64,000 nt of DNA, taken from Roseibacterium elongatum DSM 19469 (GTDB taxonomy: Bacteria > Pseudomonadota > Alphaproteobacteria > Rhodobacterales > Rhodobacteraceae). The stretch covers positions 1,655,001-1,719,000 of the forward strand of contig NZ_CP004372.1 of assembly GCF_000590925.1 (NCBI RefSeq). Reading direction: 5' to 3'. Positions within the stretch are counted from its first letter, which is position 1; every line of letters begins with the position of its first letter. The notes beneath the pieces are model-generated. The model was not told the origin of the DNA. It made no database searches and saw only the letters and a program-made list of their open reading frames with translations. A program made the position numbers and the translations under genes. Shown here in pieces: positions 1-64,000 of this stretch.

Positions 1-937
1 GTCGAAGAGTTGAAAGCGGGCGCGCGCGCCGAACTGGCCAATCTCGACTCGATGGGCGGGGCCGATCGCCGCAATCGAATACATGAAGTCGCGGTTGGTC
101 GAGTCCAATGCCGATCGCGTCGGCGGGATCGAACGTGGCGACACGACCGTTGTCGGCGTGAACAAGTACACCCAATCCGAACCCTCGCCGCTGATGGGCG
201 AGGATGGCGGCATCATGACCGTCGATCCCGGTGTCGAGGCCGACCAGATTGACCGCCTGAACGCCTGGCGCGAGGCGCGGGACGAAGCCGCAGTGCAAGG
301 CGCGCTGGCCGATCTGCGCGCCGCCGCCACCGAGGGGCGCAACATCATGCCCGCTTCGATCGCCGCGGCCAAGGCGGGTGCGACGACCGGCGAATGGTCG
401 GGCGTCATGCGCGCGGTTCACGGTCAGTATCGCGGGCCCACCGGCGTGTCGAAATCGGTGTCGAACAAGACCGAAGGGCTGGATGACATCCGCGCCGCCG
501 TGGATGCCGTCAGCGACAGCCTGGGACGCCGGCTGAAATTCCTCGTGGGCAAGCCGGGGCTCGACGGCCATTCCAATGGTGCCGAGCAAATCGCCTTCCG
601 TGCGCGCGATTGCGGCATGGATATTTCCTACGAAGGGATTCGCCTGACCCCGGCCGAAATCATCGAAGCCGCCAAGACCGAAGAGGTTCATGTCATTGGC
701 CTGTCGATCCTGTCGGGCAGCCACATTCCCCTGATCCGCGAGGTCATGGACCGTCTGCGCGCCGAAGGCATGGATCATATTCCCGTCCTTGTCGGTGGCA
801 TCATTCCGGACGAGGACGCGCAAACCCTGTTGGGCTATGGCGTGGCGCGCGTGTACACGCCCAAGGACTTCGAATTGAACCGGATCATGATGGATATCGT
901 GGCCTGCGCCGACCCGGAATCCATTGCGGCCGAGTGA
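1..937 (+). CDS. ecm: Ethylmalonyl-CoA mutase, C-terminal part, with a frameshift
   Basis: Coenzyme B12-dependent mutase of the ethylmalonyl-CoA pathway, converting (2R)-ethylmalonyl-CoA to methylsuccinyl-CoA during acetate assimilation. The visible part is the end of the catalytic domain followed by the B12-binding domain, which carries the base-off motif DGHSNG (codons from about 562), then LSILSGSH and VGGIIP. The beginning lies outside the window. The first 57-63 bases read in frame 1 (ending ...NLDSMGGA), while everything after reads in frame 2 (beginning IAAIEYMKSRLVESN). Both halves look like contiguous mutase sequence, so one extra base sits in the GGGGCC stretch near 57-63. Frame 2 is closed upstream by TGA at 11-13. 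The rest is intact and family-like, so a sequencing error is as likely as a real mutation. Methylmalonyl-CoA mutase is the alternative, but the ERGDTTVVGVN / SEPSPL region fits the Ecm branch better. Confidence 0.82.
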
Positions 938-981
938 CTCCGGAATATTTGGCCAAGTCGACCAGTTAACCTTTTGCCTTG

Positions 982-1007
982 CCCTTGCGACAAAAACGTC
1001 GCAAGGG
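982..1007 (+). promoter_or_regulatory. Perfect 10-bp hairpin in front of the H-NS gene
   Basis: CCCTTGCGAC and GTCGCAAGGG pair perfectly around an AAAAAC loop. There is no T-run after it, so it is not a classical intrinsic terminator. Its 3' arm contains AAGGG, directly before an in-frame ATG at 1010. It could stabilise the ecm 3' end or control translation of the H-NS gene. The function is inferred. Confidence 0.45.
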
Positions 1008-1051
1008 AAATGAAGTATGACTTTACGGCAATGGGAATTGGGACGAAACGA

Positions 1052-1366
1052 ATGGCCAAGAACCTCGAAAAGATGTCGCTTGAAGAGTTGAAGGCCCACC
1101 GCAAGGAGGTGGATGCCGCGATTGCCGATTTCGAAAAACGAAGGAAACAGGAAGCCCTGATTGCCGCGCAAAAGGCGGCGCAGGAGTTCGGGTTTTCCCT
1201 TGAGGATGTCATGGGCGCAAAAGGCGCAAAGACCAAGACCAAGGGCGTTCCGAAATACGCCAACCCCGACGATGGCAGCCAGACCTGGACCGGGCGTGGC
1301 CGTCAACCGCAATGGATCAAGGATGCCCTTGCCGCAGGCAAGTCGCTGGACGATCTGGCAATCTGA
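1052..1366 (+). CDS. H-NS family nucleoid-associated regulator (HvrA-like)
   Basis: Small DNA-binding protein of the H-NS/HvrA group, 104 residues. The N-terminal half is charged and helical (LEKMSLEELKAHRKEV), as expected for the oligomerisation segment. The C-terminal core has the family signature TWTGRGRQPQWI at residues 78-89, where GRGR is the AT-hook-like minor-groove loop. A lysine- and glycine-rich linker (about 55-66) joins them. The start at 1052 gives the usual family N-terminus. An in-frame ATG at 1010 would add 14 residues, with its Shine-Dalgarno buried in the hairpin described separately. In Rhodobacter, HvrA affects photosynthesis and nitrogen genes, but the targets here are unknown. 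deoD begins 4 bases after the stop. Confidence 0.87.
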   Translation: MAKNLEKMSLEELKAHRKEVDAAIADFEKRRKQEALIAAQKAAQEFGFSLEDVMGAKGAKTKTKGVPKYANPDDGSQTWTGRGRQPQWIKDALAAGKSLDDLAI

Positions 1367-1369
1367 ACC

Positions 1370-2074
1370 ATGACCATTCACATTGGCGCCAAGCCGGGCG
1401 AGATCGCGGAAACCGTTCTCATGCCCGGCGACCCGCTGCGTGCGAAATGGGCGGCGGAAACCTTTCTGGAAAACCCGGTCTGCGTGAATGAAATCCGCGG
1501 CATGCTGGGCTTTACCGGCACCTGGCGCGGCAATCCCGTCACGATCCATGGATCGGGCATGGGAATGCCCAGCCTGTCGATCTATGCCAATGAATTGATC
1601 CGCGATTACGGGGCCAGGACGCTGATCCGCATCGGCTCGACCGGCGCTATGCAGGATTATGTCAAACTGCGCGACGTGGTTCTGGCAATGACCTCCTCGA
1701 CCCTGTCGACCCCATCGCGGGGTATCTTTCGCGAATTGAATTTCGCCCCTTGTGCCGATTACGGATTGCTCGAAGCGGCGAATGCAGCGGCACGGGCGAA
1801 GGGCATCACGACCCATGTTGGCGGAATCTATTCCTCGGATGTCTTCTATGATGAACGCCCCGATCTGAACGAGCAGATGACCCGCCACGGTATTTTGGCC
1901 GTCGAAATGGAGGCGGCCGAGCTGTATACCCTCGCCGCGCGCCACGGGTGCCGCGCGCTGGCGGTGCTGACGGTGTCGGATCATCTGCTGACGCACGAGG
2001 CGTTGCCCTCGGAAGATCGGCAATCGTCCTTTTCCGATATGGTCGAAATCGCGCTCGAGGCGGCCTTCGCATGA
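1370..2074 (+). CDS. deoD: Purine nucleoside phosphorylase, DeoD type
   Basis: Cleaves purine (deoxy)nucleosides with phosphate to free base and (deoxy)ribose-1-phosphate in purine salvage. At 234 residues it matches the hexameric bacterial DeoD family. Visible signatures are MPGDPLRAK (18-26, phosphate site), the nucleoside-site run VEMEAAELY starting at 178, and TVSDH with Asp204 and Arg217 at the positions used by the E. coli enzyme for protonating the base. It begins 4 bases after the H-NS stop, and its own stop overlaps the next ATG (ATGA), so translation of the next gene is probably coupled. Confidence 0.95.
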
Positions 2075-3051
2075 AACTGAAGCGGAGGATTGCAGGCCAG
2101 AAGGTTGGGGCCGTCGGCCTTGGCTGCATGAGCTTCGGCGGCGTTTACGGCGCCACGACCGAGGGCGAAAGCCACGCTTGCCTGGCCGCCGCCATCGATC
2201 TGGGCATCACCCATTGGGATGTGGCCGAGATCTATGGCATGGGCATCAGCGAGCGGGCGATCGGGGCCTATCTGGCGCAAACGAACGCGCCGGTCACCCT
2301 GGCGACCAAGGCGGGCATCTACCCCAAGCCGACCCGCCATTTCCGCAACGACGCCGAGGCGCTGCGCCGCTCGCTCGAAGGATCGCTCGAACGCTTGGGC
2401 CGTGACAGTGTCGATCTGTTCTACATCCACCGCCGCGAGGCCGACCGCCCCATCGAAGAGGTGATGGAAACGCTGGCGGGCTTCATCGCCGAGGGGCTGA
2501 TCGGGGCCATCGGCCTGTCCGAGGTGGCCCCCGCGACCCTGCGGCGCGCCCATGCGGTCCATCCCGTGGCCGCCGTGCAGTCGGAATACTCGCTTTGGAC
2601 GCGCCAGCCCGAGCTTGGCATGATCCAGACCTGTGCCGAGCTTGGCGTGACCTTCGTGGCCTTCTCACCCGTGGGGCGCGGCATCTTCGCCGATCGCTTT
2701 CCACGGCGCGAAGACTTCCCGCCCGAGGATTTCCGGCAGGCCAACCCCCGTTTCGTCGAGCCGAATTTCAGCGCCAACAAGGCCGCCATCGCCCCGTTCC
2801 AGGATTGGTGCCGCGCGCGCGGCTGGTCCACGGCCGCTACGGCGGTGGCCTGGACGCTGGCACAGGGCGACCACATTCTGCCCATTCCGGGCACGCGAAC
2901 GGCGGCGAACCTGCGCGACCTCGTCCGCGCCGACGACATCGTCCTGAGCGCGCAGGATCTGGCCGAGATCGAGGCGATCCTGCCCGCGGGCTTTGCCCAT
3001 GGCGACCGCTATTCCGATGCGCAATACGGTGGGGTGGAGCGCTATTGCTGA
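2071..3051 (+). CDS. Aldo/keto reductase
   Basis: NADPH-dependent aldo/keto reductase of the YajO/Tas-like bacterial group, 326 residues. The catalytic tetrad is readable: Asp50, Tyr55 (DVAEIYG), Lys80 (ATKAGIY) and His120 (FYIHRRE). The C-terminal cofactor loop is IPGTRT. The start codon overlaps the deoD stop by four bases (ATGA). The natural substrate cannot be told from sequence; pairing with a nucleoside phosphorylase might suggest a sugar or aldehyde, but this is weak. It converges on the decarboxylase gene with only about 20 bases between the stops and no obvious terminator. Confidence 0.9.
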
Positions 3052-3072
3052 CGCGCTCTACCCGGTGCCGGA

Positions 3073-4239
3073 TCAGATCACCACGACATCCAGCGGCGGA
3101 AAGCCGTTGAACCCGACAGAGGCATAGCTCGACGTGTAGGCACCGCAGGCCCGGATCAGGATGCGGTCGCCGGCCTTCAGCCCCAGTGGCAGGGACACGG
3201 GACGTTTCTCGTACAGCACATCGGCGCTGTCGCAGGACGGGCCGGCCAAGATGCAGGGGCCCATCGCCTCGTGATCGCGGTCGGTGACGAACTGGTAGCG
3301 GATCGCCTCGTCCATGGTTTCGGCCAGCCCCGAGAATTTGCCGATATCCAGCATCACCCAACGGTGCAGATCGTCATGCGACTTGCGCGAGACCAGCAGA
3401 ACCTCGGCGGCGATCAGTCCAGCCTCGGCCACCAGGCCACGGCCGGGTTCGGCCATGATGCGGGGTACGTCGCCAAACCGCTCGGCGACCAACTCGGCCA
3501 CGCGGGCGGCATAGGCCGTCGGGTGCGGAATGTCGTCGCCGTAAAACGCCGGGAACCCGCCGCCGATGTTCAACAGGTCGAGCTCAAAACCCGCGGCACG
3601 ACCGGCGTGCCACACCTGCGCGATCTGGTCGAGGACCGGCGCCCACATCATCGGGTCGCGCGTCTGGCTGCCGACATGGAAGGACAGGCCGACCGGGCGC
3701 AGCCCCAGCGCGCGTGCCTGCGCCATCAGTTCCAGCGCGACGTCATGCGAGGTGCCGAATTTGCGCGTCAGCGGCCAGTCTGCGCCCGAGGCGTCGACCA
3801 GCAGGCGGATATAGACCTGCGCGCCGGGAGCATGCTCGGCGATCTTTTCCAGTTCTTCGGCGGCGTCGGCGGCAAAGATCTCGACCCCGACAGCATGGGC
3901 AAAGGCGATGTCGGCGGGTTTCTTGACCGTGTTGCCGAACGAAATGTCCTCGGCATGGGCGCCGGCGGCAAGGCAAAGCTCGATCTCGCGGCGCGAGGCG
4001 GCGTCGAAATGCCCGCCGATGGCGGCCAGACGCTCGAGGATCTCGGGGGCGGGGTTGGCCTTGACGGCATAGTGGATGGCGGCGCGGCCAAGTCCGGCGG
4101 AAAGCGCGTGATACTGCGCTTCGACGCGGTCGATATCGAGGATCAGCGTCGGGCGCTCGAAGACATGCGCGCGGGCAAAGGACTCGAGGCGCGACGAAAC
4201 GGGGGCTGCGGCCGAAAGGCCGGTAAACGTAGCAGTCAT
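3073..4239 (-). CDS. Ornithine/lysine decarboxylase, group IV PLP enzyme
   Basis: PLP-dependent fold-type III decarboxylase making putrescine (and possibly cadaverine), the entry to polyamine synthesis. With the chosen start it has 388 residues. Visible are the Schiff-base lysine in YAVKANP (Lys60), the PLP-stacking His188 (HVGSQ), GGGFP (phosphate loop, 226-230), EPGR (264-267), the catalytic Cys336 in CDSAD supplied across the dimer, and GAYTSSYASVGFNGF at the end. An ATG at 4245 lies directly on the GGAG ribosome site, so the ATG six bases further in (4239) is the better start. Ornithine versus lysine preference cannot be settled. A second decarboxylase of this family starts at 63303. Confidence 0.9.
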   Translation of the reverse strand: MTATFTGLSAAAPVSSRLESFARAHVFERPTLILDIDRVEAQYHALSAGLGRAAIHYAVKANPAPEILERLAAIGGHFDAASRREIELCLAAGAHAEDISFGNTVKKPADIAFAHAVGVEIFAADAAEELEKIAEHAPGAQVYIRLLVDASGADWPLTRKFGTSHDVALELMAQARALGLRPVGLSFHVGSQTRDPMMWAPVLDQIAQVWHAGRAAGFELDLLNIGGGFPAFYGDDIPHPTAYAARVAELVAERFGDVPRIMAEPGRGLVAEAGLIAAEVLLVSRKSHDDLHRWVMLDIGKFSGLAETMDEAIRYQFVTDRDHEAMGPCILAGPSCDSADVLYEKRPVSLPLGLKAGDRILIRACGAYTSSYASVGFNGFPPLDVVVI

Positions 4240-4440
4240 GGTCATCTCCGATAAGACCGGGGGCCCGGATAGGCCGGCTCAGTGCCGAAAGGAGACGTTA
4301 CCGTCGCTACGTAACTGCGGTGGTTGGGCCTGTGGGGCTTGCCACCCGTGACAGAGGCGCGTGCGTTGGCGTCCGTGCGCAGGCAGATGGGGCCAAACGC
4401 GAGTCGGATCAAGGGGTTTCTTCGAGTGCTGACAATTTTT
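4240..4440 (-). promoter_or_regulatory. Leader of the decarboxylase gene, possible speF-type RNA element
   Basis: About 200 non-coding bases precede the decarboxylase. In the transcript sense there are two short stem-loops near the start: GTTAC...GTAAC (4297-4315) and CGGC-loop-GCCG (4275-4287). The latter lies close to the GGAG ribosome site. Ornithine decarboxylase genes of alphaproteobacteria often carry the speF RNA motif (Rfam RF00518). Position and gene fit, but I cannot confirm the consensus by eye. Confidence 0.3.
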
Positions 4441-4450
4441 TCTTTGCACG

Positions 4451-4516
4451 CGTTTTCCTCGAGGAAAACGGAAAGGAATTCTCAAGAATTCCTGCTCGAA
4501 AAACGCGCGTTTTTCG
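4451..4516. repeat. Cluster of three palindromes after the DUF1989 gene
   Basis: Three palindromes in a row: CGTTTTCCTCGAGGAAAACG (4451-4470, perfect), GGAATTCT-CA-AGAATTCC (4475-4492), and CGAAAAACGCGCGTTTTTCG (4497-4516, perfect). They sit directly 3' of the DUF1989 stop. The first is identical to one after selU (41618-41637), and a related pair follows mch. They form a REP-like or 3'-UTR hairpin family. Confidence 0.75.
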
Positions 4517-4520
4517 GCCA

Positions 4521-5372
4521 CTAGCGCCCGTGGCTGCGGACGTAGCCATTTACGGGTGGCGCTGTGTGGCCCGGCGTGGCGGCGCAGTCGAACAGCTCGA
4601 CCAACAGCGGATGACAGGGCGCGGTGTCGCTGGAATGCTCGGCCCCGCAATCGCCGCCGGGGCAGGCCGACAGCGCACCAAGCAGGTCGATCTCGGCCAG
4701 AAAATCGATGTGATCGCCGGGGCGCACGGGGCTGGCCTTCATGAAATACTGGCCGGTGTCGCGGGTGAACCCGGTGCACATGAAGACGTTCAGCACGTCA
4801 TGGACATGGCCCTCGGCCTCGGCCAGGGGCAGGCCGGTTTCCTCGGCCAGTGCGCGGGTCAGGTTGGAATGGCAGCAGTGGTGATACTGTCCGCCCGACA
4901 AGAGGTTGTGCGTGTAGGGATCGCAGCGCGTGCCGATCACGTCATGGACCGACCCGCCGAACGGGTCGATGCCGTACCAATCCAGGCTATCGGCGACGAT
5001 CGTCGCCATCGGGCGCAGCGCCGGAAAACTGGACCACAGCCGGTCGCCGGTGGTCACGTGGGTGCCATGAAGGGCGCGGGCTTGCCGGAATAGAACCGCT
5101 CGGACAGGTCGTCGGCATTCCACAGGTTCAGATCGCCCACCTGCGGCCCCTCGATGCTGCGTATGCGGATCACTTGGCCGGCCCTGGCGCGAAAGGTTCG
5201 GGCCTCGCGCGGGGGGACGACGCACCTCGTGCCGTTTCACCAGCCCTTCACGGGCCAGCCGCATGCGCATGGGGTCGGGCGCCGGCAGGGTCGAGACCGG
5301 ATAACAGATCACCGGGGCAATGGCCCGGCGGGCCTCGGCGTCGGGTGGGGGGCTGTGTCGCGGCGATGTCAT
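4521..5372 (-). CDS. DUF1989 urea-carboxylase-associated family protein, with two compensating frameshifts
   Basis: Member of the DUF1989 family (urea carboxylase-associated / urea amidolyase-related proteins). The biochemical role is poorly defined, although members accompany urea and amine catabolism. The N-terminus (PVICYPVSTLPAPD) and the C-terminal half (GTHVTTGDRLWSSF, GGSVHDVIGTRCDPYT, GGQYHHCCHSNL, with a likely metal-binding His/Cys cluster) are normal. Between them about 45 residues read as unrelated, arginine-rich sequence. The missing piece (VVPPREARTFRARAG... through IEGPQVGDLNLW) is found in the neighbouring frame. One extra base in the G6 run at 5211-5216 and one missing base near 5078-5080 explain this. 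The frame stays open throughout, so a product would be made, but with a scrambled core. The start at 5372 is chosen from the family-like N-terminus. Confidence 0.75.
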   Translation of the reverse strand: MTSPRHSPPPDAEARRAIAPVICYPVSTLPAPDPMRMRLAREGLVKRHEVRRPPARGPNLSRQGRPSDPHTQHRGAAGGRSEPVECRRPVRAVLFRQARALHGTHVTTGDRLWSSFPALRPMATIVADSLDWYGIDPFGGSVHDVIGTRCDPYTHNLLSGGQYHHCCHSNLTRALAEETGLPLAEAEGHVHDVLNVFMCTGFTRDTGQYFMKASPVRPGDHIDFLAEIDLLGALSACPGGDCGAEHSSDTAPCHPLLVELFDCAATPGHTAPPVNGYVRSHGR

Positions 5373-5510
5373 CTCGGGGCGCCTGTTTTCTTCACGGCCC
5401 GAGGATCGCAGAAAACCGCCGCCATGCAAGCATGGGCACCGGCGACAGGCCGACTGCCCCGCCCCGATCAGGGTCCGCCGGTGCGGCGGGGCCCCGGAAC
5501 ACGGCAGCGC

Positions 5511-5654
5511 TCAGGCGGCGACGGGCAGGTCGATATACTCGTTGTCGTCCAGCTCGGGCTGCTTCTCGGGGGTATAGTAGGCCCAGGCCTGTTCCAGAAC
5601 CGCAAGGGCTTCTTCGGCGGGCGATTGGGCGGGCGTGTGCTGTTGCTCGGTCAT
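5511..5654 (-). CDS. Small acidic protein of 47 residues, unknown function
   Basis: A short gene with a good ribosome site (GAGAGG, six bases before ATG). The product starts MTEQQHTPAQSPAEEALAVL and ends YIDLPVAA. It is acidic, with an amphipathic helical first half, an AYYTPE centre and no signal or membrane segment. It lies downstream of the sdhB terminator on the same strand and upstream of the DUF1989 gene. I recall similar small acidic proteins in related bacteria but cannot name a family. Codon use looks like that of its neighbours. Confidence 0.6.
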   Translation of the reverse strand: MTEQQHTPAQSPAEEALAVLEQAWAYYTPEKQPELDDNEYIDLPVAA

Positions 5655-5845
5655 GGTGCCTCTCAGGCGTAATCAATGACCCTCCCTCGGACGCAAAGGT
5701 ATGCCTTGGTGGACCACTGTACATCCGACAGTTCGGCAATACCGCCATGCACGACGCGAAAACCTGACGCAGCGGCAGGCCGGTCAGCCGCTCGACCGCC
5801 TGCATCATGGCCTTGCCCGTGCAACGGGTCCAAAGGGCGGGCCAT
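5655..5845 (-). other. Spacer between sdhB terminator and the 47-residue gene
   Basis: About 190 bases. Two frames are open on the minus strand, but neither translation is recognisable, and the longer one would start inside the terminator stem. I see no supported gene. A promoter for the small gene probably lies here. Confidence 0.4.
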
Positions 5846-5874
5846 GAAAAAACCTCCCCGGAGGTCCGGAGAGG
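5846..5874 (-). terminator. Intrinsic terminator of the sdh operon
   Basis: Read on the minus strand, CCTCTCCGG-ACCT-CCGGGGAGG forms a nine-pair stem (one G-U) followed by TTTTTTC. It lies about 40 bases past the sdhB stop and closes sdhCDAB. Confidence 0.9.
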
Positions 5875-5912
5875 TCATCCCGTGCGGCGCAAACGGGCCG
5901 TTTGGCTGTCGA

Positions 5913-6692
5913 TCAGAGCTGTCGCTCGACCATCATCTTCTTGATCTCGGCGATGGCCTTGGCCGGGTTCAGATCCTTGGGGCAGGTCTTGGCGCAGTTC
6001 ATGATCGTGTGGCAGCGATAGAGTTTGAACGGATCTTCCAGATCGTCCAGACGCTCGCCCGTCGCCTCGTCGCGGCTGTCGATGATCCAGCGATAGGCAT
6101 GCAGCAGCGCGGCCGGCCCAAGGTAGCGGTCGCCGTTCCACCAGTAGCTGGGGCACGAGGTCGAGCAGGAGGCGCACATCACGCACTCATAAAGACCGTC
6201 GAGTTTCTTGCGATCCTCGATCGACTGGCGCCATTCGTGTTCGGGGCGCTGCGTCTTGGTCTCCAGCCACGGCATGATGCTGGCGTGCTGGGCGTAGAAA
6301 TGCGTCAGGTCCGGGATCAGGTCCTTGACCACGGGCATGTGGGGCAGGGGGTAGATCTTCACGTCGCCCTTGATCTCGTCCATGCCGTAGATGCAGGCCA
6401 GCGTGTTGATGCCGTCGATATTCATCGCGCAGGACCCGCAGATGCCCTCGCGGCAGGACCGGCGGAAGGTCAGCGTGGGGTCGATCTCGTTCTTGATCTT
6501 GATCAGCGCGTCCAGAACCATCGGCCCGCACGTGTCCATGTCGACCCAGTAGGTATCGACGCGCGGGTTTTCGCCATCGTCGGGGTTCCAGCGATACACC
6601 TGGAACTTGCGCAGGTTCGTGGCGCCCTCGGGCTTGGGCCATGTCTTGCCGGTCTTGATGCGGGAATTCTTGGGCAGGGCCAGTTCAACCAT
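5913..6692 (-). CDS. sdhB: Succinate dehydrogenase iron-sulfur subunit
   Basis: Electron-transfer subunit of complex II, 259 residues. It passes electrons from the SdhA flavin to quinone through three clusters. All ligands are visible: the [2Fe-2S] set Cys80/85/88/100 (CREGICGSC...C), the [4Fe-4S] set in [11 protein letters not shown] (170-180), and the [3Fe-4S] set in [14 protein letters not shown] (227-237). Last gene of the sdhCDAB operon, 33 bases after sdhA and followed by an intrinsic terminator. Confidence 0.97.
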
Positions 6693-6725
6693 AATGCTTT
6701 CTCCGGTCTCGGTCCGTCGGGCGCG

Positions 6726-8552
6726 TCAGTAGACGCGCGCCTTGGGCTTGATCTTGTCGAGGTCGATGCCGCCCTCGTTGTGCCCGATCAGCGGGTTCAG
6801 GTGCACAGGGCGGTAATCCAGGTCGACCTTCTCGCCATCGACGACGGCCAGTGTGTGCTTGCGCCAGGTTTCGTCGTCGCGATCGGGGTAATCCTCGTGC
6901 GCGTGGGCGCCCCGGCTTTCCTTGCGCGCCTCGGCCGAGACGATGGTGGCCATCGCGTTCGGCATGAGGTTGGTCAGCTCCAGCGTTTCCATCAGGTCCG
7001 AGTTCCAGATCAGCGACTTGTCGGTCACATGAAGGTCGTCGAGCTTGGAGGCGACGCCTTTCATCTTTTCGACCCCCTCGGCCAGCGTCTTGTCGGTGCG
7101 GAAAACGGCGGCGTCGGCCTGCATCGTCTTTTGCATCTCAAGGCGCAACTCGGCGGTCGGCGTGGCCCCGTTCGCATGGCGGATGCCGTCGAAGCGCGCC
7201 AGCGCGTAGTCGAGCGAGGCGCGCGGCACGTCCGGCGTCGCCTCGGACGGGTCCACCACCTCGGCGGCGCGAATGCCGGCGGCCCGCCCGAATACCACAA
7301 GGTCGATCAGGCTGTTCGAGCCAAGGCGGTTCGCCCCGTGCACACTGGCACAACCCGCTTCGCCCACGGCCATCAGGCCGGGCACGATCGCGTCGGGGTT
7401 CTTTTTCGTCGGGTTCAGAACCTCGCCCCAGTAGTTCGTGGGGATGCCGCCCATGTTGTAATGCACCGTCGGCAGCACCGGGATCGGTTCCTTGGTGACA
7501 TCGACCCCGGCAAAGATGCGCGCCGATTCCGAGATGCCCGGCAGGCGCAGGGCCAGCGTTTCGGGCGGCAGGTGGTTCAGGTGCAGGTGGATGTGATCCT
7601 TGCCCTCGCCCACGCCGCGGCCTTCGCGGATTTCCATCGTCATGCAGCGCGATACCACGTCACGGCTGGCCAGATCCTTGTAGGTGGGCGCATAGCGTTC
7701 CATGAACCGCTCCCCCTCGGAATTGGTCAGGTAGCCGCCTTCGCCACGCGCCCCCTCGGTGATCAGGCAGCCCGCGCCATAAATTCCGGTCGGGTGGAAC
7801 TGCACGAACTCCATGTCCTGTAGCGGCAGGCCCTGGCGCGCGACCATGCCGCCGCCGTCGCCGGTGCAGGTATGCGCCGAAGTGGCCGAGAAATAGGCGC
7901 GGCCATAACCGCCCGTGGCCAGCACGACCATCTTGGAGCGGAAGACATGCAGCGTGCCGTCATCCAGTTTCCACGCCACGACGCCGACGCAGCGGCCGTC
8001 CTCGGTCATCAGCAGGTCGGTCGCGAAATACTCGATGTAGAATTCCGCGTTGTTCTTCAGCGACTGGCCATAAAGCGTATGCAGGATGGCATGCCCGGTG
8101 CGGTCGGCGGCGGCGCAGGTGCGCTGCACCGGGGGGCCTTCGCCGAACTCGGTCGTGTGACCGCCAAAGGGGCGCTGATAGATCTTGCCCTCTTCGGTGC
8201 GGCTGAACGGAACCCCGTAATGCTCCAGCTCGTAGACGGCCTTGGGCGCCTCGCGGGCGAGGTATTCCATCGCGTCCGTATCACCCAGCCAGTCCGACCC
8301 TTTCACGGTATCGTACATGTGCCAGTGCCAGTGGTCCGGCCCCATGTTGCCAAGGCTGGCGGCGATCCCGCCCTGGGCTGCGACCGTATGGCTGCGCGTC
8401 GGGAAAACCTTGGTCACGCAGGCGGTCTTGAGGCCCTGTTCGGCCATGCCAAGCGTGGCGCGCAGGCCCGATCCGCCGGCCCCCACCACCACGACGTCAT
8501 AATCGTGCTCGGTGATGTCATAGCTTGCCGTCATGTTTGTCATGTCTTTCAT
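6726..8552 (-). CDS. sdhA: Succinate dehydrogenase flavoprotein subunit
   Basis: Catalytic subunit of complex II, oxidising succinate to fumarate; 608 residues, a full-length family member. The N-terminal FAD-binding motif is GAGGSG (24-29). The covalent-flavin histidine is His55 in [10 protein letters not shown]. Further signatures are [23 protein letters not shown] (in part) and the capping-domain active-site region with its conserved arginines. The first ATG gives [12 protein letters not shown]; the ATG five codons in is an equally plausible start. Short 18-base gap after sdhD. Confidence 0.97.
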
Positions 8553-8570
8553 CGCGGAACCTCTCCTGCT

Positions 8571-8942
8571 TCAGAGCGCGATTTGCGCCAGCGCGACGAT
8601 GCCGGCCGCCGCGATGGCGTAGCTGACAATCGTCATGGCGATGATCCAGATCTTGCGCGCCAGACCCTGCACATAGTCCTCGATCAGCGTTGTCACACCG
8701 AGGCGGAAGTGATGCATGCCCACAACCAGAAAGGCCGCGACGACCAGCGCCGGGATCGGCCGCCCGAGGCTGGCCACAACCTCGGCGTGTGTCGCGCCCA
8801 GCAGCGGCCCGATCACGGCCAGGAAAAACGGGGTCAGAACAAGCAGCGCCACCGAGGTGACGGTCATGCTCCAGAAGTGATGCGTGCCGGTATGGGCCGA
8901 ACCCAGCCCTTCGACACGCTTGCGGTCGGTCATGTAGCCCAT
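8571..8942 (-). CDS. sdhD: Succinate dehydrogenase membrane anchor subunit
   Basis: Integral membrane anchor of complex II, 123 residues with three hydrophobic helices (about 27-45, 62-78, 98-122). The loop HHFRLGVTTLIEDYVQG (77-93) contains the conserved His and Asp-Tyr used for quinone and haem contacts in this family. An internal ATG at 8933 (MTDRKR) is a possible alternative start. Twelve-base gap from sdhC. Confidence 0.92.
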   Translation of the reverse strand: MGYMTDRKRVEGLGSAHTGTHHFWSMTVTSVALLVLTPFFLAVIGPLLGATHAEVVASLGRPIPALVVAAFLVVGMHHFRLGVTTLIEDYVQGLARKIWIIAMTIVSYAIAAAGIVALAQIAL

Positions 8943-8953
8943 GGCGTGTCTCC

Positions 8954-9337
8954 TCAGATCGCGATCAGTGTCAGGAAGGTGAGCGCGACCGATCCGATGA
9001 TCATGCCCCAGCCCATCTTGTCGGCGGTGTCCACCTCGAGGCCGCGTCCGGTGTCCCAGATCAGGTGCCGCACGCCGCCAAGCGCATGATACCAAAGGCC
9101 GAGCACCGACAGCGACATCACGATATCGCCGAGCACCGAGGTGATCAGACCGTTCACCGTGTCGAAATAGGCCGCCCCCGTGGCCGCCGCGATGAGCCAC
9201 CAGACGATCAGCACCGCCGAGACCAGCATCGCGTTGCCGGTGATGCGGTTCAGGATCGAAGTGATGGAATTGAGCTGCGGGCGGTAGACCTGCAGATGCG
9301 GTGACAGCGGACGGTTGCCGCGGTTCACGTCGGCCAT
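8954..9337 (-). CDS. sdhC: Succinate dehydrogenase cytochrome b556 subunit
   Basis: Haem-binding membrane subunit of complex II, 127 residues. The N-terminus RPLSPHLQVYR is the family signature. Three hydrophobic helices follow, and the axial haem ligand His84 lies in YHALGGVRHLIWDTGRG. First gene of sdhCDAB. Longer in-frame readings exist upstream, but they run through the operator and promoter region and do not resemble SdhC, so the ATG at 9337 is used. Confidence 0.95.
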   Translation of the reverse strand: MADVNRGNRPLSPHLQVYRPQLNSITSILNRITGNAMLVSAVLIVWWLIAAATGAAYFDTVNGLITSVLGDIVMSLSVLGLWYHALGGVRHLIWDTGRGLEVDTADKMGWGMIIGSVALTFLTLIAI

Positions 9338-9469
9338 GGCGGACACCCCTTTTGGTTGAGCTGTGGTCGGGTCGTTTGCCCATATCCATAGCGGGTTTTG
9401 CGGAACTGTCACGTCGAATGGCAAGAAATCGGGGCCGAATCCTGGGTCTAAACGCCGCAATTTGCATTT

Positions 9470-9500
9470 TGTGATCACGAAATTTCAACGTGTGATCACG
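9470..9500 (-). promoter_or_regulatory. Tandem GTGATCAC operator upstream of sdhCDAB
   Basis: Two perfect palindromes GTGATCAC at 9471-9478 and 9492-9499 with starts exactly 21 bp apart (two helical turns), about 134 bases before the sdhC start. In the operon sense a plausible -35 (TTGAAA) lies between the boxes. The same arrangement and spacing precede sucC at 16348-16376. The rest of the 9338-9695 gap holds the promoter region and a palindrome pair, with no gene. Confidence 0.75.
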
Positions 9501-9643
9501 AACTGTGCGCCTCGTCACGGTCTTGGCGATGACAAACACCGCGGTGCCGCCGCCCTGCGCAAGGGCCCGTCGCTCAGCAGCGGAAACCGCCCCGGCACAT
9601 CGCACAGAGATCCCGCACACGGCGCACCGATCGACAAACGCCT

Positions 9644-9688
9644 GTCCGGAAAACGCGAGTTTTCCGGACGGTTTTCTCGAGAAAACCG
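9644..9688. repeat. Palindrome pair after mesaconyl-CoA hydratase gene
   Basis: GTCCGGAAAAC-GCGA-GTTTTCCGGAC (9644-9669, 11-bp arms) is followed immediately by the perfect palindrome CGGTTTTCTCGAGAAAACCG (9669-9688). It lies directly after the mch stop on the minus strand. In the gene sense the CTCGAG-centred palindrome comes first, as it does after selU. Confidence 0.75.
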
Positions 9689-9695
9689 GCCCCGC

Positions 9696-10751
9696 CTAGA
9701 CGGGCATCAGCGCCCAGTAGTCGAGGTCCAGCAGGACATGCGGCAGGTACTTGCCATCCTCGCCCTTCAACTGCCCGGCCATGCCGCCCTCTTTCACCGC
9801 GACCAGCCGCAGGCGGATCGCGCCAACGCCCGGCGCCGGCGTTTCGGCGATCTCCAGCACCTCGGACCAGGCGCGCACGGTGTCGCCTGCGAAACACGGG
9901 TTGGTGTGGCTGCCGCCGTTGATCGCGACGAGGCATTGCGCATTGGCCAGCCCGTTGAAGGACAGTGCCCGCGCCATCGACATGACGTGACCGCCATAAA
10001 TCAGGCGCTTGCGATCCTCGCGCGGGGTGGCGTCGAAATGGGTTTTCGACGTGTTCTGCCACAGGCGCGTGGCCATCATGTGCTCGGCTTCCTCGATGGT
10101 GACGCCATCGACATGGTCGATGACCTCGCCCACCTGATAATCCGACAGGCGATGCGGCTCGCCGGCCTGGACGAAATCATAGGCCGAAAAATCGATCCCG
10201 CCGGGCATGACCAGCTTTTCCGGTTTCACCGACGGGGCAAGCTCGGGCACCACCGTTTCGGGCGCGGGGGCATCGAGGTCGCGTTTGCGCACCATCACCC
10301 AACGGGCGAATTCCATCACCGCCAGACCGTGCTGGTTGCGCCCCGTGGTGCGCACATACACCACCCCGGTCTTGCCCGAACTGTTCTGTTTCAGCCCGAT
10401 CACCTCGGACGAGGACCGGATCGTGTCGCCCACATAGACCGGCCGCAGCCAGCGCGCCTCGGCATAGCCGAGATTGGCCACCGCGTTCAGCGAGACATCC
10501 GGTACCGATTTGCCGAACACGATGTGAAACGCCGCCAGATCGTCCAACGGGCTTTCGGGCAGCCCGCTGGCGCGCGCGAACTCGTCCGAGGAATAGAGCG
10601 CGTGGCGCGCCGGGTAGAGCGCGTGATAGAGCGCCCGCTCGCCGCCCGATACCGTGCGCGGCACCGCATGCTGGATCACGTCGCCGACGGTGTAATCCTC
10701 GAAGAAACGGCCGGGGTTGGTCTTGGCCTGCGGGCCTGCATCCTTGGGCAT
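9696..10751 (-). CDS. mch: Mesaconyl-CoA hydratase (beta-methylmalyl-CoA dehydratase)
   Basis: Two-domain MaoC/hot-dog hydratase of 351 residues that interconverts mesaconyl-CoA and beta-methylmalyl-CoA, a late step of the ethylmalonyl-CoA pathway. The N-terminus GRFFEDYTVGDVIQHAVPRT and the first hydratase-like half are followed by a second MaoC half (EPHRLSDYQVGEVIDHVDGV), ending LDLDYWALMPV. It is the last gene of an operon with a malyl-CoA thioesterase/lyase paralogue, and ecm lies at the window edge, which supports the pathway assignment. Only four bases separate it from the DUF1737 gene. The stop runs straight into the palindrome pair. Confidence 0.9.
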   Translation of the reverse strand: MPKDAGPQAKTNPGRFFEDYTVGDVIQHAVPRTVSGGERALYHALYPARHALYSSDEFARASGLPESPLDDLAAFHIVFGKSVPDVSLNAVANLGYAEARWLRPVYVGDTIRSSSEVIGLKQNSSGKTGVVYVRTTGRNQHGLAVMEFARWVMVRKRDLDAPAPETVVPELAPSVKPEKLVMPGGIDFSAYDFVQAGEPHRLSDYQVGEVIDHVDGVTIEEAEHMMATRLWQNTSKTHFDATPREDRKRLIYGGHVMSMARALSFNGLANAQCLVAINGGSHTNPCFAGDTVRAWSEVLEIAETPAPGVGAIRLRLVAVKEGGMAGQLKGEDGKYLPHVLLDLDYWALMPV

Positions 10752-10755
10752 GAGG

Positions 10756-10959
10756 TCACTGCGCTCCCAGTTTCATGTCAGGGGAATAGGGGGTGTCTAC
10801 CTCTTTGGTGACGGCCTGCCCGCAGCGCATCACGCCGCGGGCCGCGTCAAAGGCGTATTGCGGGTCGCCATATGGCGTCCACCCCTTCGCGATCGCCTCC
10901 GACACCTTGTGGCAAAAGGCCTGCGTGTCGTCTTCGGTCAGGAAGCGGTAGAGGGTCAT
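10756..10959 (-). CDS. DUF1737 small protein
   Basis: A 67-residue cytoplasmic protein starting MTLYRFLTEDDTQAFCHKVS and containing KGWTPYGDP, typical of the DUF1737 family. No catalytic residues can be assigned and the function is unknown. Its start overlaps the end of the NnrU-like gene (ATGA), and mch follows after four bases, so it is translated within the mcl2-mch operon. Confidence 0.8.
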   Translation of the reverse strand: MTLYRFLTEDDTQAFCHKVSEAIAKGWTPYGDPQYAFDAARGVMRCGQAVTKEVDTPYSPDMKLGAQ

Positions 10960-11519
10960 GCGCCCCCCACGGGGAAGGGGTAATACCCCAGCCAGGTGTG
11001 GATCAGCGCGACGATGCCATAGAGCACCAGCGCCACACCAAAGGCGATCGCGTCGTTCTTGACGCTGGGATTGGCGGGGCGCTCCCAGGTCGGTTCGGCC
11101 TTGTTGATCAGGATCACCGACAATACCGCCCAGAACAGCATGCCCCCGAACAGCAGGATCGAGGCCAGATCGCCGTTCACCAGCAGGTGCCCAACCGCCC
11201 AGCTTTTCACGCCGGTCAGCTGTTTGTGGCGCACGCGGGCCGACATCGTGCCGGCGACGCCCGAAAGCGCAAAGAACCAGAACCCGATCAGCACCAGCAG
11301 GTTGCTGATATGGATCATGAAACTCGGCGGAACCCAGACGGTCACCAGCGCGGCCGACCGATAGCCGATCACCATCAGCACGATGGCGGCCAGCAGCGCC
11401 ACGGCCACCAGCCCCTTGCCCTTGTCGCCCATCGCGGCCCGCTTGGCCGGGACCAGCCGCTTGAACAGATGCCCGCCGATCCAGAGCGCGATGCCGAGAA
11501 TAAGTAGTAGGTAGCCCAT
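10956..11519 (-). CDS. NnrU family membrane protein
   Basis: Integral membrane protein of 187 residues in the NnrU family (named for a nitric-oxide-related gene, with no proven activity). It has about five hydrophobic helices starting at the N-terminus (MGYLLLILGIALWIGGHLFK), and family features such as HISNLLVLIGFWFFA and the HTWLGYYPFPVG end. A longer frame reads upstream, but ATG at 11519 begins the first helix. It sits between two ethylmalonyl-CoA pathway genes, which says more about operon membership than about nitrogen metabolism. Confidence 0.85.
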   Translation of the reverse strand: MGYLLLILGIALWIGGHLFKRLVPAKRAAMGDKGKGLVAVALLAAIVLMVIGYRSAALVTVWVPPSFMIHISNLLVLIGFWFFALSGVAGTMSARVRHKQLTGVKSWAVGHLLVNGDLASILLFGGMLFWAVLSVILINKAEPTWERPANPSVKNDAIAFGVALVLYGIVALIHTWLGYYPFPVGGA

Positions 11520-11590
11520 GGTAGCCTCTCCACTGCTGCCGAATTGCGTTGCTTGCGGACCTGACACGAGTGCGGGCCGCAAGCAAGATG

Positions 11591-12466
11591 TCAGGCGGCC
11601 TCGGCGGCCTCCAGCTCGGCAATGGCGCGCGCCTTGGCCAGCGTGGCGCGGGCGGTGTCGACATGCAGGTTTTCGACGATCTTGCCATCGACCACGGCCA
11701 CGGCCTGACCTTCGGCCACGGCCTCCTCATAGGCGGCGATCTGTCGGCGGGCGAGGTCGATCTCGTCGTCCGACGGGGCGAAGACCTCGTTCGCGATCGC
11801 GACCTGCGCGGGGTGGATCACCGTCTTGCCGTCGAACCCGTAATCGCGCCCTTCCTCGCATTCGGCACGCAGACCCTCCTCATCGCGGAACGCGTTGTAG
11901 ACACCGTCGACGCAGACGATGCCATGCGCGCGCGCCGCCAGAAGACAGGTCTGCAACGAGGTCAGCATCGCGCCACGCGTGCGGCTGCCCAGTTCCTTGG
12001 CCAGGTCGTTGGTGCCCATGATGAAGCCCGCCATGCGCGGGGCCTCGGCGATATGCATCGCGTTCAGGATGCCCATCGGCGTTTCCATCATGGCCCAGAT
12101 GGTCGTGTTCGCGGTCTCGGAATAGGCATCCAGCCGGTCGGCCAGTTTCTCGATATCGGTGGCCTTGTTCACCTTGGGCACGAGAATCGCCTGCGGCCCG
12201 ATTGCGGCGATGGCGTCCAGATCGTCATTGCCCCATTCTGTGTCGAAGCCATTGATGCGCACCAGCTGCGCGCGCGGGCCATAGCCGCCCCGGGCCAGTG
12301 TTTCGGCCAAAAGCTTGCGTGCATTGGGTTTTTCCTCGGCCGCGACGGCATCTTCGAGGTCGAAGATGATCGCGTCCACGGCCATGGTCTTGGCCTTTTC
12401 AAGCGCCCGGGGCTTGGAGCCCGGAATATACAGAACCGACCGATACGGGTGCGCGCGATGTCCCAT
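11591..12466 (-). CDS. mcl2: (3S)-malyl-CoA thioesterase / malyl-CoA lyase paralogue (Mcl2-like)
   Basis: Citrate-lyase-beta family enzyme of 291 residues. From family knowledge it fits the Mcl2 branch (MGHRAHPYRSVLYIPGSK start, IIFDLEDAV, AMMETPMG, GTNDLAKELGSR, FDGKTVIHPAQ) rather than the longer Mcl1 lyase. Mcl2 hydrolyses (S)-malyl-CoA to malate and CoA, completing the apparent malate synthase reaction of ethylmalonyl-CoA pathway organisms. The acidic residues in LEDA and MMET are the expected metal ligands. The start is set by an excellent GGAGGG site five bases before ATG. First gene of a four-gene operon with nnrU-like, DUF1737 and mch. Mcl1 activity cannot be excluded. Confidence 0.8.
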   Translation of the reverse strand: MGHRAHPYRSVLYIPGSKPRALEKAKTMAVDAIIFDLEDAVAAEEKPNARKLLAETLARGGYGPRAQLVRINGFDTEWGNDDLDAIAAIGPQAILVPKVNKATDIEKLADRLDAYSETANTTIWAMMETPMGILNAMHIAEAPRMAGFIMGTNDLAKELGSRTRGAMLTSLQTCLLAARAHGIVCVDGVYNAFRDEEGLRAECEEGRDYGFDGKTVIHPAQVAIANEVFAPSDDEIDLARRQIAAYEEAVAEGQAVAVVDGKIVENLHVDTARATLAKARAIAELEAAEAA

Positions 12467-13898
<1,432 letters not shown>

Positions 13899-13919
13899 TC
13901 GGCGGTCTTTGAGAAAGCC

Positions 13920-13948
13920 AAAGGGCGGCCCTGGTGGCCGCCCTTTTT
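13920..13948 (+). terminator. Intrinsic terminator of mdh
   Basis: AAGGGCGGCC-CTGGT-GGCCGCCCTT forms a ten-pair stem followed by a T-run (13944-13948), about 20 bases after the mdh stop. It also separates mdh from the convergent secreted-protein gene. Confidence 0.93.
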
Positions 13949-13954
13949 CGTGGC

Positions 13955-14902
13955 TCATTGCGATGGCACGTTGCGCTGATGCACGTAGCGTCCGCCGATA
14001 TGTCGCCAGACGCCATAGGGCTGGTTGATCCCACGGTAGTTCTGTACCCAGAGGTCGGGAAACCCCTCGGACAGCTGCGCGGTATCCAGCCAGGCCGCCA
14101 CGCCGGTGGTCTGGTAGGCCGGCCGAAGCGCACCACCCGGCGCGGCGGTGAAGACGAATGTGCCCACCCCCGTGATGCCGTAGCTGTATGTGCTCACCCC
14201 ATGCTCCACCACCAGGATGCGCCGGCCATCCGGCAGGGCAGCCAGGCTGGCTGACACATCCGTTTCAGGCTGTTGCGCGAGGACGCCCGCCATGACTTGC
14301 GCGGCCAGCGCCGTCGCCTGCGGGTCGCGCAGCTGCGGGTCCACGCGGACGAAGCGCGCGCCATCGGTTGCGGGCGTGACCACCGGCGCGGTCAATGGGG
14401 CCGCACCGCAGGTGGCCATGGCGCGATCCACCGCCGCCGGGCGGTTGCCCAGCACATAGGGCAGGGGGTTCGAGTCCGCCTGATACAGCGCGACGGTCAC
14501 GCTTTGCGCGTTGCGCAAGGCGCGCAGCAACGTGCCATGGCGGGACGGGTCATAGGGGATCGCTGCATGCTGGTACTCCACCAGGTTCAGCGGCGTCATG
14601 TAGAGGCGGTGGGTCTGCCCGCCATCCACCCGAATGAACACGGGCAAGAGCGGCTCATGACCGAATGCACCGCCAAAAGCCACCAAGCCGATTTCGAACG
14701 GCCCGCCACCGCGGCAGGTCAGCATCAGGCAAGCGGCATTCTCGCCGCGGGTCCAGCAGGCCCCTTGCCCCGGCCCAAAGCGGTCGGGGTCGAAGATCGG
14801 GCCCCAGCCATTCGTCTGGGCGGTGGCTGACCCAAGGGCCGCACCCGCCAGGCCGACCAGCACAGCCGCCCCTATGGCGCGACCGACGGTAAGAATGCGC
14901 AT
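13955..14902 (-). CDS. Secreted protein of unknown function
   Basis: A 315-residue protein with a clear Sec signal peptide (basic MRILTVGR, then AAVLVGLAGAALGSATA with probable cleavage before QTNGW). The mature part has paired cysteines (ACWTRGENAACLMLTC) and an N-terminal half resembling an invasion-associated-locus-B-like or periplasmic beta domain, but I cannot assign a family. The C-terminal half has VVEHGVSTYSYGITG and ends VWRHIGGRYVHQRNVPSQ. The start is chosen at the ATG that begins the signal peptide; an upstream in-frame ATG is less suitable. It converges on mdh and diverges from pepT. Confidence 0.75.
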   Translation of the reverse strand: MRILTVGRAIGAAVLVGLAGAALGSATAQTNGWGPIFDPDRFGPGQGACWTRGENAACLMLTCRGGGPFEIGLVAFGGAFGHEPLLPVFIRVDGGQTHRLYMTPLNLVEYQHAAIPYDPSRHGTLLRALRNAQSVTVALYQADSNPLPYVLGNRPAAVDRAMATCGAAPLTAPVVTPATDGARFVRVDPQLRDPQATALAAQVMAGVLAQQPETDVSASLAALPDGRRILVVEHGVSTYSYGITGVGTFVFTAAPGGALRPAYQTTGVAAWLDTAQLSEGFPDLWVQNYRGINQPYGVWRHIGGRYVHQRNVPSQ

Positions 14903-15047
14903 CTCAAATCCCTGTTCGCAAACGATAACGTCGGTTGGAAAAATGCCGACCACACCGGGGTTTGGGCAAGGGTTTTCTCATCCGGGGGTGGTTGACTTCA
15001 CCCCCGTCCGGTCGCTTCATCGCCGCGTGACCAAAAGGACGCCGCCC

Positions 15048-16304
15048 ATGCCCCGCGATTTCGACGCCGAACTGGAACAGCGCCTGTTGCGCTACACCGC
15101 CATCGACAGCCAGAGCGACGAGACCTCGCCCAGCCAGCCCTCGACCGCGATCCAGCTCGACATGCAGCACCTGCTGGTGGCGGAATTGAGGGAAATGGGC
15201 GCGCAGGACGTGACCCTCACCGATTATGGCGCGGTGCTGGCCACCATTCCCGGCACCGTGCCGGGCCCGACCATCGGCTTTCTCGCCCATGTCGATACGG
15301 CCCCGCAGTTCAACGCCACCGGGGTCAAGCCGCGCGTCATCCGCGGGTATAATGGCGGCGCGATCACCTACCCCGATGCGCCCGAATTGCAATTGACCCC
15401 CGAGGCGTTTCCCTACCTTGCCGAAAAGCAGGGCCATGACATCGTCACCGCCTCGGGCACGACGCTCTTGGGGGCCGATGACAAGGCGGGGGTCGCGATC
15501 ATCATGACCGCCGCGCGCCAGATGCTGGCCGACCCCGCCATGACACGCGGCCCCGTGCGCATCGCCTTTACCCCCGACGAGGAAATCGGACGCGGTGTGG
15601 ACGAACGCCTGCCGCAGGATCTGGGCGCCGATTTCGCCTACACCTTCGATGGCGGCAAGGTCGGCGAACTGGAATACGAGACCTTCTCGGCCGATGGCGC
15701 CCATGTCGAGATCGAGGGCGTGTCGATCCACCCCGGCTTCGCCACCGGCAAGCTGGTCAACGCCCTGCACCTCGCGGCCAGGATCATCGACATGCTGCCG
15801 CAAGCCACCATGACGCCCGAGACGACCGCCGATCGCGACGGGTTCTGGATGGTGACCGACCTCAATGGCAATGCGGCCCATGCCAGCCTGCGGTTCATCC
15901 TGCGCGATTTCGAGCGCGAGGGCCTGGCCGCCAAGGGAGAGATGATCAGACAGGTCTGCGCCGCTGTGCAGACGACCGAACCGCGCGCCAGGATCACCTG
16001 CGAGATCCGCAAGCAGTATCGCAACATGCGCTACTGGCTCGAGCAGGACATGACGCCGGTCGAGCTTGCGCGCGATGCACTGCGCGAACTTGGGCTGGAG
16101 GCGGTCAGCGTGCCGATCCGGGGCGGCACCGATGGCTCGCGCCTGACGGAAATGGGGGTGCCGTGCCCCAACCTCTTTACCGGCATGCAGAATATTCACG
16201 GGCCGCTGGAATGGATCTCGGTGCAGGACATGGCCCTGGCCACGCGGCTTTGCCTGACGCTGACACAGCGGGCGGTCCAGACCGAGTCGCCGGCGACGTC
16301 CTGA
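15048..16304 (+). CDS. pepT: Peptidase T (tripeptide aminopeptidase)
   Basis: Di-zinc M20 family aminopeptidase releasing N-terminal residues from tripeptides; 418 residues. Metal and catalytic residues are visible: His81 and Asp83 (HVDTA), Asp144 (LLGADDKAG), Glu178/179 (TPDEEIG), a dimerisation-domain HPGFATGK, and the final metal histidine in GGTDGSRLTEMGVPCPN...NIHGPLEW. The ATG at 15048 gives the family N-terminus. A much longer upstream reading would overlap the secreted gene's signal region. No signal peptide, so it is cytoplasmic. Confidence 0.95.
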   Translation: MPRDFDAELEQRLLRYTAIDSQSDETSPSQPSTAIQLDMQHLLVAELREMGAQDVTLTDYGAVLATIPGTVPGPTIGFLAHVDTAPQFNATGVKPRVIRGYNGGAITYPDAPELQLTPEAFPYLAEKQGHDIVTASGTTLLGADDKAGVAIIMTAARQMLADPAMTRGPVRIAFTPDEEIGRGVDERLPQDLGADFAYTFDGGKVGELEYETFSADGAHVEIEGVSIHPGFATGKLVNALHLAARIIDMLPQATMTPETTADRDGFWMVTDLNGNAAHASLRFILRDFEREGLAAKGEMIRQVCAAVQTTEPRARITCEIRKQYRNMRYWLEQDMTPVELARDALRELGLEAVSVPIRGGTDGSRLTEMGVPCPNLFTGMQNIHGPLEWISVQDMALATRLCLTLTQRAVQTESPATS

Positions 16305-16345
16305 GTCGTTTCAGTATGCCGCCGCATACATCTGATGCCGCTAAC

Positions 16346-16377
16346 GTGTGATCACACTTTTTCCGGCTGTGATCACA
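16346..16377 (+). promoter_or_regulatory. Tandem GTGATCAC operator upstream of sucC
   Basis: GTGTGATCACAC (16346-16357, perfect) and TGTGATCACA (16368-16377, perfect). The core GTGATCAC octamers start at 16348 and 16369, exactly 21 bp apart, about 110 bases before the sucC start. The spacing equals that of the pair before sdhC. The half-sites resemble CRP, but they abut without the six-base CRP spacer. Confidence 0.75.
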
Positions 16378-16486
16378 AATGTCGGTTTTTGTAGCCTGAA
16401 CAGGGCTTCGCGCGGTTTTTGCCTGTAATGCGCGTTCCGGTTGTGCTTAAGCGTTAGGCGACTAGCACCAGTGACGGGACAGTTTC

Positions 16487-17680
16487 ATGAACATTCATGA
16501 ATACCAGGCGAAGGCCCTGCTTCGCGACTACGGCGCCCCGGTTTCCGAAGGTCACCTCGTGACCCGGGCCGAAGAGGCAAAGACAATTGCGGGCGAACTC
16601 GACGGACCCATTTGGGTGGTCAAGGCGCAGATCCACGCCGGCGGCCGCGGCAAGGGCCACTTCGTCGAGGAGATCGCGGGCGAAAAGGGCGGTGTGCGCC
16701 TGGCCCGGTCGGTCGAAGAGGCCGCCGAAGAGGCCAAGAAGATGCTCGGCCGTACCCTCGTCACGCATCAGACGGGCCCTGCCGGCAAGCAGGTCAACCG
16801 CGTCTATATCGAAGACGGCTCGGACATCGCCCGCGAGCTGTACCTTGCCTTTCTCGTCGACCGTCAGAGCAGCCGCATCTCGATCGTCGCCTCGACCGAA
16901 GGTGGCATGGATATCGAGGACGTCGCGGCCTCGACCCCCGAGAAGATCCTGAATTTCTCGATCGATCCGGTCACGGGCTACATGCCCTATCACGGCCGCC
17001 GCGTCGCCTTCGCCCTCGGGCTCGAGGGGCCGCAGGTCAAGCAATGCGTGTCGCTTCTCGGCTGCCTCTACAAGGCCTTCACCGAGAAGGACATGGAGAT
17101 GCTCGAGATCAACCCGCTGATCGTCACGACCGACGGCAATCTCAAGCTGCTCGACGCCAAGCTGGGCTTTGACGGCAACGCGCTCTATCGCCAGCCCGAC
17201 GTGGCCGACCTGCGCGACGTGACCGAGGAGGACCCCAAGGAACTCGAAGCGTCCAAATACGACCTCAACTACATCGCGCTCGATGGCGAGATCGGCTGCA
17301 TGGTCAACGGCGCGGGCCTGGCCATGGCGACCATGGACATCATCAAGCTCTATGGCGCCGAACCGGCCAACTTCCTCGACGTGGGCGGCGGTGCGACCAA
17401 GGAAAAAGTGACCGAGGCGTTCAAGATCATCACTTCCGACGAGAACGTGAAGGGCATCCTGGTCAACATCTTCGGCGGCATCATGCGCTGCGACATCATC
17501 GCCGAGGGCGTGATCGCTGCGGTGAAGGAAGTCGGCCTTCAGGTGCCGCTGGTGGTGCGCCTCGAAGGGACCAATGTCGAAAAGGGCAAGGAGATCATCG
17601 CATCCTCGGGCCTGAACGTGATCGCGGCAGACGACCTCAAGGACGGTGCCGAGAAGATCGTCAAAGCGGTCAAGGGGTAA
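16487..17680 (+). CDS. sucC: Succinyl-CoA synthetase beta subunit (ADP/GDP-forming)
   Basis: TCA enzyme subunit of 397 residues that binds nucleotide and succinate and couples succinyl-CoA cleavage to ATP or GTP formation. The N-terminus [16 protein letters not shown] begins the ATP-grasp fold. [12 protein letters not shown] is the nucleotide-binding loop. The C-terminal ligase domain carries [18 protein letters not shown] and [16 protein letters not shown]. First gene of the long suc-lpd cluster, preceded by the tandem operator. sucD follows after five bases. Confidence 0.97.
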
Positions 17681-17685
17681 GGAAA

Positions 17686-18567
17686 ATGGCAGTCCTCGTA
17701 GACAAGAACACCAAGGTCATCTGTCAGGGCTTCACCGGCTCTCAGGGCACTTTCCACTCCGAACAGGCCATCGCCTACGGCACCAAGATGGTCGGCGGCG
17801 TCACCCCCGGCAAAGGCGGCCAGACCCATCTGGACCTGCCCGTCTTCAACTCGGTGCACGAGGCCAGGCACGCGACCGAGGCCAACGCATCGGTCATCTA
17901 CGTGCCCCCGCCCTTTGCCGCCGACTCGATCCTCGAGGCGATCGACGCCGAGATGGACCTGATCGTCTGCATCACCGAAGGCATCCCGGTGCTCGACATG
18001 ATGAAGGTCAAGCGCGCGCTGGAAAACTCGGATGCGGTCCTGATCGGGCCGAACTGCCCCGGTGTCATCACGCCCGACGCCTGCAAGATCGGCATCATGC
18101 CCGGCCATATCCACAAGCGTGGCAAGGTCGGCGTCGTGTCCCGCTCAGGCACGCTGACCTACGAGGCGGTCAAGCAGACCACCGATGTGGGCCTTGGCCA
18201 GTCGACCTGCGTCGGCATTGGCGGCGACCCGATCAAGGGGACCGAACATATCGACGTGCTGGAATGGTTCCTCGCCGATGACGAGACCGAGGCGATCATC
18301 ATGATCGGCGAGATCGGCGGCTCGGCCGAGGAAGAGGCCGCCCAGTTCCTTGCCGACGAGAAGAAAAAGGGCCGCTGGAAGCCGACCGCAGGCTTCATCG
18401 CGGGCCGTACCGCCCCGCCGGGCCGTCGCATGGGCCACGCCGGCGCCATCGTCGCCGGCGGCAAGGGCGGTGCCGAGGACAAGATCGAGGCGATGCAAAG
18501 CGCCGGGATCGTGGTCGCCGACAGCCCCGCCGGTCTAGGCGAGGCAGTCCTGAAAGCGATCGGCTGA
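17686..18567 (+). CDS. sucD: Succinyl-CoA synthetase alpha subunit
   Basis: CoA-binding subunit of succinyl-CoA synthetase, 293 residues. N-terminal CoA-binding Rossmann domain ([19 protein letters not shown]). The phospho-histidine His251 lies in [14 protein letters not shown], and [11 protein letters not shown] is the power-helix region. Only five bases after sucC, so co-translated. A structured GC-rich spacer follows before the next gene. Confidence 0.97.
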
Positions 18568-18796
18568 CATCATGCCCACCCGCGCAGACACATGCCGGAT
18601 CGCAGGGCGGGCCACGGGCACGCGGCCCGTGACCGCCTGGCCGGCCTGCGCGGGGGGCACACCCGGTCGGGACGGGGCACGCCACGCCCGGTCCGTGACC
18701 GCCGGCCGGAACACGCCCCCCGGACAACGGGGGGGCCGTGACATGGCCCGGCAGCCGCAAGGGACAGGCGTATAGCTACGGGGAGGAGCCGCAGCC
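18568..18796 (+). other. Structured GC-rich spacer inside the suc operon
   Basis: Non-coding stretch with two clear hairpins. CACGGGC-ACGCG-GCCCGTG (18613-18631) is enclosed by CGCAGG/CCTGCG (18601-18606 with 18645-18650). CCCCCCG-GACAA-CGGGGGG lies at 18716-18734. Neither has a T-run, so they are probably RNA-stability or attenuation elements between sucD and the downstream genes rather than terminators. Confidence 0.55.
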
Positions 18797-19000
18797 ATGA
18801 CGACGGAAAAGGAACTCAGCCGGATCGCCTATTGGCGCATGGCCCACGGTCTCGGGGCCGCGGCCCTTCTGGCGCTGGCCGCCGCGACCTTCGTCGCGCT
18901 GCCCACCCCGCCGCAAGCCGCGCTCGAGATGGCGCCGCCCGTACCGCTTGGCGTTCCCCTGTCCGAGGGTGCGGCGATCACCATGGCGTCGAACGACTGA
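18797..19000 (+). CDS. Small membrane protein between sucD and sucA
   Basis: A 67-residue protein with a strong ribosome site (GGGGAGGAG). A basic, polar N-terminus (MTTEKELSRIAYWRMAHG) is followed by one hydrophobic helix (about 19-36), then a proline-rich tail likely outside the membrane. I recognise no family. Location between succinyl-CoA synthetase and 2-oxoglutarate dehydrogenase suggests co-expression with the TCA enzymes, but no role can be assigned. It could also be read as an uncleaved signal anchor. Confidence 0.6.
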   Translation: MTTEKELSRIAYWRMAHGLGAAALLALAAATFVALPTPPQAALEMAPPVPLGVPLSEGAAITMASND

Positions 19001-19066
19001 TATTTCACTGCGCCGCCGCGCCCGGTCTTGCGCGCCGGCGGCGACCCGCTCACCAAAGGTGCTCAA

Positions 19067-22027
<2,961 letters not shown>

Positions 22028-22033
22028 CAAGAC

Positions 22034-23557
22034 ATGTCGATCGAAGTTCGCGTCCCCACCTTGGGCGAAAGCGTCACCGAGGCCACCGTGGCCACCTGGT
22101 TCAAGCAACCCGGTGATGCCGTCGCGGTAGACGAAATGCTGTGCGAGTTGGAAACCGACAAGGTGACGGTCGAGGTGCCCAGCCCCGCCGCCGGCACTCT
22201 GGGCGAGATCGTCGCCGGCGAGGGCGACACCGTGGGCGTCGACGCCTTGCTGGCCACGCTCAGCGAAGGCGCGGGCGCGGCCCCCGCCGCCAAGCCCGAG
22301 GCCAAAGCCGAGGCTGCCCCCGCCGCCTCGGACGGTGGGGAAGCCGTTGACGTGATGGTCCCCGCCTTGGGCGAAAGCGTGACCGAGGCGACCGTGTCGA
22401 CCTGGTTCAAGAAAGCCGGTGACAGCGTTGCGCAGGATGAAATGCTCTGCGAGTTGGAAACCGACAAGGTTTCGGTCGAGGTGCCGGCCCCGGCCGCGGG
22501 TGTCCTGTCCGAAATCCTCGCCGCGGAAGGTGATACGGTCGAGGCGGGCGGCAAGCTGGCCCTCCTGACGGCGGGCGAAGGGGCCGCCGCTTCGGCGCAG
22601 GCCAGCGCCCCCGCGCCGACCTCCAGCGCCCCCGCCGCCGGCACCGGCAAGGATGTCGAAGACGCCCCCTCGGCCAAGAAGCTGATGGCCGAAAAGGGCA
22701 TCGATCAGGCCAATGTGCAGGGCACCGGCAAGGATGGCCGCATCATGAAGGAAGACGTGATGAAGGCCGCCTCGGGTGCTGCCGCCGCCGCAACCGCCGC
22801 CGCCCCGGCCCCGGCCCCCGCCGCAGCCCCGCGTGCGCCCAGCCCGGCCGAGGATGCCGCGCGCGAGGAACGGGTCAAGATGACCCGCCTGCGCCAGACC
22901 ATCGCCCGCCGCCTCAAGGACGCGCAGAACACCGCCGCGATCCTGACCACCTTTAACGAGGTGGACATGACCGAGACGATGGCCCTGCGCAAACAGTACA
23001 AGGACGAGTTCGAGAAGAAGCACGGCGTGCGCCTGGGCTTCATGTCCTTCTTCACCAAGGCCTGCTGCCACGCCCTGCGCGAAGTGCCCGAAGTGAATGC
23101 CGAGATCGACGGCAATGAAATCGTCTACAAGAACTTCGTCCATATGGGCATCGCCGCCGGCACGCCCCAGGGCCTTGTCGTGCCGGTCATCCGCGACGCC
23201 GACCAGATGTCCTTTGCCGGGCTGGAAAAGGCGATCGCCGAAAAGGGCAAGCGCGCCCGCGACGGAAAACTGTCCATGGCCGAGATGCAGGGCGGCACCT
23301 TCACCATCTCGAACGGCGGTGTCTACGGCTCGCTCATGTCCTCGCCCATCCTTAACCCGCCGCAATCGGGTATCCTGGGCATGCACAAGATCCAGGACCG
23401 CCCGATGGTCATCAACGGCGAGATCAAGATCCGCCCGATGATGTATCTGGCCCTCAGCTACGATCACCGTATCGTCGACGGCAAAGGCGCCGTGACCTTC
23501 CTCGTCCGCGTGAAAGAGGCGTTGGAAGATCCCCGGCGCCTGCTGATGGATCTGTGA
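22034..23557 (+). CDS. sucB: Dihydrolipoamide succinyltransferase (E2), two lipoyl domains
   Basis: E2 core of 2-oxoglutarate dehydrogenase, 507 residues, about 100 longer than the single-lipoyl enterobacterial form. Two lipoyl domains (about 1-77 and 104-180) each carry the lipoylation site ELETDKV (Lys43, Lys145). Alanine/proline-rich linkers follow, then a peripheral-subunit-binding domain ([15 protein letters not shown]...GRIMKEDV, about 212-248) and the acyltransferase domain ending with the catalytic HRIVDG (His478, Asp482). The lipoyl repeats are 306 bp apart and share long near-identical DNA stretches, suggesting duplication or ongoing gene conversion. E2 with two lipoyl domains is seen in related alphaproteobacteria. 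Confidence 0.96.
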
Positions 23558-23571
23558 AATGGAGATAGAGC

Positions 23572-23994
23572 TTGTTTCGAAAAAACGCCTTAACAGTGAT
23601 CGTGGCCGCAACGTCCATCATGTTGCCCAGCATTTCTTCCAGCCAAGAAGTGCTTTCAGGCACGCCAGCTTTGGAAGCCGCTGTAAGCGCCTTTTATGAG
23701 GGGCTTAACGGGTCAGAGACTCAGATTTCTGGCGCAATTGGCACCCTCTTCGGCGGCGATCGAATCTACTTTGCGGATGGGACGGGGCGATATCGCATTT
23801 TGCTCGATGCGGGGCGCAATGTTCGGCGAGACATTGAAGGGTGTGAGTTGGAATTGTTCGAAACGCTTCAATCGCCATGTCAAATTGAAGGAACGGTAGA
23901 ACTTTCAATCGACGACGAGGACGATAACTTGGCCGATGGTATCGAAATCGAGATGATACTTTTTTCGGTTGAGAGCTTCACGCGCAGCGAGTGA
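23572..23994 (+). CDS. Secreted protein of unknown function inside the suc operon
   Basis: A 140-residue protein starting at TTG with a GGAGATAG ribosome site. Signal peptide: basic MFRKN, hydrophobic ALTVIVAATSIMLPSISSS, cleavage probably before QEV. The mature part is acidic (about pI 4), with two cysteines (GCELELFETLQSPC) that could form a disulfide, and a DDEDDN stretch. No family recognised. The gene and its flanks are visibly poorer in GC, with more relaxed codon use than the surrounding suc genes, which suggests later insertion. It sits between sucB and a MAPEG protein. Confidence 0.65.
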   Translation: MFRKNALTVIVAATSIMLPSISSSQEVLSGTPALEAAVSAFYEGLNGSETQISGAIGTLFGGDRIYFADGTGRYRILLDAGRNVRRDIEGCELELFETLQSPCQIEGTVELSIDDEDDNLADGIEIEMILFSVESFTRSE

Positions 23995-24045
23995 CACGGC
24001 TCATTCGGGTTGAGCTAGTCGGTATTTAAGAAGCAGAGAATTAAA

Positions 24046-24435
24046 ATGACCACCGAACTCACCGTCCTCACCCTCGCCGCGCTCTGGCAGGTCGTGCAGA
24101 TCGCCCTTTTCTCCGTCACGGCGCAGGGGCAGGTCGGCACCGACTATGCCGCCTCTCCGCGCGATGAAAAGCGCGAGTTGACCGGCATCGCGGGCCGCTT
24201 CCAGCGCGCGATGAACAACCATTTCGAGGGGCTGATCCTCTTCGGCATCGCCGCCGTCGTCATCTCGATCTCGGACCAGTCCACCACTGTGACGCAGCTT
24301 TGCGCGCATGCTTACCTGATCTCGCGCATCTTCTACGTGCCGGCCTATGCGCAGGGTCTGACCCCGTGGCGCAGCCTGATCTGGGCGGTGGGCTTTGTCG
24401 CGACCGTCACCATGCTGATCGCGGCGCTGATCTAG
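24046..24435 (+). CDS. MAPEG family membrane protein
   Basis: A 129-residue integral membrane protein of the MAPEG superfamily (membrane-associated proteins in eicosanoid and glutathione metabolism). It has four hydrophobic helices and the signatures GRFQRAMNNHFEGLILF and AHAYLISRIFYVPAYAQGL. Bacterial members may have glutathione transferase activity, but the substrate is unknown. It lies within the suc-lpd cluster, where a MAPEG gene is common in related bacteria, and may be co-transcribed. Confidence 0.88.
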   Translation: MTTELTVLTLAALWQVVQIALFSVTAQGQVGTDYAASPRDEKRELTGIAGRFQRAMNNHFEGLILFGIAAVVISISDQSTTVTQLCAHAYLISRIFYVPAYAQGLTPWRSLIWAVGFVATVTMLIAALI

Positions 24436-24500
24436 GCCCCGCGACGGCCATTTTCATCGCGCGGCGTCCCGCTCTGCCGCGCATCGCAACCCAGCCTCGT

Positions 24501-24530
24501 GTATGTACGGGGTGTGTACAGGGTGTGTAC
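24501..24530 (+). repeat. Three TGTAC units with an 11-bp period before lpd
   Basis: TGTAC occurs at 24504, 24515 and 24526, exactly 11 bp apart, inside three imperfect 11-bp units (GTATGTACGGG, GTGTGTACAGG, GTGTGTACGCC). One-turn phasing about 35 bases before the lpd start suggests a helical array of protein sites, or a simple tandem duplication. Confidence 0.6.
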
Positions 24531-24566
24531 GCCCTGTGACCGCAAGAAATTGGATAGGAGTCCCCC

Positions 24567-25955
24567 ATGTCCCAGTACGATGTCATCGTGATCGGATCCG
24601 GCCCCGGCGGCTATGTCTGCGCCATCCGCTGCGCGCAGCTGGGCCTGAAAACCGCGTGCGTCGAGGGGCGCGAGACGCTCGGTGGCACCTGCCTGAACAT
24701 CGGCTGCATCCCCTCCAAGGCGCTCTTGCATGCCTCGCACCAACTGCATGAAGCGGAACACAATTTCGCGAAGATGGGCCTCAAGGGTAAATCCCCCTCG
24801 GTCGACTGGAAACAGATGCAGGCGTACAAGGACGACGTGATCGGCCAGAACACCAAGGGCATCGAGTTTCTGTTCAAGAAGAACAAGATCGACTGGCTGA
24901 AAGGCTGGGGTTCGATCCCCGAGGCCGGCAAGGTCAAGGTCGGCGACGCGGTGCACGAGGCGAAAAACATCATCATCGCAAGTGGTTCCGTACCCTCCGC
25001 CCTGCCTGGCATCGAGGTCGACGAGAAGGTCGTGGTCACCTCCGAGGGCGCGCTGGCGTTGCCCAAGATCCCCAAGAAGATGGTCGTGATCGGCGCGGGC
25101 GTGATCGGGCTTGAGCTTGGCTCGGTCTATGCGCGGCTGGGCACCGAGGTGCAGGTGATCGAGTTTCTCGACCAGATCACGCCGGGCATGGATGGCGAGG
25201 TCTGCAAGACCTTCCAGAAGCTGCTGACGAAACAGGGCCTGTCCTTCACCCTCGGCGCGGCCGTGCAGAAGGTCGAGGCCACAAAGACCAAGGCGAAAGT
25301 CACCTACAAGCTGCGCAAGGATGACAGCGAGGCGACTGTCGATGCCGATGTCGTTCTGGTGGCGACGGGGCGCAAGCCCTATACCGACGGCCTTGGCCTC
25401 GATGCGCTTGGCGTCGAGATGACCGAGCGCGGCCAGATCAAGACCGATGGCCATTGGGCGACCAATGTGAAGGGCGTCTATGCTATCGGCGACGCCATCG
25501 CCGGTCCGATGCTGGCCCACAAGGCCGAGGACGAGGGCATGGCCGTGGCCGAGGTGGTCGCCGGCAAGCATGGGCACGTGAATTACGACGTGATCCCCGG
25601 CGTGATCTACACCCACCCCGAGGTCGCCAGCGTCGGCCAGACGGAAGACGCCCTGAAAGAGGCGGGCCGCGCCTACAAGGTCGGCAAGTTCTCGTTCATG
25701 GGGAACGGTCGCGCCAAGGCGAATTTCGCCGCCGACGGCTTCGTCAAGATCTTGGCCGACAAGGAAACCGACCGCATTTTGGGCGCGCATATCATCGGGC
25801 CCATGGCGGGGGACCTGATCCACGAGATCTGCGTTGCGATGGAATTCGGCGCCAGCGCGCAGGATCTGGCGCTGACCTGTCACGCCCACCCGACCTATTC
25901 CGAGGCCGTGCGCGAGGCCGCGCTGGCCTGCGGGGACGGGCCGATCCATAGCTGA
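24567..25955 (+). CDS. lpd: Dihydrolipoyl dehydrogenase (E3)
   Basis: FAD-dependent E3 subunit that reoxidises dihydrolipoyl groups with NAD; 462 residues. N-terminal FAD motif [10 protein letters not shown] (10-19). Redox-active disulfide Cys42/Cys47 in [16 protein letters not shown]-binding [18 protein letters not shown]-terminal catalytic HAHPTYSEA with the His-Glu pair acting across the dimer. Clustered with sucAB, it is the E3 of 2-oxoglutarate dehydrogenase. A good AGGAG site precedes the ATG. A SH3-like reading frame begins right at its end. Confidence 0.97.
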
Positions 25956-26007
25956 GACAGCCCGCGTTACCGCCCCCTGGACGGCCAGCTACACACCTGC
26001 GCTGCGC

Positions 26008-26280
26008 GTGGCGCGGGGCGAGGCCCTGACGCTCGGAGGCACGGACCCCGAGAACCCCGGCTGGCGCTGGTGTGTCAATGAAAAGGGACTGGGCGGCTGG
26101 TTGCCCGAGGGTTGGGTCGTGGACGGCCGCGCAAAAGGGGCGTTCGATACGACCGAAGCGACGGTCGCACCGGGCACGCGTGTCACGCTGGTCCGGGCCC
26201 ATGCGGGGTGGTGGTTTTGTCGTCTGGGCGACGGGCGTCACGGCTGGTTGCCCGAAAGCGTTCTGTCGATCGGGGATTGA
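26008..26280 (+). CDS. SH3-domain protein, start uncertain
   Basis: About 90 residues forming two SH3-like repeats: GWRWCVNEKGLGGWLPEGWV and GWWFCRLGDGRHGWLPESVL. The start given is a GTG at 26008. However, the same frame continues upstream as plausible protein (ARVTAPWTASYTPALRV) back to the lpd stop without any ATG, GTG or TTG. The true start may therefore be non-canonical or coupled to lpd termination. No signal peptide. Two SH3 copies suggest binding rather than catalysis. Confidence 0.6.
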   Translation: MARGEALTLGGTDPENPGWRWCVNEKGLGGWLPEGWVVDGRAKGAFDTTEATVAPGTRVTLVRAHAGWWFCRLGDGRHGWLPESVLSIGD

Positions 26281-26318
26281 GGCCCGAGGGCCGCGCCGCC
26301 TGTGGCGTCGCCCGGGCA

Positions 26319-26353
26319 AGCCTTGCAAGGGGTCTTGACCCCCTTGCAAGGCT
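26319..26353. repeat. Perfect 14-bp hairpin between convergent genes
   Basis: AGCCTTGCAAGGGG and CCCCTTGCAAGGCT pair perfectly around a seven-base loop (TCTTGAC). There is no T-run. It lies between the SH3 gene and the convergent GntR gene and may act as a bidirectional transcript end or stabiliser. Confidence 0.6.
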
Positions 26354-26396
26354 GACGCGCGTGCCGCGCGTGCATATTTCCGGGATAAAGAGGAGA

Positions 26397-27051
26397 TCAG
26401 GTGGCGAGCAATCGCAGCCCTTGGGTGACATCGGCCCGAACGGCGAGGCGCAGGCCCGGCTCGTCGCCGGCCTTGAGCGCGCCTAGGATCAGTTTGTGGT
26501 GCTGGGGTGGCTCGGTCCGGTTCAATCGCCCGTAGAGCGCCCGCATGGTCGGGCCCATTTGCAACCAGACGGTTTCGGCCAGCGCCAGCATCGCGGGCGC
26601 CTGCGCCCGCAGATAGAGCGTGCGGTGAAACTCGAGGTTGGCGCGGATATAGGCGACGGCATCCCGGGCGGGCGACGTTCTGCGCGATGGCGGCGTTGAT
26701 CGCCTCCATCCGTCGATCGAGGGCGGGGTGGGCGCGGGGCAGGGCGCGGGCCGACAGTTCGGGCTCCAGCAGGGCGCGGATCGCGGCCAGTTCCTCGATC
26801 CGTTCGTTGGACAATTCGGGCGTCGAGACGCGCCCCGAGGCCGACAGGAACAGCGCCCCCTCGGAGACGAGCCGGCGCACCGCCTCGCGCGCGGGGGTCA
26901 TCGAGACGCCGAATTCGCGGCCCAGACCGCGCAGGGTCATGGCCTGACCCGGGCCGACCTCGCCATGCATGATGCGCGAGCGCAGCGCGCGATAGACCCT
27001 GTCATGGGCCACGGCGGCGCCGGTATCGGTCGGGCGGGGGTTCATCAGCAT
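26397..27051 (-). pseudogene. GntR family (FadR/FCD type) regulator, frameshifted
   Basis: The N-terminal winged-helix part is normal (VYRALRSRIMHGEVGPGQ, then FGVSMTPAREAVRRLVSEGAL, about 19-66), followed by ERIEELAAIRALLEPELSARA of the FCD ligand domain. After AINAAIAQNVAR the frame turns to arginine/proline-rich nonsense. The real continuation (DAVAYIRANLEFHRTLYL ... MLALAETVWLQ) is in the next frame and ends at 26397. One extra base in the CCCGGGCGGGCGAC stretch (26663-26676) explains it. FCD regulators sense small organic acids, but the target is unknown. Whether this is a genuine pseudogene or a base-calling error cannot be decided here. Confidence 0.78.
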
Positions 27052-27060
27052 GGCGGGGAC

Positions 27061-27780
27061 CTATTCGTTCGTGGCCGTGTCGAAGCGCCAGGCCAGCAGC
27101 TCCGCGCCATGGGACCTCAGCCACTGCCGGTGGCGGTCGGTTTCGGGGCACAGGGTATGACAAACCGACCAGAAGGCGGCGGAGTGGTTCATTTCGGCCA
27201 GATGCGCGACCTCGTGGGCGGCGACATAGTCGAGGATTTCGGGCGGGGCCATGATCAGCCGCCACGAGAACATCAGGTCCCCGCGCGCCGAACAACTGCC
27301 CCAGCGCGAGCGCGGATCGCGCAACGTGAGGCGACCGGGTACGCGGCCCAGGGTTTGGGCATGCCGCGCGACCGAGGTTGACAGCCGCTCGCGTGCCAGC
27401 GCCGTCAGCAGCGCCTTGATGCGCGGCCCTTCGCGTGGGCCAGGGGGAACATGGATGACCCCGCCATCGAAGCGCGCGGCGCGTCCGGGTCCGGGCGCGA
27501 CCGGGCGGGGGGTTCCGCAAACCGGGACCAAAGCGCCGATGCGGGCCAGTTTCCGGTCGGGGGCGTCGCGCAGGTGGCGGCGCACCCAGTCCTCGCGATC
27601 CCGCAGGAAGGCCAGGGCCTCGGCTTCGCAAGCCCATTGCGGCAGGCTGAGCGACACGCGGCCATCGGCGCGGCTGACCCGCAGGGAAAAGCGTTTGGCA
27701 CGGGCGCTGCGCCGCAGTCGAACGACGACCGGCGGATCGCCGGGCAGGATATGGGTTGAAACGGGCGTGTCGGGTGCCAA
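27061..27780 (-). CDS. YgjP/SprT-like zinc metalloprotease (DUF45)
   Basis: Predicted M48-like metal-dependent hydrolase of 239 residues. The zinc motif HEVAHLAEMNHSAAFW supplies two histidines and a catalytic glutamate, with a further His. RSRWGSCS precedes it, as in the YgjP family. The N-terminal half is a beta-rich DUF45 segment (VRLRRSARAKRFSLRV). The start is taken as a TTG at 27780 with GGAG seven bases upstream. The in-frame ATG at 27870 would run through the divergent promoter of the FYDLN gene. The biological substrate is unknown. Confidence 0.82.
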   Translation of the reverse strand: MAPDTPVSTHILPGDPPVVVRLRRSARAKRFSLRVSRADGRVSLSLPQWACEAEALAFLRDREDWVRRHLRDAPDRKLARIGALVPVCGTPRPVAPGPGRAARFDGGVIHVPPGPREGPRIKALLTALARERLSTSVARHAQTLGRVPGRLTLRDPRSRWGSCSARGDLMFSWRLIMAPPEILDYVAAHEVAHLAEMNHSAAFWSVCHTLCPETDRHRQWLRSHGAELLAWRFDTATNE

Positions 27781-27902
27781 TCTCAGCTCCGGGCTAGGGT
27801 GATCGCGACCTTTACCCGGTTTTCCGGGAAAGGGTTTACAGGGTCTCGACAGTATGGCAGATGGCCGCAATTCACTCGATAGCGATGATTGGAGGGGGTG
27901 TC

Positions 27903-28253
27903 ATGCCCAAAGAGGAATGGGGCGTCAAACGCGTTTGCCCCACCACCGGCAAACGGTTTTACGATCTGAACCGCGATCCGATCGTCAGCCCGTACACGGG
28001 TGACGTTGTCGTGTTGGACACCGGCAAGGGTGGCCGCACCCTGGTGGCGGACAAGGCGGATCCGAAATCGGCCAAGAAAAAGGCCGAGGAAACCGATGGC
28101 GACGATCTGGTGATCGATGACGATCTCGATATCGAGGACGATTCGGATGTCGAGATCGAAGATGACGATGTGCTCGACGATGACGACGATTCGGACACCG
28201 TCGCGCTCGACGATCTCGCGGATGTCGCCTCGGACGACAGCGACGAAAGCTGA
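27903..28253 (+). CDS. FYDLN-type acidic protein (TIGR02300 family)
   Basis: A 116-residue alphaproteobacterial protein. The N-terminal zinc-ribbon-like part has PKEEWGVKRVCPTTGKRFYD, with the FYDLN signature, and SPYTG. The C-terminal half is almost entirely Asp/Glu (from about residue 60). No function is established for the family. The strongly acidic tail suggests an interaction with basic partners. The start at 27903 gives the family N-terminus. Divergent from the metalloprotease gene and followed by tRNA-Ala. Confidence 0.88.
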   Translation: MPKEEWGVKRVCPTTGKRFYDLNRDPIVSPYTGDVVVLDTGKGGRTLVADKADPKSAKKKAEETDGDDLVIDDDLDIEDDSDVEIEDDDVLDDDDDSDTVALDDLADVASDDSDES

Positions 28254-28363
28254 TTGCACGGGGCGGCGGGTATCCGGCACGGGCGGCGATTTTTTCGCTT
28301 GAACTGCCCCGCCAGTGCCACTAAACCGCCGCTACCGACCGCATCGGGGTGCCGATGCAACGT

Positions 28364-28439
<76 letters not shown>

Positions 28440-28547
28440 AATTCTCTCATTCAAACTGATCACGACGCCTGTTTCAGGTGACGCGCCGTGGCGCACCAGC
28501 CCCTTTCCCCATGCGTCGGATGCCGACGTTGCCCGGATGCCGTTCCG

Positions 28548-28922
28548 TCAGGTGTCGGGGGTCTGTTCCGGCGGGTCGTCATAGACCGACCAGCCGTAGT
28601 CGCCCTTGCTGTCGGGCAGATCCTTTTCCCGAAGATTGCGGGCCATGTAGGCCTTGGCGATGAAATTCGCCGTGATCGGGGCCGTCAGGAACAGGAACAG
28701 CGTGATCAGCAACTCATGGATCGAGAATTGGCCCTTCTCGACGTAGAAGAAGATCATGGAGGCGATCAACACTCCGCCCACGCCAAGCGTCGTCGCCTTC
28801 GTCGGCGCGTGCAGGCGTTGAAGCGTGTTCTTCAGTTTCACAAGGCCATAGGACCCGACGAACCCGAAGACGCCACTGATGACCAGAAAGGCCGAGATCA
28901 GCAATTCCGCGACAAATCCCAT
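28548..28922 (-). CDS. mrpG: Mrp Na+/H+ antiporter subunit G
   Basis: A 124-residue membrane subunit of the multi-subunit Mrp antiporter. It has three hydrophobic helices and the family pattern LKNTLQRLHAPTKATTLG. The C-terminal tail (KDLPDSKGDYGW...) is polar. Last gene of the mrpA-G operon, 10 bases after mrpF. The ATG at 28922 starts the first helix. Confidence 0.92.
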   Translation of the reverse strand: MGFVAELLISAFLVISGVFGFVGSYGLVKLKNTLQRLHAPTKATTLGVGGVLIASMIFFYVEKGQFSIHELLITLFLFLTAPITANFIAKAYMARNLREKDLPDSKGDYGWSVYDDPPEQTPDT

Positions 28923-28932
28923 GCTCTGCCCC

Positions 28933-29202
28933 TCACTCGATGATGTCGCCGCGCAGCACGAAGCGGCAATAGGCGACGGTTGAGACGAATCCGACCATGG
29001 CCACCAGCATGGCGGCCTCGAAATAGATCGCGGTGCCGCGCCAGACACCGTAGAGCACCAGGAGCGCGATCACGTTGATGACCATGGTGTCGAGCGCAAG
29101 GATGCGATCGGCCGAGTCGGGGCCGACGCCGATGCGCCACAGGTCCAGCAGCAGGGCGATGCCGTAGCAACTGGCGGCAAAGATCAGGGCATATTCGATC
29201 AT
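28933..29202 (-). CDS. mrpF: Mrp Na+/H+ antiporter subunit F
   Basis: An 89-residue membrane protein with three helices and the subunit-F signature GPDSADRILALDTMVINVIAL in part. Its ATG overlaps the mrpE stop by four bases, so translation is coupled. Confidence 0.93.
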   Translation of the reverse strand: MIEYALIFAASCYGIALLLDLWRIGVGPDSADRILALDTMVINVIALLVLYGVWRGTAIYFEAAMLVAMVGFVSTVAYCRFVLRGDIIE

Positions 29203-29690
29203 TGAAAGATCTCCTTCAGGCGCCGTTCGTAGCGGGACTTGATCTCGTCCCGCACGCTGTCGGGGTCGTCGCTGTGCAGGCAATGCACCAGGATGCTGCG
29301 GCCATCGGCCGACAGCGTTGCCGAGACGGTCCCCGGTGTCATCGTGATCGTCCCGGCCAGTACCGTGATCGCCTCGGCCGAGGTCAGATCGAGGGGAATG
29401 GCGATCCAGTGCGAGCGGATGCTGCGTTCGCGCCGGAACAGGATGATCATGGCCACCTGTACATTCGCCACGATGATATCCCACAGCACGACCAGCATGT
29501 ATTCCATCACCTTGATCGGATGGCCGATCTTGGGGCGGTTGGGCCAGTAGGGGGCGGTGACCATCGGAATGACAAGGCCGAACAGCACACCGAGGATCAG
29601 GTTGCCCAGCGTGAAGGTATTGACCAGCCCGATCCAGACCAGCACCAGCGTCACGCTGAGAAGCGGGTGGGGGATGAGGTGTCGCAGCAT
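29199..29690 (-). CDS. mrpE: Mrp Na+/H+ antiporter subunit E
   Basis: A 163-residue subunit. Two to three helices at the N-terminus (LLSVTLVLVWIGLVN...) are followed by a cytoplasmic domain with VMEYMLVVLWDIIVANVQVA and the conserved TLLAGTIT-like stretch TVLAGTITMTPGTVSA. Starts three bases after the mrpD stop. Confidence 0.93.
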   Translation of the reverse strand: MLRHLIPHPLLSVTLVLVWIGLVNTFTLGNLILGVLFGLVIPMVTAPYWPNRPKIGHPIKVMEYMLVVLWDIIVANVQVAMIILFRRERSIRSHWIAIPLDLTSAEAITVLAGTITMTPGTVSATLSADGRSILVHCLHSDDPDSVRDEIKSRYERRLKEIFQ

Positions 29691-29693
29691 CCG

Positions 29694-31259
29694 TCAGTCC
29701 TCCGTGCCGGGGGACGGCTCGAGCACGGCGGCAACATAGCCGTCGCGGTCGAACAACTGGGCGGTCGTCCCTTCGAGATAGGTTGTGGCCGGACCGGCGA
29801 AGATCGACAATGCGACAAGGGCGGCCAGGGCGATCATGCTGGGGGCGATCTGCATGGGGCGCGCGGCTGCGGGGGCGGCGTGCTCGGCGGCCTCGGCGAT
29901 CTCGGGGGCGGTCTCGGGGGCGGCGGCCGCGGGCAGGGTCGCGGTCGATTTCCAGAACACGATGCTGCCCGCGCGGGCGAACCCAACGATGGTCAACAGC
30001 GATCCGCCCAGGATGGCCGACCAGGCCCAGACCATCTGCCCGGGCGCGCGCAGCGCATCCAGAACCAGCAGCTTGCCCAGAAAGCCGCTGAGCGGCGGCA
30101 TGCCGGCCATCGCGATCGCGCCGGCAAAGAACAAGGCGGCGAAGAGGCCGTTCTGCACCGTTGCGGGAACCGCACGCAGATGGTCGCCGCCCCGCTGGGT
30201 GACGGCCAGATCGGCGATCAGGAACAGGCAGGCGGCGGCGAAGGTCGAATGGACCATGTAATAGAGCGCCGCCGTCATCGCAGCAGGGGCAAAGGCCGCA
30301 ACCGCGACCAGCAGGGTGCCCATCGAGCCCACCACCGAAAACGCGATCAAGGGCATCAGGCGCTTGGCCCCCAGCACGCCAAAGGCCCCCACCGCGATGG
30401 TCACGATGGCCGCCGGAAACAGCCAGGTGGTGGCGATGTCTTCGGTGCCGGCCTGGCCAGGCCCGAAGGCCGTGGTATGCACGCGAAGGATGGCATAGGC
30501 CCCGACCTTGGTCATGATCGCGAACAGCGCCGCCACCGGCGCGGGGGCGTTGGCATAGGTGGCGGGCAGCCAGAACTGCACCGGAAACAGCGCCGCCTTG
30601 ACCGCGAACACGATCATCAGCAGCACCGCCGCCACGCGAACCAGCGCCGCCTCTTCTGGCGGGATCTCGGCGATGCGCACGGCCAGATCGGCGATGTTGA
30701 GCGTGCCGGTCGCCGCATAAAGCGTGCCGAGGGCGAACAGGAACAGGGTCGAGCCGGCCAGGTTCATCACCACGTATTGCAGGCCGGCCCGCATCCGCTC
30801 GCGCCCGCCTGAGTGGATCATCAGCCCGTACGAGGCGATCAGCAGCACCTCGAAAAAGACGAAGAGGTTGAACACGTCACCGGTCAGGAACGCACCGCAG
30901 ATCCCCATCAACTGGAACTGGAACAGCGTGTGGAAGTGCCGCCCGCGGGCGTCCCAGCCCGTCGTGATCGCATGGATCAGGACGATCAGCGCCAGCACCG
31001 AGGTCAGCAGGATCATCAGTGCCGACAAGCGGTCGAGCACGAGGACGATGCCAAAGGGCGCGGGCCAGTCGCCCAGGCGATAGATATGGGTCTGACCGTC
31101 CGCCGCCATGACCGTAAGGCCGATGGCGATCGCCAGAAGCAACGAGGTTCCCGCGACCGACGCCGTGCGCGCCAGGGTCATGTCGTGACGCATGACAAAG
31201 CCGATCAGCGGCGCCAGCATCGCCGGCAGGATGACGGGCAGGATGATCCAGTGCATCAT
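29694..31259 (-). CDS. mrpD: Mrp Na+/H+ antiporter subunit D
   Basis: A 521-residue proton-translocating membrane subunit homologous to complex I NuoM/NuoN. About 14 helices. Family features include GDVFNLFVFFEVLLIASYGL, with the conserved glutamate in the membrane, and the lysine in VKAALFPVQFWLP. The start overlaps the mrpC stop by four bases. The alanine-rich stretch near the C-terminus (AAAPETAPEIAEAAEHAAPA) is a non-conserved loop. Confidence 0.95.
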   Translation of the reverse strand: MMHWIILPVILPAMLAPLIGFVMRHDMTLARTASVAGTSLLLAIAIGLTVMAADGQTHIYRLGDWPAPFGIVLVLDRLSALMILLTSVLALIVLIHAITTGWDARGRHFHTLFQFQLMGICGAFLTGDVFNLFVFFEVLLIASYGLMIHSGGRERMRAGLQYVVMNLAGSTLFLFALGTLYAATGTLNIADLAVRIAEIPPEEAALVRVAAVLLMIVFAVKAALFPVQFWLPATYANAPAPVAALFAIMTKVGAYAILRVHTTAFGPGQAGTEDIATTWLFPAAIVTIAVGAFGVLGAKRLMPLIAFSVVGSMGTLLVAVAAFAPAAMTAALYYMVHSTFAAACLFLIADLAVTQRGGDHLRAVPATVQNGLFAALFFAGAIAMAGMPPLSGFLGKLLVLDALRAPGQMVWAWSAILGGSLLTIVGFARAGSIVFWKSTATLPAAAAPETAPEIAEAAEHAAPAAARPMQIAPSMIALAALVALSIFAGPATTYLEGTTAQLFDRDGYVAAVLEPSPGTED

Positions 31260-31645
31260 GCCTTGGTCTCCTCCGGCGCGCCGCGCGCGGGGTCGCTTTG
31301 CGGGTCGGGTTCCGTCGTTTCGGCCTCGATATCGATGCGGTCGCTATCGGCCTCGAGATAGGCGCCCAGCCCGATCATCACCAAAACCGCCGTCATCCCG
31401 AAGGAAATCACGATGGCCGTCAGAACCAGGGCCTGCGGCAGCGGGTCCGTATAGCTGGCCTCGCCATAGCGCGACAGGATCGGCGACTGGTCGATGGCCA
31501 GCCGTCCACTGGCGAAGATGAACACGTTCACCGCATAAGACAGCAACGCAAGGCCCAGGATCACCGGAAAGGTCCGCAGGCGCAGCATCAGGTAAACCCC
31601 GCCAGCCGTCAGCGTGCCGACCGTGCTTGCCACGATCAGTTCCAT
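31256..31645 (-). CDS. mrpC: Mrp Na+/H+ antiporter subunit C
   Basis: A 129-residue NuoK-like membrane subunit with three helices. The family stretch DPLPQALVLTAIVISFGMTA is present. An acidic cytoplasmic tail (DSDRIDIEAETTEPDPQ) follows. Sits two bases after the mrpA stop and overlaps mrpD. Confidence 0.94.
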   Translation of the reverse strand: MELIVASTVGTLTAGGVYLMLRLRTFPVILGLALLSYAVNVFIFASGRLAIDQSPILSRYGEASYTDPLPQALVLTAIVISFGMTAVLVMIGLGAYLEADSDRIDIEAETTEPDPQSDPARGAPEETKA

Positions 31646-31646
31646 C

Positions 31647-34508
31647 TCAATCCTCCAGGTCTCTTGCGGCGGCGGCCGCGCCGGGGTCGTAATCCATCGG
31701 GTCCGGGTTGACCGTTTCGCCGGCGTAGCGCGCGATCCGGCTGAGGCTGTAGAGCATCAGCATCACCGCGCCCAGAACGGTCATGAACACGCCGAGGTCG
31801 AACAGCATGGCCGTGGCCAGCTCGAACTCCTCGATCGGGGGGAGATGGACGTAGGTATAGGCACTGGTCAGAAACGGCTGGCCCGCCAGCCAGGCGCCCG
31901 CGCCGGTCAGGCCGGCGATCACCACGCCAATCCCGATCAGGGTATGGTACTCGATGCGCTTGCGCTCCTGCGTCCAGGCAAAGCCCGAGGCCATGTATTG
32001 CATCAAGAGCGCGATGGCGACGACCAGCCCCGCGACAAAGCCGCCGCCCGGCTGGTTGTGCCCGCGCAGGAAGATGTAGATGCCCACGACGATGGCGATG
32101 GGCATCAGCACGCGGGTGACGACCACCATCATCAGCGGGTGCCGGTCGCGCGAACGGTCCTGATCGTAATCGGTATTCTTCAGGCGGCGCGCGGCGGGGC
32201 CATTCAGCAAGGCATGCATAAGTGCGTAGATCAGGAAGCCGGCGATGCCCAGAACGATGATCTCACCATAGGTGTCATAGCCGCGGAAATCCACGAGGAT
32301 CACGTTGACCACGTTGGTGCCGCCACCGCCTTCGTAACTGTTGGCGACGTGATAGTCCGAGATCGTTTCGATGTCGCGCACCAGGAAGGCATAGGCCAAG
32401 GCCCCAACACCGCCGCCGGCGGTCAGGGCGATCAGCCCGTCACGCAGTTTCAGGCCGATGGGGCTTTCACGCGGGGTGGTCTTGGGCAGGAAATGCAGCG
32501 CCAGCAGCAGCAGCATGATCGTGACCGTCTCGACCGAGATCTGGGTCAGCGCCAGATCGGGGGCCGACAGATAGACGAACCCCGCCGAAATCGCGAGGCC
32601 GATGATCCCGATCAGCACCAGCGCGCGGAACCGGTGGTGATGCATCCCCACGACCGAGACGGTCGCCACCAGCAGCATCACCCAGCCCACAACGATGACC
32701 GCAGGCGCGGGCAGCATGCCGCGGGTCGGCTCGGACAGGCCGCCGCCCGAAAACGCGATGTAACCGAGGGCCACGGAGGTGACCGTGAAGATGGCCAGAT
32801 AGCGGCTGATGGCGCCGTTATGGGTGGCTTCGGTGATCGCGCGCGACAGGGCCACGAGGCCCGCAACCAGCCGGTCGAAGATCGCCTTGGCCTCGGGTCG
32901 GGGGGCCGCGATCCAGGCGCGGTCCAGCGGGCGATGCATCAGCAGAAGCAACGCGCCGCCCGCGACGGCGATCACCGACATCCACAGCGCGGGCGTGACG
33001 CCGTGCCAGATCTTCAGATGCGGGTGCAGATCGCTGCCCGTCACCGCATTGGCCGCTGCGGTCACGACCCCCTCGGCGAGGAAGGGCGCAACGCCGATCA
33101 CAACGACCAGCGTGGCCAGCAATGCCGGGGCGGCCCACATCCCAAAGGGAGGATCATGGGGTTTGTGCGGGTAGTCGTCGCGTTGCGGCCCCAGGAAGAC
33201 ATGGGCGATGAAGCGCAACGAATAGGCGACCGACAAAAGCGCCCCCAGCGTTGCCAGCACCGGCACGGCATAGGGGCTGCCGAACCAGTCGGTATGCGAC
33301 GCCTCTTCCAGCATCATTTCCTTGGACAGGAAGCCGTTGAACAGCGGGATGCCTGCCATCGACAGGGCCGCGACCGTGCCGATGACAAAGGTCACGGGCA
33401 TCAGGTGCCGCAAGCCCCCCAACCGTTTTATGTCGCGGGTGTGGGTCTCGTGATCGACGATCCCCGCCGTCATGAAGAGGGCGGCCTTGAAGGTCAGGTG
33501 GTTGATGATGTGGAACACGGCCGCGACGGCCGCCGCCTCGGTGCCGAAGCCCAAAAGCATGGTCAGCAGGCCAAGGTGGCTGACAGTCGAAAAGGCCAGC
33601 AGCGCCTTGAGGTCATCCTTGAACAGCGCGATCAGCGCGCCCAGCACCATCGTGACGAGGCCCGTGGTCGCCACGATGTAGAACCACGCATCGGTGCCCG
33701 CCAGAACCGGCCACATCCGCGCCATCAGAAAGACGCCAGCCTTCACCATGGTGGCCGAATGCAGGTAGGCCGAGACGGGCGTGGGTGCGGCCATCGCGTG
33801 CGGCAGCCAGAAATGGAACGGGAACTGTGCCGATTTGGTGAAGGCCCCCAGCAGGATCAGGATCAGCGCGGGCAGGTACCACTCGGAGGCCCGGATCGCT
33901 TCGCCCGCCTGCAGAATGTCGGTCAGGTTGTAGCTGCCCGCGATATTGCCCAGGATCAGCATGCCCCCGATCATCGCCAGCCCGCCCGCGCCGGTCACGG
34001 CCAGGGCCATGCGCGCGCCTTGCCGCCCCTCGGGCAGGTGTTTCCAATAGCCGATCAGCAGGAAGGACGACAGCGAGGTCAGCTCCCAGAAGATCAGCAA
34101 AAGCAGGATGTTGTCGGAAATGACGATGCCCAGCATCGCGCCCTGGAACAGCAACAGATAGGTATAGAACTGCCCCATCGGGTCCTCGCCCGACAGGTAG
34201 AAACGTGCATAGAGCGTGATCAGCAGGCCCATGCCCAGGATCATGCCGGCGAACAGCAGGCCCAACCCGTCCAGAAAGAACGAGGCCGACAGCCCCAGTT
34301 GCGGCAGCCATTCGATCTCGGCCTGGATCACCTCGCCGCGCAGAACGGCGGGGGCCAGGATCATCAGCATCACCAGCGCCAGAATTGTGGGGACTGCGGT
34401 GAACATCGCCGACGCGGTGCGTCCGGCACGGATCATCAACCCGGGAATGAGCGCCCCGACAAAGGGCAGGAGCGCGATGTAGAACAGCAGATGGCCCGCG
34501 TGGCTCAT
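31647..34508 (-). CDS. mrpA: Mrp Na+/H+ antiporter subunit A (A+B fusion)
   Basis: A 953-residue NuoL-like subunit fused at its C-terminus to an MnhB/MrpB-type domain (RVLMPIAIVVGIYIFLRGHN, QPGGGFVAGLVVA), so no separate mrpB exists. The N-terminal half holds the proton-channel motifs around IFWELTSLSSFLLIGYW and TKSAQFPFHFWLPHAMAAPT. Roughly 20 or more helices. First gene of the antiporter operon, which exports Na+ in exchange for H+ and supports life in saline or alkaline water. It starts about 290 bases downstream of ggpS on the same strand. Confidence 0.95.
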   Translation of the reverse strand: MSHAGHLLFYIALLPFVGALIPGLMIRAGRTASAMFTAVPTILALVMLMILAPAVLRGEVIQAEIEWLPQLGLSASFFLDGLGLLFAGMILGMGLLITLYARFYLSGEDPMGQFYTYLLLFQGAMLGIVISDNILLLLIFWELTSLSSFLLIGYWKHLPEGRQGARMALAVTGAGGLAMIGGMLILGNIAGSYNLTDILQAGEAIRASEWYLPALILILLGAFTKSAQFPFHFWLPHAMAAPTPVSAYLHSATMVKAGVFLMARMWPVLAGTDAWFYIVATTGLVTMVLGALIALFKDDLKALLAFSTVSHLGLLTMLLGFGTEAAAVAAVFHIINHLTFKAALFMTAGIVDHETHTRDIKRLGGLRHLMPVTFVIGTVAALSMAGIPLFNGFLSKEMMLEEASHTDWFGSPYAVPVLATLGALLSVAYSLRFIAHVFLGPQRDDYPHKPHDPPFGMWAAPALLATLVVVIGVAPFLAEGVVTAAANAVTGSDLHPHLKIWHGVTPALWMSVIAVAGGALLLLMHRPLDRAWIAAPRPEAKAIFDRLVAGLVALSRAITEATHNGAISRYLAIFTVTSVALGYIAFSGGGLSEPTRGMLPAPAVIVVGWVMLLVATVSVVGMHHHRFRALVLIGIIGLAISAGFVYLSAPDLALTQISVETVTIMLLLLALHFLPKTTPRESPIGLKLRDGLIALTAGGGVGALAYAFLVRDIETISDYHVANSYEGGGGTNVVNVILVDFRGYDTYGEIIVLGIAGFLIYALMHALLNGPAARRLKNTDYDQDRSRDRHPLMMVVVTRVLMPIAIVVGIYIFLRGHNQPGGGFVAGLVVAIALLMQYMASGFAWTQERKRIEYHTLIGIGVVIAGLTGAGAWLAGQPFLTSAYTYVHLPPIEEFELATAMLFDLGVFMTVLGAVMLMLYSLSRIARYAGETVNPDPMDYDPGAAAAARDLED

Positions 34509-34799
34509 GCGTCGATCCTATGCAGCTTGCGATAGAGGCGATAGGTAACGACCGCCGCCTGCGGTGTAAAACATAGGTTTCGCCCGCGCGTAAGAGCGTT
34601 TCACGTGTTGCCATGGCGACACCCGCCCGGTGCGGGGTGCCGTCCACATGAGAATTTTGGCTGTGATGTGCCGCCGGTCATGGCGGCGCCGGCCGGATCA
34701 GACCAATTTCTGATTTTCGTTCATGACGCGGTGTCACATCTGTGCATGCCGCTGGCCGGCACGGCGCTGGAGGCCGTCCCGGATCGGCTGTGGCGGGTT

Positions 34800-36323
34800 C
34801 TAGGCCGCCGCCGGTGCGTTGCCGCCGTCGCCTTGCCGGGCGTCGTCGTTCTTGACACCCAGATCCGCCCCGATGGCGCGGCCCCAGGCGCGCACGTCGT
34901 AGCGGCTGACGGCGCGTCGCAGGTCGGCCATGCGTTGGCGGCGTTCGTCCTCGGGCATGGTCAGGGCGGTGTGGATGGCCGAATCCATCGACCGGTTCGA
35001 GAACGGGTTCGTGATGACGGCCGAGCCCAGTTCGACAGCGGCCCCGGCGAATTCCGACAAGACCAGGACGCCGTCGCCATCGGTGCGCGAGGCGACGAAT
35101 TCCTTGGCGACCAGGTTCATCCCGTCAGCCAAGGGCGTGATCCAGGCCACATCGGCCGCCCTGTAATAGGCGACCAGTTCGGCAAAGGGGATCGCCCGCG
35201 AAATCAGGGCGATGGGCTGCCAGTCGAGCCGCCCGAACCGCCCGTTGATCCGGCCGGTCACCTGTTCGATATCGTTCTGGATATCCTCATAGGCGGTCAT
35301 GTTGCGATTGGCCGCGACCGATACATGCATCAATCGCACCTTGCCCACGAGGTCGGGGTGTTTTTCAAGCAGGCGTTCGAAGCTGGCCAGTTGTTCGATG
35401 CCGCCCTTGGTGTAGTCGGTGCGCCCCACGGACAGGATCAGCTGCGCACCCCCCATTTCCTCGCGGATCTGGGCGGCGCGGGCGGTGGTCTCGGGGCTGT
35501 CGGCGTTGCGTTCGACAAAGGGTACATCGACCCCCACGGGCGCCACGCTGATCTCGGTATCGCGTCCCTGGTACGAGATCCGCGTGGGCACGGTGCGTTC
35601 GTTCAGGGCCGTCCCCTCGAAGGTCAGGTGCGGGCCGACCGTTTCGCGGTCTTCGACGGTCACATCCAGCAGGCTGCGCGCGACCGAGACGAAATTCGTC
35701 GCATAGCGCGGAATGTGGAACCCGACCACATCGCAGGCCAGCAGGCTTTCCACGATCTCGCGCCGCCAGGGCAGCACGTTGAAGACGTCCGCCGAGGGGA
35801 AGGGCGTGTGGTGGAAGAACGCAATGCGCAGATCGGGCCGCATCTGGCGCAAGTAGCCGGGCACAAGCCACAGGTTGTAGTCATGCACCCAGACCAGGGC
35901 GCCCTCGGATGCCTCGGCCGCCGCCGCCTCGGCAAAGCGCCAATTCACCTCGCGGAAATTGGGCCAGTTCACCGGGTCGTAATCGTAGCGTTCCTTGAAC
36001 GAGTGCAGGATCGGCCAAAAGGCGGATTTCGAGGTGATGTGATAGAACTCGCTTACCTGCTCCTTGGTCAGGGGCAGGCGCGAGACGGAGTATTTGCCAT
36101 AGGCATCGTCGATCTCGACCACTTGGTCGAAGCCGGGATTGGCGCTGTCCTCGGCCAGCTTCCACGCGATCCAGGCCCCGTGATCGACCGCCCCGAAAAA
36201 GCTTTTCAGAGTCGGGACGATGCCGTTGGGGCTCTTGTTTTCCTGGAACGTGACCTTGCCGTCCGCGTCCTCGACTTCCTCGTAGGGTTGGCGGTGGTAG
36301 ACGATGACCAGATCCGATGCCAT
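34800..36323 (-). CDS. ggpS: Glucosylglycerol-phosphate synthase (GgpS type)
   Basis: GT20 glycosyltransferase of 507 residues. It would often be labelled trehalose-6-phosphate synthase, but the sequence fits the GgpS branch: N-terminus LVIVYHRQPYEEVEDADGKV, KSPNGIVPTLKSFFG, WVHDYNLWLVPGYLRQMRPD, FFHHTPFPSADVFNVLPWR, and VGFHIPRYATNFV. OtsA instead has a single His in FFLHIPFP and GFQT. GgpS joins ADP-glucose to sn-glycerol-3-phosphate, giving the compatible solute precursor. The donor-site region RTDYTKGGIEQL and DGMNLVAKEFVA are present. It follows the HAD phosphatase by 14 bases and gpsA before that, matching the required acceptor supply and dephosphorylation. True OtsA activity is the main alternative. 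Confidence 0.8.
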   Translation of the reverse strand: MASDLVIVYHRQPYEEVEDADGKVTFQENKSPNGIVPTLKSFFGAVDHGAWIAWKLAEDSANPGFDQVVEIDDAYGKYSVSRLPLTKEQVSEFYHITSKSAFWPILHSFKERYDYDPVNWPNFREVNWRFAEAAAAEASEGALVWVHDYNLWLVPGYLRQMRPDLRIAFFHHTPFPSADVFNVLPWRREIVESLLACDVVGFHIPRYATNFVSVARSLLDVTVEDRETVGPHLTFEGTALNERTVPTRISYQGRDTEISVAPVGVDVPFVERNADSPETTARAAQIREEMGGAQLILSVGRTDYTKGGIEQLASFERLLEKHPDLVGKVRLMHVSVAANRNMTAYEDIQNDIEQVTGRINGRFGRLDWQPIALISRAIPFAELVAYYRAADVAWITPLADGMNLVAKEFVASRTDGDGVLVLSEFAGAAVELGSAVITNPFSNRSMDSAIHTALTMPEDERRQRMADLRRAVSRYDVRAWGRAIGADLGVKNDDARQGDGGNAPAAA

Positions 36324-36337
36324 GGCTGTGTTCCCCC

Positions 36338-37114
36338 TCAGTCCTTGGTCAGAAAGCCGAACCGCAGGATCGCCTCGGCGATGCCGGCGACGCCGTGTTC
36401 CTTGGCGCGGTGGACATGGTCATGCCCGTCCAGCGCCTCGACCAGGGCCGGTTCGGAATTGCCGACGGCCACGGCTTGCAGGCCCATGGCCAGCATCGAG
36501 TGGTCGTTCATCGTGTCGCCCGCGACCAGGCATTTGCGATTGTCGATGCCCAGATGGTCCAGCAGGCGCAGCAGCGACGGCCCCTTGCTGACGCCTTTGG
36601 GCAGCACGTCGAAATAGCGATCGGCCGACATCAGCGCATCGAGCCCCATTTCGGCCACCAGGTCGAAGGCCACGGGATCAAAGCGCGAGGGGTCCATGTC
36701 ATAGCTGACGCGGTACCGGAAGGCCGCGGATTGCAGCTTCAGGCCCGACACGCGGTGCAGGGCGGACTCGACCTTGCGATTGGCATCGCCCCAGGCCTCG
36801 GCGATTTCGGTTTCCAGCGCCTCGATCGGCGAGACATGGTAACTGTCGTCGAAGGCGGCGATCGTGGTGCCAACATCGCCGATCACGTAATCGGGGCGCG
36901 GCACGCCCTGTTTGCGCGTCAGATGGTTGATGAAACCGGGGTCGCGCCCGGTCACGAAGATCAGCCCGACACGGGACCGGTTTTCCTCGATCCAATCGTA
37001 GAAGGCGCGGCACTCGTCCTCGGTGCCGCCCAGAAATGTGCCGTCCAGATCGGTGGCCAGCACAAGATCCTTTTCGGCGATGGTCGGGATTTGCATTGTT
37101 TCGTGTCGGGTCAT
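36338..37114 (-). CDS. HAD-IIB hydrolase, probable glucosylglycerol-phosphate phosphatase
   Basis: A 258-residue HAD hydrolase of the sucrose-phosphatase-like type. The nucleophile motif is ATDLDGTFLGG (Asp is the nucleophile); motif II is FVTGRDPG, the lysine is in LPKGVSKGPSL, and motif IV is VAGDTMNDHSML. Proteobacterial GgpS enzymes are often fused to a HAD phosphatase domain; here the two are separate neighbours. Its ATG overlaps the gpsA stop (ATGA), and ggpS follows 14 bases later, so the three are one operon. The substrate is inferred from context. Mannosyl- or sucrose-phosphate cannot be excluded. Confidence 0.75.
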   Translation of the reverse strand: MTRHETMQIPTIAEKDLVLATDLDGTFLGGTEDECRAFYDWIEENRSRVGLIFVTGRDPGFINHLTRKQGVPRPDYVIGDVGTTIAAFDDSYHVSPIEALETEIAEAWGDANRKVESALHRVSGLKLQSAAFRYRVSYDMDPSRFDPVAFDLVAEMGLDALMSADRYFDVLPKGVSKGPSLLRLLDHLGIDNRKCLVAGDTMNDHSMLAMGLQAVAVGNSEPALVEALDGHDHVHRAKEHGVAGIAEAILRFGFLTKD

Positions 37115-38253
37115 GACATCCTTTCAGCAAGCGTTTGTACGGCGGTGTCGTCCGCCGGGTGAGTCAGCGACAGGGCCATCGCGCGCGGCTCGGACTCGAT
37201 GGGTCGGGCCCAGAGCGCCGCGAAGGCGTCGCCAATCGGGGTGCCATCGTGCAGGATGGCGCGCACCGTGTCGCAGATCGGTATCGGCACGTTCAGCCGC
37301 CGGGCAAGGTCGGTGACGGATTTCGCGTTCTTCTCGCCCTCGACCACGACCGGCGCGCCATCGAAGCAGTCGGATCGCGGCGTACCCTGACCCAACTGCT
37401 GACCCAGCGACATGTTCCGCGACGTGGGCGAAGAACATGTCAGCGTCAGATCGCCGACCCCGGACAGGCCAGTCACCGTTTCGCGGCGGCCGCCAAGCGC
37501 CTCGGCCAGGGCCTTCATCTCGTCCACGCCGCGCGTGATCAGGGCCGCACGGGTGTTTTCGGCAAATCCGGCGCCGGTCATCATCCCGCAGGCGATGGCG
37601 ATCACGTTCTTGACCGCGCCGCCAACCTCGACCCCGATCGGATCGTCCGAGACATAGGCGCGGAAGCTTTCGGTCGTCAGCGTCACGGCAAAGCGGGCGG
37701 CGGCGCTGTCCTCGGGGTGGAGGCGATCGCGATAGGCGAAGGGAAACGCCGCCACGGCCGCCGTCGGGTGGTTCAACGCGGTCTCCCGCGCGAAGGTCGG
37801 GCCCGAGACCACGCCGACGGGGTGTCCCGGCAGTTCCTCTTCCGCGACCTGCGTCATCAGCAGGCCGGTTTCCCCCTCGATCCCCTTGGCGCAGAGCGCG
37901 ATGGGAATGCCGGCGGGGGCGTGGGCGGCGACCTGTCGGGACACGAGGCGCACCGACTGGGACGGGACCACGATCATCGCGGCATCGGCGTCGCGCAGGG
38001 CGTCTCGCATTTCACGCACGGCCAGCAGGGATTCGGGCAGATCGACGTCGCTGATATAGGCCGGGTTGCGGTGATCGCGGTTGATGGCATCGACAACGTC
38101 GCCCGACCGGCCCCACAGCCGCACCTGCGCGCCCGACCGGGCTGCGGTGGCGGCAAGCGCCGTGCCCCAGGATCCCGCCCCGATCACGGCCATGCGGGCA
38201 AAAGGCTTGGCATCATGCGGCAGCGGCTCGCCATTCACGGATTGGATTTTCAT
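37111..38253 (-). CDS. gpsA: Glycerol-3-phosphate dehydrogenase [NAD(P)+]
   Basis: Reduces dihydroxyacetone phosphate to sn-glycerol-3-phosphate; 380 residues including a non-standard N-terminal extension of about 20 residues (MKIQSVNGEPLPHDAKPFAR) before the Rossmann motif GAGSWGTALA. The catalytic lysine is in GGAVKNVIAIACGM, and SPTSRNMSLGQQLGQG is the substrate loop. The excellent AAGGAG site before 38253 supports the long start. First gene of an operon with a phosphatase and ggpS, where glycerol-3-phosphate is the glucosyl acceptor. Related genomes usually keep gpsA beside tsaD, so this may be a second, pathway-dedicated copy. Confidence 0.93.
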   Translation of the reverse strand: MKIQSVNGEPLPHDAKPFARMAVIGAGSWGTALAATAARSGAQVRLWGRSGDVVDAINRDHRNPAYISDVDLPESLLAVREMRDALRDADAAMIVVPSQSVRLVSRQVAAHAPAGIPIALCAKGIEGETGLLMTQVAEEELPGHPVGVVSGPTFARETALNHPTAAVAAFPFAYRDRLHPEDSAAARFAVTLTTESFRAYVSDDPIGVEVGGAVKNVIAIACGMMTGAGFAENTRAALITRGVDEMKALAEALGGRRETVTGLSGVGDLTLTCSSPTSRNMSLGQQLGQGTPRSDCFDGAPVVVEGEKNAKSVTDLARRLNVPIPICDTVRAILHDGTPIGDAFAALWARPIESEPRAMALSLTHPADDTAVQTLAERMS

Positions 38254-38550
38254 GTCGTCTCCTTCTTCTGGCGCGAGGAGCGCGCTGGCATCGAATCGCG
38301 CCGGATTTGGGAGAGCGAGGCATCTTGACCGATGCAGTCCGGCGGGGGCGGAGCGGCGCAGATTGCGCCTTCAGCGTCGTGGTCAGTGAACGTCCATACC
38401 ATAAGGATGGGGTTGTCACCGGTTTCTTCAAGCCGTTGGCCCTGCCGGCGCAAGGAAACCCCCTGTCTTTCTGCTGCTGCACAAGAATTGGGCAGATCCC
38501 GGCCGCCCATGTCCAATTTTCCCCCGTATCACACATTTTTTGCCGGAAAG
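38254..38550 (+). ncRNA. Candidate small RNA or leader between gpsA and galU
   Basis: No gene is supported in this 400-base divergent gap. An intrinsic terminator (38551-38573) faces the plus strand, yet no plus-strand gene lies upstream for about 10 kb. Upstream of it an extended imperfect hairpin can form (GGGGTT at 38409-38414 with AACCCC at 38457-38462, plus inner CCGG/CCGG). A terminated small RNA is one explanation; a block to antisense read-through into galU is another. Confidence 0.25.
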
Positions 38551-38573
38551 CGACACCGCATGTGTCGTTTTTT
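38551..38573 (+). terminator. Intrinsic terminator upstream of galU
   Basis: CGACAC-CGCAT-GTGTCG followed by six T residues. It reads toward galU and ends where the galU -35 box begins. Confidence 0.75.
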
Positions 38574-38600
38574 GACTTTTCGTCGTGGCGCGCTTACCTA
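38572..38600 (+). promoter_or_regulatory. Sigma-70-type promoter of galU
   Basis: TTGACT (38572-38577), a 17-base spacer, then TACCTA (38595-38600), about 55 bases before the galU start. It shares two bases with the T-run of the preceding terminator. Confidence 0.6.
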
Positions 38601-38653
38601 TTGCCTGCAGTCGTTTATGCTGCGTTGCAGAAACCAACAGGAGGCCTCCCCAG

Positions 38654-39550
38654 ATGACCACCACCGTTCGCACCGCGATCTTTCCCGTTGCCGGTCTGGG
38701 CACGCGCTTTCTTCCGGCGACCAAGGCGACGCCGAAAGAGTTGCTGCCGGTCATCGATACGCCACTGATCCAATACGCGATCGACGAGGCGCGGGCGGCC
38801 GGCATAGAGCGGATGGTGTTTGTCAGCCACCCGTCCAAAACCGCCATCCAGCGCCATGTCATGGACAACGTGCGCCTGCGACAGGAGCTGGCTGAACGCG
38901 GCAAGGCCGATCTCGCCGACGAGTTGCAGGAGGCCGCGCTGTGCCCCAAGGCCGATGACGTAGCCTTTACCATGCAGAACGAACAGCTTGGCCTCGGGCA
39001 CGCGGTTCTTTGCGCGAAACCCTTCGTGCTGCCCGGTCCGGTGGCCGTCATCCTGCCCGACGACCTGATCCTGGGCGAGCCCGGATGCCTGTCGGAAATG
39101 GTCGAGGCCTATGAGACGGCCAATGCCGGGCACATGATCGCCACCATGACCGTCGCCCCGGAAGACACCCGGAAATACGGCATCCTGTCCGTCACCGCCG
39201 CCGAGGGGCGCCTGATGCGCGCCGATGGCATGGTCGAGAAACCCGACCCGGCCGAGGCCCCGTCGCACGAAGCAGTGGTGGGGCGCTACATCCTGCATCA
39301 CGACATCTTCGACGCGCTCGAGACGCAGACTCCCGGCGCCGGCGGCGAGATCCAGTTGACCGACGCCATCGCCCGTGGCGCTGCCGACTACGGCCTTGCC
39401 GGGTGGCGCTTTTCCGGCATCCGCTTCGACTGTGGCTCGAAGCCGGGCATGCTGCGTGCGACCCTGCACCTCGCCGCGCAGGACCCCGAATATGCCGAAG
39501 TTCTCGAGGACCTCGCGCTGTCGGCCAGCACGTCGCCGCGCGCGGCCTGA
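38654..39550 (+). CDS. galU: UTP-glucose-1-phosphate uridylyltransferase
   Basis: Makes UDP-glucose for polysaccharides and glycosyl transfer; 298 residues. The N-terminal nucleotide-binding signature is VAGLGTRFLPATKATPKELL, followed by VILPDDLILGE, VEKPDP and FDCGSKPGML with the expected acidic and lysine residues. The start is set by AGGAGG before ATG 38654. Divergent from the gpsA-ggpS operon. GgpS uses ADP-glucose rather than UDP-glucose, so a functional link is not implied. Confidence 0.95.
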   Translation: MTTTVRTAIFPVAGLGTRFLPATKATPKELLPVIDTPLIQYAIDEARAAGIERMVFVSHPSKTAIQRHVMDNVRLRQELAERGKADLADELQEAALCPKADDVAFTMQNEQLGLGHAVLCAKPFVLPGPVAVILPDDLILGEPGCLSEMVEAYETANAGHMIATMTVAPEDTRKYGILSVTAAEGRLMRADGMVEKPDPAEAPSHEAVVGRYILHHDIFDALETQTPGAGGEIQLTDAIARGAADYGLAGWRFSGIRFDCGSKPGMLRATLHLAAQDPEYAEVLEDLALSASTSPRAA

Positions 39551-39670
39551 CCCATTCCCATTGCACCCGGAGGCCCCAAAGGGCAAAACCCGGGTCAGCC
39601 GCCGGACACCCCGCCACGCCCGCTGCGCGGCGCGGGCAGGGGCCGGCCAACCAAGGGGAGTGAGGGACTG

Positions 39671-40555
39671 ATGGCAAAACTTGCGTTTTTGGGTCTGGGG
39701 GTCATGGGCTACCCGATGGCGGGGCATCTCAAGGCCTCGGGCCATGACGTGACCGTCTACAATCGCACCACCGCCAAGGCGGAGAAATGGGCCGAGGACC
39801 ATGGCGGCAGTTTTGCCCCGACCCCGCGCGAGGCCGTCGAGGGATGCGATTTCGTCATGGCCTGTGTCGGCAATGACGACGATCTGCGCTCGGTCGTGAC
39901 CGGCGCGGACGGTGCGTTGGCCGGCATGAAAGGGGGTGCGATCTTTGTCGACCACACGACAGTGTCGGCGATCGTGACCGAGGAGATGGCCGCCCAGGCC
40001 GCGCAGAAGGGGATCGGCTGGGTCGACGCGCCTGTCTCGGGCGGGCAGGCCGGGGCCGAGAACGGCCAGCTTGCCATCATGTGTGGGGGCGACGAGGCGC
40101 ATTTCACGGCCGCGGCGCCCGTGATGGAGTGCTACTCCAAGATGACCGAGCGTTTCGGCCCGGTCGGGTCGGGGCAAAAGACCAAGATGGTCAACCAGAT
40201 CTGCATCGTGGGCGCGATCCAGTCGATTTCCGAAGGCCTCTATTTCGCGATGAAGGCGGGGCTCGACCCCAAGAAGGTCGCCAACCTCGTCAGCCAGGGC
40301 GCGGGCGGGTCGTGGCAACTGGCCAACCGCGCGGGCACGATGGTGGACAACGAGTTCAACCATGGTTTCGCCGTCGACTGGATGCGCAAGGATCTGGATA
40401 TCGCCCTGACGCAGGCCGACGAGATGGGCCTGTCGCTGCCCGTGACAGCGCTGGTCGATCAGTTCTATGCCGAGGTGCAGCAGCTGGGCGGCGGCCGGTG
40501 GGACACCTCCAGCCTGATCCAGCGCTTCCGCCGGATGCATGGCGAAGAGGTCTGA
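39671..40555 (+). CDS. 3-hydroxyisobutyrate dehydrogenase-family oxidoreductase
   Basis: NAD(P)-dependent beta-hydroxyacid dehydrogenase of 294 residues. Rossmann motif FLGLGVMGYPMAGHL (6-20), substrate-binding DAPVSGGQAGA (119-129), and the catalytic Lys172 in GQKTKMVNQ. Relatives include 3-hydroxyisobutyrate, tartronate semialdehyde and succinic-semialdehyde/glyoxylate reductases, and the substrate cannot be chosen here. Good ribosome site (GGGGAG). Its 3' end overlaps the selU start by 17 bases. Confidence 0.9.
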   Translation: MAKLAFLGLGVMGYPMAGHLKASGHDVTVYNRTTAKAEKWAEDHGGSFAPTPREAVEGCDFVMACVGNDDDLRSVVTGADGALAGMKGGAIFVDHTTVSAIVTEEMAAQAAQKGIGWVDAPVSGGQAGAENGQLAIMCGGDEAHFTAAAPVMECYSKMTERFGPVGSGQKTKMVNQICIVGAIQSISEGLYFAMKAGLDPKKVANLVSQGAGGSWQLANRAGTMVDNEFNHGFAVDWMRKDLDIALTQADEMGLSLPVTALVDQFYAEVQQLGGGRWDTSSLIQRFRRMHGEEV

Positions 40556-41612
40556 CGCCTCGGTGCCCTTTACCCTGACCGAGACGGGCGCGCTTGCGGG
40601 GGCGGGCTTCGACACGATCATCGATGTCCGCTCGCCCTCGGAATATGCCGAGGATCATCTGCCCGGCGCGATCTCGCTGCCCGTGCTGTCGGATGCCGAA
40701 CGCGCCGAGGTCGGCACGATCTATGTGCAGGACAGCCCGTTTCGCGCCCGCAAGATCGGCGCGGCCAAGGTGGCCCGCAACGCCGCCCGCCATATCGAGG
40801 ACAGCCTGATGGGCTTTGATGGCGGCTGGCGGCCGCTGGTCTATTGTTGGCGCGGCGGGCAACGGTCGGGCGCGTTCACCTCGATTCTGCAACAGATCGG
40901 CTGGCGGGCCGAGGTGTTGCAGGGCGGCTACCGCACGTGGCGGCGGCTGGTGGTGAAAACGCTCTATGAAGAGGCTCTGCCACTGCGTGTGCTGCGGCTG
41001 GATGGCTTCACCGGCACGGCCAAAACGGCGCTTCTGGCCGAAGTGGCGGCGCAGGGCGGTCAGGTGATCGACCTCGAGGGGTTGGCGAACCATCGCGGGT
41101 CGATCCTGGGGGATGTCGAGGGCGATCAGCCCGCTCAAAAAGGGTTCGAGTCCGCGCTGGTGGCGGCGCTGGACCGGCTGGACCCATCCCGCCCCGTGTT
41201 GGTCGAGGCCGAGTCCGCCCGCATCGGTCGCTTGCGCATCCCGCCGCAATTATGGGTCGCCATGCGCGACAGCGCCCGCATCGTGATCGAGGCACCCATT
41301 GCGGCCCGCGCGGAATTCCTCGCCGAGGCTTACGCCGACCTTGCCGCGGACACATCCGCCCTGACCGAGCGGCTGAACAAGCTGCGGACGCTCGCGGGGC
41401 ACGAAACCGTCGATGGATGGCTGACGCTGCTGGGGGAGGGGCGGTTGGTCGACCTGTCCGCCTCACTGGTCGAACGCCATTACGACCCGGCCTATGCCCG
41501 CCTGCGCAAGGGCGATGAAAGCCCGGTGTTGGCCCGGCTCCAGTCCGACAGGCTCGATCCCGCCGCGCTCAAATCGCTGGCCACCCGGATCTGCGACACG
41601 CTCGACGCTTGA
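40539..41612 (+). CDS. selU: tRNA 2-selenouridine synthase
   Basis: MnmH/SelU, 357 residues, exchanges sulfur of 2-thiouridine for selenium at the wobble base of certain tRNAs, using selenophosphate. An N-terminal rhodanese domain has the active Cys103 in VYCWRGGQRSGA. A C-terminal P-loop domain has GFTGTAKT (156-163), where alanine replaces the more usual glycine or serine before Lys-Thr. ATG 40539 overlaps the upstream gene; a GTG at 40563 (VPFTL) with GAAGAGG upstream is a realistic alternative start. The selenophosphate donor would come from the selD fusion at 60570. A palindrome pair follows the stop. Confidence 0.92.
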   Translation: MAKRSDASVPFTLTETGALAGAGFDTIIDVRSPSEYAEDHLPGAISLPVLSDAERAEVGTIYVQDSPFRARKIGAAKVARNAARHIEDSLMGFDGGWRPLVYCWRGGQRSGAFTSILQQIGWRAEVLQGGYRTWRRLVVKTLYEEALPLRVLRLDGFTGTAKTALLAEVAAQGGQVIDLEGLANHRGSILGDVEGDQPAQKGFESALVAALDRLDPSRPVLVEAESARIGRLRIPPQLWVAMRDSARIVIEAPIAARAEFLAEAYADLAADTSALTERLNKLRTLAGHETVDGWLTLLGEGRLVDLSASLVERHYDPAYARLRKGDESPVLARLQSDRLDPAALKSLATRICDTLDA

Positions 41613-41617
41613 GCGGG

Positions 41618-41660
41618 CGTTTTCCTCGAGGAAAACGGCCCGGAAAACGCGCGTTTTCCG
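41618..41660. repeat. Palindrome pair after selU
   Basis: Two perfect 20-bp palindromes: CGTTTTCCTCGAGGAAAACG (41618-41637) and CGGAAAACGCGCGTTTTCCG (41641-41660). They begin six bases after the selU stop. The first is identical to the one at 4451-4470. Confidence 0.8.
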
Positions 41661-41765
41661 CCCGCCCCGGCCCGGCCGTCGCGCTATGCCGCGCCGGTGC
41701 CCCCTTGGCCTTTCCGCCTGGCTTCGGTAGGGAACCCGCGACGCGAGGAAAGAGGCGTGGAACCC

Positions 41766-44700
41766 ATGGACAAGAGCTTCAACGCGGCCGAGGCCGAGGC
41801 CCGCATCATGCAGGAATGGCAGGCGAAGGACTGCTTCAAGGCCGGCGCCAACGCCAAACCCGGTGCCGATCCGTTCTGCATCATGATCCCGCCGCCGAAC
41901 GTGACAGGTGTTTTGCATGTGGGCCATGCCTTCAACAACACGCTTCAGGATGTGCTGGTGCGCTGGCACCGGATGCGCGGCTTCGACACGCTGTGGCAGC
42001 CGGGCACCGACCACGCGGGCATCGCCACGCAGATGGTTGTCGAGCGCGAATTGGCGAAAGAGGGCAAATCCCGCCGCGACATGAGCCGCGAGGATTTCCT
42101 GTCCCATGTCTGGGCGTGGAAGCAGAAATCCGGCAACACGATCCGCGAACAGCTCAAGCGCCTTGGTGCCTCCTGCGACTGGTCGCGCGAGGCCTTCACC
42201 ATGTCCGGTGCCCCTGGTGCACCGCAGGGCGAGGACGGTAATTTCCACGATGCCGTCATCAAGGTCTTCGTGGACATGTACAACAAGGGCTTCATCTACC
42301 GCGGCAAGCGGCTGGTGAACTGGGACCCACATTTCGAGACCGCCATATCCGATCTCGAGGTCGAGAATATCGACCAGCAGGGCCATATGTGGCACTTCAA
42401 ATACCCGCTCGCCGGTGGTGAAACCTACACCTATGTCGAGAAGGACGCGGAGGGGAACGTCACCCTCGAGGAAGAGCGCGACTATATCTCGATCGCCACG
42501 ACCCGGCCCGAGACGATGCTGGGCGATGGTGCCGTCGCGGTGCATCCCGATGACGCCCGTTATGCGCCGATCGTCGGCAAGCTCTGCGAGATCCCGGTCG
42601 GGCCCAAGGAACACCGCCGCCTGATCCCGATCATCACGGATGAATACCCCGACCCCGATTTCGGCTCGGGCGCGGTCAAGATCACCGGCGCGCATGATTT
42701 CAACGACTATGGCGTGGCCAAGCGCGGCGACATTCCGTGCTACCGTCTGATGGATGAAAAGGCCCATCTGCGCGAAGACGGGCTGCCCTATGCCGAGGCC
42801 GCCGCCATCGCGCAGGAGGTCGCCAACGGCACCCGCACCCTGTCCGAGACCGAGGCCGACGCGCTGAACCTCGTGCCCGATCACCTGCGCGGGTTGGAGC
42901 GGTTCGAGGCGCGCAAGCGTGTCGTGGCCGAGATCACCGAGGAAGGCCTCGCCGTGATGACCCGCGCCGACGATCCGCGGCTCGGCAAGGCCGCGGTCAA
43001 GGCAGATGACGAAGCCGCGTCGCACCCCGTTCCGCTGGTCGAGGAAAAGCTGATCACGCAGCCCTTTGGCGACCGCTCCAAGGTGGTGATCGAGCCGATG
43101 CTGACCGACCAGTGGTTCGTCGATACCGCCAAGATCGTCGGCCCCGCGCTGGATGCCGTGCGCGACGGGCGCACCACGATCATGCCGGAACAGCACCGCA
43201 AGGTGTATTTCCACTGGCTTGAGAATATCGAGCCCTGGACCATCTCGCGCCAGCTGTGGTGGGGCCACCAGATCCCCGTCTGGTACGGGTTCGACCTTGG
43301 CAGCCACGGCTTCACCGATGACGAGGGCGACGGGCAACTCGATATCGTCGAGATGCTGCGCCTTTTGTCAGCGCAGACCCTGCTGAAAGGGGACGAGCGC
43401 CACCACGCCGCCCATGATTTCGAGGCCGTCTCAAACCAGTTCGCCGATGTGCTGGCCAAACTGCCGGCGCCGCTGAACCATGCGCAGGTGATCGAGGTCG
43501 AGGATCGCCACGCCGCCGCCCACGCGCTGGCCGAAAGCCTTGCGCAATACAACCTCAGCGAGGATCCCACGCATCTGGTCTATCCTGTCTGGCGCGACGC
43601 TGACGTGCTGGACACATGGTTTTCCTCGGGTCTTTGGCCCATCGGGACGCTCGGCTGGCCCGAGCAGACGCCCGAATTGCAGCGCTACTTCCCGACCTCG
43701 GTCCTTGTCTCGGGCTTCGACATCATCTTTTTCTGGGTCGCCCGGATGATGATGATGCAACTGGCCGTGGTGGACGAGATCCCGTTCAAGCAGGTCTATG
43801 TCCATGCCCTCGTCCGCGACGAAAAGGGCCGCAAGATGTCGAAATCCATCGGCAACGTGTTGGACCCGCTCGAATTGGTGGACGAGTTCGGCGCGGACGC
43901 GGTGCGCTTTACCCTGACCGCGATGGCCGCCATGGGGCGCGACCTGAAACTGTCCAAGGACCGCGTCGCGGGCTATCGAAATTTCGGCACCAAGCTGTGG
44001 AACGCCGCGCGCTTTGCCGAGATGAACGACTGCAAGCCGGTGCCGGGGTTCGACCCGGCCGGCGTAACCCAGACGGTGAACAAGTGGATCATCGGCGAGA
44101 CAGCCCGCGCGCGTCTGGCCCATGACGAGGCGCTGTCGGGTTTCCGCTTCAACGATGCGGCCAACGGGCTTTATGCCTTCGTCTGGGGGCGCGTCTGCGA
44201 CTGGTATCTGGAATTCGCCAAGCCGCTTTTCGACAGTGGCGATGCCGCCATCATCGCGGAAACCCGCGCCACGATGGCGTGGGTGATCGACCAGTGCCTG
44301 ATCCTGATGCACCCCACCATGCCTTTCGTCACCGAAGAGCTGTGGGGCGAGATCGCCGCGCGCGACACCATGCTGATCCATGCCGATTGGCCGAGCTATG
44401 GCGACGAATTGATCGACCCGGCCGCCGATGCGGAGATGACCTGGGTTCTCAGCCTCATCGAAGAGGTCCGCTCGGTCCGGCAGCAGATGCATGTGCCCGC
44501 TGGTCTCAAGGTGCCGCTGTTGCAGTTGCAACTCGATGCGGACAAGCAGGCCGCCTATGACGCCAACGCGATGATGATCGAACGGCTTGGCCGGATCGAG
44601 GAGTTGCGCGTGATCAGCGACATGCCCAAAGGCGCGGTCACCGTCGCGGTCGAAGGGGGCACATTCGGCCTGCCGATTGCCGATTATATCGATGTCGAGC

Positions 44701-44900
44701 AGGAGAAGGAGCGCCTTGAAAAGGTGCTTGGCAAACTGGCCAAGGAAATCGGCGGCCTCAAGGGGCGGCTCTCGAACCCGAAATTCGCCGAAAGCGCGCC
44801 GGAAGAGGTGGTGCAGGACACCCGCGACAACCTTGCCGCGCGCGAGGAGGAAGAGGGCAAGATCCGAGCCGCGTTGGAGCGTCTGAGCGCCCTTGGGTGA
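41766..44900 (+). CDS. valS: Valyl-tRNA synthetase
   Basis: Class I aminoacyl-tRNA synthetase of 1044 residues charging tRNA-Val. HIGH-type motif in [15 protein letters not shown], the editing (CP1) domain ([12 protein letters not shown]), and KMSKS in [11 protein letters not shown]. The C-terminal coiled coil ([20 protein letters not shown]) is intact, as expected for bacterial ValRS. An internal segment (about 553-605) reads as extra helical sequence relative to compact forms, which is seen in alphaproteobacteria. The start at ATG 41766 gives [18 protein letters not shown]. Confidence 0.97.
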
Positions 44901-44961
44901 TGGACCGGCCGGCATCGGGTTGCCCGTCGCCCCGGGCCGCCGGATGCGGTAACCTGCGCGC

Positions 44962-45294
44962 ATGTCCGCGTTCTTCGACAAGCTTGCTGAACGCCAGATG
45001 CAGAAAGCCCTGGCCGAGGGGAAGCTCTCGTGCCTTGAGGGCGAGGGCAAACCCCTGCCCGATCGCCCCGAAGGGGCCTTTGTCAGCGCGGGCGAGGCCG
45101 TGGGCTATCGCATGATGGCGGAACATGGTGCGCTGCCCGAGGAAATCGAGTTGCGCCGTGCGGTCGAGGCCGCCAAGGCCGCTTATGCCGAGGCGAAGAC
45201 CGACCATGAAAAACGCCGCGCCATGGCCCGGATCGCCGAATTGCAGTTGAAATGCGCGATCGCGACCGAGGCGCGCAAGGCCTTCATGCGGTAA
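44962..45294 (+). CDS. DUF1992 (DnaJ-like family) protein
   Basis: A 110-residue soluble helical protein with the DUF1992 start: FFDKLAERQMQKALAEGK, then LEGEGKPLPDRP. Members are annotated as DnaJ-related (DNAJC28-type) domain proteins of unknown role. No J-domain HPD is present. Probably transcribed after valS (about 60 bases apart). Confidence 0.85.
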   Translation: MSAFFDKLAERQMQKALAEGKLSCLEGEGKPLPDRPEGAFVSAGEAVGYRMMAEHGALPEEIELRRAVEAAKAAYAEAKTDHEKRRAMARIAELQLKCAIATEARKAFMR

Positions 45295-45359
45295 AACCTC
45301 CATTGCCCGGGCGTCGGTGGAGCGGTCACTCTGGATAAGCCCAAAGAAAGGACCGTGCC

Positions 45360-45713
45360 ATGCGCCGCCTGTTCGCCACCCTGCTTGCTGTCATCACCCT
45401 CGCGCCCCAGACCGGCCATGCCACTGCCGATGGTCCGGATGCGTGGCGCGTGACCGGGGTGGCGTCCGATGACGTTCTGAATGTCCGGGTCGGCCCCGGC
45501 ACCGCCTATTTCGTGATCGATGCGTTGCCCCATGATGCGCGGGGCGTTCAGATGGATATCTGCGTGCCCACCGTCACCCGCGACCAGTATTTCGCCCTCG
45601 GCCCTGCGGATCAGGCGGCGCTGAACGCCTATACGCCGTGGTGCCTTGTCGAATGGCAGGGGGTGCAACGGGGCTGGGTCAATCGCCGTTTCCTGACCGA
45701 GGATATGGACTAG
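45360..45713 (+). CDS. Secreted SH3b-domain protein
   Basis: A 117-residue protein with a signal peptide (MRRLFATLLAVITLAPQTGHA, cleavage near TADG). The mature part is a bacterial SH3 domain: VLNVRVGPGTAYFVIDAL ... GVQRGWVNRRFL, with two cysteines (DICVP, WCLVEW) likely disulfide-bonded in the periplasm. AAAGGA precedes the ATG. The next gene begins four bases after the stop, so the two are coupled. Confidence 0.82.
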   Translation: MRRLFATLLAVITLAPQTGHATADGPDAWRVTGVASDDVLNVRVGPGTAYFVIDALPHDARGVQMDICVPTVTRDQYFALGPADQAALNAYTPWCLVEWQGVQRGWVNRRFLTEDMD

Positions 45714-45717
45714 GCCC

Positions 45718-45975
45718 ATGACGGTTCCACCTCACATCGTGACATATGGTCTGGGCGTCGTCACGGGCACCGGCCTGTGGGTGCTGGCCTGGCGTGTCTG
45801 GACGCTCGGGCCCGCGGATGCGGGGATCGCCGGGCGGCGCTCAGGCCTGGTCGGCGGCGTCGTCGACGGGATGACCGCCACGATCGGGGCCGCCGCAACG
45901 GCCGGGATCATCGCGGCGCTTGGTTTGGCGGCGCTGATCTACGCCATCCGCCTTGGGCGCAAGCAGGCCCCGTAG
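45718..45975 (+). CDS. Small membrane protein of 85 residues
   Basis: Two hydrophobic helices (about 7-27 and 47-77) joined by a basic loop (GIAGRRSG), ending in RLGRKQAP. No family recognised. It starts four bases after the SH3b gene stop and is probably an inner-membrane partner or simply co-expressed with it. Confidence 0.6.
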   Translation: MTVPPHIVTYGLGVVTGTGLWVLAWRVWTLGPADAGIAGRRSGLVGGVVDGMTATIGAAATAGIIAALGLAALIYAIRLGRKQAP

Positions 45976-45983
45976 CCCGCGCG

Positions 45984-46148
45984 TCAGCGCACCACCCGGT
46001 CAACGGCCCGCATCGCGCCAAGAGCACGGTCATGGACCAGTGTCAGCACGCGCCGCGACCTGACCCTTGTCGCGATCGGGGGCAGACCCCGCGCCACGCT
46101 GGCTGCGGAACTGAGGGCAAGGAACCCGCGTCGTGTCAGCTTTGGCAT
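45984..46148 (-). CDS. Small Tat-signal-like protein of 54 residues
   Basis: Short minus-strand frame starting MPKLTRRGFLALSSAASVAR, a twin-arginine-type signal (TRRGFLAL), followed by VLTLVHDRALGAMRAVDRVV. The mature part would be only about 30 residues. The ribosome site is weak. Similar short Tat-like proteins beside aminotransferase genes are, from memory, found in relatives. Divergent from the aminotransferase gene. Confidence 0.5.
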   Translation of the reverse strand: MPKLTRRGFLALSSAASVARGLPPIATRVRSRRVLTLVHDRALGAMRAVDRVVR

Positions 46149-46239
46149 GATCGGATGTCCCGATTTTGGAGAACCCCCCGTATCCTAAAGCCACAAGACA
46201 TCTTGCGCGGGGGGAGTTTTTCGGATTTTTCTCCGCGCC

Positions 46240-47346
46240 ATGTCGACCGCATCCGCCCCCCCGCGCTACACCGATCTGCTGACCCGCCTGCCGGCCACGG
46301 TGCCCTTTGTCGGCCCCGAGACGCAGGAACGCGCGCGCGGGGCGGGGTTTGACGCGCGTCTTGGCGCGAATGAAAGCGTGTTCGGCCCCAGCCCCCGCGC
46401 CATCGCCGAAGCGGCCAAGGACGCCTGGATGTACGGCGACCCCGAGGGGTTCGCGTTGCGCAGTGCCTTGGCCAGCCATCATGACGTGCCCATCGAGGCC
46501 ATCGTTCTGGGCGAGGGGATCGACGGGTTGCTGGGCTATCTCGTGCGCATGCTGGTCGCCCAAGGCGATGCCGTCGTTACCTCGGACGGGGCCTATCCGA
46601 CCTTCAACTATCACGTGGCCGGGTTCGGCGGCACGCTGCACAAGGTGCCCTACAAAGGCGATGCCGAGGACCCCGAGGCCCTGATCGCAAAGGCGGCCGA
46701 GGTCGACGCCAAGATGATTTACATCGCCAATCCCGATAACCCGATGGGCAGTTGGCACGACGCCGCCCGCATGGCCGACATGATCGACGCCTTGCCCGAG
46801 GGCACGGTGCTGGCGCTGGACGAGGCCTATGTCGATACCGCCCCGCCCGAGGCGGTGTTGCCGCTGGATCTGGGCCACCCCCGCGTGATCCGGTTCCGCA
46901 CGTTTTCCAAGGCGTACGGCCTGGCGGGCCTGCGCGTGGGCTATGCGCTTGCGCATCCCGATTTCATCGCGGCCTTCAACCGCATCCGCAACCATTTCGG
47001 TATGGGCCGGCTGGCGCAGGCGGGCGCGCTGGCGGCGCTGCAGGATCAGGATTACCTGCACGCCACCGTCGCGCGCATTGCCAAGGCTCGGGATCGCATC
47101 GCGCAGATCGCGCGCGACAATGGCCTGACGCCTCTGCCCTCGGCGACGAATTTCGTCACCGTCGATTGCGGCGCGGATGGCGATTTCGCGCGCGCGGTTC
47201 TGGCTCGCCTTGTCGCGCGCGGCATCTTCGTGCGCATGCCCTTCGTCGCCCCGCAGGATCGCTGCATCCGCATTTCCTGCGGCACGGACGCCGATCTCGA
47301 CCGCTTGGCTGATGCACTTCCGCTGGCCCTGGCCGAGGCCCGCTGA
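46240..47346 (+). CDS. PLP-dependent aminotransferase (HisC-like)
   Basis: Fold-type I aminotransferase of 368 residues, closest in layout to histidinol-phosphate aminotransferases. LGANESVFGPSP (41-52), NPDNPMGS (164-171), Asp194 (LDEAYVD), the PLP lysine Lys224 in TFSKAYGLAGLRVGY and Arg232 are visible. No his genes are nearby, so amino-acid or imidazole-acetol specificity is open. No good ribosome site lies right before the ATG: the purine-rich GGGGGGAG is 24 bases upstream, inside a bulged hairpin whose 3' arm ends at the start codon. Confidence 0.9.
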   Translation: MSTASAPPRYTDLLTRLPATVPFVGPETQERARGAGFDARLGANESVFGPSPRAIAEAAKDAWMYGDPEGFALRSALASHHDVPIEAIVLGEGIDGLLGYLVRMLVAQGDAVVTSDGAYPTFNYHVAGFGGTLHKVPYKGDAEDPEALIAKAAEVDAKMIYIANPDNPMGSWHDAARMADMIDALPEGTVLALDEAYVDTAPPEAVLPLDLGHPRVIRFRTFSKAYGLAGLRVGYALAHPDFIAAFNRIRNHFGMGRLAQAGALAALQDQDYLHATVARIAKARDRIAQIARDNGLTPLPSATNFVTVDCGADGDFARAVLARLVARGIFVRMPFVAPQDRCIRISCGTDADLDRLADALPLALAEAR

Positions 47347-47421
47347 GGCACGGCGCCTTTCCCTGCGACAATCTGGCGCTAGGTCTTTCGCCAGATGCAC
47401 CCCAGCCCAAGGACCCCAGCC

Positions 47422-47640
47422 ATGACGCTCTCTCGCCTCTTTTCCGGGGTGCTTGTCGCCTTCGGCCTCTTTGCCCTGTTCGTGATCTGGGCCTTGACGG
47501 GCCCTGTCGGGGCCGTGGTCGCGGCGACCCTGACGTACCTGCTGTTGCGCACCTGCGAGCGCCAGCAGGACGCGCAGATGGCACTGGCGCGCAAGACCCG
47601 CGCCGAGGACCTGCACCGCGCGTTTCGCGGGGACCGGTAG
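47422..47640 (+). CDS. Small membrane protein of 72 residues
   Basis: Two hydrophobic helices (about 5-24 and 27-43), then a charged cytoplasmic tail (CERQQDAQMALARKTRAEDL). AAGGA site before the ATG. No family recognised. Convergent with the downstream aminotransferase with only three bases between the stops. Confidence 0.55.
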   Translation: MTLSRLFSGVLVAFGLFALFVIWALTGPVGAVVAATLTYLLLRTCERQQDAQMALARKTRAEDLHRAFRGDR

Positions 47641-47643
47641 GGG

Positions 47644-48840
47644 TTACGCCTCGGCGATCACCTTCATCGCCGCTTCCAGGCCGGTCGGCCCGTGCGGGAT
47701 CTGCAAGGCGGCCATCCCGGCCTGAAGGCTGCCCAGAACCCCCAGCACCATATGCGTGTTCACGTGGCCCATATGCCCGATGCGCAGGAAATCTGCGGGG
47801 TCGCCCCCCGGCCCCTCGACCCCGCCAAGGGGGATCCCCAGCGTGACGCCGGCCTCGGCCGTCATCCAGTCGCGCAGGCGCTGACCGTTGCCGGGGCCGA
47901 AATTGACCGTCGTCACCGCGCAGGAGCGTTTGTCCTCCTCGACGATATTGGCGCGGACCGGCCCGGCCTGTCCCCAGACGTCGATAGCGGCCCAGACGGC
48001 CTTGGCCAGCGTCCGGTGACGCGCCCAGACGTTTTCCAGCCCTTCTTCCGCGATCATGTCCAGCGCGGTGCGCAGACCATAGAGGTGATGCGTGGGCGCC
48101 GTGCCGTTGAAATAGCGATAGAACTCGGTCACCTCGACACGCGGGCGCCAATCCCAATAGGGGGTGACCAGGTTCGCCTCGGCGCGCGCGCGGTCGGCCT
48201 TGTCGTTGAAAAAGACGAACCCCATGCCCGGTGGCGTCATCAGGCCCTTCTGGCTGCCTGTAACCATCAGGTCGACGCCCCAGTCGTCCATGTGAAACTC
48301 GTCACAGGCAAGACAGGCGATGTTGTCGGAAAACAGCAGCGCCGGGTGCCCCACCGTATCCAGCACGTCACGCAGGCCCCGAATGTCGTTCTTGACGCTG
48401 GTCGAGGTATCGACCTGCACCGCCATGACGGCCTTGATGTCGTGATCGGCGTCGGCCTTCAGCACCTCGGCCACGCGGGCCAGATCCACGTCGGATTGCT
48501 GACCGAAATCGATCACCTGGCAATCAACGCCCATGGCCGCCGCGAACTCGCCCCACCCGAGGCAGAAACGCCCGGTGCCCAGAACCAGGATCTTGTCCCC
48601 GCGCGACAGGGTATTGGTCAGGGCCGCTTCCCATGCGCCGTGGCCATTGGCGATATACATCGCTACATGATGCCCGGTCCGTGCCACGGCCTTCAGGTCT
48701 GGCACCAGACCATGCACCATGTCGACCAGTTCGCCGGTATAGATGTTCGGCGCCGGACGGTGCATCGCCTGCAGCACGCGGTCGGGCATGACGGACGGGC
48801 CGGGAATGGCAAGGTAATGGCGACCGTTGGCAAGGCTCAT
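47644..48840 (-). CDS. Serine-glyoxylate / alanine-glyoxylate aminotransferase family
   Basis: Class V PLP aminotransferase of 398 residues. Signatures: HYLAIPGPSVMPDRVLQAM, ANGHGAWEAALTN, and the PLP lysine Lys198 in TGSQKGLMTPPGMGF. The family converts serine plus glyoxylate (or alanine plus glyoxylate) to hydroxypyruvate or pyruvate plus glycine. In this organism it would link glyoxylate from the ethylmalonyl-CoA pathway to amino acids, though that is inference. Monocistronic on the minus strand. Confidence 0.88.
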   Translation of the reverse strand: MSLANGRHYLAIPGPSVMPDRVLQAMHRPAPNIYTGELVDMVHGLVPDLKAVARTGHHVAMYIANGHGAWEAALTNTLSRGDKILVLGTGRFCLGWGEFAAAMGVDCQVIDFGQQSDVDLARVAEVLKADADHDIKAVMAVQVDTSTSVKNDIRGLRDVLDTVGHPALLFSDNIACLACDEFHMDDWGVDLMVTGSQKGLMTPPGMGFVFFNDKADRARAEANLVTPYWDWRPRVEVTEFYRYFNGTAPTHHLYGLRTALDMIAEEGLENVWARHRTLAKAVWAAIDVWGQAGPVRANIVEEDKRSCAVTTVNFGPGNGQRLRDWMTAEAGVTLGIPLGGVEGPGGDPADFLRIGHMGHVNTHMVLGVLGSLQAGMAALQIPHGPTGLEAAMKVIAEA

Positions 48841-48969
48841 GTCGGGGGGCTCCTTCTCTCGGACGGGTGAGGGTTACGCCTGCGCAGGGTCGGGGTCAAT
48901 CTCACGTCACGGCTTGCGCCGGGCGTCCACATGATTAGCTGTGAGACAGAAAATCAGCGGAGGTGATGC

Positions 48970-49737
48970 ATGATGGGTGAGCGGGCGGAGAACCGGGTGG
49001 TGCTGCGGATCGCGGGTAGCGAGCGCGAGCACTTCCTGCACGGCCTTGTCACGAACGATCTGGGCAGCCCCGACGACGGCCTGACCTATGCCGCCTTGCT
49101 GACGCCGCAGGGAAAATACCTTGCCGATTTCTTTTTGTTGAACCGGGGCGATGACATCTTGCTGGACGTGCATGCCGACATCGCGCAGGCGCTGGCGCAG
49201 CGGCTGATGATGTACAAGCTGCGGGCGGATGTGGTGATCGAAGACAGCGGTCTGCCCGTCGCGCGCGGCCTCGGCGCCCCGCCGCAAGGGGCGTGGCCCG
49301 ATCCGCGGCACCCGTCATTGGGATGGCGCGCCTATGGGGTCGAGGGGGACGCGCCCCGGATCGACTGGGACGCCATCCGCGTCGCGGCTTGCATCCCCGA
49401 GACGGGCATCGAGTTGATCCCCGATGACACCTACATTCTCGAAGCCGGGTTCGATCGGCTGGCCGGCGTGGACCACCGCAAGGGCTGCTATGTCGGCCAG
49501 GAGGTGACCGCCCGGATGAAGCACAAGACCGAGTTGCGCAAAGGCCTGGTGACCGTGACAGTGGCCGGGTCGGCCCCCGCAGGCACGGCCATTGTCGATG
49601 CCGACGGCCGGGCGGTTGGCACGCTTTATACACAGGCAAACGGTCGGGGCATCGCCCATCTGCGCTATGATCGCGCCAAAGACGGGATGGTAGCAGATAC
49701 CGCAAAGCTGTCGTGGAATGGGGAGAAGCCTGTGTAA
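48970..49737 (+). CDS. ygfZ: YgfZ/GcvT-like folate-binding protein
   Basis: A 255-residue GcvT-fold protein that helps assemble or repair iron-sulfur clusters in a folate-dependent way. The defining motif KGCYVGQEVTARMKHKTE is present, including the conserved cysteine. The N-terminal LRIAGSEREHFLHGLVTND binds tetrahydrofolate. GGAGG lies six bases before ATG 48970; the next codon is also ATG. Confidence 0.92.
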   Translation: MMGERAENRVVLRIAGSEREHFLHGLVTNDLGSPDDGLTYAALLTPQGKYLADFFLLNRGDDILLDVHADIAQALAQRLMMYKLRADVVIEDSGLPVARGLGAPPQGAWPDPRHPSLGWRAYGVEGDAPRIDWDAIRVAACIPETGIELIPDDTYILEAGFDRLAGVDHRKGCYVGQEVTARMKHKTELRKGLVTVTVAGSAPAGTAIVDADGRAVGTLYTQANGRGIAHLRYDRAKDGMVADTAKLSWNGEKPV

Positions 49738-49768
49738 AAACCTGTGAGTTTGCTTGGAATACGCAAGC

Positions 49769-50218
49769 TCAGATCAACAGCCCCGCCGCCCCTTCGTGCC
49801 CCAAAAGCCAGACCTTGGCCTCGATGCCGCCCGGTGCGCTGAACCCGCCGAGCGAGGTGGCACCTAGAACCCGGTGGCACGGGATGAGGATCGGCACGGG
49901 GTTGGACCCACAGGCTCGACCGATGGCTTGGGCTGGCGCGCCCAGGTCTTTCGACAGGTCGCCATAGGTCCGCGTTTCACCAAAGGGGATGGCCGACAGC
50001 GCGTCCAGAACGCGCCCGCTCAGGCCGCTCGCCTGCGGCCGTATCGGTACGGTGAACCGATCCAGCCTTCGGTCGAAATAGGCCACCACCTCGTCCAGCG
50101 CCGTGCGCAAAACCGGATCGTCGCCGCCCTGGGCCGCGCCCCAGCCGCTTGCCACGACCGCCCGGTCCGCGACCTCGACCCAAACCGAGCCGAGGGGGGT
50201 GTCCACCGATCCTCTCAC
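49769..50218 (-). CDS. ogt: Methylated-DNA-protein cysteine methyltransferase
   Basis: Repairs O6-alkylguanine by moving the alkyl group to its own cysteine; 149 residues. The acceptor is Cys114 in PCHRVLG. The DNA-recognition helix contains the arginine finger in FGETRTYGDLSKDLGAPAQ, and GRACGSNPVPILIPCHRV is intact. The start is GTG at 50218, overlapping the DUF3253 stop (GTGA). A second GTG (VDTPLGS) five codons later is possible. Confidence 0.93.
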   Translation of the reverse strand: MRGSVDTPLGSVWVEVADRAVVASGWGAAQGGDDPVLRTALDEVVAYFDRRLDRFTVPIRPQASGLSGRVLDALSAIPFGETRTYGDLSKDLGAPAQAIGRACGSNPVPILIPCHRVLGATSLGGFSAPGGIEAKVWLLGHEGAAGLLI

Positions 50219-50463
50219 GAAAACCCGCCCACCAGCCGCAACCGGATCGGACCGCGTGCCGTGACCGGATCGACCGCTGCGCCCCGCTGGGTGGCGATCA
50301 GCGGCAGACCAGCCGCCACACGGCGTACCTTGGGCATGAGCGGACGCCAATCTGCGGACAGCTCCCGCGCGACCTCCGATGGGCAAAAGGTTTTGTCGGC
50401 CCCGCGCAAACGCGCGAGGCGCATCAATTCGACAGCGATGACATCATCGCTTGCCTCGGTCAC
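50215..50463 (-). CDS. DUF3253 protein
   Basis: An 82-residue winged-helix-like protein: VIAVELMRLARLRGADKTFC, PSEVARELSADWRPLMPKVR, VTARGPIRLRL. The family has no assigned function. The GTG start overlaps the YghU stop (GTGA), and its own stop overlaps the ogt start the same way, so three genes are chained by two identical overlaps. Confidence 0.82.
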   Translation of the reverse strand: MTEASDDVIAVELMRLARLRGADKTFCPSEVARELSADWRPLMPKVRRVAAGLPLIATQRGAAVDPVTARGPIRLRLVGGFS

Positions 50464-51329
50464 TCGGCCGCCTGCACCTTGTCCTGCGTCTTGGTCTCGA
50501 AATCCGAGGCGTCGTGGCGATCCCACAACTGTTCGGACGGATCGCCGAAGGTGCGGTTGACCATCTTGCCGCGCTGTACGGCGGGACGGTCGAAGAACCG
50601 ATCGGCCCAGGCGACCACGTTCTTGTACTCGTGCACCGACAGGAACTCGCCCGCGTCATAGGCCTCGCCCTGCACAAGGCGGCCGTACCACGGCGCGATG
50701 GCCATATCCGCGATGGTGATGTCATCGCCCACAACCCAGTCGCGTCCATCGAGATGTTTATCGAGCACGTCAAGCTGCCGCTTGGTCTCCATCGCGAAGC
50801 GGTTGATCGGGTATTCCATCGGCTCGGGCGCATAGGCATAGAAATGGCCAAAGCCGCCGCCAAGATAGGGCGCGCTGCCCATCTGCCACATCAGCCAGGA
50901 CAGCAATTCGGGCCGATCCTCGGGCCGCCCGAGAAAGGCCCCGAATTTCTCGGCCAGATGCAGCAGGATCGCGCCGGATTCGAACACGCGGACGGGCGTG
51001 TCGCCCGATCGGTCGAGAAGCGCGGGGATTTTCGAGTTGGGGTTCAATTCGACAAAGCCCGACCCGAACTGGTCGCCATCGCCGATGCGGATCAGCCAGG
51101 CGTCATATTCCGCCTCATGGCCCGCAGCCAGCAGCTCCTCGAACATCACGGTGACCTTCACGCCATTTGGCGTGCCCATCGAGTAGAGCTGGAAAGGATG
51201 TTTGCCGACCGGCAGATCCTTGTCATGGGTCGCGCCCGCGATGGGGCGGTTCAGGCTGCCCCATGTGCCGCCATTCTCCGCATCCCATGTCCAGACCTTG
51301 GGGGGTGTGTAACCTTGGGTGTCCGTCAT
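50460..51329 (-). CDS. yghU: Glutathione-dependent disulfide-bond oxidoreductase (YghU type)
   Basis: Nu-class glutathione transferase of 289 residues, close in length to E. coli YghU, which reduces organic hydroperoxides and disulfides using two glutathiones. Thioredoxin-like N-terminal domain (GKHPFQLYSMGTPNGVKVTV, NPNSKIPALLD, VFESGAILLHLAEKFG), then the all-helical domain (DWVVGDDITIADMAIAPWYG). Followed by DUF3253 and ogt in one coupled unit; together with ogt this suggests a damage-defence theme. Confidence 0.93.
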   Translation of the reverse strand: MTDTQGYTPPKVWTWDAENGGTWGSLNRPIAGATHDKDLPVGKHPFQLYSMGTPNGVKVTVMFEELLAAGHEAEYDAWLIRIGDGDQFGSGFVELNPNSKIPALLDRSGDTPVRVFESGAILLHLAEKFGAFLGRPEDRPELLSWLMWQMGSAPYLGGGFGHFYAYAPEPMEYPINRFAMETKRQLDVLDKHLDGRDWVVGDDITIADMAIAPWYGRLVQGEAYDAGEFLSVHEYKNVVAWADRFFDRPAVQRGKMVNRTFGDPSEQLWDRHDASDFETKTQDKVQAAE

Positions 51330-51457
51330 CGCACGAATCCTTCTGCTGCCGTTGCCTCACACATAGCCATGCGGGGCCCCGAGACCAATGCGCAGACATG
51401 CAGGAACCCTGTGCGCCCGGCTGCGTTGGTCCCCCAAGCAATCGAAAGGAGGGTGCC

Positions 51458-51856
51458 ATGCTGACCACCGACACCATTACGGAATTCGATCCCGGCATCG
51501 CAAACGTGCATGCCTTTCGCATCACCGGCGCCGTGACCCGCGAGGACATGGCGGCAATGGGCGAGCGCATGAACACGCTGTTCGACGCCGTTCCGAAGGA
51601 TCAGAAGATCGACATGCTGCTGGTCTTCGAGACCGAGCGCAGCGCCGAACCGGGCGCCAACTGGTCGGTCGATGCGATGAAGGCACAGGCCAAGGCCGTG
51701 ACCAGCGTGCGCAACTACGTCGTTGCGAATGCGCCCGGTGATGCGGGCAGCATCGTCGAGACCGTGGGCAAGGCGCTGCCGGTCGAGGCGAAGTCGTTCG
51801 ACACCGAAGAGGCCGCGCTGGCCTGGCTGAAAACGGATGAGGCCAAGGCCGCCTGA
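51458..51856 (+). CDS. SpoIIAA-like (STAS/DUF3478) protein
   Basis: A 132-residue soluble protein of the SpoIIAA-like family: an alpha/beta fold with VHAFRITGAVTREDMAAMGE and MLLVFETERS, ending SFDTEEAALAWLK. Members are often predicted lipid- or protein-binding STAS relatives. No role is assigned. AAAGGAGGG gives an excellent ribosome site before ATG 51458. A strong bidirectional-looking terminator follows. Confidence 0.82.
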   Translation: MLTTDTITEFDPGIANVHAFRITGAVTREDMAAMGERMNTLFDAVPKDQKIDMLLVFETERSAEPGANWSVDAMKAQAKAVTSVRNYVVANAPGDAGSIVETVGKALPVEAKSFDTEEAALAWLKTDEAKAA

Positions 51857-51894
51857 CACGACACGACCAAGGTGCCGAAAACGTCACGAGTATC

Positions 51895-51928
51895 AAAGGC
51901 GCGCCGCTCCCTCGGGCGCGCCTTTTTT
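51895..51928. terminator. Intrinsic terminator between the STAS gene and ileS
   Basis: AAGGCGCGCC and GGCGCGCCTT form a ten-pair stem around GCTCCCTCG, followed by a T-run on the plus strand. It also lies four bases past the ileS stop on the other strand, so it can serve both convergent genes. Confidence 0.9.
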
Positions 51929-51932
51929 CGTG

Positions 51933-54914
51933 TCAGCCCAAGGCCGCGTCACATCGCTTGCAGACGCCCGCGTGCCTGTGCTGACCGACATCGGGCAGGA
52001 TCTTCCAGCAACGCTGGCATTTCTGCCCTTCGGCCTTTTCAAAGACGACGCCGACCCCCTCGACCTCGGGCAGGCGGAAGGCCTCGGCCGGCATCGGGTC
52101 GGCTGTCAGGACGATATCCGAGGTAATGGCCACATCCTCGAACGCCACCGATTTCAGCGCCGCCAGCATCGCCTTGTCGCGGATATGAACGACGGGTGCG
52201 GCCTCGAGGCTGGCACCGATCACCTTGTCGCGGCGCTGGATTTCCAGCGCGGCGGTCACGACGCGGCGGGCGCTGCGCACCTCGGCCCATTTCGCGGCCA
52301 GGTCCGCGTCGCGCCACTCGGTTGGCGTTGCAGGGATGTCCTGCAAATGCACGGAACTGTCGTCACCGGGGAAACGCTCCAGCCAGACCTCTTCCATCGT
52401 GAAAACCAGGATCGGCGCCAGCCATGTCGTCAGCCGATGGAACAGGATATCCAGCACGGTGCGCGCGGCGCGGCGGCGCGCCGTGTCGCCATCGCAATAC
52501 AGCGCATCCTTGCGGATATCGAAGTAGAAGGCCGACAGATCGCTGGTGGCGAACTGGAACACTGCGTTGAACACGCCGGGGTAGTCGTAGGCGTCGTAAC
52601 CCTTGCGCACGTTCTCGTCCAACTCGGCCAGACGGTGCAGCACCCACCGCTCCAGCTCGGGCATATCGGCGGGGTCCACGCGGTCGGCCTCGGTGAAATC
52701 GGCGAGCGAGCCAAGCATGAAGCGCATCGTGTTGCGCAAGCGGCGGTAGCTGTCGGCGACCCCTTTCAGGATCTCGGGGCCGATGCGCAGGTCGGCGGTG
52801 TAATCCGACTGCGCCACCCACAGGCGCAGGATGTCGGCGCCGTACTGGTCGATCACCTCTTGCGGGGCGACCGTGTTGCCGACCGACTTGGACATTTTCA
52901 TGCCCTTTTCGTCCAGCGTGAAGCCGTGGGTCAGCACACCGCGATAGGGCGCGCGGCCGATGGTGCCGCAAGCTTGCAGCATCGAGGAATGGAACCACCC
53001 GCGATGCTGGTCGGTGCCTTCCAGATACAGGTCGGCGATGCCATCCTCGGACCCGTCCTCGCGGTCGCGCAGGACGAAGGCATGGGTGGAGCCAGAGTCG
53101 AACCACACGTCGAGGATGTCGAAGACCTGTTCATATTGGTCCGGGTCATGCTCGTTGCCGAGGAAACGGGCCTTGGCGCCGGGCTTGTACCACGCATCCG
53201 CGCCTTCATTCTCGAATGCCTCGAGCACGCGAGCGTTGACCGCCGGATCACGCAACAGGAAATCGGCATCGGTGGGCGCGGTGCCTTTCTTGACGAAGCA
53301 GGTCAGCGGCACGCCCCAGGCGCGCTGGCGTGACAGAACCCAGTCGGGCCGCGCCTCGATCATGGAATGCAGGCGGTTGCGGCCCGTTTGCGGGGTCCAC
53401 TCGACCAGCGTGTCAATCGAGGTCAGCGCGCGTTCGCGGATCGTTTTGCCATAGGTGCCGTCGCCGCCGATCTCGCGGTCGATGGCGGCAAACCATTGCG
53501 GGCGGTTGAGGCGGATCACCGGCGCCTTGGACCGCCAGGAATGCGCGTCGCTGATGGTGATGCGTCGCCGCGCCAGCAGTTTTCCGGTTTCTACCAGCTT
53601 GTCGATGACGGCCTTGTTGGCACCGCCCGGCTTGCCGTTTTCCTTGATGATCCGCTCACCGCCGAAAAACGGCAGATCGGCCCGGAAGGAACTGTCGTCG
53701 AGGATGTTGTAGGTCATCTCCAGCCCGTGCTGACGCCCGATCTGGTAGTCGTCGTCACCGTGGCTGGGCGCGGTATGGACAAAACCGGTGCCCGCGTCGT
53801 CGGTGACGTGATCGCCGGGGAAGAGCGGCACGTCGTAGTCCCATTCGCCGCCCGCGCCCTCGGCCCCGCGCAGGGGATGGGCACAGCTCAGCGTGGCCAG
53901 CTCGTCAGGCGTCACGTCGCGCAGGCGGCGATACATCTCGGGCTCCAGCCGCATGGCCGACAGCGCCTCTTCGGCCAAGGCATCGGCCAGGAGGTAGCGG
54001 TCACCGATCCGCGCCCAGCATTCCTCGGGGCGGCCGGTGATTTCATAGAGGCCATAGCTGATCGTGGGGCCGAAGCAGATCGCGCGGTTCTGCGGCAGGG
54101 TCCAGGGCGTGGTGGTCCAGATCACGACCTTCGCCGTCGCGAGCGAGGCGATGCGTTCGACCGTGTCCGGGTCCATGTCGGACGCTTTCATCGCGCCCGA
54201 GTCGATCCCGGGCACAGCCACGTCAACGATGTCGAACGGCACCCACACCGCGTCCGTCTGGCGGTCGTGATATTCCACTTCGGCCTCGGCCAGCGCGGTC
54301 TTTTCGACCGGCGACCACATCACGGGTTTGGAGCCTTGGTAGAGCGACCCGTTCATCAGGAATTTCTGGAACTCCTCGGCGATCACACGCTCGGCATGGA
54401 AATCCATCGTCAGGTAAGGCTTGTCCCACATCCCCGTGACGCCAAGGCGCTTGAATTCCTCGCGCTGGATGTCGATCCAGCCCTCGGCAAAGCGGCGGCA
54501 TTCCTGCCGGAAATCGACGACGTCGATCTTGTCCTTGTCCTGCCCCTTGGCGCGGTAGGCTTCCTCGATCTTCCATTCGATGGGCAGGCCGTGGCAGTCC
54601 CAGCCGGGGATGTAGCGGGCATCGCGGCCCATCATCTGCTGGCTGCGCACCACGAAATCCTTGAGGATCTTGTTCAGCGCGTGGCCGATATGCAGGTGCC
54701 CGTTCGCATAGGGCGGGCCATCATGCAGGGTGAAGGGCTTGCGCGACCCATCCTTGGCCTTGTCGCGCAGGCGGTCGTAGATGCCGATCCGGTTCCACCG
54801 CTCCAGCCAGGCCGGCTCGCGCTTGGGCAGGCCGGCGCGCATCGGGAAGTCGGTTTTCGGAAGGTTCAGCGTGTCCTTGTAATCGACCGTCTGGTCGGGC
54901 GTGTCGGCGCACAT
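51933..54914 (-). CDS. ileS: Isoleucyl-tRNA synthetase
   Basis: Class I synthetase of 993 residues charging tRNA-Ile. HIGH-type motif PPYANGHLHIGHALNK, editing domain (TTTPWTLPQNRA), KMSKS in KGMKMSKSVGN, and a C-terminal zinc site with CQRCW and CKRC. The start at 54914 has a GAGGAG site. An in-frame upstream ATG adds an unrelated segment. The bacterial (type 1, mupirocin-sensitive) layout with C-terminal zinc domain is present. Confidence 0.97.
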   Translation of the reverse strand: MCADTPDQTVDYKDTLNLPKTDFPMRAGLPKREPAWLERWNRIGIYDRLRDKAKDGSRKPFTLHDGPPYANGHLHIGHALNKILKDFVVRSQQMMGRDARYIPGWDCHGLPIEWKIEEAYRAKGQDKDKIDVVDFRQECRRFAEGWIDIQREEFKRLGVTGMWDKPYLTMDFHAERVIAEEFQKFLMNGSLYQGSKPVMWSPVEKTALAEAEVEYHDRQTDAVWVPFDIVDVAVPGIDSGAMKASDMDPDTVERIASLATAKVVIWTTTPWTLPQNRAICFGPTISYGLYEITGRPEECWARIGDRYLLADALAEEALSAMRLEPEMYRRLRDVTPDELATLSCAHPLRGAEGAGGEWDYDVPLFPGDHVTDDAGTGFVHTAPSHGDDDYQIGRQHGLEMTYNILDDSSFRADLPFFGGERIIKENGKPGGANKAVIDKLVETGKLLARRRITISDAHSWRSKAPVIRLNRPQWFAAIDREIGGDGTYGKTIRERALTSIDTLVEWTPQTGRNRLHSMIEARPDWVLSRQRAWGVPLTCFVKKGTAPTDADFLLRDPAVNARVLEAFENEGADAWYKPGAKARFLGNEHDPDQYEQVFDILDVWFDSGSTHAFVLRDREDGSEDGIADLYLEGTDQHRGWFHSSMLQACGTIGRAPYRGVLTHGFTLDEKGMKMSKSVGNTVAPQEVIDQYGADILRLWVAQSDYTADLRIGPEILKGVADSYRRLRNTMRFMLGSLADFTEADRVDPADMPELERWVLHRLAELDENVRKGYDAYDYPGVFNAVFQFATSDLSAFYFDIRKDALYCDGDTARRRAARTVLDILFHRLTTWLAPILVFTMEEVWLERFPGDDSSVHLQDIPATPTEWRDADLAAKWAEVRSARRVVTAALEIQRRDKVIGASLEAAPVVHIRDKAMLAALKSVAFEDVAITSDIVLTADPMPAEAFRLPEVEGVGVVFEKAEGQKCQRCWKILPDVGQHRHAGVCKRCDAALG

Positions 54915-55114
54915 GGTCGGGCGCTCCTCGGGCTTTGCGGATGTCAAAAGGGGAATAGCAGGGCGGTGCGATAGCTCAAGCACCTTTGTCCCGGCGGCCT
55001 GATCGGGTCAGAGCGCCGGGCTGCTAATTCGAATGAGGATCGCGGCAAACGTCATCATGGGCGCGGGTATAGGCCCGCTCGGGCGCAGCGTAAAGGGCAG
55101 GGCGGGCGGATGCG

Positions 55115-55417
55115 TCAGCACGGCCCCCAGATCACGCCAAGGCCGCGCAGCACGTTGAAGATGCCGATCATCACCGCCGCGCCCGAGACGATCAGGTTCT
55201 CCAGTTTGCCCTCGGCCATGCCGAGCGCCCGGACCTCGCCGAGCGAACCGGCAAAGGCACCCGCCGCCCCGAAAAGCAGCGCGCCGTAATCGATGAAACT
55301 GCACTGGGTGACGCCGTTCACCGTGCTGGTGGTCAGGGATTGGACGCCGATGACAAGACCGAGGACCGAGAGCAGCAGGGCCAGTTTCGACAGTGTGGTG
55401 AGATGGGAATAGGACAT
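55115..55417 (-). CDS. Membrane protein of 100 residues, unknown function
   Basis: Three hydrophobic helices (about 10-30, 44-60, 78-97) and a short charged loop (GEVRALGMAEGKLENL). No family recognised. It lies between ileS and a VIT-type transporter on the same strand. Confidence 0.6.
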   Translation of the reverse strand: MSYSHLTTLSKLALLLSVLGLVIGVQSLTTSTVNGVTQCSFIDYGALLFGAAGAFAGSLGEVRALGMAEGKLENLIVSGAAVMIGIFNVLRGLGVIWGPC

Positions 55418-55495
55418 GGGTACGCTTTCTACGAGGGAAACGGGGGCGGCTGGTCGCCCGGTATGTCGGGCACGCAAGGCGGGGTTGGGGGTGCT

Positions 55496-56209
55496 CTAGA
55501 CGGCAAAGACCGTCCCCACGATGTAGGCGACGGCCGCCGCCGCGCCGCCGATGGCCAAGGTCTCGCCCCCCGATCGCCACCATGGGGCGACCGACCAGAT
55601 GGATTTGGCCGCCCCGATCCCGAAGAAGACCACGCCCGTCATGATCGCCGACAAACGAAAGGCATCGGACAGGCCCAGCAAGAACGGGATCAGCGGCACC
55701 GCGCCTGCCAAAAGGAATGCACCGAAGGTCGCCAGCGCGGCCCGCATCGGGCGCGGCTCGACCGGGGCAAGCCCGTATTCGTCGGTCAGCATCAGGCGTA
55801 CGGCGGCATCCTCGTTCGCCGCGATCTGATCTGTCGCGGCCTCCAGCACATCGCCCGACAGGCCCTTTTGCTTGAGGATTTCGCGGATCTCGCGCCGTTC
55901 GCCTTCGGGCGTCTCGGACAGATGCCGCCGTTCGATATCGGCCAGTCGGCGCGCATCGTCCCGCTCGGCCTTGGTGCCTGAATAGTTGCCGGCGGCCATG
56001 GAAAGCCCGTCGGCCAGTACATTGGCCAGTCCAAGGGCCACGATCACCGCGGGCGACAGGCCCGCCCCCGCCACGCCCGCCACGATGGCGAATGTCGTCA
56101 CCGCCCCGTCGATTGCGCCATAGACCAGATCGCGCAGGTAGCCATGCCCGGTCGGGGCGTTGATCCGGGCCTCGACCTCGGCCTGGCTGTGTCCGTGCGC
56201 GTGCGCCAT
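55496..56209 (-). CDS. VIT1/CCC1 family iron/manganese transporter
   Basis: A 237-residue membrane protein. N-terminal His-rich start (MAHAHGHSQAEVEARI), then helix 1 with RDLVYGAIDGAVTTFAIVAG, and GLANVLADGLSMAAGNYSG. The central cytoplasmic metal-binding helices (AERDDARRLADIERRHL, REIREILKQKGL) are followed by the last helices. It is predicted to move Fe2+ or Mn2+ out of the cytoplasm against protons. Start at 56209 by family N-terminus. Confidence 0.88.
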   Translation of the reverse strand: MAHAHGHSQAEVEARINAPTGHGYLRDLVYGAIDGAVTTFAIVAGVAGAGLSPAVIVALGLANVLADGLSMAAGNYSGTKAERDDARRLADIERRHLSETPEGERREIREILKQKGLSGDVLEAATDQIAANEDAAVRLMLTDEYGLAPVEPRPMRAALATFGAFLLAGAVPLIPFLLGLSDAFRLSAIMTGVVFFGIGAAKSIWSVAPWWRSGGETLAIGGAAAAVAYIVGTVFAV

Positions 56210-56258
56210 GGCGCGATCATGCGTCCGCGATCGGCGCACGCGCCTTGCGGCAGATCAA

Positions 56259-57173
56259 TCAGGCGGCGGGCGGGGCCGCGCGACTGAGCACGCGTTCGCG
56301 CCAGACGATGTAGAGGCCCGCGGCGATGGTCACCATGATCCCCCAGGCCGCCAGCCCGTCGGGCAGGTCGCCGAAGATAAGAAACCCCACCAGTGTCGCC
56401 AGCGGGATCTCGAGATACTGCATCGGTGCCAGCGTGGCCGATGGCGCAAAGCGCAGCGACCATGTCATCAAGAGATGCGCCACCGCCCCCGCAAACCCGA
56501 GGATTGCGAACAGCCCCAGGTCCGTTCCCATGGGCGTGATCCACCCCGTCAGCGGACTGTCGCTGGCGACGGGCAGAAAGGCAAAGGGGATCAGGATCGG
56601 CAAGGCCAACAGCGCCGAGGCCCCTTGCAGGGCGATGGGCTCGATCTCCTTGGCGACCTTGCGTGTGACCAGCATGAAAAGGGCGAAGATGACGGCGACG
56701 GCCAGCGGCAGCAGCGCGGGCAGGCCCACCTCGGCGAAACTGGGCTGCACCACCATCAGCGTCCCGACAAAGCCCACGGCACAGGCCGCCAGCCGCCGCG
56801 GCCCGACGTCTTCGTTCAACACCCACCAGCCCAGAAGCAGCATGATGAAGGGCATGACGAAAGCGATGGCGATGGCATCGGCCAAAGGCAGATAGCGCAG
56901 CGCCGTGAACATCAGGCCGATGCCCGACATCTGCAACAGCGTGCGCGCCAGCGTCAGGCCCAGAACACGGGAGTTGGGAAACAGGCGTTGGCGCAGCCAC
57001 AAGGCCAAGGGCAGCAGCAGCACCGCCTGCGCGGCAAAGCGGATCAGTACCAGCTGCGTCAGGGGATAGTCGCCCAACAGCTTGGCCATTGCATCGGCGA
57101 TGGGCACGATGGCGCAAAATCCCAGCATCAGAAGAATGCCGAGAAGCGGGCGGTCTGCGTGGGGCTGGCTCAT
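56259..57173 (-). CDS. EamA/DMT family transporter
   Basis: A 304-residue permease with ten hydrophobic helices and the two-fold EamA repeat (first near RYLPLADAIAIAFVMPFIML, second near LRFAPSATLAPMQYLEIPLA). The family exports amino acids, nucleotides or drugs, and substrate is not predictable. The start at 57173 (MSQPHADRP) is chosen over 57209. Confidence 0.88.
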   Translation of the reverse strand: MSQPHADRPLLGILLMLGFCAIVPIADAMAKLLGDYPLTQLVLIRFAAQAVLLLPLALWLRQRLFPNSRVLGLTLARTLLQMSGIGLMFTALRYLPLADAIAIAFVMPFIMLLLGWWVLNEDVGPRRLAACAVGFVGTLMVVQPSFAEVGLPALLPLAVAVIFALFMLVTRKVAKEIEPIALQGASALLALPILIPFAFLPVASDSPLTGWITPMGTDLGLFAILGFAGAVAHLLMTWSLRFAPSATLAPMQYLEIPLATLVGFLIFGDLPDGLAAWGIMVTIAAGLYIVWRERVLSRAAPPAA

Positions 57174-57228
57174 GCGCCAGTCTGTGGCACGGGGCAGCGG
57201 CGCTGTCACGTCCGATCCGACGGCGGCG

Positions 57229-58239
57229 TCAGCGCTTTTGCCCGAACAGCCCCGTCAACGCACGGCGCACCGTGGCGGTGACGCTGGGGCGTTTGGCGGT
57301 GGTAAAGGGGATGGGGCGGCAGACCTCGATCGCGGCCACGCCCACCCGTGCGGTCAGCGCCCCGTTCACGATCCCCTCGCCAAAGCGGCGCGACACCTTG
57401 GACAGGACCGATCCGCCCGCGACCGAGCCGATCAGATCGTCACCCACCGCAACGGCGCCCGTGGCGACGAGATGCGTCAGCACAGCGCGGGTCAGCCGCC
57501 AGGCGCCCAGGGTGCCCGCGCGCCCGCCATAGATTTCGGCGATGCGCCGGATCATCCGCAAATTCGCCGTCAGCGCCGCAAAGACATCGGCAAAGGCCAG
57601 CGGCACAAGCGCGGTCACGGTCGCCACCTGTCGGGCCGCGGCCTCGACCTCGCGCGTGGCGGCGGCATCCAGCGGTGCCAGCATCTGTGTCTCGGCCAGC
57701 GCGAACAGGCTGGTAACGTCGAACACGTCGCCTTTCTGCCGGTCGATCGTCTCGCGCCCCAGCCGCAGCTCGGCCCGCCCGCGATACAGGCCGGACAGAC
57801 GGTCCAGCACCGCGCGCCCCTCGGTCAGATCGCCCGAGGCCAGCGCGCTTTCGGCCTGCCGGTGCAGGGCATCCAGTCGCCCCAGGCGCGAAAACGCCGC
57901 CAGTTCCCGCAACGAGATGATGGCCAGCGTCCCGATCACGACGGCAATCAACCCCGTCGCGGTCCACCCCAAGACCGGGTTCGCGGCCAAAAGGCCGGTC
58001 ACGAAATCCCATGCCGCCAGCGACACGACCAGACCGATCAGCGCCGTCAACGCCGCCCAGAACCAGCGCGCGATACGCGAAGGTTTGCGCGCGCCAAGGG
58101 TGGCCACGACCTGCATCGCGCGTCCTTCGGGGGCCATGCCCGGCAGGTCGGGCACCGGCTCGGCCGTTTCGGGGCCGGGGCGGGGGGTGGTGTCGTCCTC
58201 GTCCAGCTCGATCAGGATGGGGCCTTTGCGTTCTTTCAT
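57229..58239 (-). CDS. YcjF-like DUF697 membrane protein (TIGR01620)
   Basis: A 336-residue inner-membrane protein with an acidic N-terminus (LIELDEDDTTPRPGPETAEP), two helices (about 70-115), and a soluble C-terminal DUF697 part. Partner of the YcjX GTPase in many proteobacteria, where the pair is linked to stress responses. It starts 10 bases after the ycjX stop, so they are coupled. Confidence 0.85.
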   Translation of the reverse strand: MKERKGPILIELDEDDTTPRPGPETAEPVPDLPGMAPEGRAMQVVATLGARKPSRIARWFWAALTALIGLVVSLAAWDFVTGLLAANPVLGWTATGLIAVVIGTLAIISLRELAAFSRLGRLDALHRQAESALASGDLTEGRAVLDRLSGLYRGRAELRLGRETIDRQKGDVFDVTSLFALAETQMLAPLDAAATREVEAAARQVATVTALVPLAFADVFAALTANLRMIRRIAEIYGGRAGTLGAWRLTRAVLTHLVATGAVAVGDDLIGSVAGGSVLSKVSRRFGEGIVNGALTARVGVAAIEVCRPIPFTTAKRPSVTATVRRALTGLFGQKR

Positions 58240-58249
58240 CTCGGTGTCC

Positions 58250-59662
58250 TCATCGCAGCCGGTCGCCCAGCAGGAATTCCGCCGCCCGATCCAGCCGGAT
58301 ATGCGGCGGCCCTTCGCCCGCGCGCAGGCTGAGGGGCGCCGGGGCAAAGCGCATCACGCCGTAATCGCCATCCAGCCAGGTTTGCGCGCCGTCCCGCGCC
58401 GGGGCCAGCAGCGCCGCCGGGTCTGCAGGCAGATCGCCGGGGTGCAGGGCCGCCTGTTTGCCGGTCGCCTCCAGCACGCCGCGCACCACGCCCAGATCCT
58501 CGCCGCGCACGCGCCGCGTCTCCTCGACCGTGGCGCGCAGGGCGGCGATGGCCATGGCTTGCGTCTCGGCCCCGCTGAAATCGGCGCGCCGCCGCGCCTC
58601 GGCGACCAGCGCCTCCATGATCGCGGCAAGGCGCGGGTGGTGTTCGTGGTGCAGGTGGTCGGCCTTGGTCGCGGCGAACAGGATCTTGTCGACCCGTTTA
58701 CCAAGGATCGCCGTCAGGAAGGTGTTGCGCCCGGGCCGGAACGCGCCAAGAATTCCCGCCAACGCGCGGCGCAGATCCTCGAGCGCGGGCGGGCCGGCAT
58801 GGATCGCGCCAAGCGCGTCGACCAGCACGATCTGCCGGTCGATCCGGGCAAAGTGGTTTCGGAAGAAGGGTTTGACGACCTGCGCGGTATAGGCGTCGAA
58901 CCGGCGGGCAAACTCGCGCGCCAGCGATCCGCGCGGGCTGTCGCCGGCGGGCAGGGGCGCGAACGTCAGGGCGGGGCTGCCCTCCAGATCGCCGGGCAGC
59001 AGGAACCGCCCCGGCGTGCAGTCGGAATAGCCCGCGTCGCGCGCGGCGGTCAGATAGTCGGTCCATGCGCGCGCAAGGGCCGCGGCGGTGGGTTCCTCCA
59101 GCTTGGCGGCGGTGTCCGTCCGGTCGATCAAGGCGGCATAGGCCGCTCCCTCGGGACGGGCGCGGGCCGAGGCCAGCGCCGCCTGGGACCAGGTTTCGAA
59201 ATCCTGGTCCAGCAGGGCAAGGTCCAGAAGCCATTCGCCCGGATAATCCACGATATCCAGATGCACCGTCCGTGGCCCGGTCACCCCGCCCAGCAGGCCC
59301 GTGGGCCGCACCCGCAGCGACAGGCGCAGTTCCGAGACCGACCGCGTGCTGTCCGGCCAATAAGGCGCTGGGCCGGTCATGGCGGCCAGATGGTCCTCGT
59401 AGGCGAAGCGGGGCACCGTATCGTCGGGCTGGGGTTGCAGATAGGCGGCCTCGATCCGGCCGGAATGGGCCGCCTCCAGCCCCGGCATGCGGCCCCGATC
59501 CAGCAGGTTGGCCACCAGCGATGTGATGAACACCGTCTTGCCCGAGCGTGCCAGACCGGTCACGCCCAGCCGGATCACCGGCTCGAAGAACGCCTCGGAT
59601 ACGGCTTGCGTGACCCCTTCGACCCCGCGGCCCAACCCGTCTGCTACTCGTCCGATCACCAC
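58250..59662 (-). CDS. ycjX: YcjX-like P-loop GTPase (DUF463)
   Basis: A 470-residue cytoplasmic GTPase. Walker A is GVTGLARSGKTVFITSLV, Walker B-like in HLDIVDYPGEWLLDL, and ATKADHLHHEHHPRL provides the base-specific TKAD motif. GTG at 59662 (first of two GTG codons) with GGAAAGGG upstream is the chosen start; a far longer reading upstream is out of family. Stress-induced function in relatives is inferred, not visible here. Confidence 0.87.
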   Translation of the reverse strand: MVIGRVADGLGRGVEGVTQAVSEAFFEPVIRLGVTGLARSGKTVFITSLVANLLDRGRMPGLEAAHSGRIEAAYLQPQPDDTVPRFAYEDHLAAMTGPAPYWPDSTRSVSELRLSLRVRPTGLLGGVTGPRTVHLDIVDYPGEWLLDLALLDQDFETWSQAALASARARPEGAAYAALIDRTDTAAKLEEPTAAALARAWTDYLTAARDAGYSDCTPGRFLLPGDLEGSPALTFAPLPAGDSPRGSLAREFARRFDAYTAQVVKPFFRNHFARIDRQIVLVDALGAIHAGPPALEDLRRALAGILGAFRPGRNTFLTAILGKRVDKILFAATKADHLHHEHHPRLAAIMEALVAEARRRADFSGAETQAMAIAALRATVEETRRVRGEDLGVVRGVLEATGKQAALHPGDLPADPAALLAPARDGAQTWLDGDYGVMRFAPAPLSLRAGEGPPHIRLDRAAEFLLGDRLR

Positions 59663-59791
59663 GCCGCTGCGCCCTTTCCACTGGAGTGACCCTGACAATA
59701 GGTATTCGCGGGCGGCGTTTACAGGGGAGAAGCCGGCGCGCGTCGTCAGACCCCGTGGACGCCGCCCGTACGATGCGCTAGCGGGGCGGGC

Positions 59792-60565
59792 ATGCCACGC
59801 TATGCGTTGAAAGTCGAATATGATGGCGCCCCGTTTGCCGGGTGGCAGCGCCAGGCCGATCAGCCCTCGGTCCAGGGCGCGATCGAGGCTGCGCTGGCGC
59901 GGTTGGAGGAGGGTGTGCCTTCGATTGCCGCGGCGGGGCGGACGGATGCCGGGGTGCATGCCACGGGCCAGGTGGCGCAGTGCGACATGGCCCGCGACTG
60001 GGATCCGTTCCGCCTGTCCGAGGCGTTGAACCACCATCTGAAACCAGACCCCGTCGCCATCGTTGCCTGCGCCCGTGTGGCCGAGGACTGGCATGCGCGG
60101 TTTTCGGCGGTGGAACGGCGCTACACCTACCGCGTGATCGTACGACGCGCGCCGCTGGTGCATGACGCGGGGCAGGCGTGGCATGTGCGCGGCGCTCTGG
60201 ATGCGGAGGCCATGGCCGAGGCGGCCAGGGCGTTGGTCGGCCGGCATGATTTCACGACGTTTCGCGCGTCCATCTGTCAGGCCGCCAGCCCGGTCAAGAC
60301 GATGGACGCGGTGGTGGTCGAGCCGGTTCCGCGCGCCAATGGCCTGGAAATCCGGGTCCACCTGCGCGCGCGGTCCTTCCTGCACAATCAGGTGCGCTCG
60401 ATCGTCGGCACGCTGGAACGCGTCGGCGCGGGCGCGTGGCCGCCCGAACGGGTGGGGCAGGTGCTGGCCGCTTGTGATCGCGCCCAATGCGGCCCCGTGG
60501 CCCCGCCGCAGGGCCTGTATCTGACCGGGGTCGGCTACCCCGAAGATCCCTTTGCACAAGGTTGA
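59792..60565 (+). CDS. truA: tRNA pseudouridine(38-40) synthase
   Basis: A 257-residue TruA isomerising U38-40 in the anticodon arm. The catalytic Asp52 lies in [13 protein letters not shown], with [13 protein letters not shown] and [16 protein letters not shown] also present. ATG at 59792 by family N-terminus. The selD fusion starts four bases after its stop, placing two tRNA-modification functions together. Confidence 0.96.
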
Positions 60566-60569
60566 GACG

Positions 60570-62741
60570 ATGGAAACCGGCCCGGTCCCCCTGGTGAAAG
60601 AGCTGCTTTTCGTGGGCGGCGGGCATGCCCATGCGCTGGCCCTGCGCATGTGGGGGATGAACCCGGTGCCGGGGGTGCGGTTGACGGTGGTCAACCCCGG
60701 TCCGACCGCCCCCTATTCGGGGATGTTGCCGGGCCATATCGCCGGGCACTATGCGCGCGATGCGCTTGAGATCGACCTCGTGAAACTGGCGCGCTTCGCC
60801 GGGGCAAGGCTGATTTGCGATCGGGCGGTGGCGTTGGACCCGACGGCCAAACGCGTGACCCTCGCCGGGGGGCGGGCGCTGACCTATGACATCTGTTCGC
60901 TCGATATCGGCATCACCTCGGATATGCCCGCGCTGCCCGGTTTTGCCGCGCATGGCGTGGCGGCCAAGCCATTGGCGCGGTTCGCCGATCGGTGGGCCGA
61001 GGTCTGTGCCGGCACCGGGCCGATCAGGATCTCCGTCGTCGGCGGTGGTGTCGCGGGTTGCGAAGTGGCCATGGTCTGCGCCCACCGGATGCAGACCCTG
61101 GGGCGCGCGGCCGAGATATGCGTCATCGACCGCGGCCCGATCCTTGGCGGGGTGGTCCCGGCGGCGCGGCGGCATCTGCTCGGCGCTCTGGCCGGGTGGG
61201 GCATCACCCGGCACGAGGGAACGGCCCCGGCCGAGGTCACGGCCAGCGACATCCGGCTTGAAGATGGGCGGCGTATCGCCTCTGACCTGACGATTGGCAC
61301 CGCCGCGGCCGTGCCGCAGGCTTGGGTGGCAGACACCGGGCTGGCGGTGCAGGGCGGGTTCCTTGTGGTCGACGAATACCTGCGTTCGGTCAGCGACCCG
61401 ACGATCTATGCCGCCGGCGATTGCGCCCATTTCGCCCCCGATCCGCGCCCCAAGGCCGGTGTCTATGCCGTGCGCGCGGCCCCTGTTCTGGCCCATAACC
61501 TGCGCGCTGATCTGATCGGGGCACAGCGCCGCGCGTTCAAGCCGCAGCGCGATTTCCTGAAACTCATCTCGATGGGCGGGCAGCGCGCGGTGGCCGAGAA
61601 ATCGGGCATCGCCGTGGCGGGCGGGGCGCTGTGGCGGTGGAAAAACGCCATCGACCAGAAATTCATGGACCAGTTCCGACAGCTGCCGCGCATGGACAAA
61701 CCCCTGCCCCCCGCCAATGCGGCCAGGGGCGTGTCGGCCGAGATGGTGGGGCCGGCGCCCTGCGGTGGCTGCGGCGCGAAGCTTGGTGCGGGGGCGCTGT
61801 CGGGCGTGCTGTCGGGCCTGCCCTCGGCGGGCCGTGCGGATGTGGAGCGTGTGCCCGGCGACGATGCCGCCGTGCTGGTGATGGGAAAGACGCGTCAGGT
61901 GATTTCGACCGACCATCTGCGCGCCTTTGCGCTGGACCCGGCGCTGGTCTCCCGCGTGGCGGCGATCCATGCGCTTGGCGATGTCTGGGCCATGGGCGCG
62001 GTGCCGCAATCGGCACTGGCGACCGTCATCCTGCCGCGCATGGCGACGCAGATGCAGGGCGCGTGGCTGGACGAGGTGATGGCTGCCGCGGCCGAGGTCT
62101 TTGCCGCCGAAGGGGCCGAGGTGGTGGGGGGCCACAGCTCGATGGGGACGGAGCTGACCGTTGGCTTCACGGTGACGGGGCTGCTGAACGGCCCCACCCT
62201 GACGCTGAGGGGCGCGCGGCCGGGCGATGCGCTGATCCTGACGAAACCCTTGGGAACGGGCGTGATCCTGGCCGCCGAGATGCAGGCGAAGGCACCGGGC
62301 GATCAGGTCATGGCTGCGTGGCAGGCGATGGCGCGCCCGCAGGGCGACGCGTCGGCGCTGTTGGCGCCCTTGGCGCGCGCGATGACGGATGTGACGGGGT
62401 TCGGCCTGGTGGGACATCTGTCGAACATCTGCACGGCGTCGGGCGTCGGGGCGCGCGTGGATCTTGCCGCGCTGCCGCTGCTGGACGGGGCCGAGGCCTT
62501 GGCCGTTCATGGCCTCCGCTCGACCCTCTACCCGCAGAATCGCGCCACGCTCCGATGGATGGTCACGGCCCCCGATACAGCGCGTGCCGATCTGTGCTTT
62601 GACCCGCAGACGGCGGGTGGATTGCTGGCCGCCCTGCCCGAGGCGGACGCCCAACGCGTGTTGCCGCAAATCCGCGCGCTTGGCCATGACGCCGCGATCA
62701 TCGGCACAGTGACCGAAGCGGCCGGGATCACCCTGATCTGA
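60570..62741 (+). CDS. selD: Selenophosphate synthetase fused to an NADH-dehydrogenase-like domain
   Basis: A 723-residue two-part protein. Residues 1 to about 385 form a pyridine-nucleotide-disulfide oxidoreductase-like domain (GGGHAHALAL 16-25, GGGVAGCEVAMV, YAAGDCAHF near the FAD site). From about 390 it is SelD: active-site Cys398/401 in PCGGCGAKLG, then STDHLRAFALDP, HALGDVWAMGA and GHSSMGTEL. SelD makes selenophosphate from selenide and ATP. The codon at the catalytic position is TGC, so it is cysteine, not selenocysteine. The fusion is known in some bacteria; the NADH-like part may reduce selenium species. Partners: selU at 40539. No selA/selB/selC in the window. Confidence 0.92.
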   Translation: METGPVPLVKELLFVGGGHAHALALRMWGMNPVPGVRLTVVNPGPTAPYSGMLPGHIAGHYARDALEIDLVKLARFAGARLICDRAVALDPTAKRVTLAGGRALTYDICSLDIGITSDMPALPGFAAHGVAAKPLARFADRWAEVCAGTGPIRISVVGGGVAGCEVAMVCAHRMQTLGRAAEICVIDRGPILGGVVPAARRHLLGALAGWGITRHEGTAPAEVTASDIRLEDGRRIASDLTIGTAAAVPQAWVADTGLAVQGGFLVVDEYLRSVSDPTIYAAGDCAHFAPDPRPKAGVYAVRAAPVLAHNLRADLIGAQRRAFKPQRDFLKLISMGGQRAVAEKSGIAVAGGALWRWKNAIDQKFMDQFRQLPRMDKPLPPANAARGVSAEMVGPAPCGGCGAKLGAGALSGVLSGLPSAGRADVERVPGDDAAVLVMGKTRQVISTDHLRAFALDPALVSRVAAIHALGDVWAMGAVPQSALATVILPRMATQMQGAWLDEVMAAAAEVFAAEGAEVVGGHSSMGTELTVGFTVTGLLNGPTLTLRGARPGDALILTKPLGTGVILAAEMQAKAPGDQVMAAWQAMARPQGDASALLAPLARAMTDVTGFGLVGHLSNICTASGVGARVDLAALPLLDGAEALAVHGLRSTLYPQNRATLRWMVTAPDTARADLCFDPQTAGGLLAALPEADAQRVLPQIRALGHDAAIIGTVTEAAGITLI

Positions 62742-62744
62742 GTG

Positions 62745-63179
62745 TCACAACGCGCGGTCCAGCTTGGTCGACAGGTGGATCAGGCTTTCCGAGCTTTTGA
62801 CCCCGTCGATCTCGCCGATGCGGTCCAGGACGGCATCCAGTGCCGTGGTGGTCGGGGCCGCGACCTCCAACAGCAGGTCCACCCGCCCCGAGGTGGTGTG
62901 GATGCGCTCGACCTCGGGCACCGCGCGCAGACGCGACAGGATCGCGGCCTGACTGCGCGGTTCGATGTTCAACAGCACCGAAGCGCGGATACGGCCTGCG
63001 CGCGCGGCCTCGCCCAGTTTCAGGGTATACCCCGCGATCACGCCGGAATTTTCCAGCCGTTCCAGCCGTGCCTGCAGGGTCGAGCGGGCGACCTTCATCT
63101 TGCGCGCCATCACGGCCACGGACATGCGCGCATCCCCCGCCAGCAGCCGCAAGATATCCCTATCGATTTCGTCCATCAT
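62745..63179 (-). CDS. Lrp/AsnC family transcription regulator
   Basis: A 144-residue regulator with an N-terminal winged helix (DEIDRDILRLLAGDARMSVA, RSTLQARLERLENSGVIAGY) and a C-terminal RAM ligand domain (VPEVERIHTTSGRVDLLLEV). Two ATGs in a row (63179, 63176) are the likely starts. Divergent from the second decarboxylase gene, it is the natural candidate to control it in response to an amino acid. Convergent with the selD fusion three bases away. Confidence 0.9.
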   Translation of the reverse strand: MMDEIDRDILRLLAGDARMSVAVMARKMKVARSTLQARLERLENSGVIAGYTLKLGEAARAGRIRASVLLNIEPRSQAAILSRLRAVPEVERIHTTSGRVDLLLEVAAPTTTALDAVLDRIGEIDGVKSSESLIHLSTKLDRAL

Positions 63180-63302
63180 CAGAATGGCCTGTGATTTCGT
63201 CGTTTTGCCGAAATCATTGCGCAAAATGTTTAAAGTGACCAGTGAAACCGCCCGAGTGCTGCGTCATCCTGTCCTTGCGAGCAGGACAACAGGAGACGCG
63301 CC

Positions 63303-64000
63303 ATGACCGTCACCCGCCCCTTTCACATGACGCCAAAGGCGTATCTGGTGGCTGAACGACCCGACGATCCGGTCTTGTTTCTGTCGCCGGAGATCCTGGC
63401 CGCAACGGCGCGGCAGTTCATCGACGGGTTTCCCGGTCTCGTCACCTATGCGGTCAAGGCCAACGCCGCGGGCCCGGTGATCGAGAATCTGGCGCGCGCG
63501 GGCCTCACGGCTTTTGACGTGGCCTCGCCCGCCGAGATCGCGCTGGTGCGTTCGATCGCGCCCGAGGCGGCGCTGCATTACAACAACCCCGTCCGCTCGC
63601 GCGCCGAGATCGACGCGGCCATCGGCATGGGCGTGACCTCCTACTCGGTGGATGACGCGGGCGAGTTTGCCAAACTGGTCGAGGAGGGGGTCGCCCCCGG
63701 TGCCGAGATGACCGTGCGCTTCAAGCTGCCGGTTGCCGGTGCCGCCTATGATTTCGGCGAGAAGTTCGGCGCGACGCCCGAGGCTGCCGCCGACCTGCTG
63801 CGCGCCGTGGCCAAGGCCGGGTATCGCCCATCGCTGACCTTTCATCCCGGCACGCAATGCACCGACCCCGCGGCATGGGTCGCCTATATCGATGCGAGCG
63901 CCGGGATCGCCCGCGCGGCGGGCGTCACGCTCGACCGTCTGAATGTCGGCGGCGGCTTTCCCTCGCGCCGGATGCAGGCCGATACCCCGCCACTCGAGGC
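63303..64000 (+). CDS. Group IV PLP decarboxylase, ornithine/diaminopimelate type (truncated by window)
   Basis: Opens at ATG 63303 with an AGGAG site and runs off the window. The visible part has PLP lysine YAVKANA, FDVASPAEI, HYNNPVRSRAEIDAA, RFKLPVAGAAYDFGEKFG, FHPGTQCTDP and NVGGGFPSRRMQ, the fold-type III barrel of the ornithine/diaminopimelate decarboxylase group. It is a second enzyme of this kind besides the one at 3073. The C-terminal half with the catalytic cysteine is not visible, so activity (ornithine, lysine, diaminobutyrate or carboxyspermidine) is open. Confidence 0.88.
   Translation, partial: MTVTRPFHMTPKAYLVAERPDDPVLFLSPEILAATARQFIDGFPGLVTYAVKANAAGPVIENLARAGLTAFDVASPAEIALVRSIAPEAALHYNNPVRSRAEIDAAIGMGVTSYSVDDAGEFAKLVEEGVAPGAEMTVRFKLPVAGAAYDFGEKFGATPEAAADLLRAVAKAGYRPSLTFHPGTQCTDPAAWVAYIDASAGIARAAGVTLDRLNVGGGFPSRRMQADTPPLE

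Follow-up and report, generated by a model that had tools for sequence, protein, structure and literature searches.

The 64,000-nucleotide stretch of Roseibacterium elongatum DSM 19469 analyzed here (the window) carries two pairs of the palindrome GTGATCAC, one upstream of sdhC and one upstream of sucC, and each pair is very probably an operator of two sites for the GntR-family regulator AkgR. An AkgR operator of this kind, a system known in kind, is the best reading of the evidence. The initial annotation had placed the palindrome twice before each gene, and a motif search retrieved these four copies, starting at positions 9471, 9492, 16348, and 16369, and no other in the 64-kb window. Shuffled sequences contained 1.09 copies on average, with four or more in 2 of 100 shuffles. 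The starts within each pair are exactly 21 bp apart, as first reported, which corresponds to an N13 spacer and to two helical turns. The sites and the gene clusters that they precede are as follows:

9471 to 9478, no strand assigned: GTGATCAC, promoter-proximal site of the sdhC pair (motif search)
9492 to 9499, no strand assigned: GTGATCAC, promoter-distal site of the sdhC pair (motif search)
16348 to 16355, no strand assigned: GTGATCAC, promoter-distal site of the sucC pair, within TGTGATCACA (motif search)
16369 to 16376, no strand assigned: GTGATCAC, promoter-proximal site of the sucC pair, within TGTGATCACA (motif search)
5913 to 9337, minus strand: sdhC-sdhD-sdhA-sdhB, succinate dehydrogenase (open reading frames and tblastn; presumably a single transcript)
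16487 to 25955, plus strand: sucC-sucD-sucA-sucB-(two small open reading frames)-lpd (open reading frames and tblastn; presumably a single transcript)

The sucC cluster comprises the genes of succinyl-CoA synthetase and of 2-oxoglutarate dehydrogenase, the latter downstream of sucCD. By count on the sequence, 133 bp separate the first pair from the ATG of sdhC (9337-9335 on the minus strand), and 110 bp separate the second from the ATG of sucC (16487), in agreement with the 110 to 134 bases originally given. The palindrome had also been described as extended by its flanking bases to TGTGATCACA; this holds for both sucC sites and fails for both sdhC sites, which read TGTGATCACG (from 9470 and 9491). 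Two single TGTGATCACA sites are found elsewhere in the genome (L003 and L004).

The lone octamer is not enriched, with 54 copies of GTGATCAC in the whole 3.56-Mb genome compared with approximately 60 scaled from the window shuffles by our own arithmetic, and the signal is the pair. A genome-wide search with spacers of N10 to N16 revealed exactly two pairs, both N13 and both inside the window, and the reversed-pattern control across the 3.56 Mb returned 0 pairs. Against the two pairs observed, a 3.56-Mb genome with 54 sites is expected to hold about 0.0008 at one given spacing (own arithmetic). The possibility that these are chance repeats without function could draw on the unenriched octamer, but has a negligible probability given the pair count, the near-constant spacing, and the location upstream of two related operons across hundreds of genomes.

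The paired element is genuine and strongly constrained. The initial annotation had proposed a search of the genome and its relatives for the N13 pair, with absence upstream of the two operons, or similar rates elsewhere, as grounds to abandon it. Besides the two pairs in this genome, a wider draw of 394 family genomes revealed the pair (N12 to N14) in 358, most of them with two, and the rows listed for that draw show none for the reversed pattern; the pairs of relatives stand before both operons and do not recur at similar rates elsewhere. In a set of 61 genomes (its own and 60 relatives), the pair is present in 33, namely, 31 of the 37 family members and 2 of the 24 other genomes, and the pairs of these last two (N14 and N10) stand before neither sdhC nor sucC. 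With N10 to N16 allowed, the 31 family members hold 56 pairs, of which, by hand count, 54 have a spacer of N13 and 2 of N12.

A scan of named genomes returned at least 120 stretches that together hold 127 pairs. Among the matches listed, 101 of the 127 pairs precede sucC (58) or sdhC (43), and the records that carry them are titled Rhodobacterales, Alphaproteobacteria, or Proteobacteria, with two exceptions. The odd titles are those of L139, a metagenome-assembled genome named “Robiginitomaculum,” and L132, named “Maritalea mobilis.” The other 26 listed pairs precede neither gene, and 21 of them occur in clearly unrelated groups (archaea, Actinomycetota, Bacteroidota, Planctomycetota, Elusimicrobia, and Pseudomonas), as told apart from record titles and general knowledge. 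These 21 look like chance pairs, of which the entire 257-Gb collection should contain approximately 60 by our own arithmetic, and none of those listed lies before sdhC or sucC. The remaining five of the 26 are in records titled Rhodobacterales: the pairs in L109, L136, and L140 adjoin mdh close to the locus end, where sucC would come next, and those in L134 and L192 lie inside coding sequence.

The regions upstream of sucC and sdhC were read in 12 genomes that have fewer than two pairs. In five of these (G008, G012, G018, G021, and G033), the 330 bp upstream of either gene contain no such palindrome. The sucC pair is kept in another six, G011, G013 (N12), G016, G023, G030, and G034. Near sdhC, G013, G016, and G030 retain one exact palindrome though sucC has the full pair, and G011 has none despite its sucC pair; G034 gave no reliable sequence upstream of sdhC (contig edge), and G023 gave no sdhA match. 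G025 (79% complete) is uninformative, as it has no readable sucC or sdhC promoter and its sole sucC match is a 53% paralogue. Among the 12 genomes read, the sucC pair is thus better kept than the sdhC pair.

The position of the pairs relative to the promoters was analyzed on 165 assigned pairs, which include overlapping loci and represent 146 distinct promoters; the 145 without N were used for the promoter statistics. At sucC, a median of 110 bp separates the pair from the ATG (91 rows, 80 distinct sequences). At sdhC, the median is 137 bp (74 rows, 66 distinct) and the distance varies more; the distance to the core promoter is steadier there than that to the ATG. The sequence GTGAC, as part of a −35-like cGTGACa, was found from 21 bp past the pair onward in 59 of 65 sdhC promoters, and 58 to 61 bp after the pair in 44 of 65, compared with 11% of shuffled sdhC sequences that contain it anywhere. 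The best −10 element falls 81 to 83 bp after the pair in 39 of 65 sdhC promoters, and the mean sigma-70 score is 8.03, versus 7.18 in shuffles. The sucC promoters present a conserved T at 48 (66 of 80) and 49 bp (59 of 80) and a conserved A at 84 (51 of 80) and 85 bp (49 of 80) after the pair. The sucC promoter call is tentative because the sigma-70 scan scored no better than shuffles (7.43 versus 7.58). The corresponding elements in the window are as follows:

9407 to 9412, minus strand: putative −35 GTGACA of sdhC, beginning 59 bp from the pair (promoter alignment, hand-counted)
9385 to 9390, minus strand: putative −10 TATGGA of sdhC (promoter alignment, hand-counted)
16424 to 16452, plus strand: weakly conserved putative −35/−10 region of sucC, 48 to 76 bp after the pair (tentative)

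If the sucC call is right, the distance between pair and −35 element is longer at sdhC than at sucC by about one turn of the helix (11 bp), an offset that would be in keeping with a bound protein that has to face RNA polymerase.

AkgR is presumably RSP_0981. Imam et al. are said to have found in 2015 that it directly activates genes of the tricarboxylic acid (TCA) cycle. The available text of PMC6365646 places GTGATCAC among the binding sites of the activator AkgR of Rhodobacter sphaeroides, citing Imam et al. 2015, and that of PMC4344238 predicts control of sucCD, sdh, and 2-oxoglutarate dehydrogenase by the GntR regulator RSP_0981. The dimeric regulator that the initial annotation left unnamed thus has a name in this literature for the same site and the same operons, and an akgR orthologue sits in the same window beside lpd. 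Here, GTGATCAC lies in the promoters, and the genes behind it are those of sdh, suc, and 2-oxoglutarate dehydrogenase. The arrangement resembles the AkgR regulon of Rhodobacter (Cereibacter) sphaeroides, as described in the passages available, in its palindrome, its operons, and the orthologous regulator gene near the cluster, and differs from it in that akgR lies beside lpd instead of sdhB and is frameshifted in the assembly. In the portions available of PMC5507952, PMC7471390, PMC4419725, and PMC11323563, AkgR appears in reference-list entries only. Literature matches to TGTGATCACA include none about such a regulator, judging by titles and the starts of abstracts, and those listed for GntR control of sdhC or sucC in Rhodobacter add nothing further. 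A related case is PS417_07240, a GntR-like protein of the deoxyribonate cluster of Pseudomonas simiae that shares 32% identity with AkgR and is likewise proposed to bind GTGATCAC (PMC6365646, available text). The site reported for this protein, at −47 to −40 relative to the start codon, precedes the protein's own catabolic cluster, and the same text mentions no pair.

It is highly improbable that these are sites of a CRP/FNR-type or CceR-type regulator. The motif TGTGA resembles a CRP half-site, but the CRP box is TGTGA-N6-TCACA, with 6 bp between the half-sites, and the half-sites GTGA and TCAC of GTGATCAC have a gap of 0, which bears out the earlier view that this is not a CRP box. CceR (RSP_1663) is also a regulator of central carbon metabolism in R. 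sphaeroides, with sdh reported in its regulon in the text available of PMC11323563 and predicted there in that of PMC4344238. However, CceR belongs to the LacI family, and its predicted motif in PMC4344238, [AGT]GTT-N6-8-AAC[ACT], is a different inverted repeat that GTGATCAC does not fit.

Genome G079 contains both pairs with 21-bp spacing, before sucC (2729961 and 2729982) and sdhC (2734765 and 2734786), as well as, directly beyond sdhB, a GntR gene (2739663-2740310). It is R. sphaeroides-like because its cytochrome b is 100% identical to the sequence of structure 5kkz, which we take to be that of R. sphaeroides. The available text of PMC4344238 places RSP_0488/0489 near 2.223 Mb and identifies RSP_0974-6 as sdh genes; in G079, a GntR match is found at C4:2223102 and sdh at 2.735 Mb. 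From the gene numbering and these positions, RSP_0981 is therefore expected at about 2.74 Mb, which fits the GntR gene past sdhB. A metallopeptidase gene neighbors both this gene and the GntR gene beside lpd in the window, and the latter is the orthologue of G079 akgR:

26406 to 27048, minus strand: akgR orthologue (GntR helix-turn-helix and FCD domains), frameshifted in the assembly (profiles and protein alignment)

Residues 1 to 127 of G079 AkgR match window positions 27048-26668 (73%), and residues 129 to 214 match 26663-26406 (87%) in another frame. The GntR helix-turn-helix profile scores 49 bits (cutoff, 27), and the FCD profile scores 43.6 bits (cutoff, 24.3) at 26433-26681, in the other frame and over profile positions 38 to 121 of 125. 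The placement of the locus is common to relatives, and its frame is broken in this assembly. The AkgR protein of G003, from the same genus, shows 98% and 97% identity on either side of the break, and the comparison revealed three single-base indels close together, with a net change of +1 that shifts the reading frame for most of the FCD domain. By our own reading of the window against 40 kb each of G003 and G001, akgR is the only real gene so broken; other matches in multiple frames look like antisense or neighboring open reading frames. The break may reflect recent gene loss or an error in the sequence at this place. Because of this frameshift, AkgR may be nonfunctional in DSM 19469, where the pairs are intact, and a real break would make the strain a natural experiment on site function in the absence of AkgR.

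For 18 relatives that carry the pair, the sequence flanking the cluster was retrieved. Nine of them (G001, G003, G004, G007, G010, G014, G015, G017, and G020) have akgR near lpd, with 71 to 83% identity and an open frame of 213 to 216 residues. In the other nine (G009, G013, G022, G024, G027, G029, G031, G035, and G036), akgR was not found in the fetched flanks, and a copy outside them is possible. The best 120 of 7339 AkgR-like proteins name Ruegeria, Phaeobacter, Loktanella, Yoonia, and Marivivens, and three of these genera (Ruegeria, Phaeobacter, and Yoonia) also have the pair. Among 11 akgR upstream regions (the nine relatives, G079, and the window), GTGATCAC lies within about 20 bp before the akgR start in three (G007, G017, and G020), a position that would suit repression by its own product, and does not occur within 150 bp upstream in the other eight, G079 included.

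The main rival to AkgR is a paralogous GntR/FCD protein, by which the pair would be bound mainly, or also; we regard this as unlikely. The paralogue, whose gene stands beside that of a HAD-type phosphatase, has a copy in this genome at G000:C1:1996352-1996990 and a 74% identical one at G079:C4:468999, and is only 27% identical to G079 AkgR. It was the first candidate for AkgR itself, as its presence tracked the pair, and was rejected in that role; with the G079 orthologue at 469 kb and sdh at 2.735 Mb, it lies far from sdh, and another GntR gene stands past sdhB, so that it is not RSP_0981. A hand tabulation of 347 good family genomes (completeness of 90% or more and contamination of 5% or less; 17 genomes scored from absence in the listed matches) gave 313 with both paralogue and pair and 17 with neither. 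The paralogue occurs without the pair in nine, six of which have weak matches only and three strong ones (G068, G137, and G318), and the five genomes with no palindrome before sucC or sdhC also lack a good paralogue (G008 and G021, with 54 to 55% copies, and G012, G018, and G033). However, eight of the 347 have the pair without the paralogue (up to 7 candidates scored per genome, E ≤ 1e-30), and the paralogue is a core gene of the family, so that co-occurrence is expected anyway among genomes that are not independent. Moreover, GTGATCAC is upstream of the paralogue in 1 of 30 loci within the fetched flank, 94 bp away in L073, and the literature, in the available text of PMC6365646 and PMC4344238, names AkgR, which its chromosomal position identifies as the other gene. 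It also seems rather unlikely that AkgR and the core GntR protein both act on phased pairs in Rhodobacteraceae, the latter having taken over the TCA operons where akgR decays, as it may here.

With AkgR as the probable regulator, one dimer would bind each perfect palindrome through its touching half-sites, and the 21-bp spacing would set both dimers on one DNA face, approximately 45 to 60 bp upstream of the −35 region. From this spacing we infer two cooperating dimers in contact with one face of the helix. They would activate sdhCDAB and sucCD-sucAB-lpd together, and through this joint activation consecutive steps of the TCA cycle would rise and fall as one. The lone site before akgR in some relatives points to negative autoregulation, in which AkgR would repress its own gene.

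The result links a striking cis element to a named regulator. The element is a strictly phased pair present in 357 of the 393 genera sampled within the family, and the link predicts that AkgR coordinates succinyl-CoA synthetase, 2-oxoglutarate dehydrogenase, and succinate dehydrogenase, as well as fumarase in one relative. Five points add to the passages on AkgR available from the literature, namely, the nearly constant phasing, the link between the pair and the core promoter of sdhC, the site ahead of akgR, the pair upstream of the fumarase gene, and the frameshifted akgR. The relative in question is G070, in which a third pair precedes by 124 bp a gene whose product starts like a class II fumarase and which, from recognition of the sequence, we take to encode that enzyme. 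The regulated stretch in G070 would run from 2-oxoglutarate to malate.

The pair search across genomes of the family Rhodobacteraceae revealed three or four pairs in some of them, for example, in G163, G219, G258, and G323. In genome G070, a third GTGATCAC-N13-GTGATCAC pair (contig C16; L293:4294-4322) lies 124 bp upstream of a fumarase-like gene, which looks like a class II fumarase gene (fumC).

The regulator genes and single palindromes considered here are as follows:

Window 26406-27048, minus strand: broken akgR orthologue, from comparison with the same-genus genome
L044:1501-2139 (G000:C1:1996352-1996990): core gene for a GntR/FCD regulator
L244:14491: single GTGATCAC upstream of akgR
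L251:1660: single GTGATCAC upstream of akgR
L253:8639: single GTGATCAC upstream of akgR

In these last three loci, each from a relative, the lone palindrome stands approximately 20 bp or less upstream of the akgR start codon. The akgR of the window itself carries three clustered single-base indels relative to the same-genus genome, with a net frameshift, and this break may be either a real loss or an assembly error. Among the best 120 of 7339 AkgR-like proteins, two distinct ones (P0153 and P0166) bear the name Parasedimentitalea psychrophila, and some genomes may thus contain two copies. Throughout the family, the core GntR/FCD regulator, whose neighbor is presumably a HAD-type phosphatase gene, and the pair occur together.

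Outside the family, genome G050 presents a pair with an N14 spacer (C1; L007:1501-1530) between two genes, which we take to encode TonB-receptor-like and hydrolase-like proteins, and a GntR match lies ∼2.6 kb away. Elsewhere in the window's own genome, TGTGATCACA has only two further copies, at G000:C1:600958 (L003:1501) and 1281279 (L004:1501), both probably due to chance; their surroundings are presumably sugar-nucleotide and radical-SAM-type genes.
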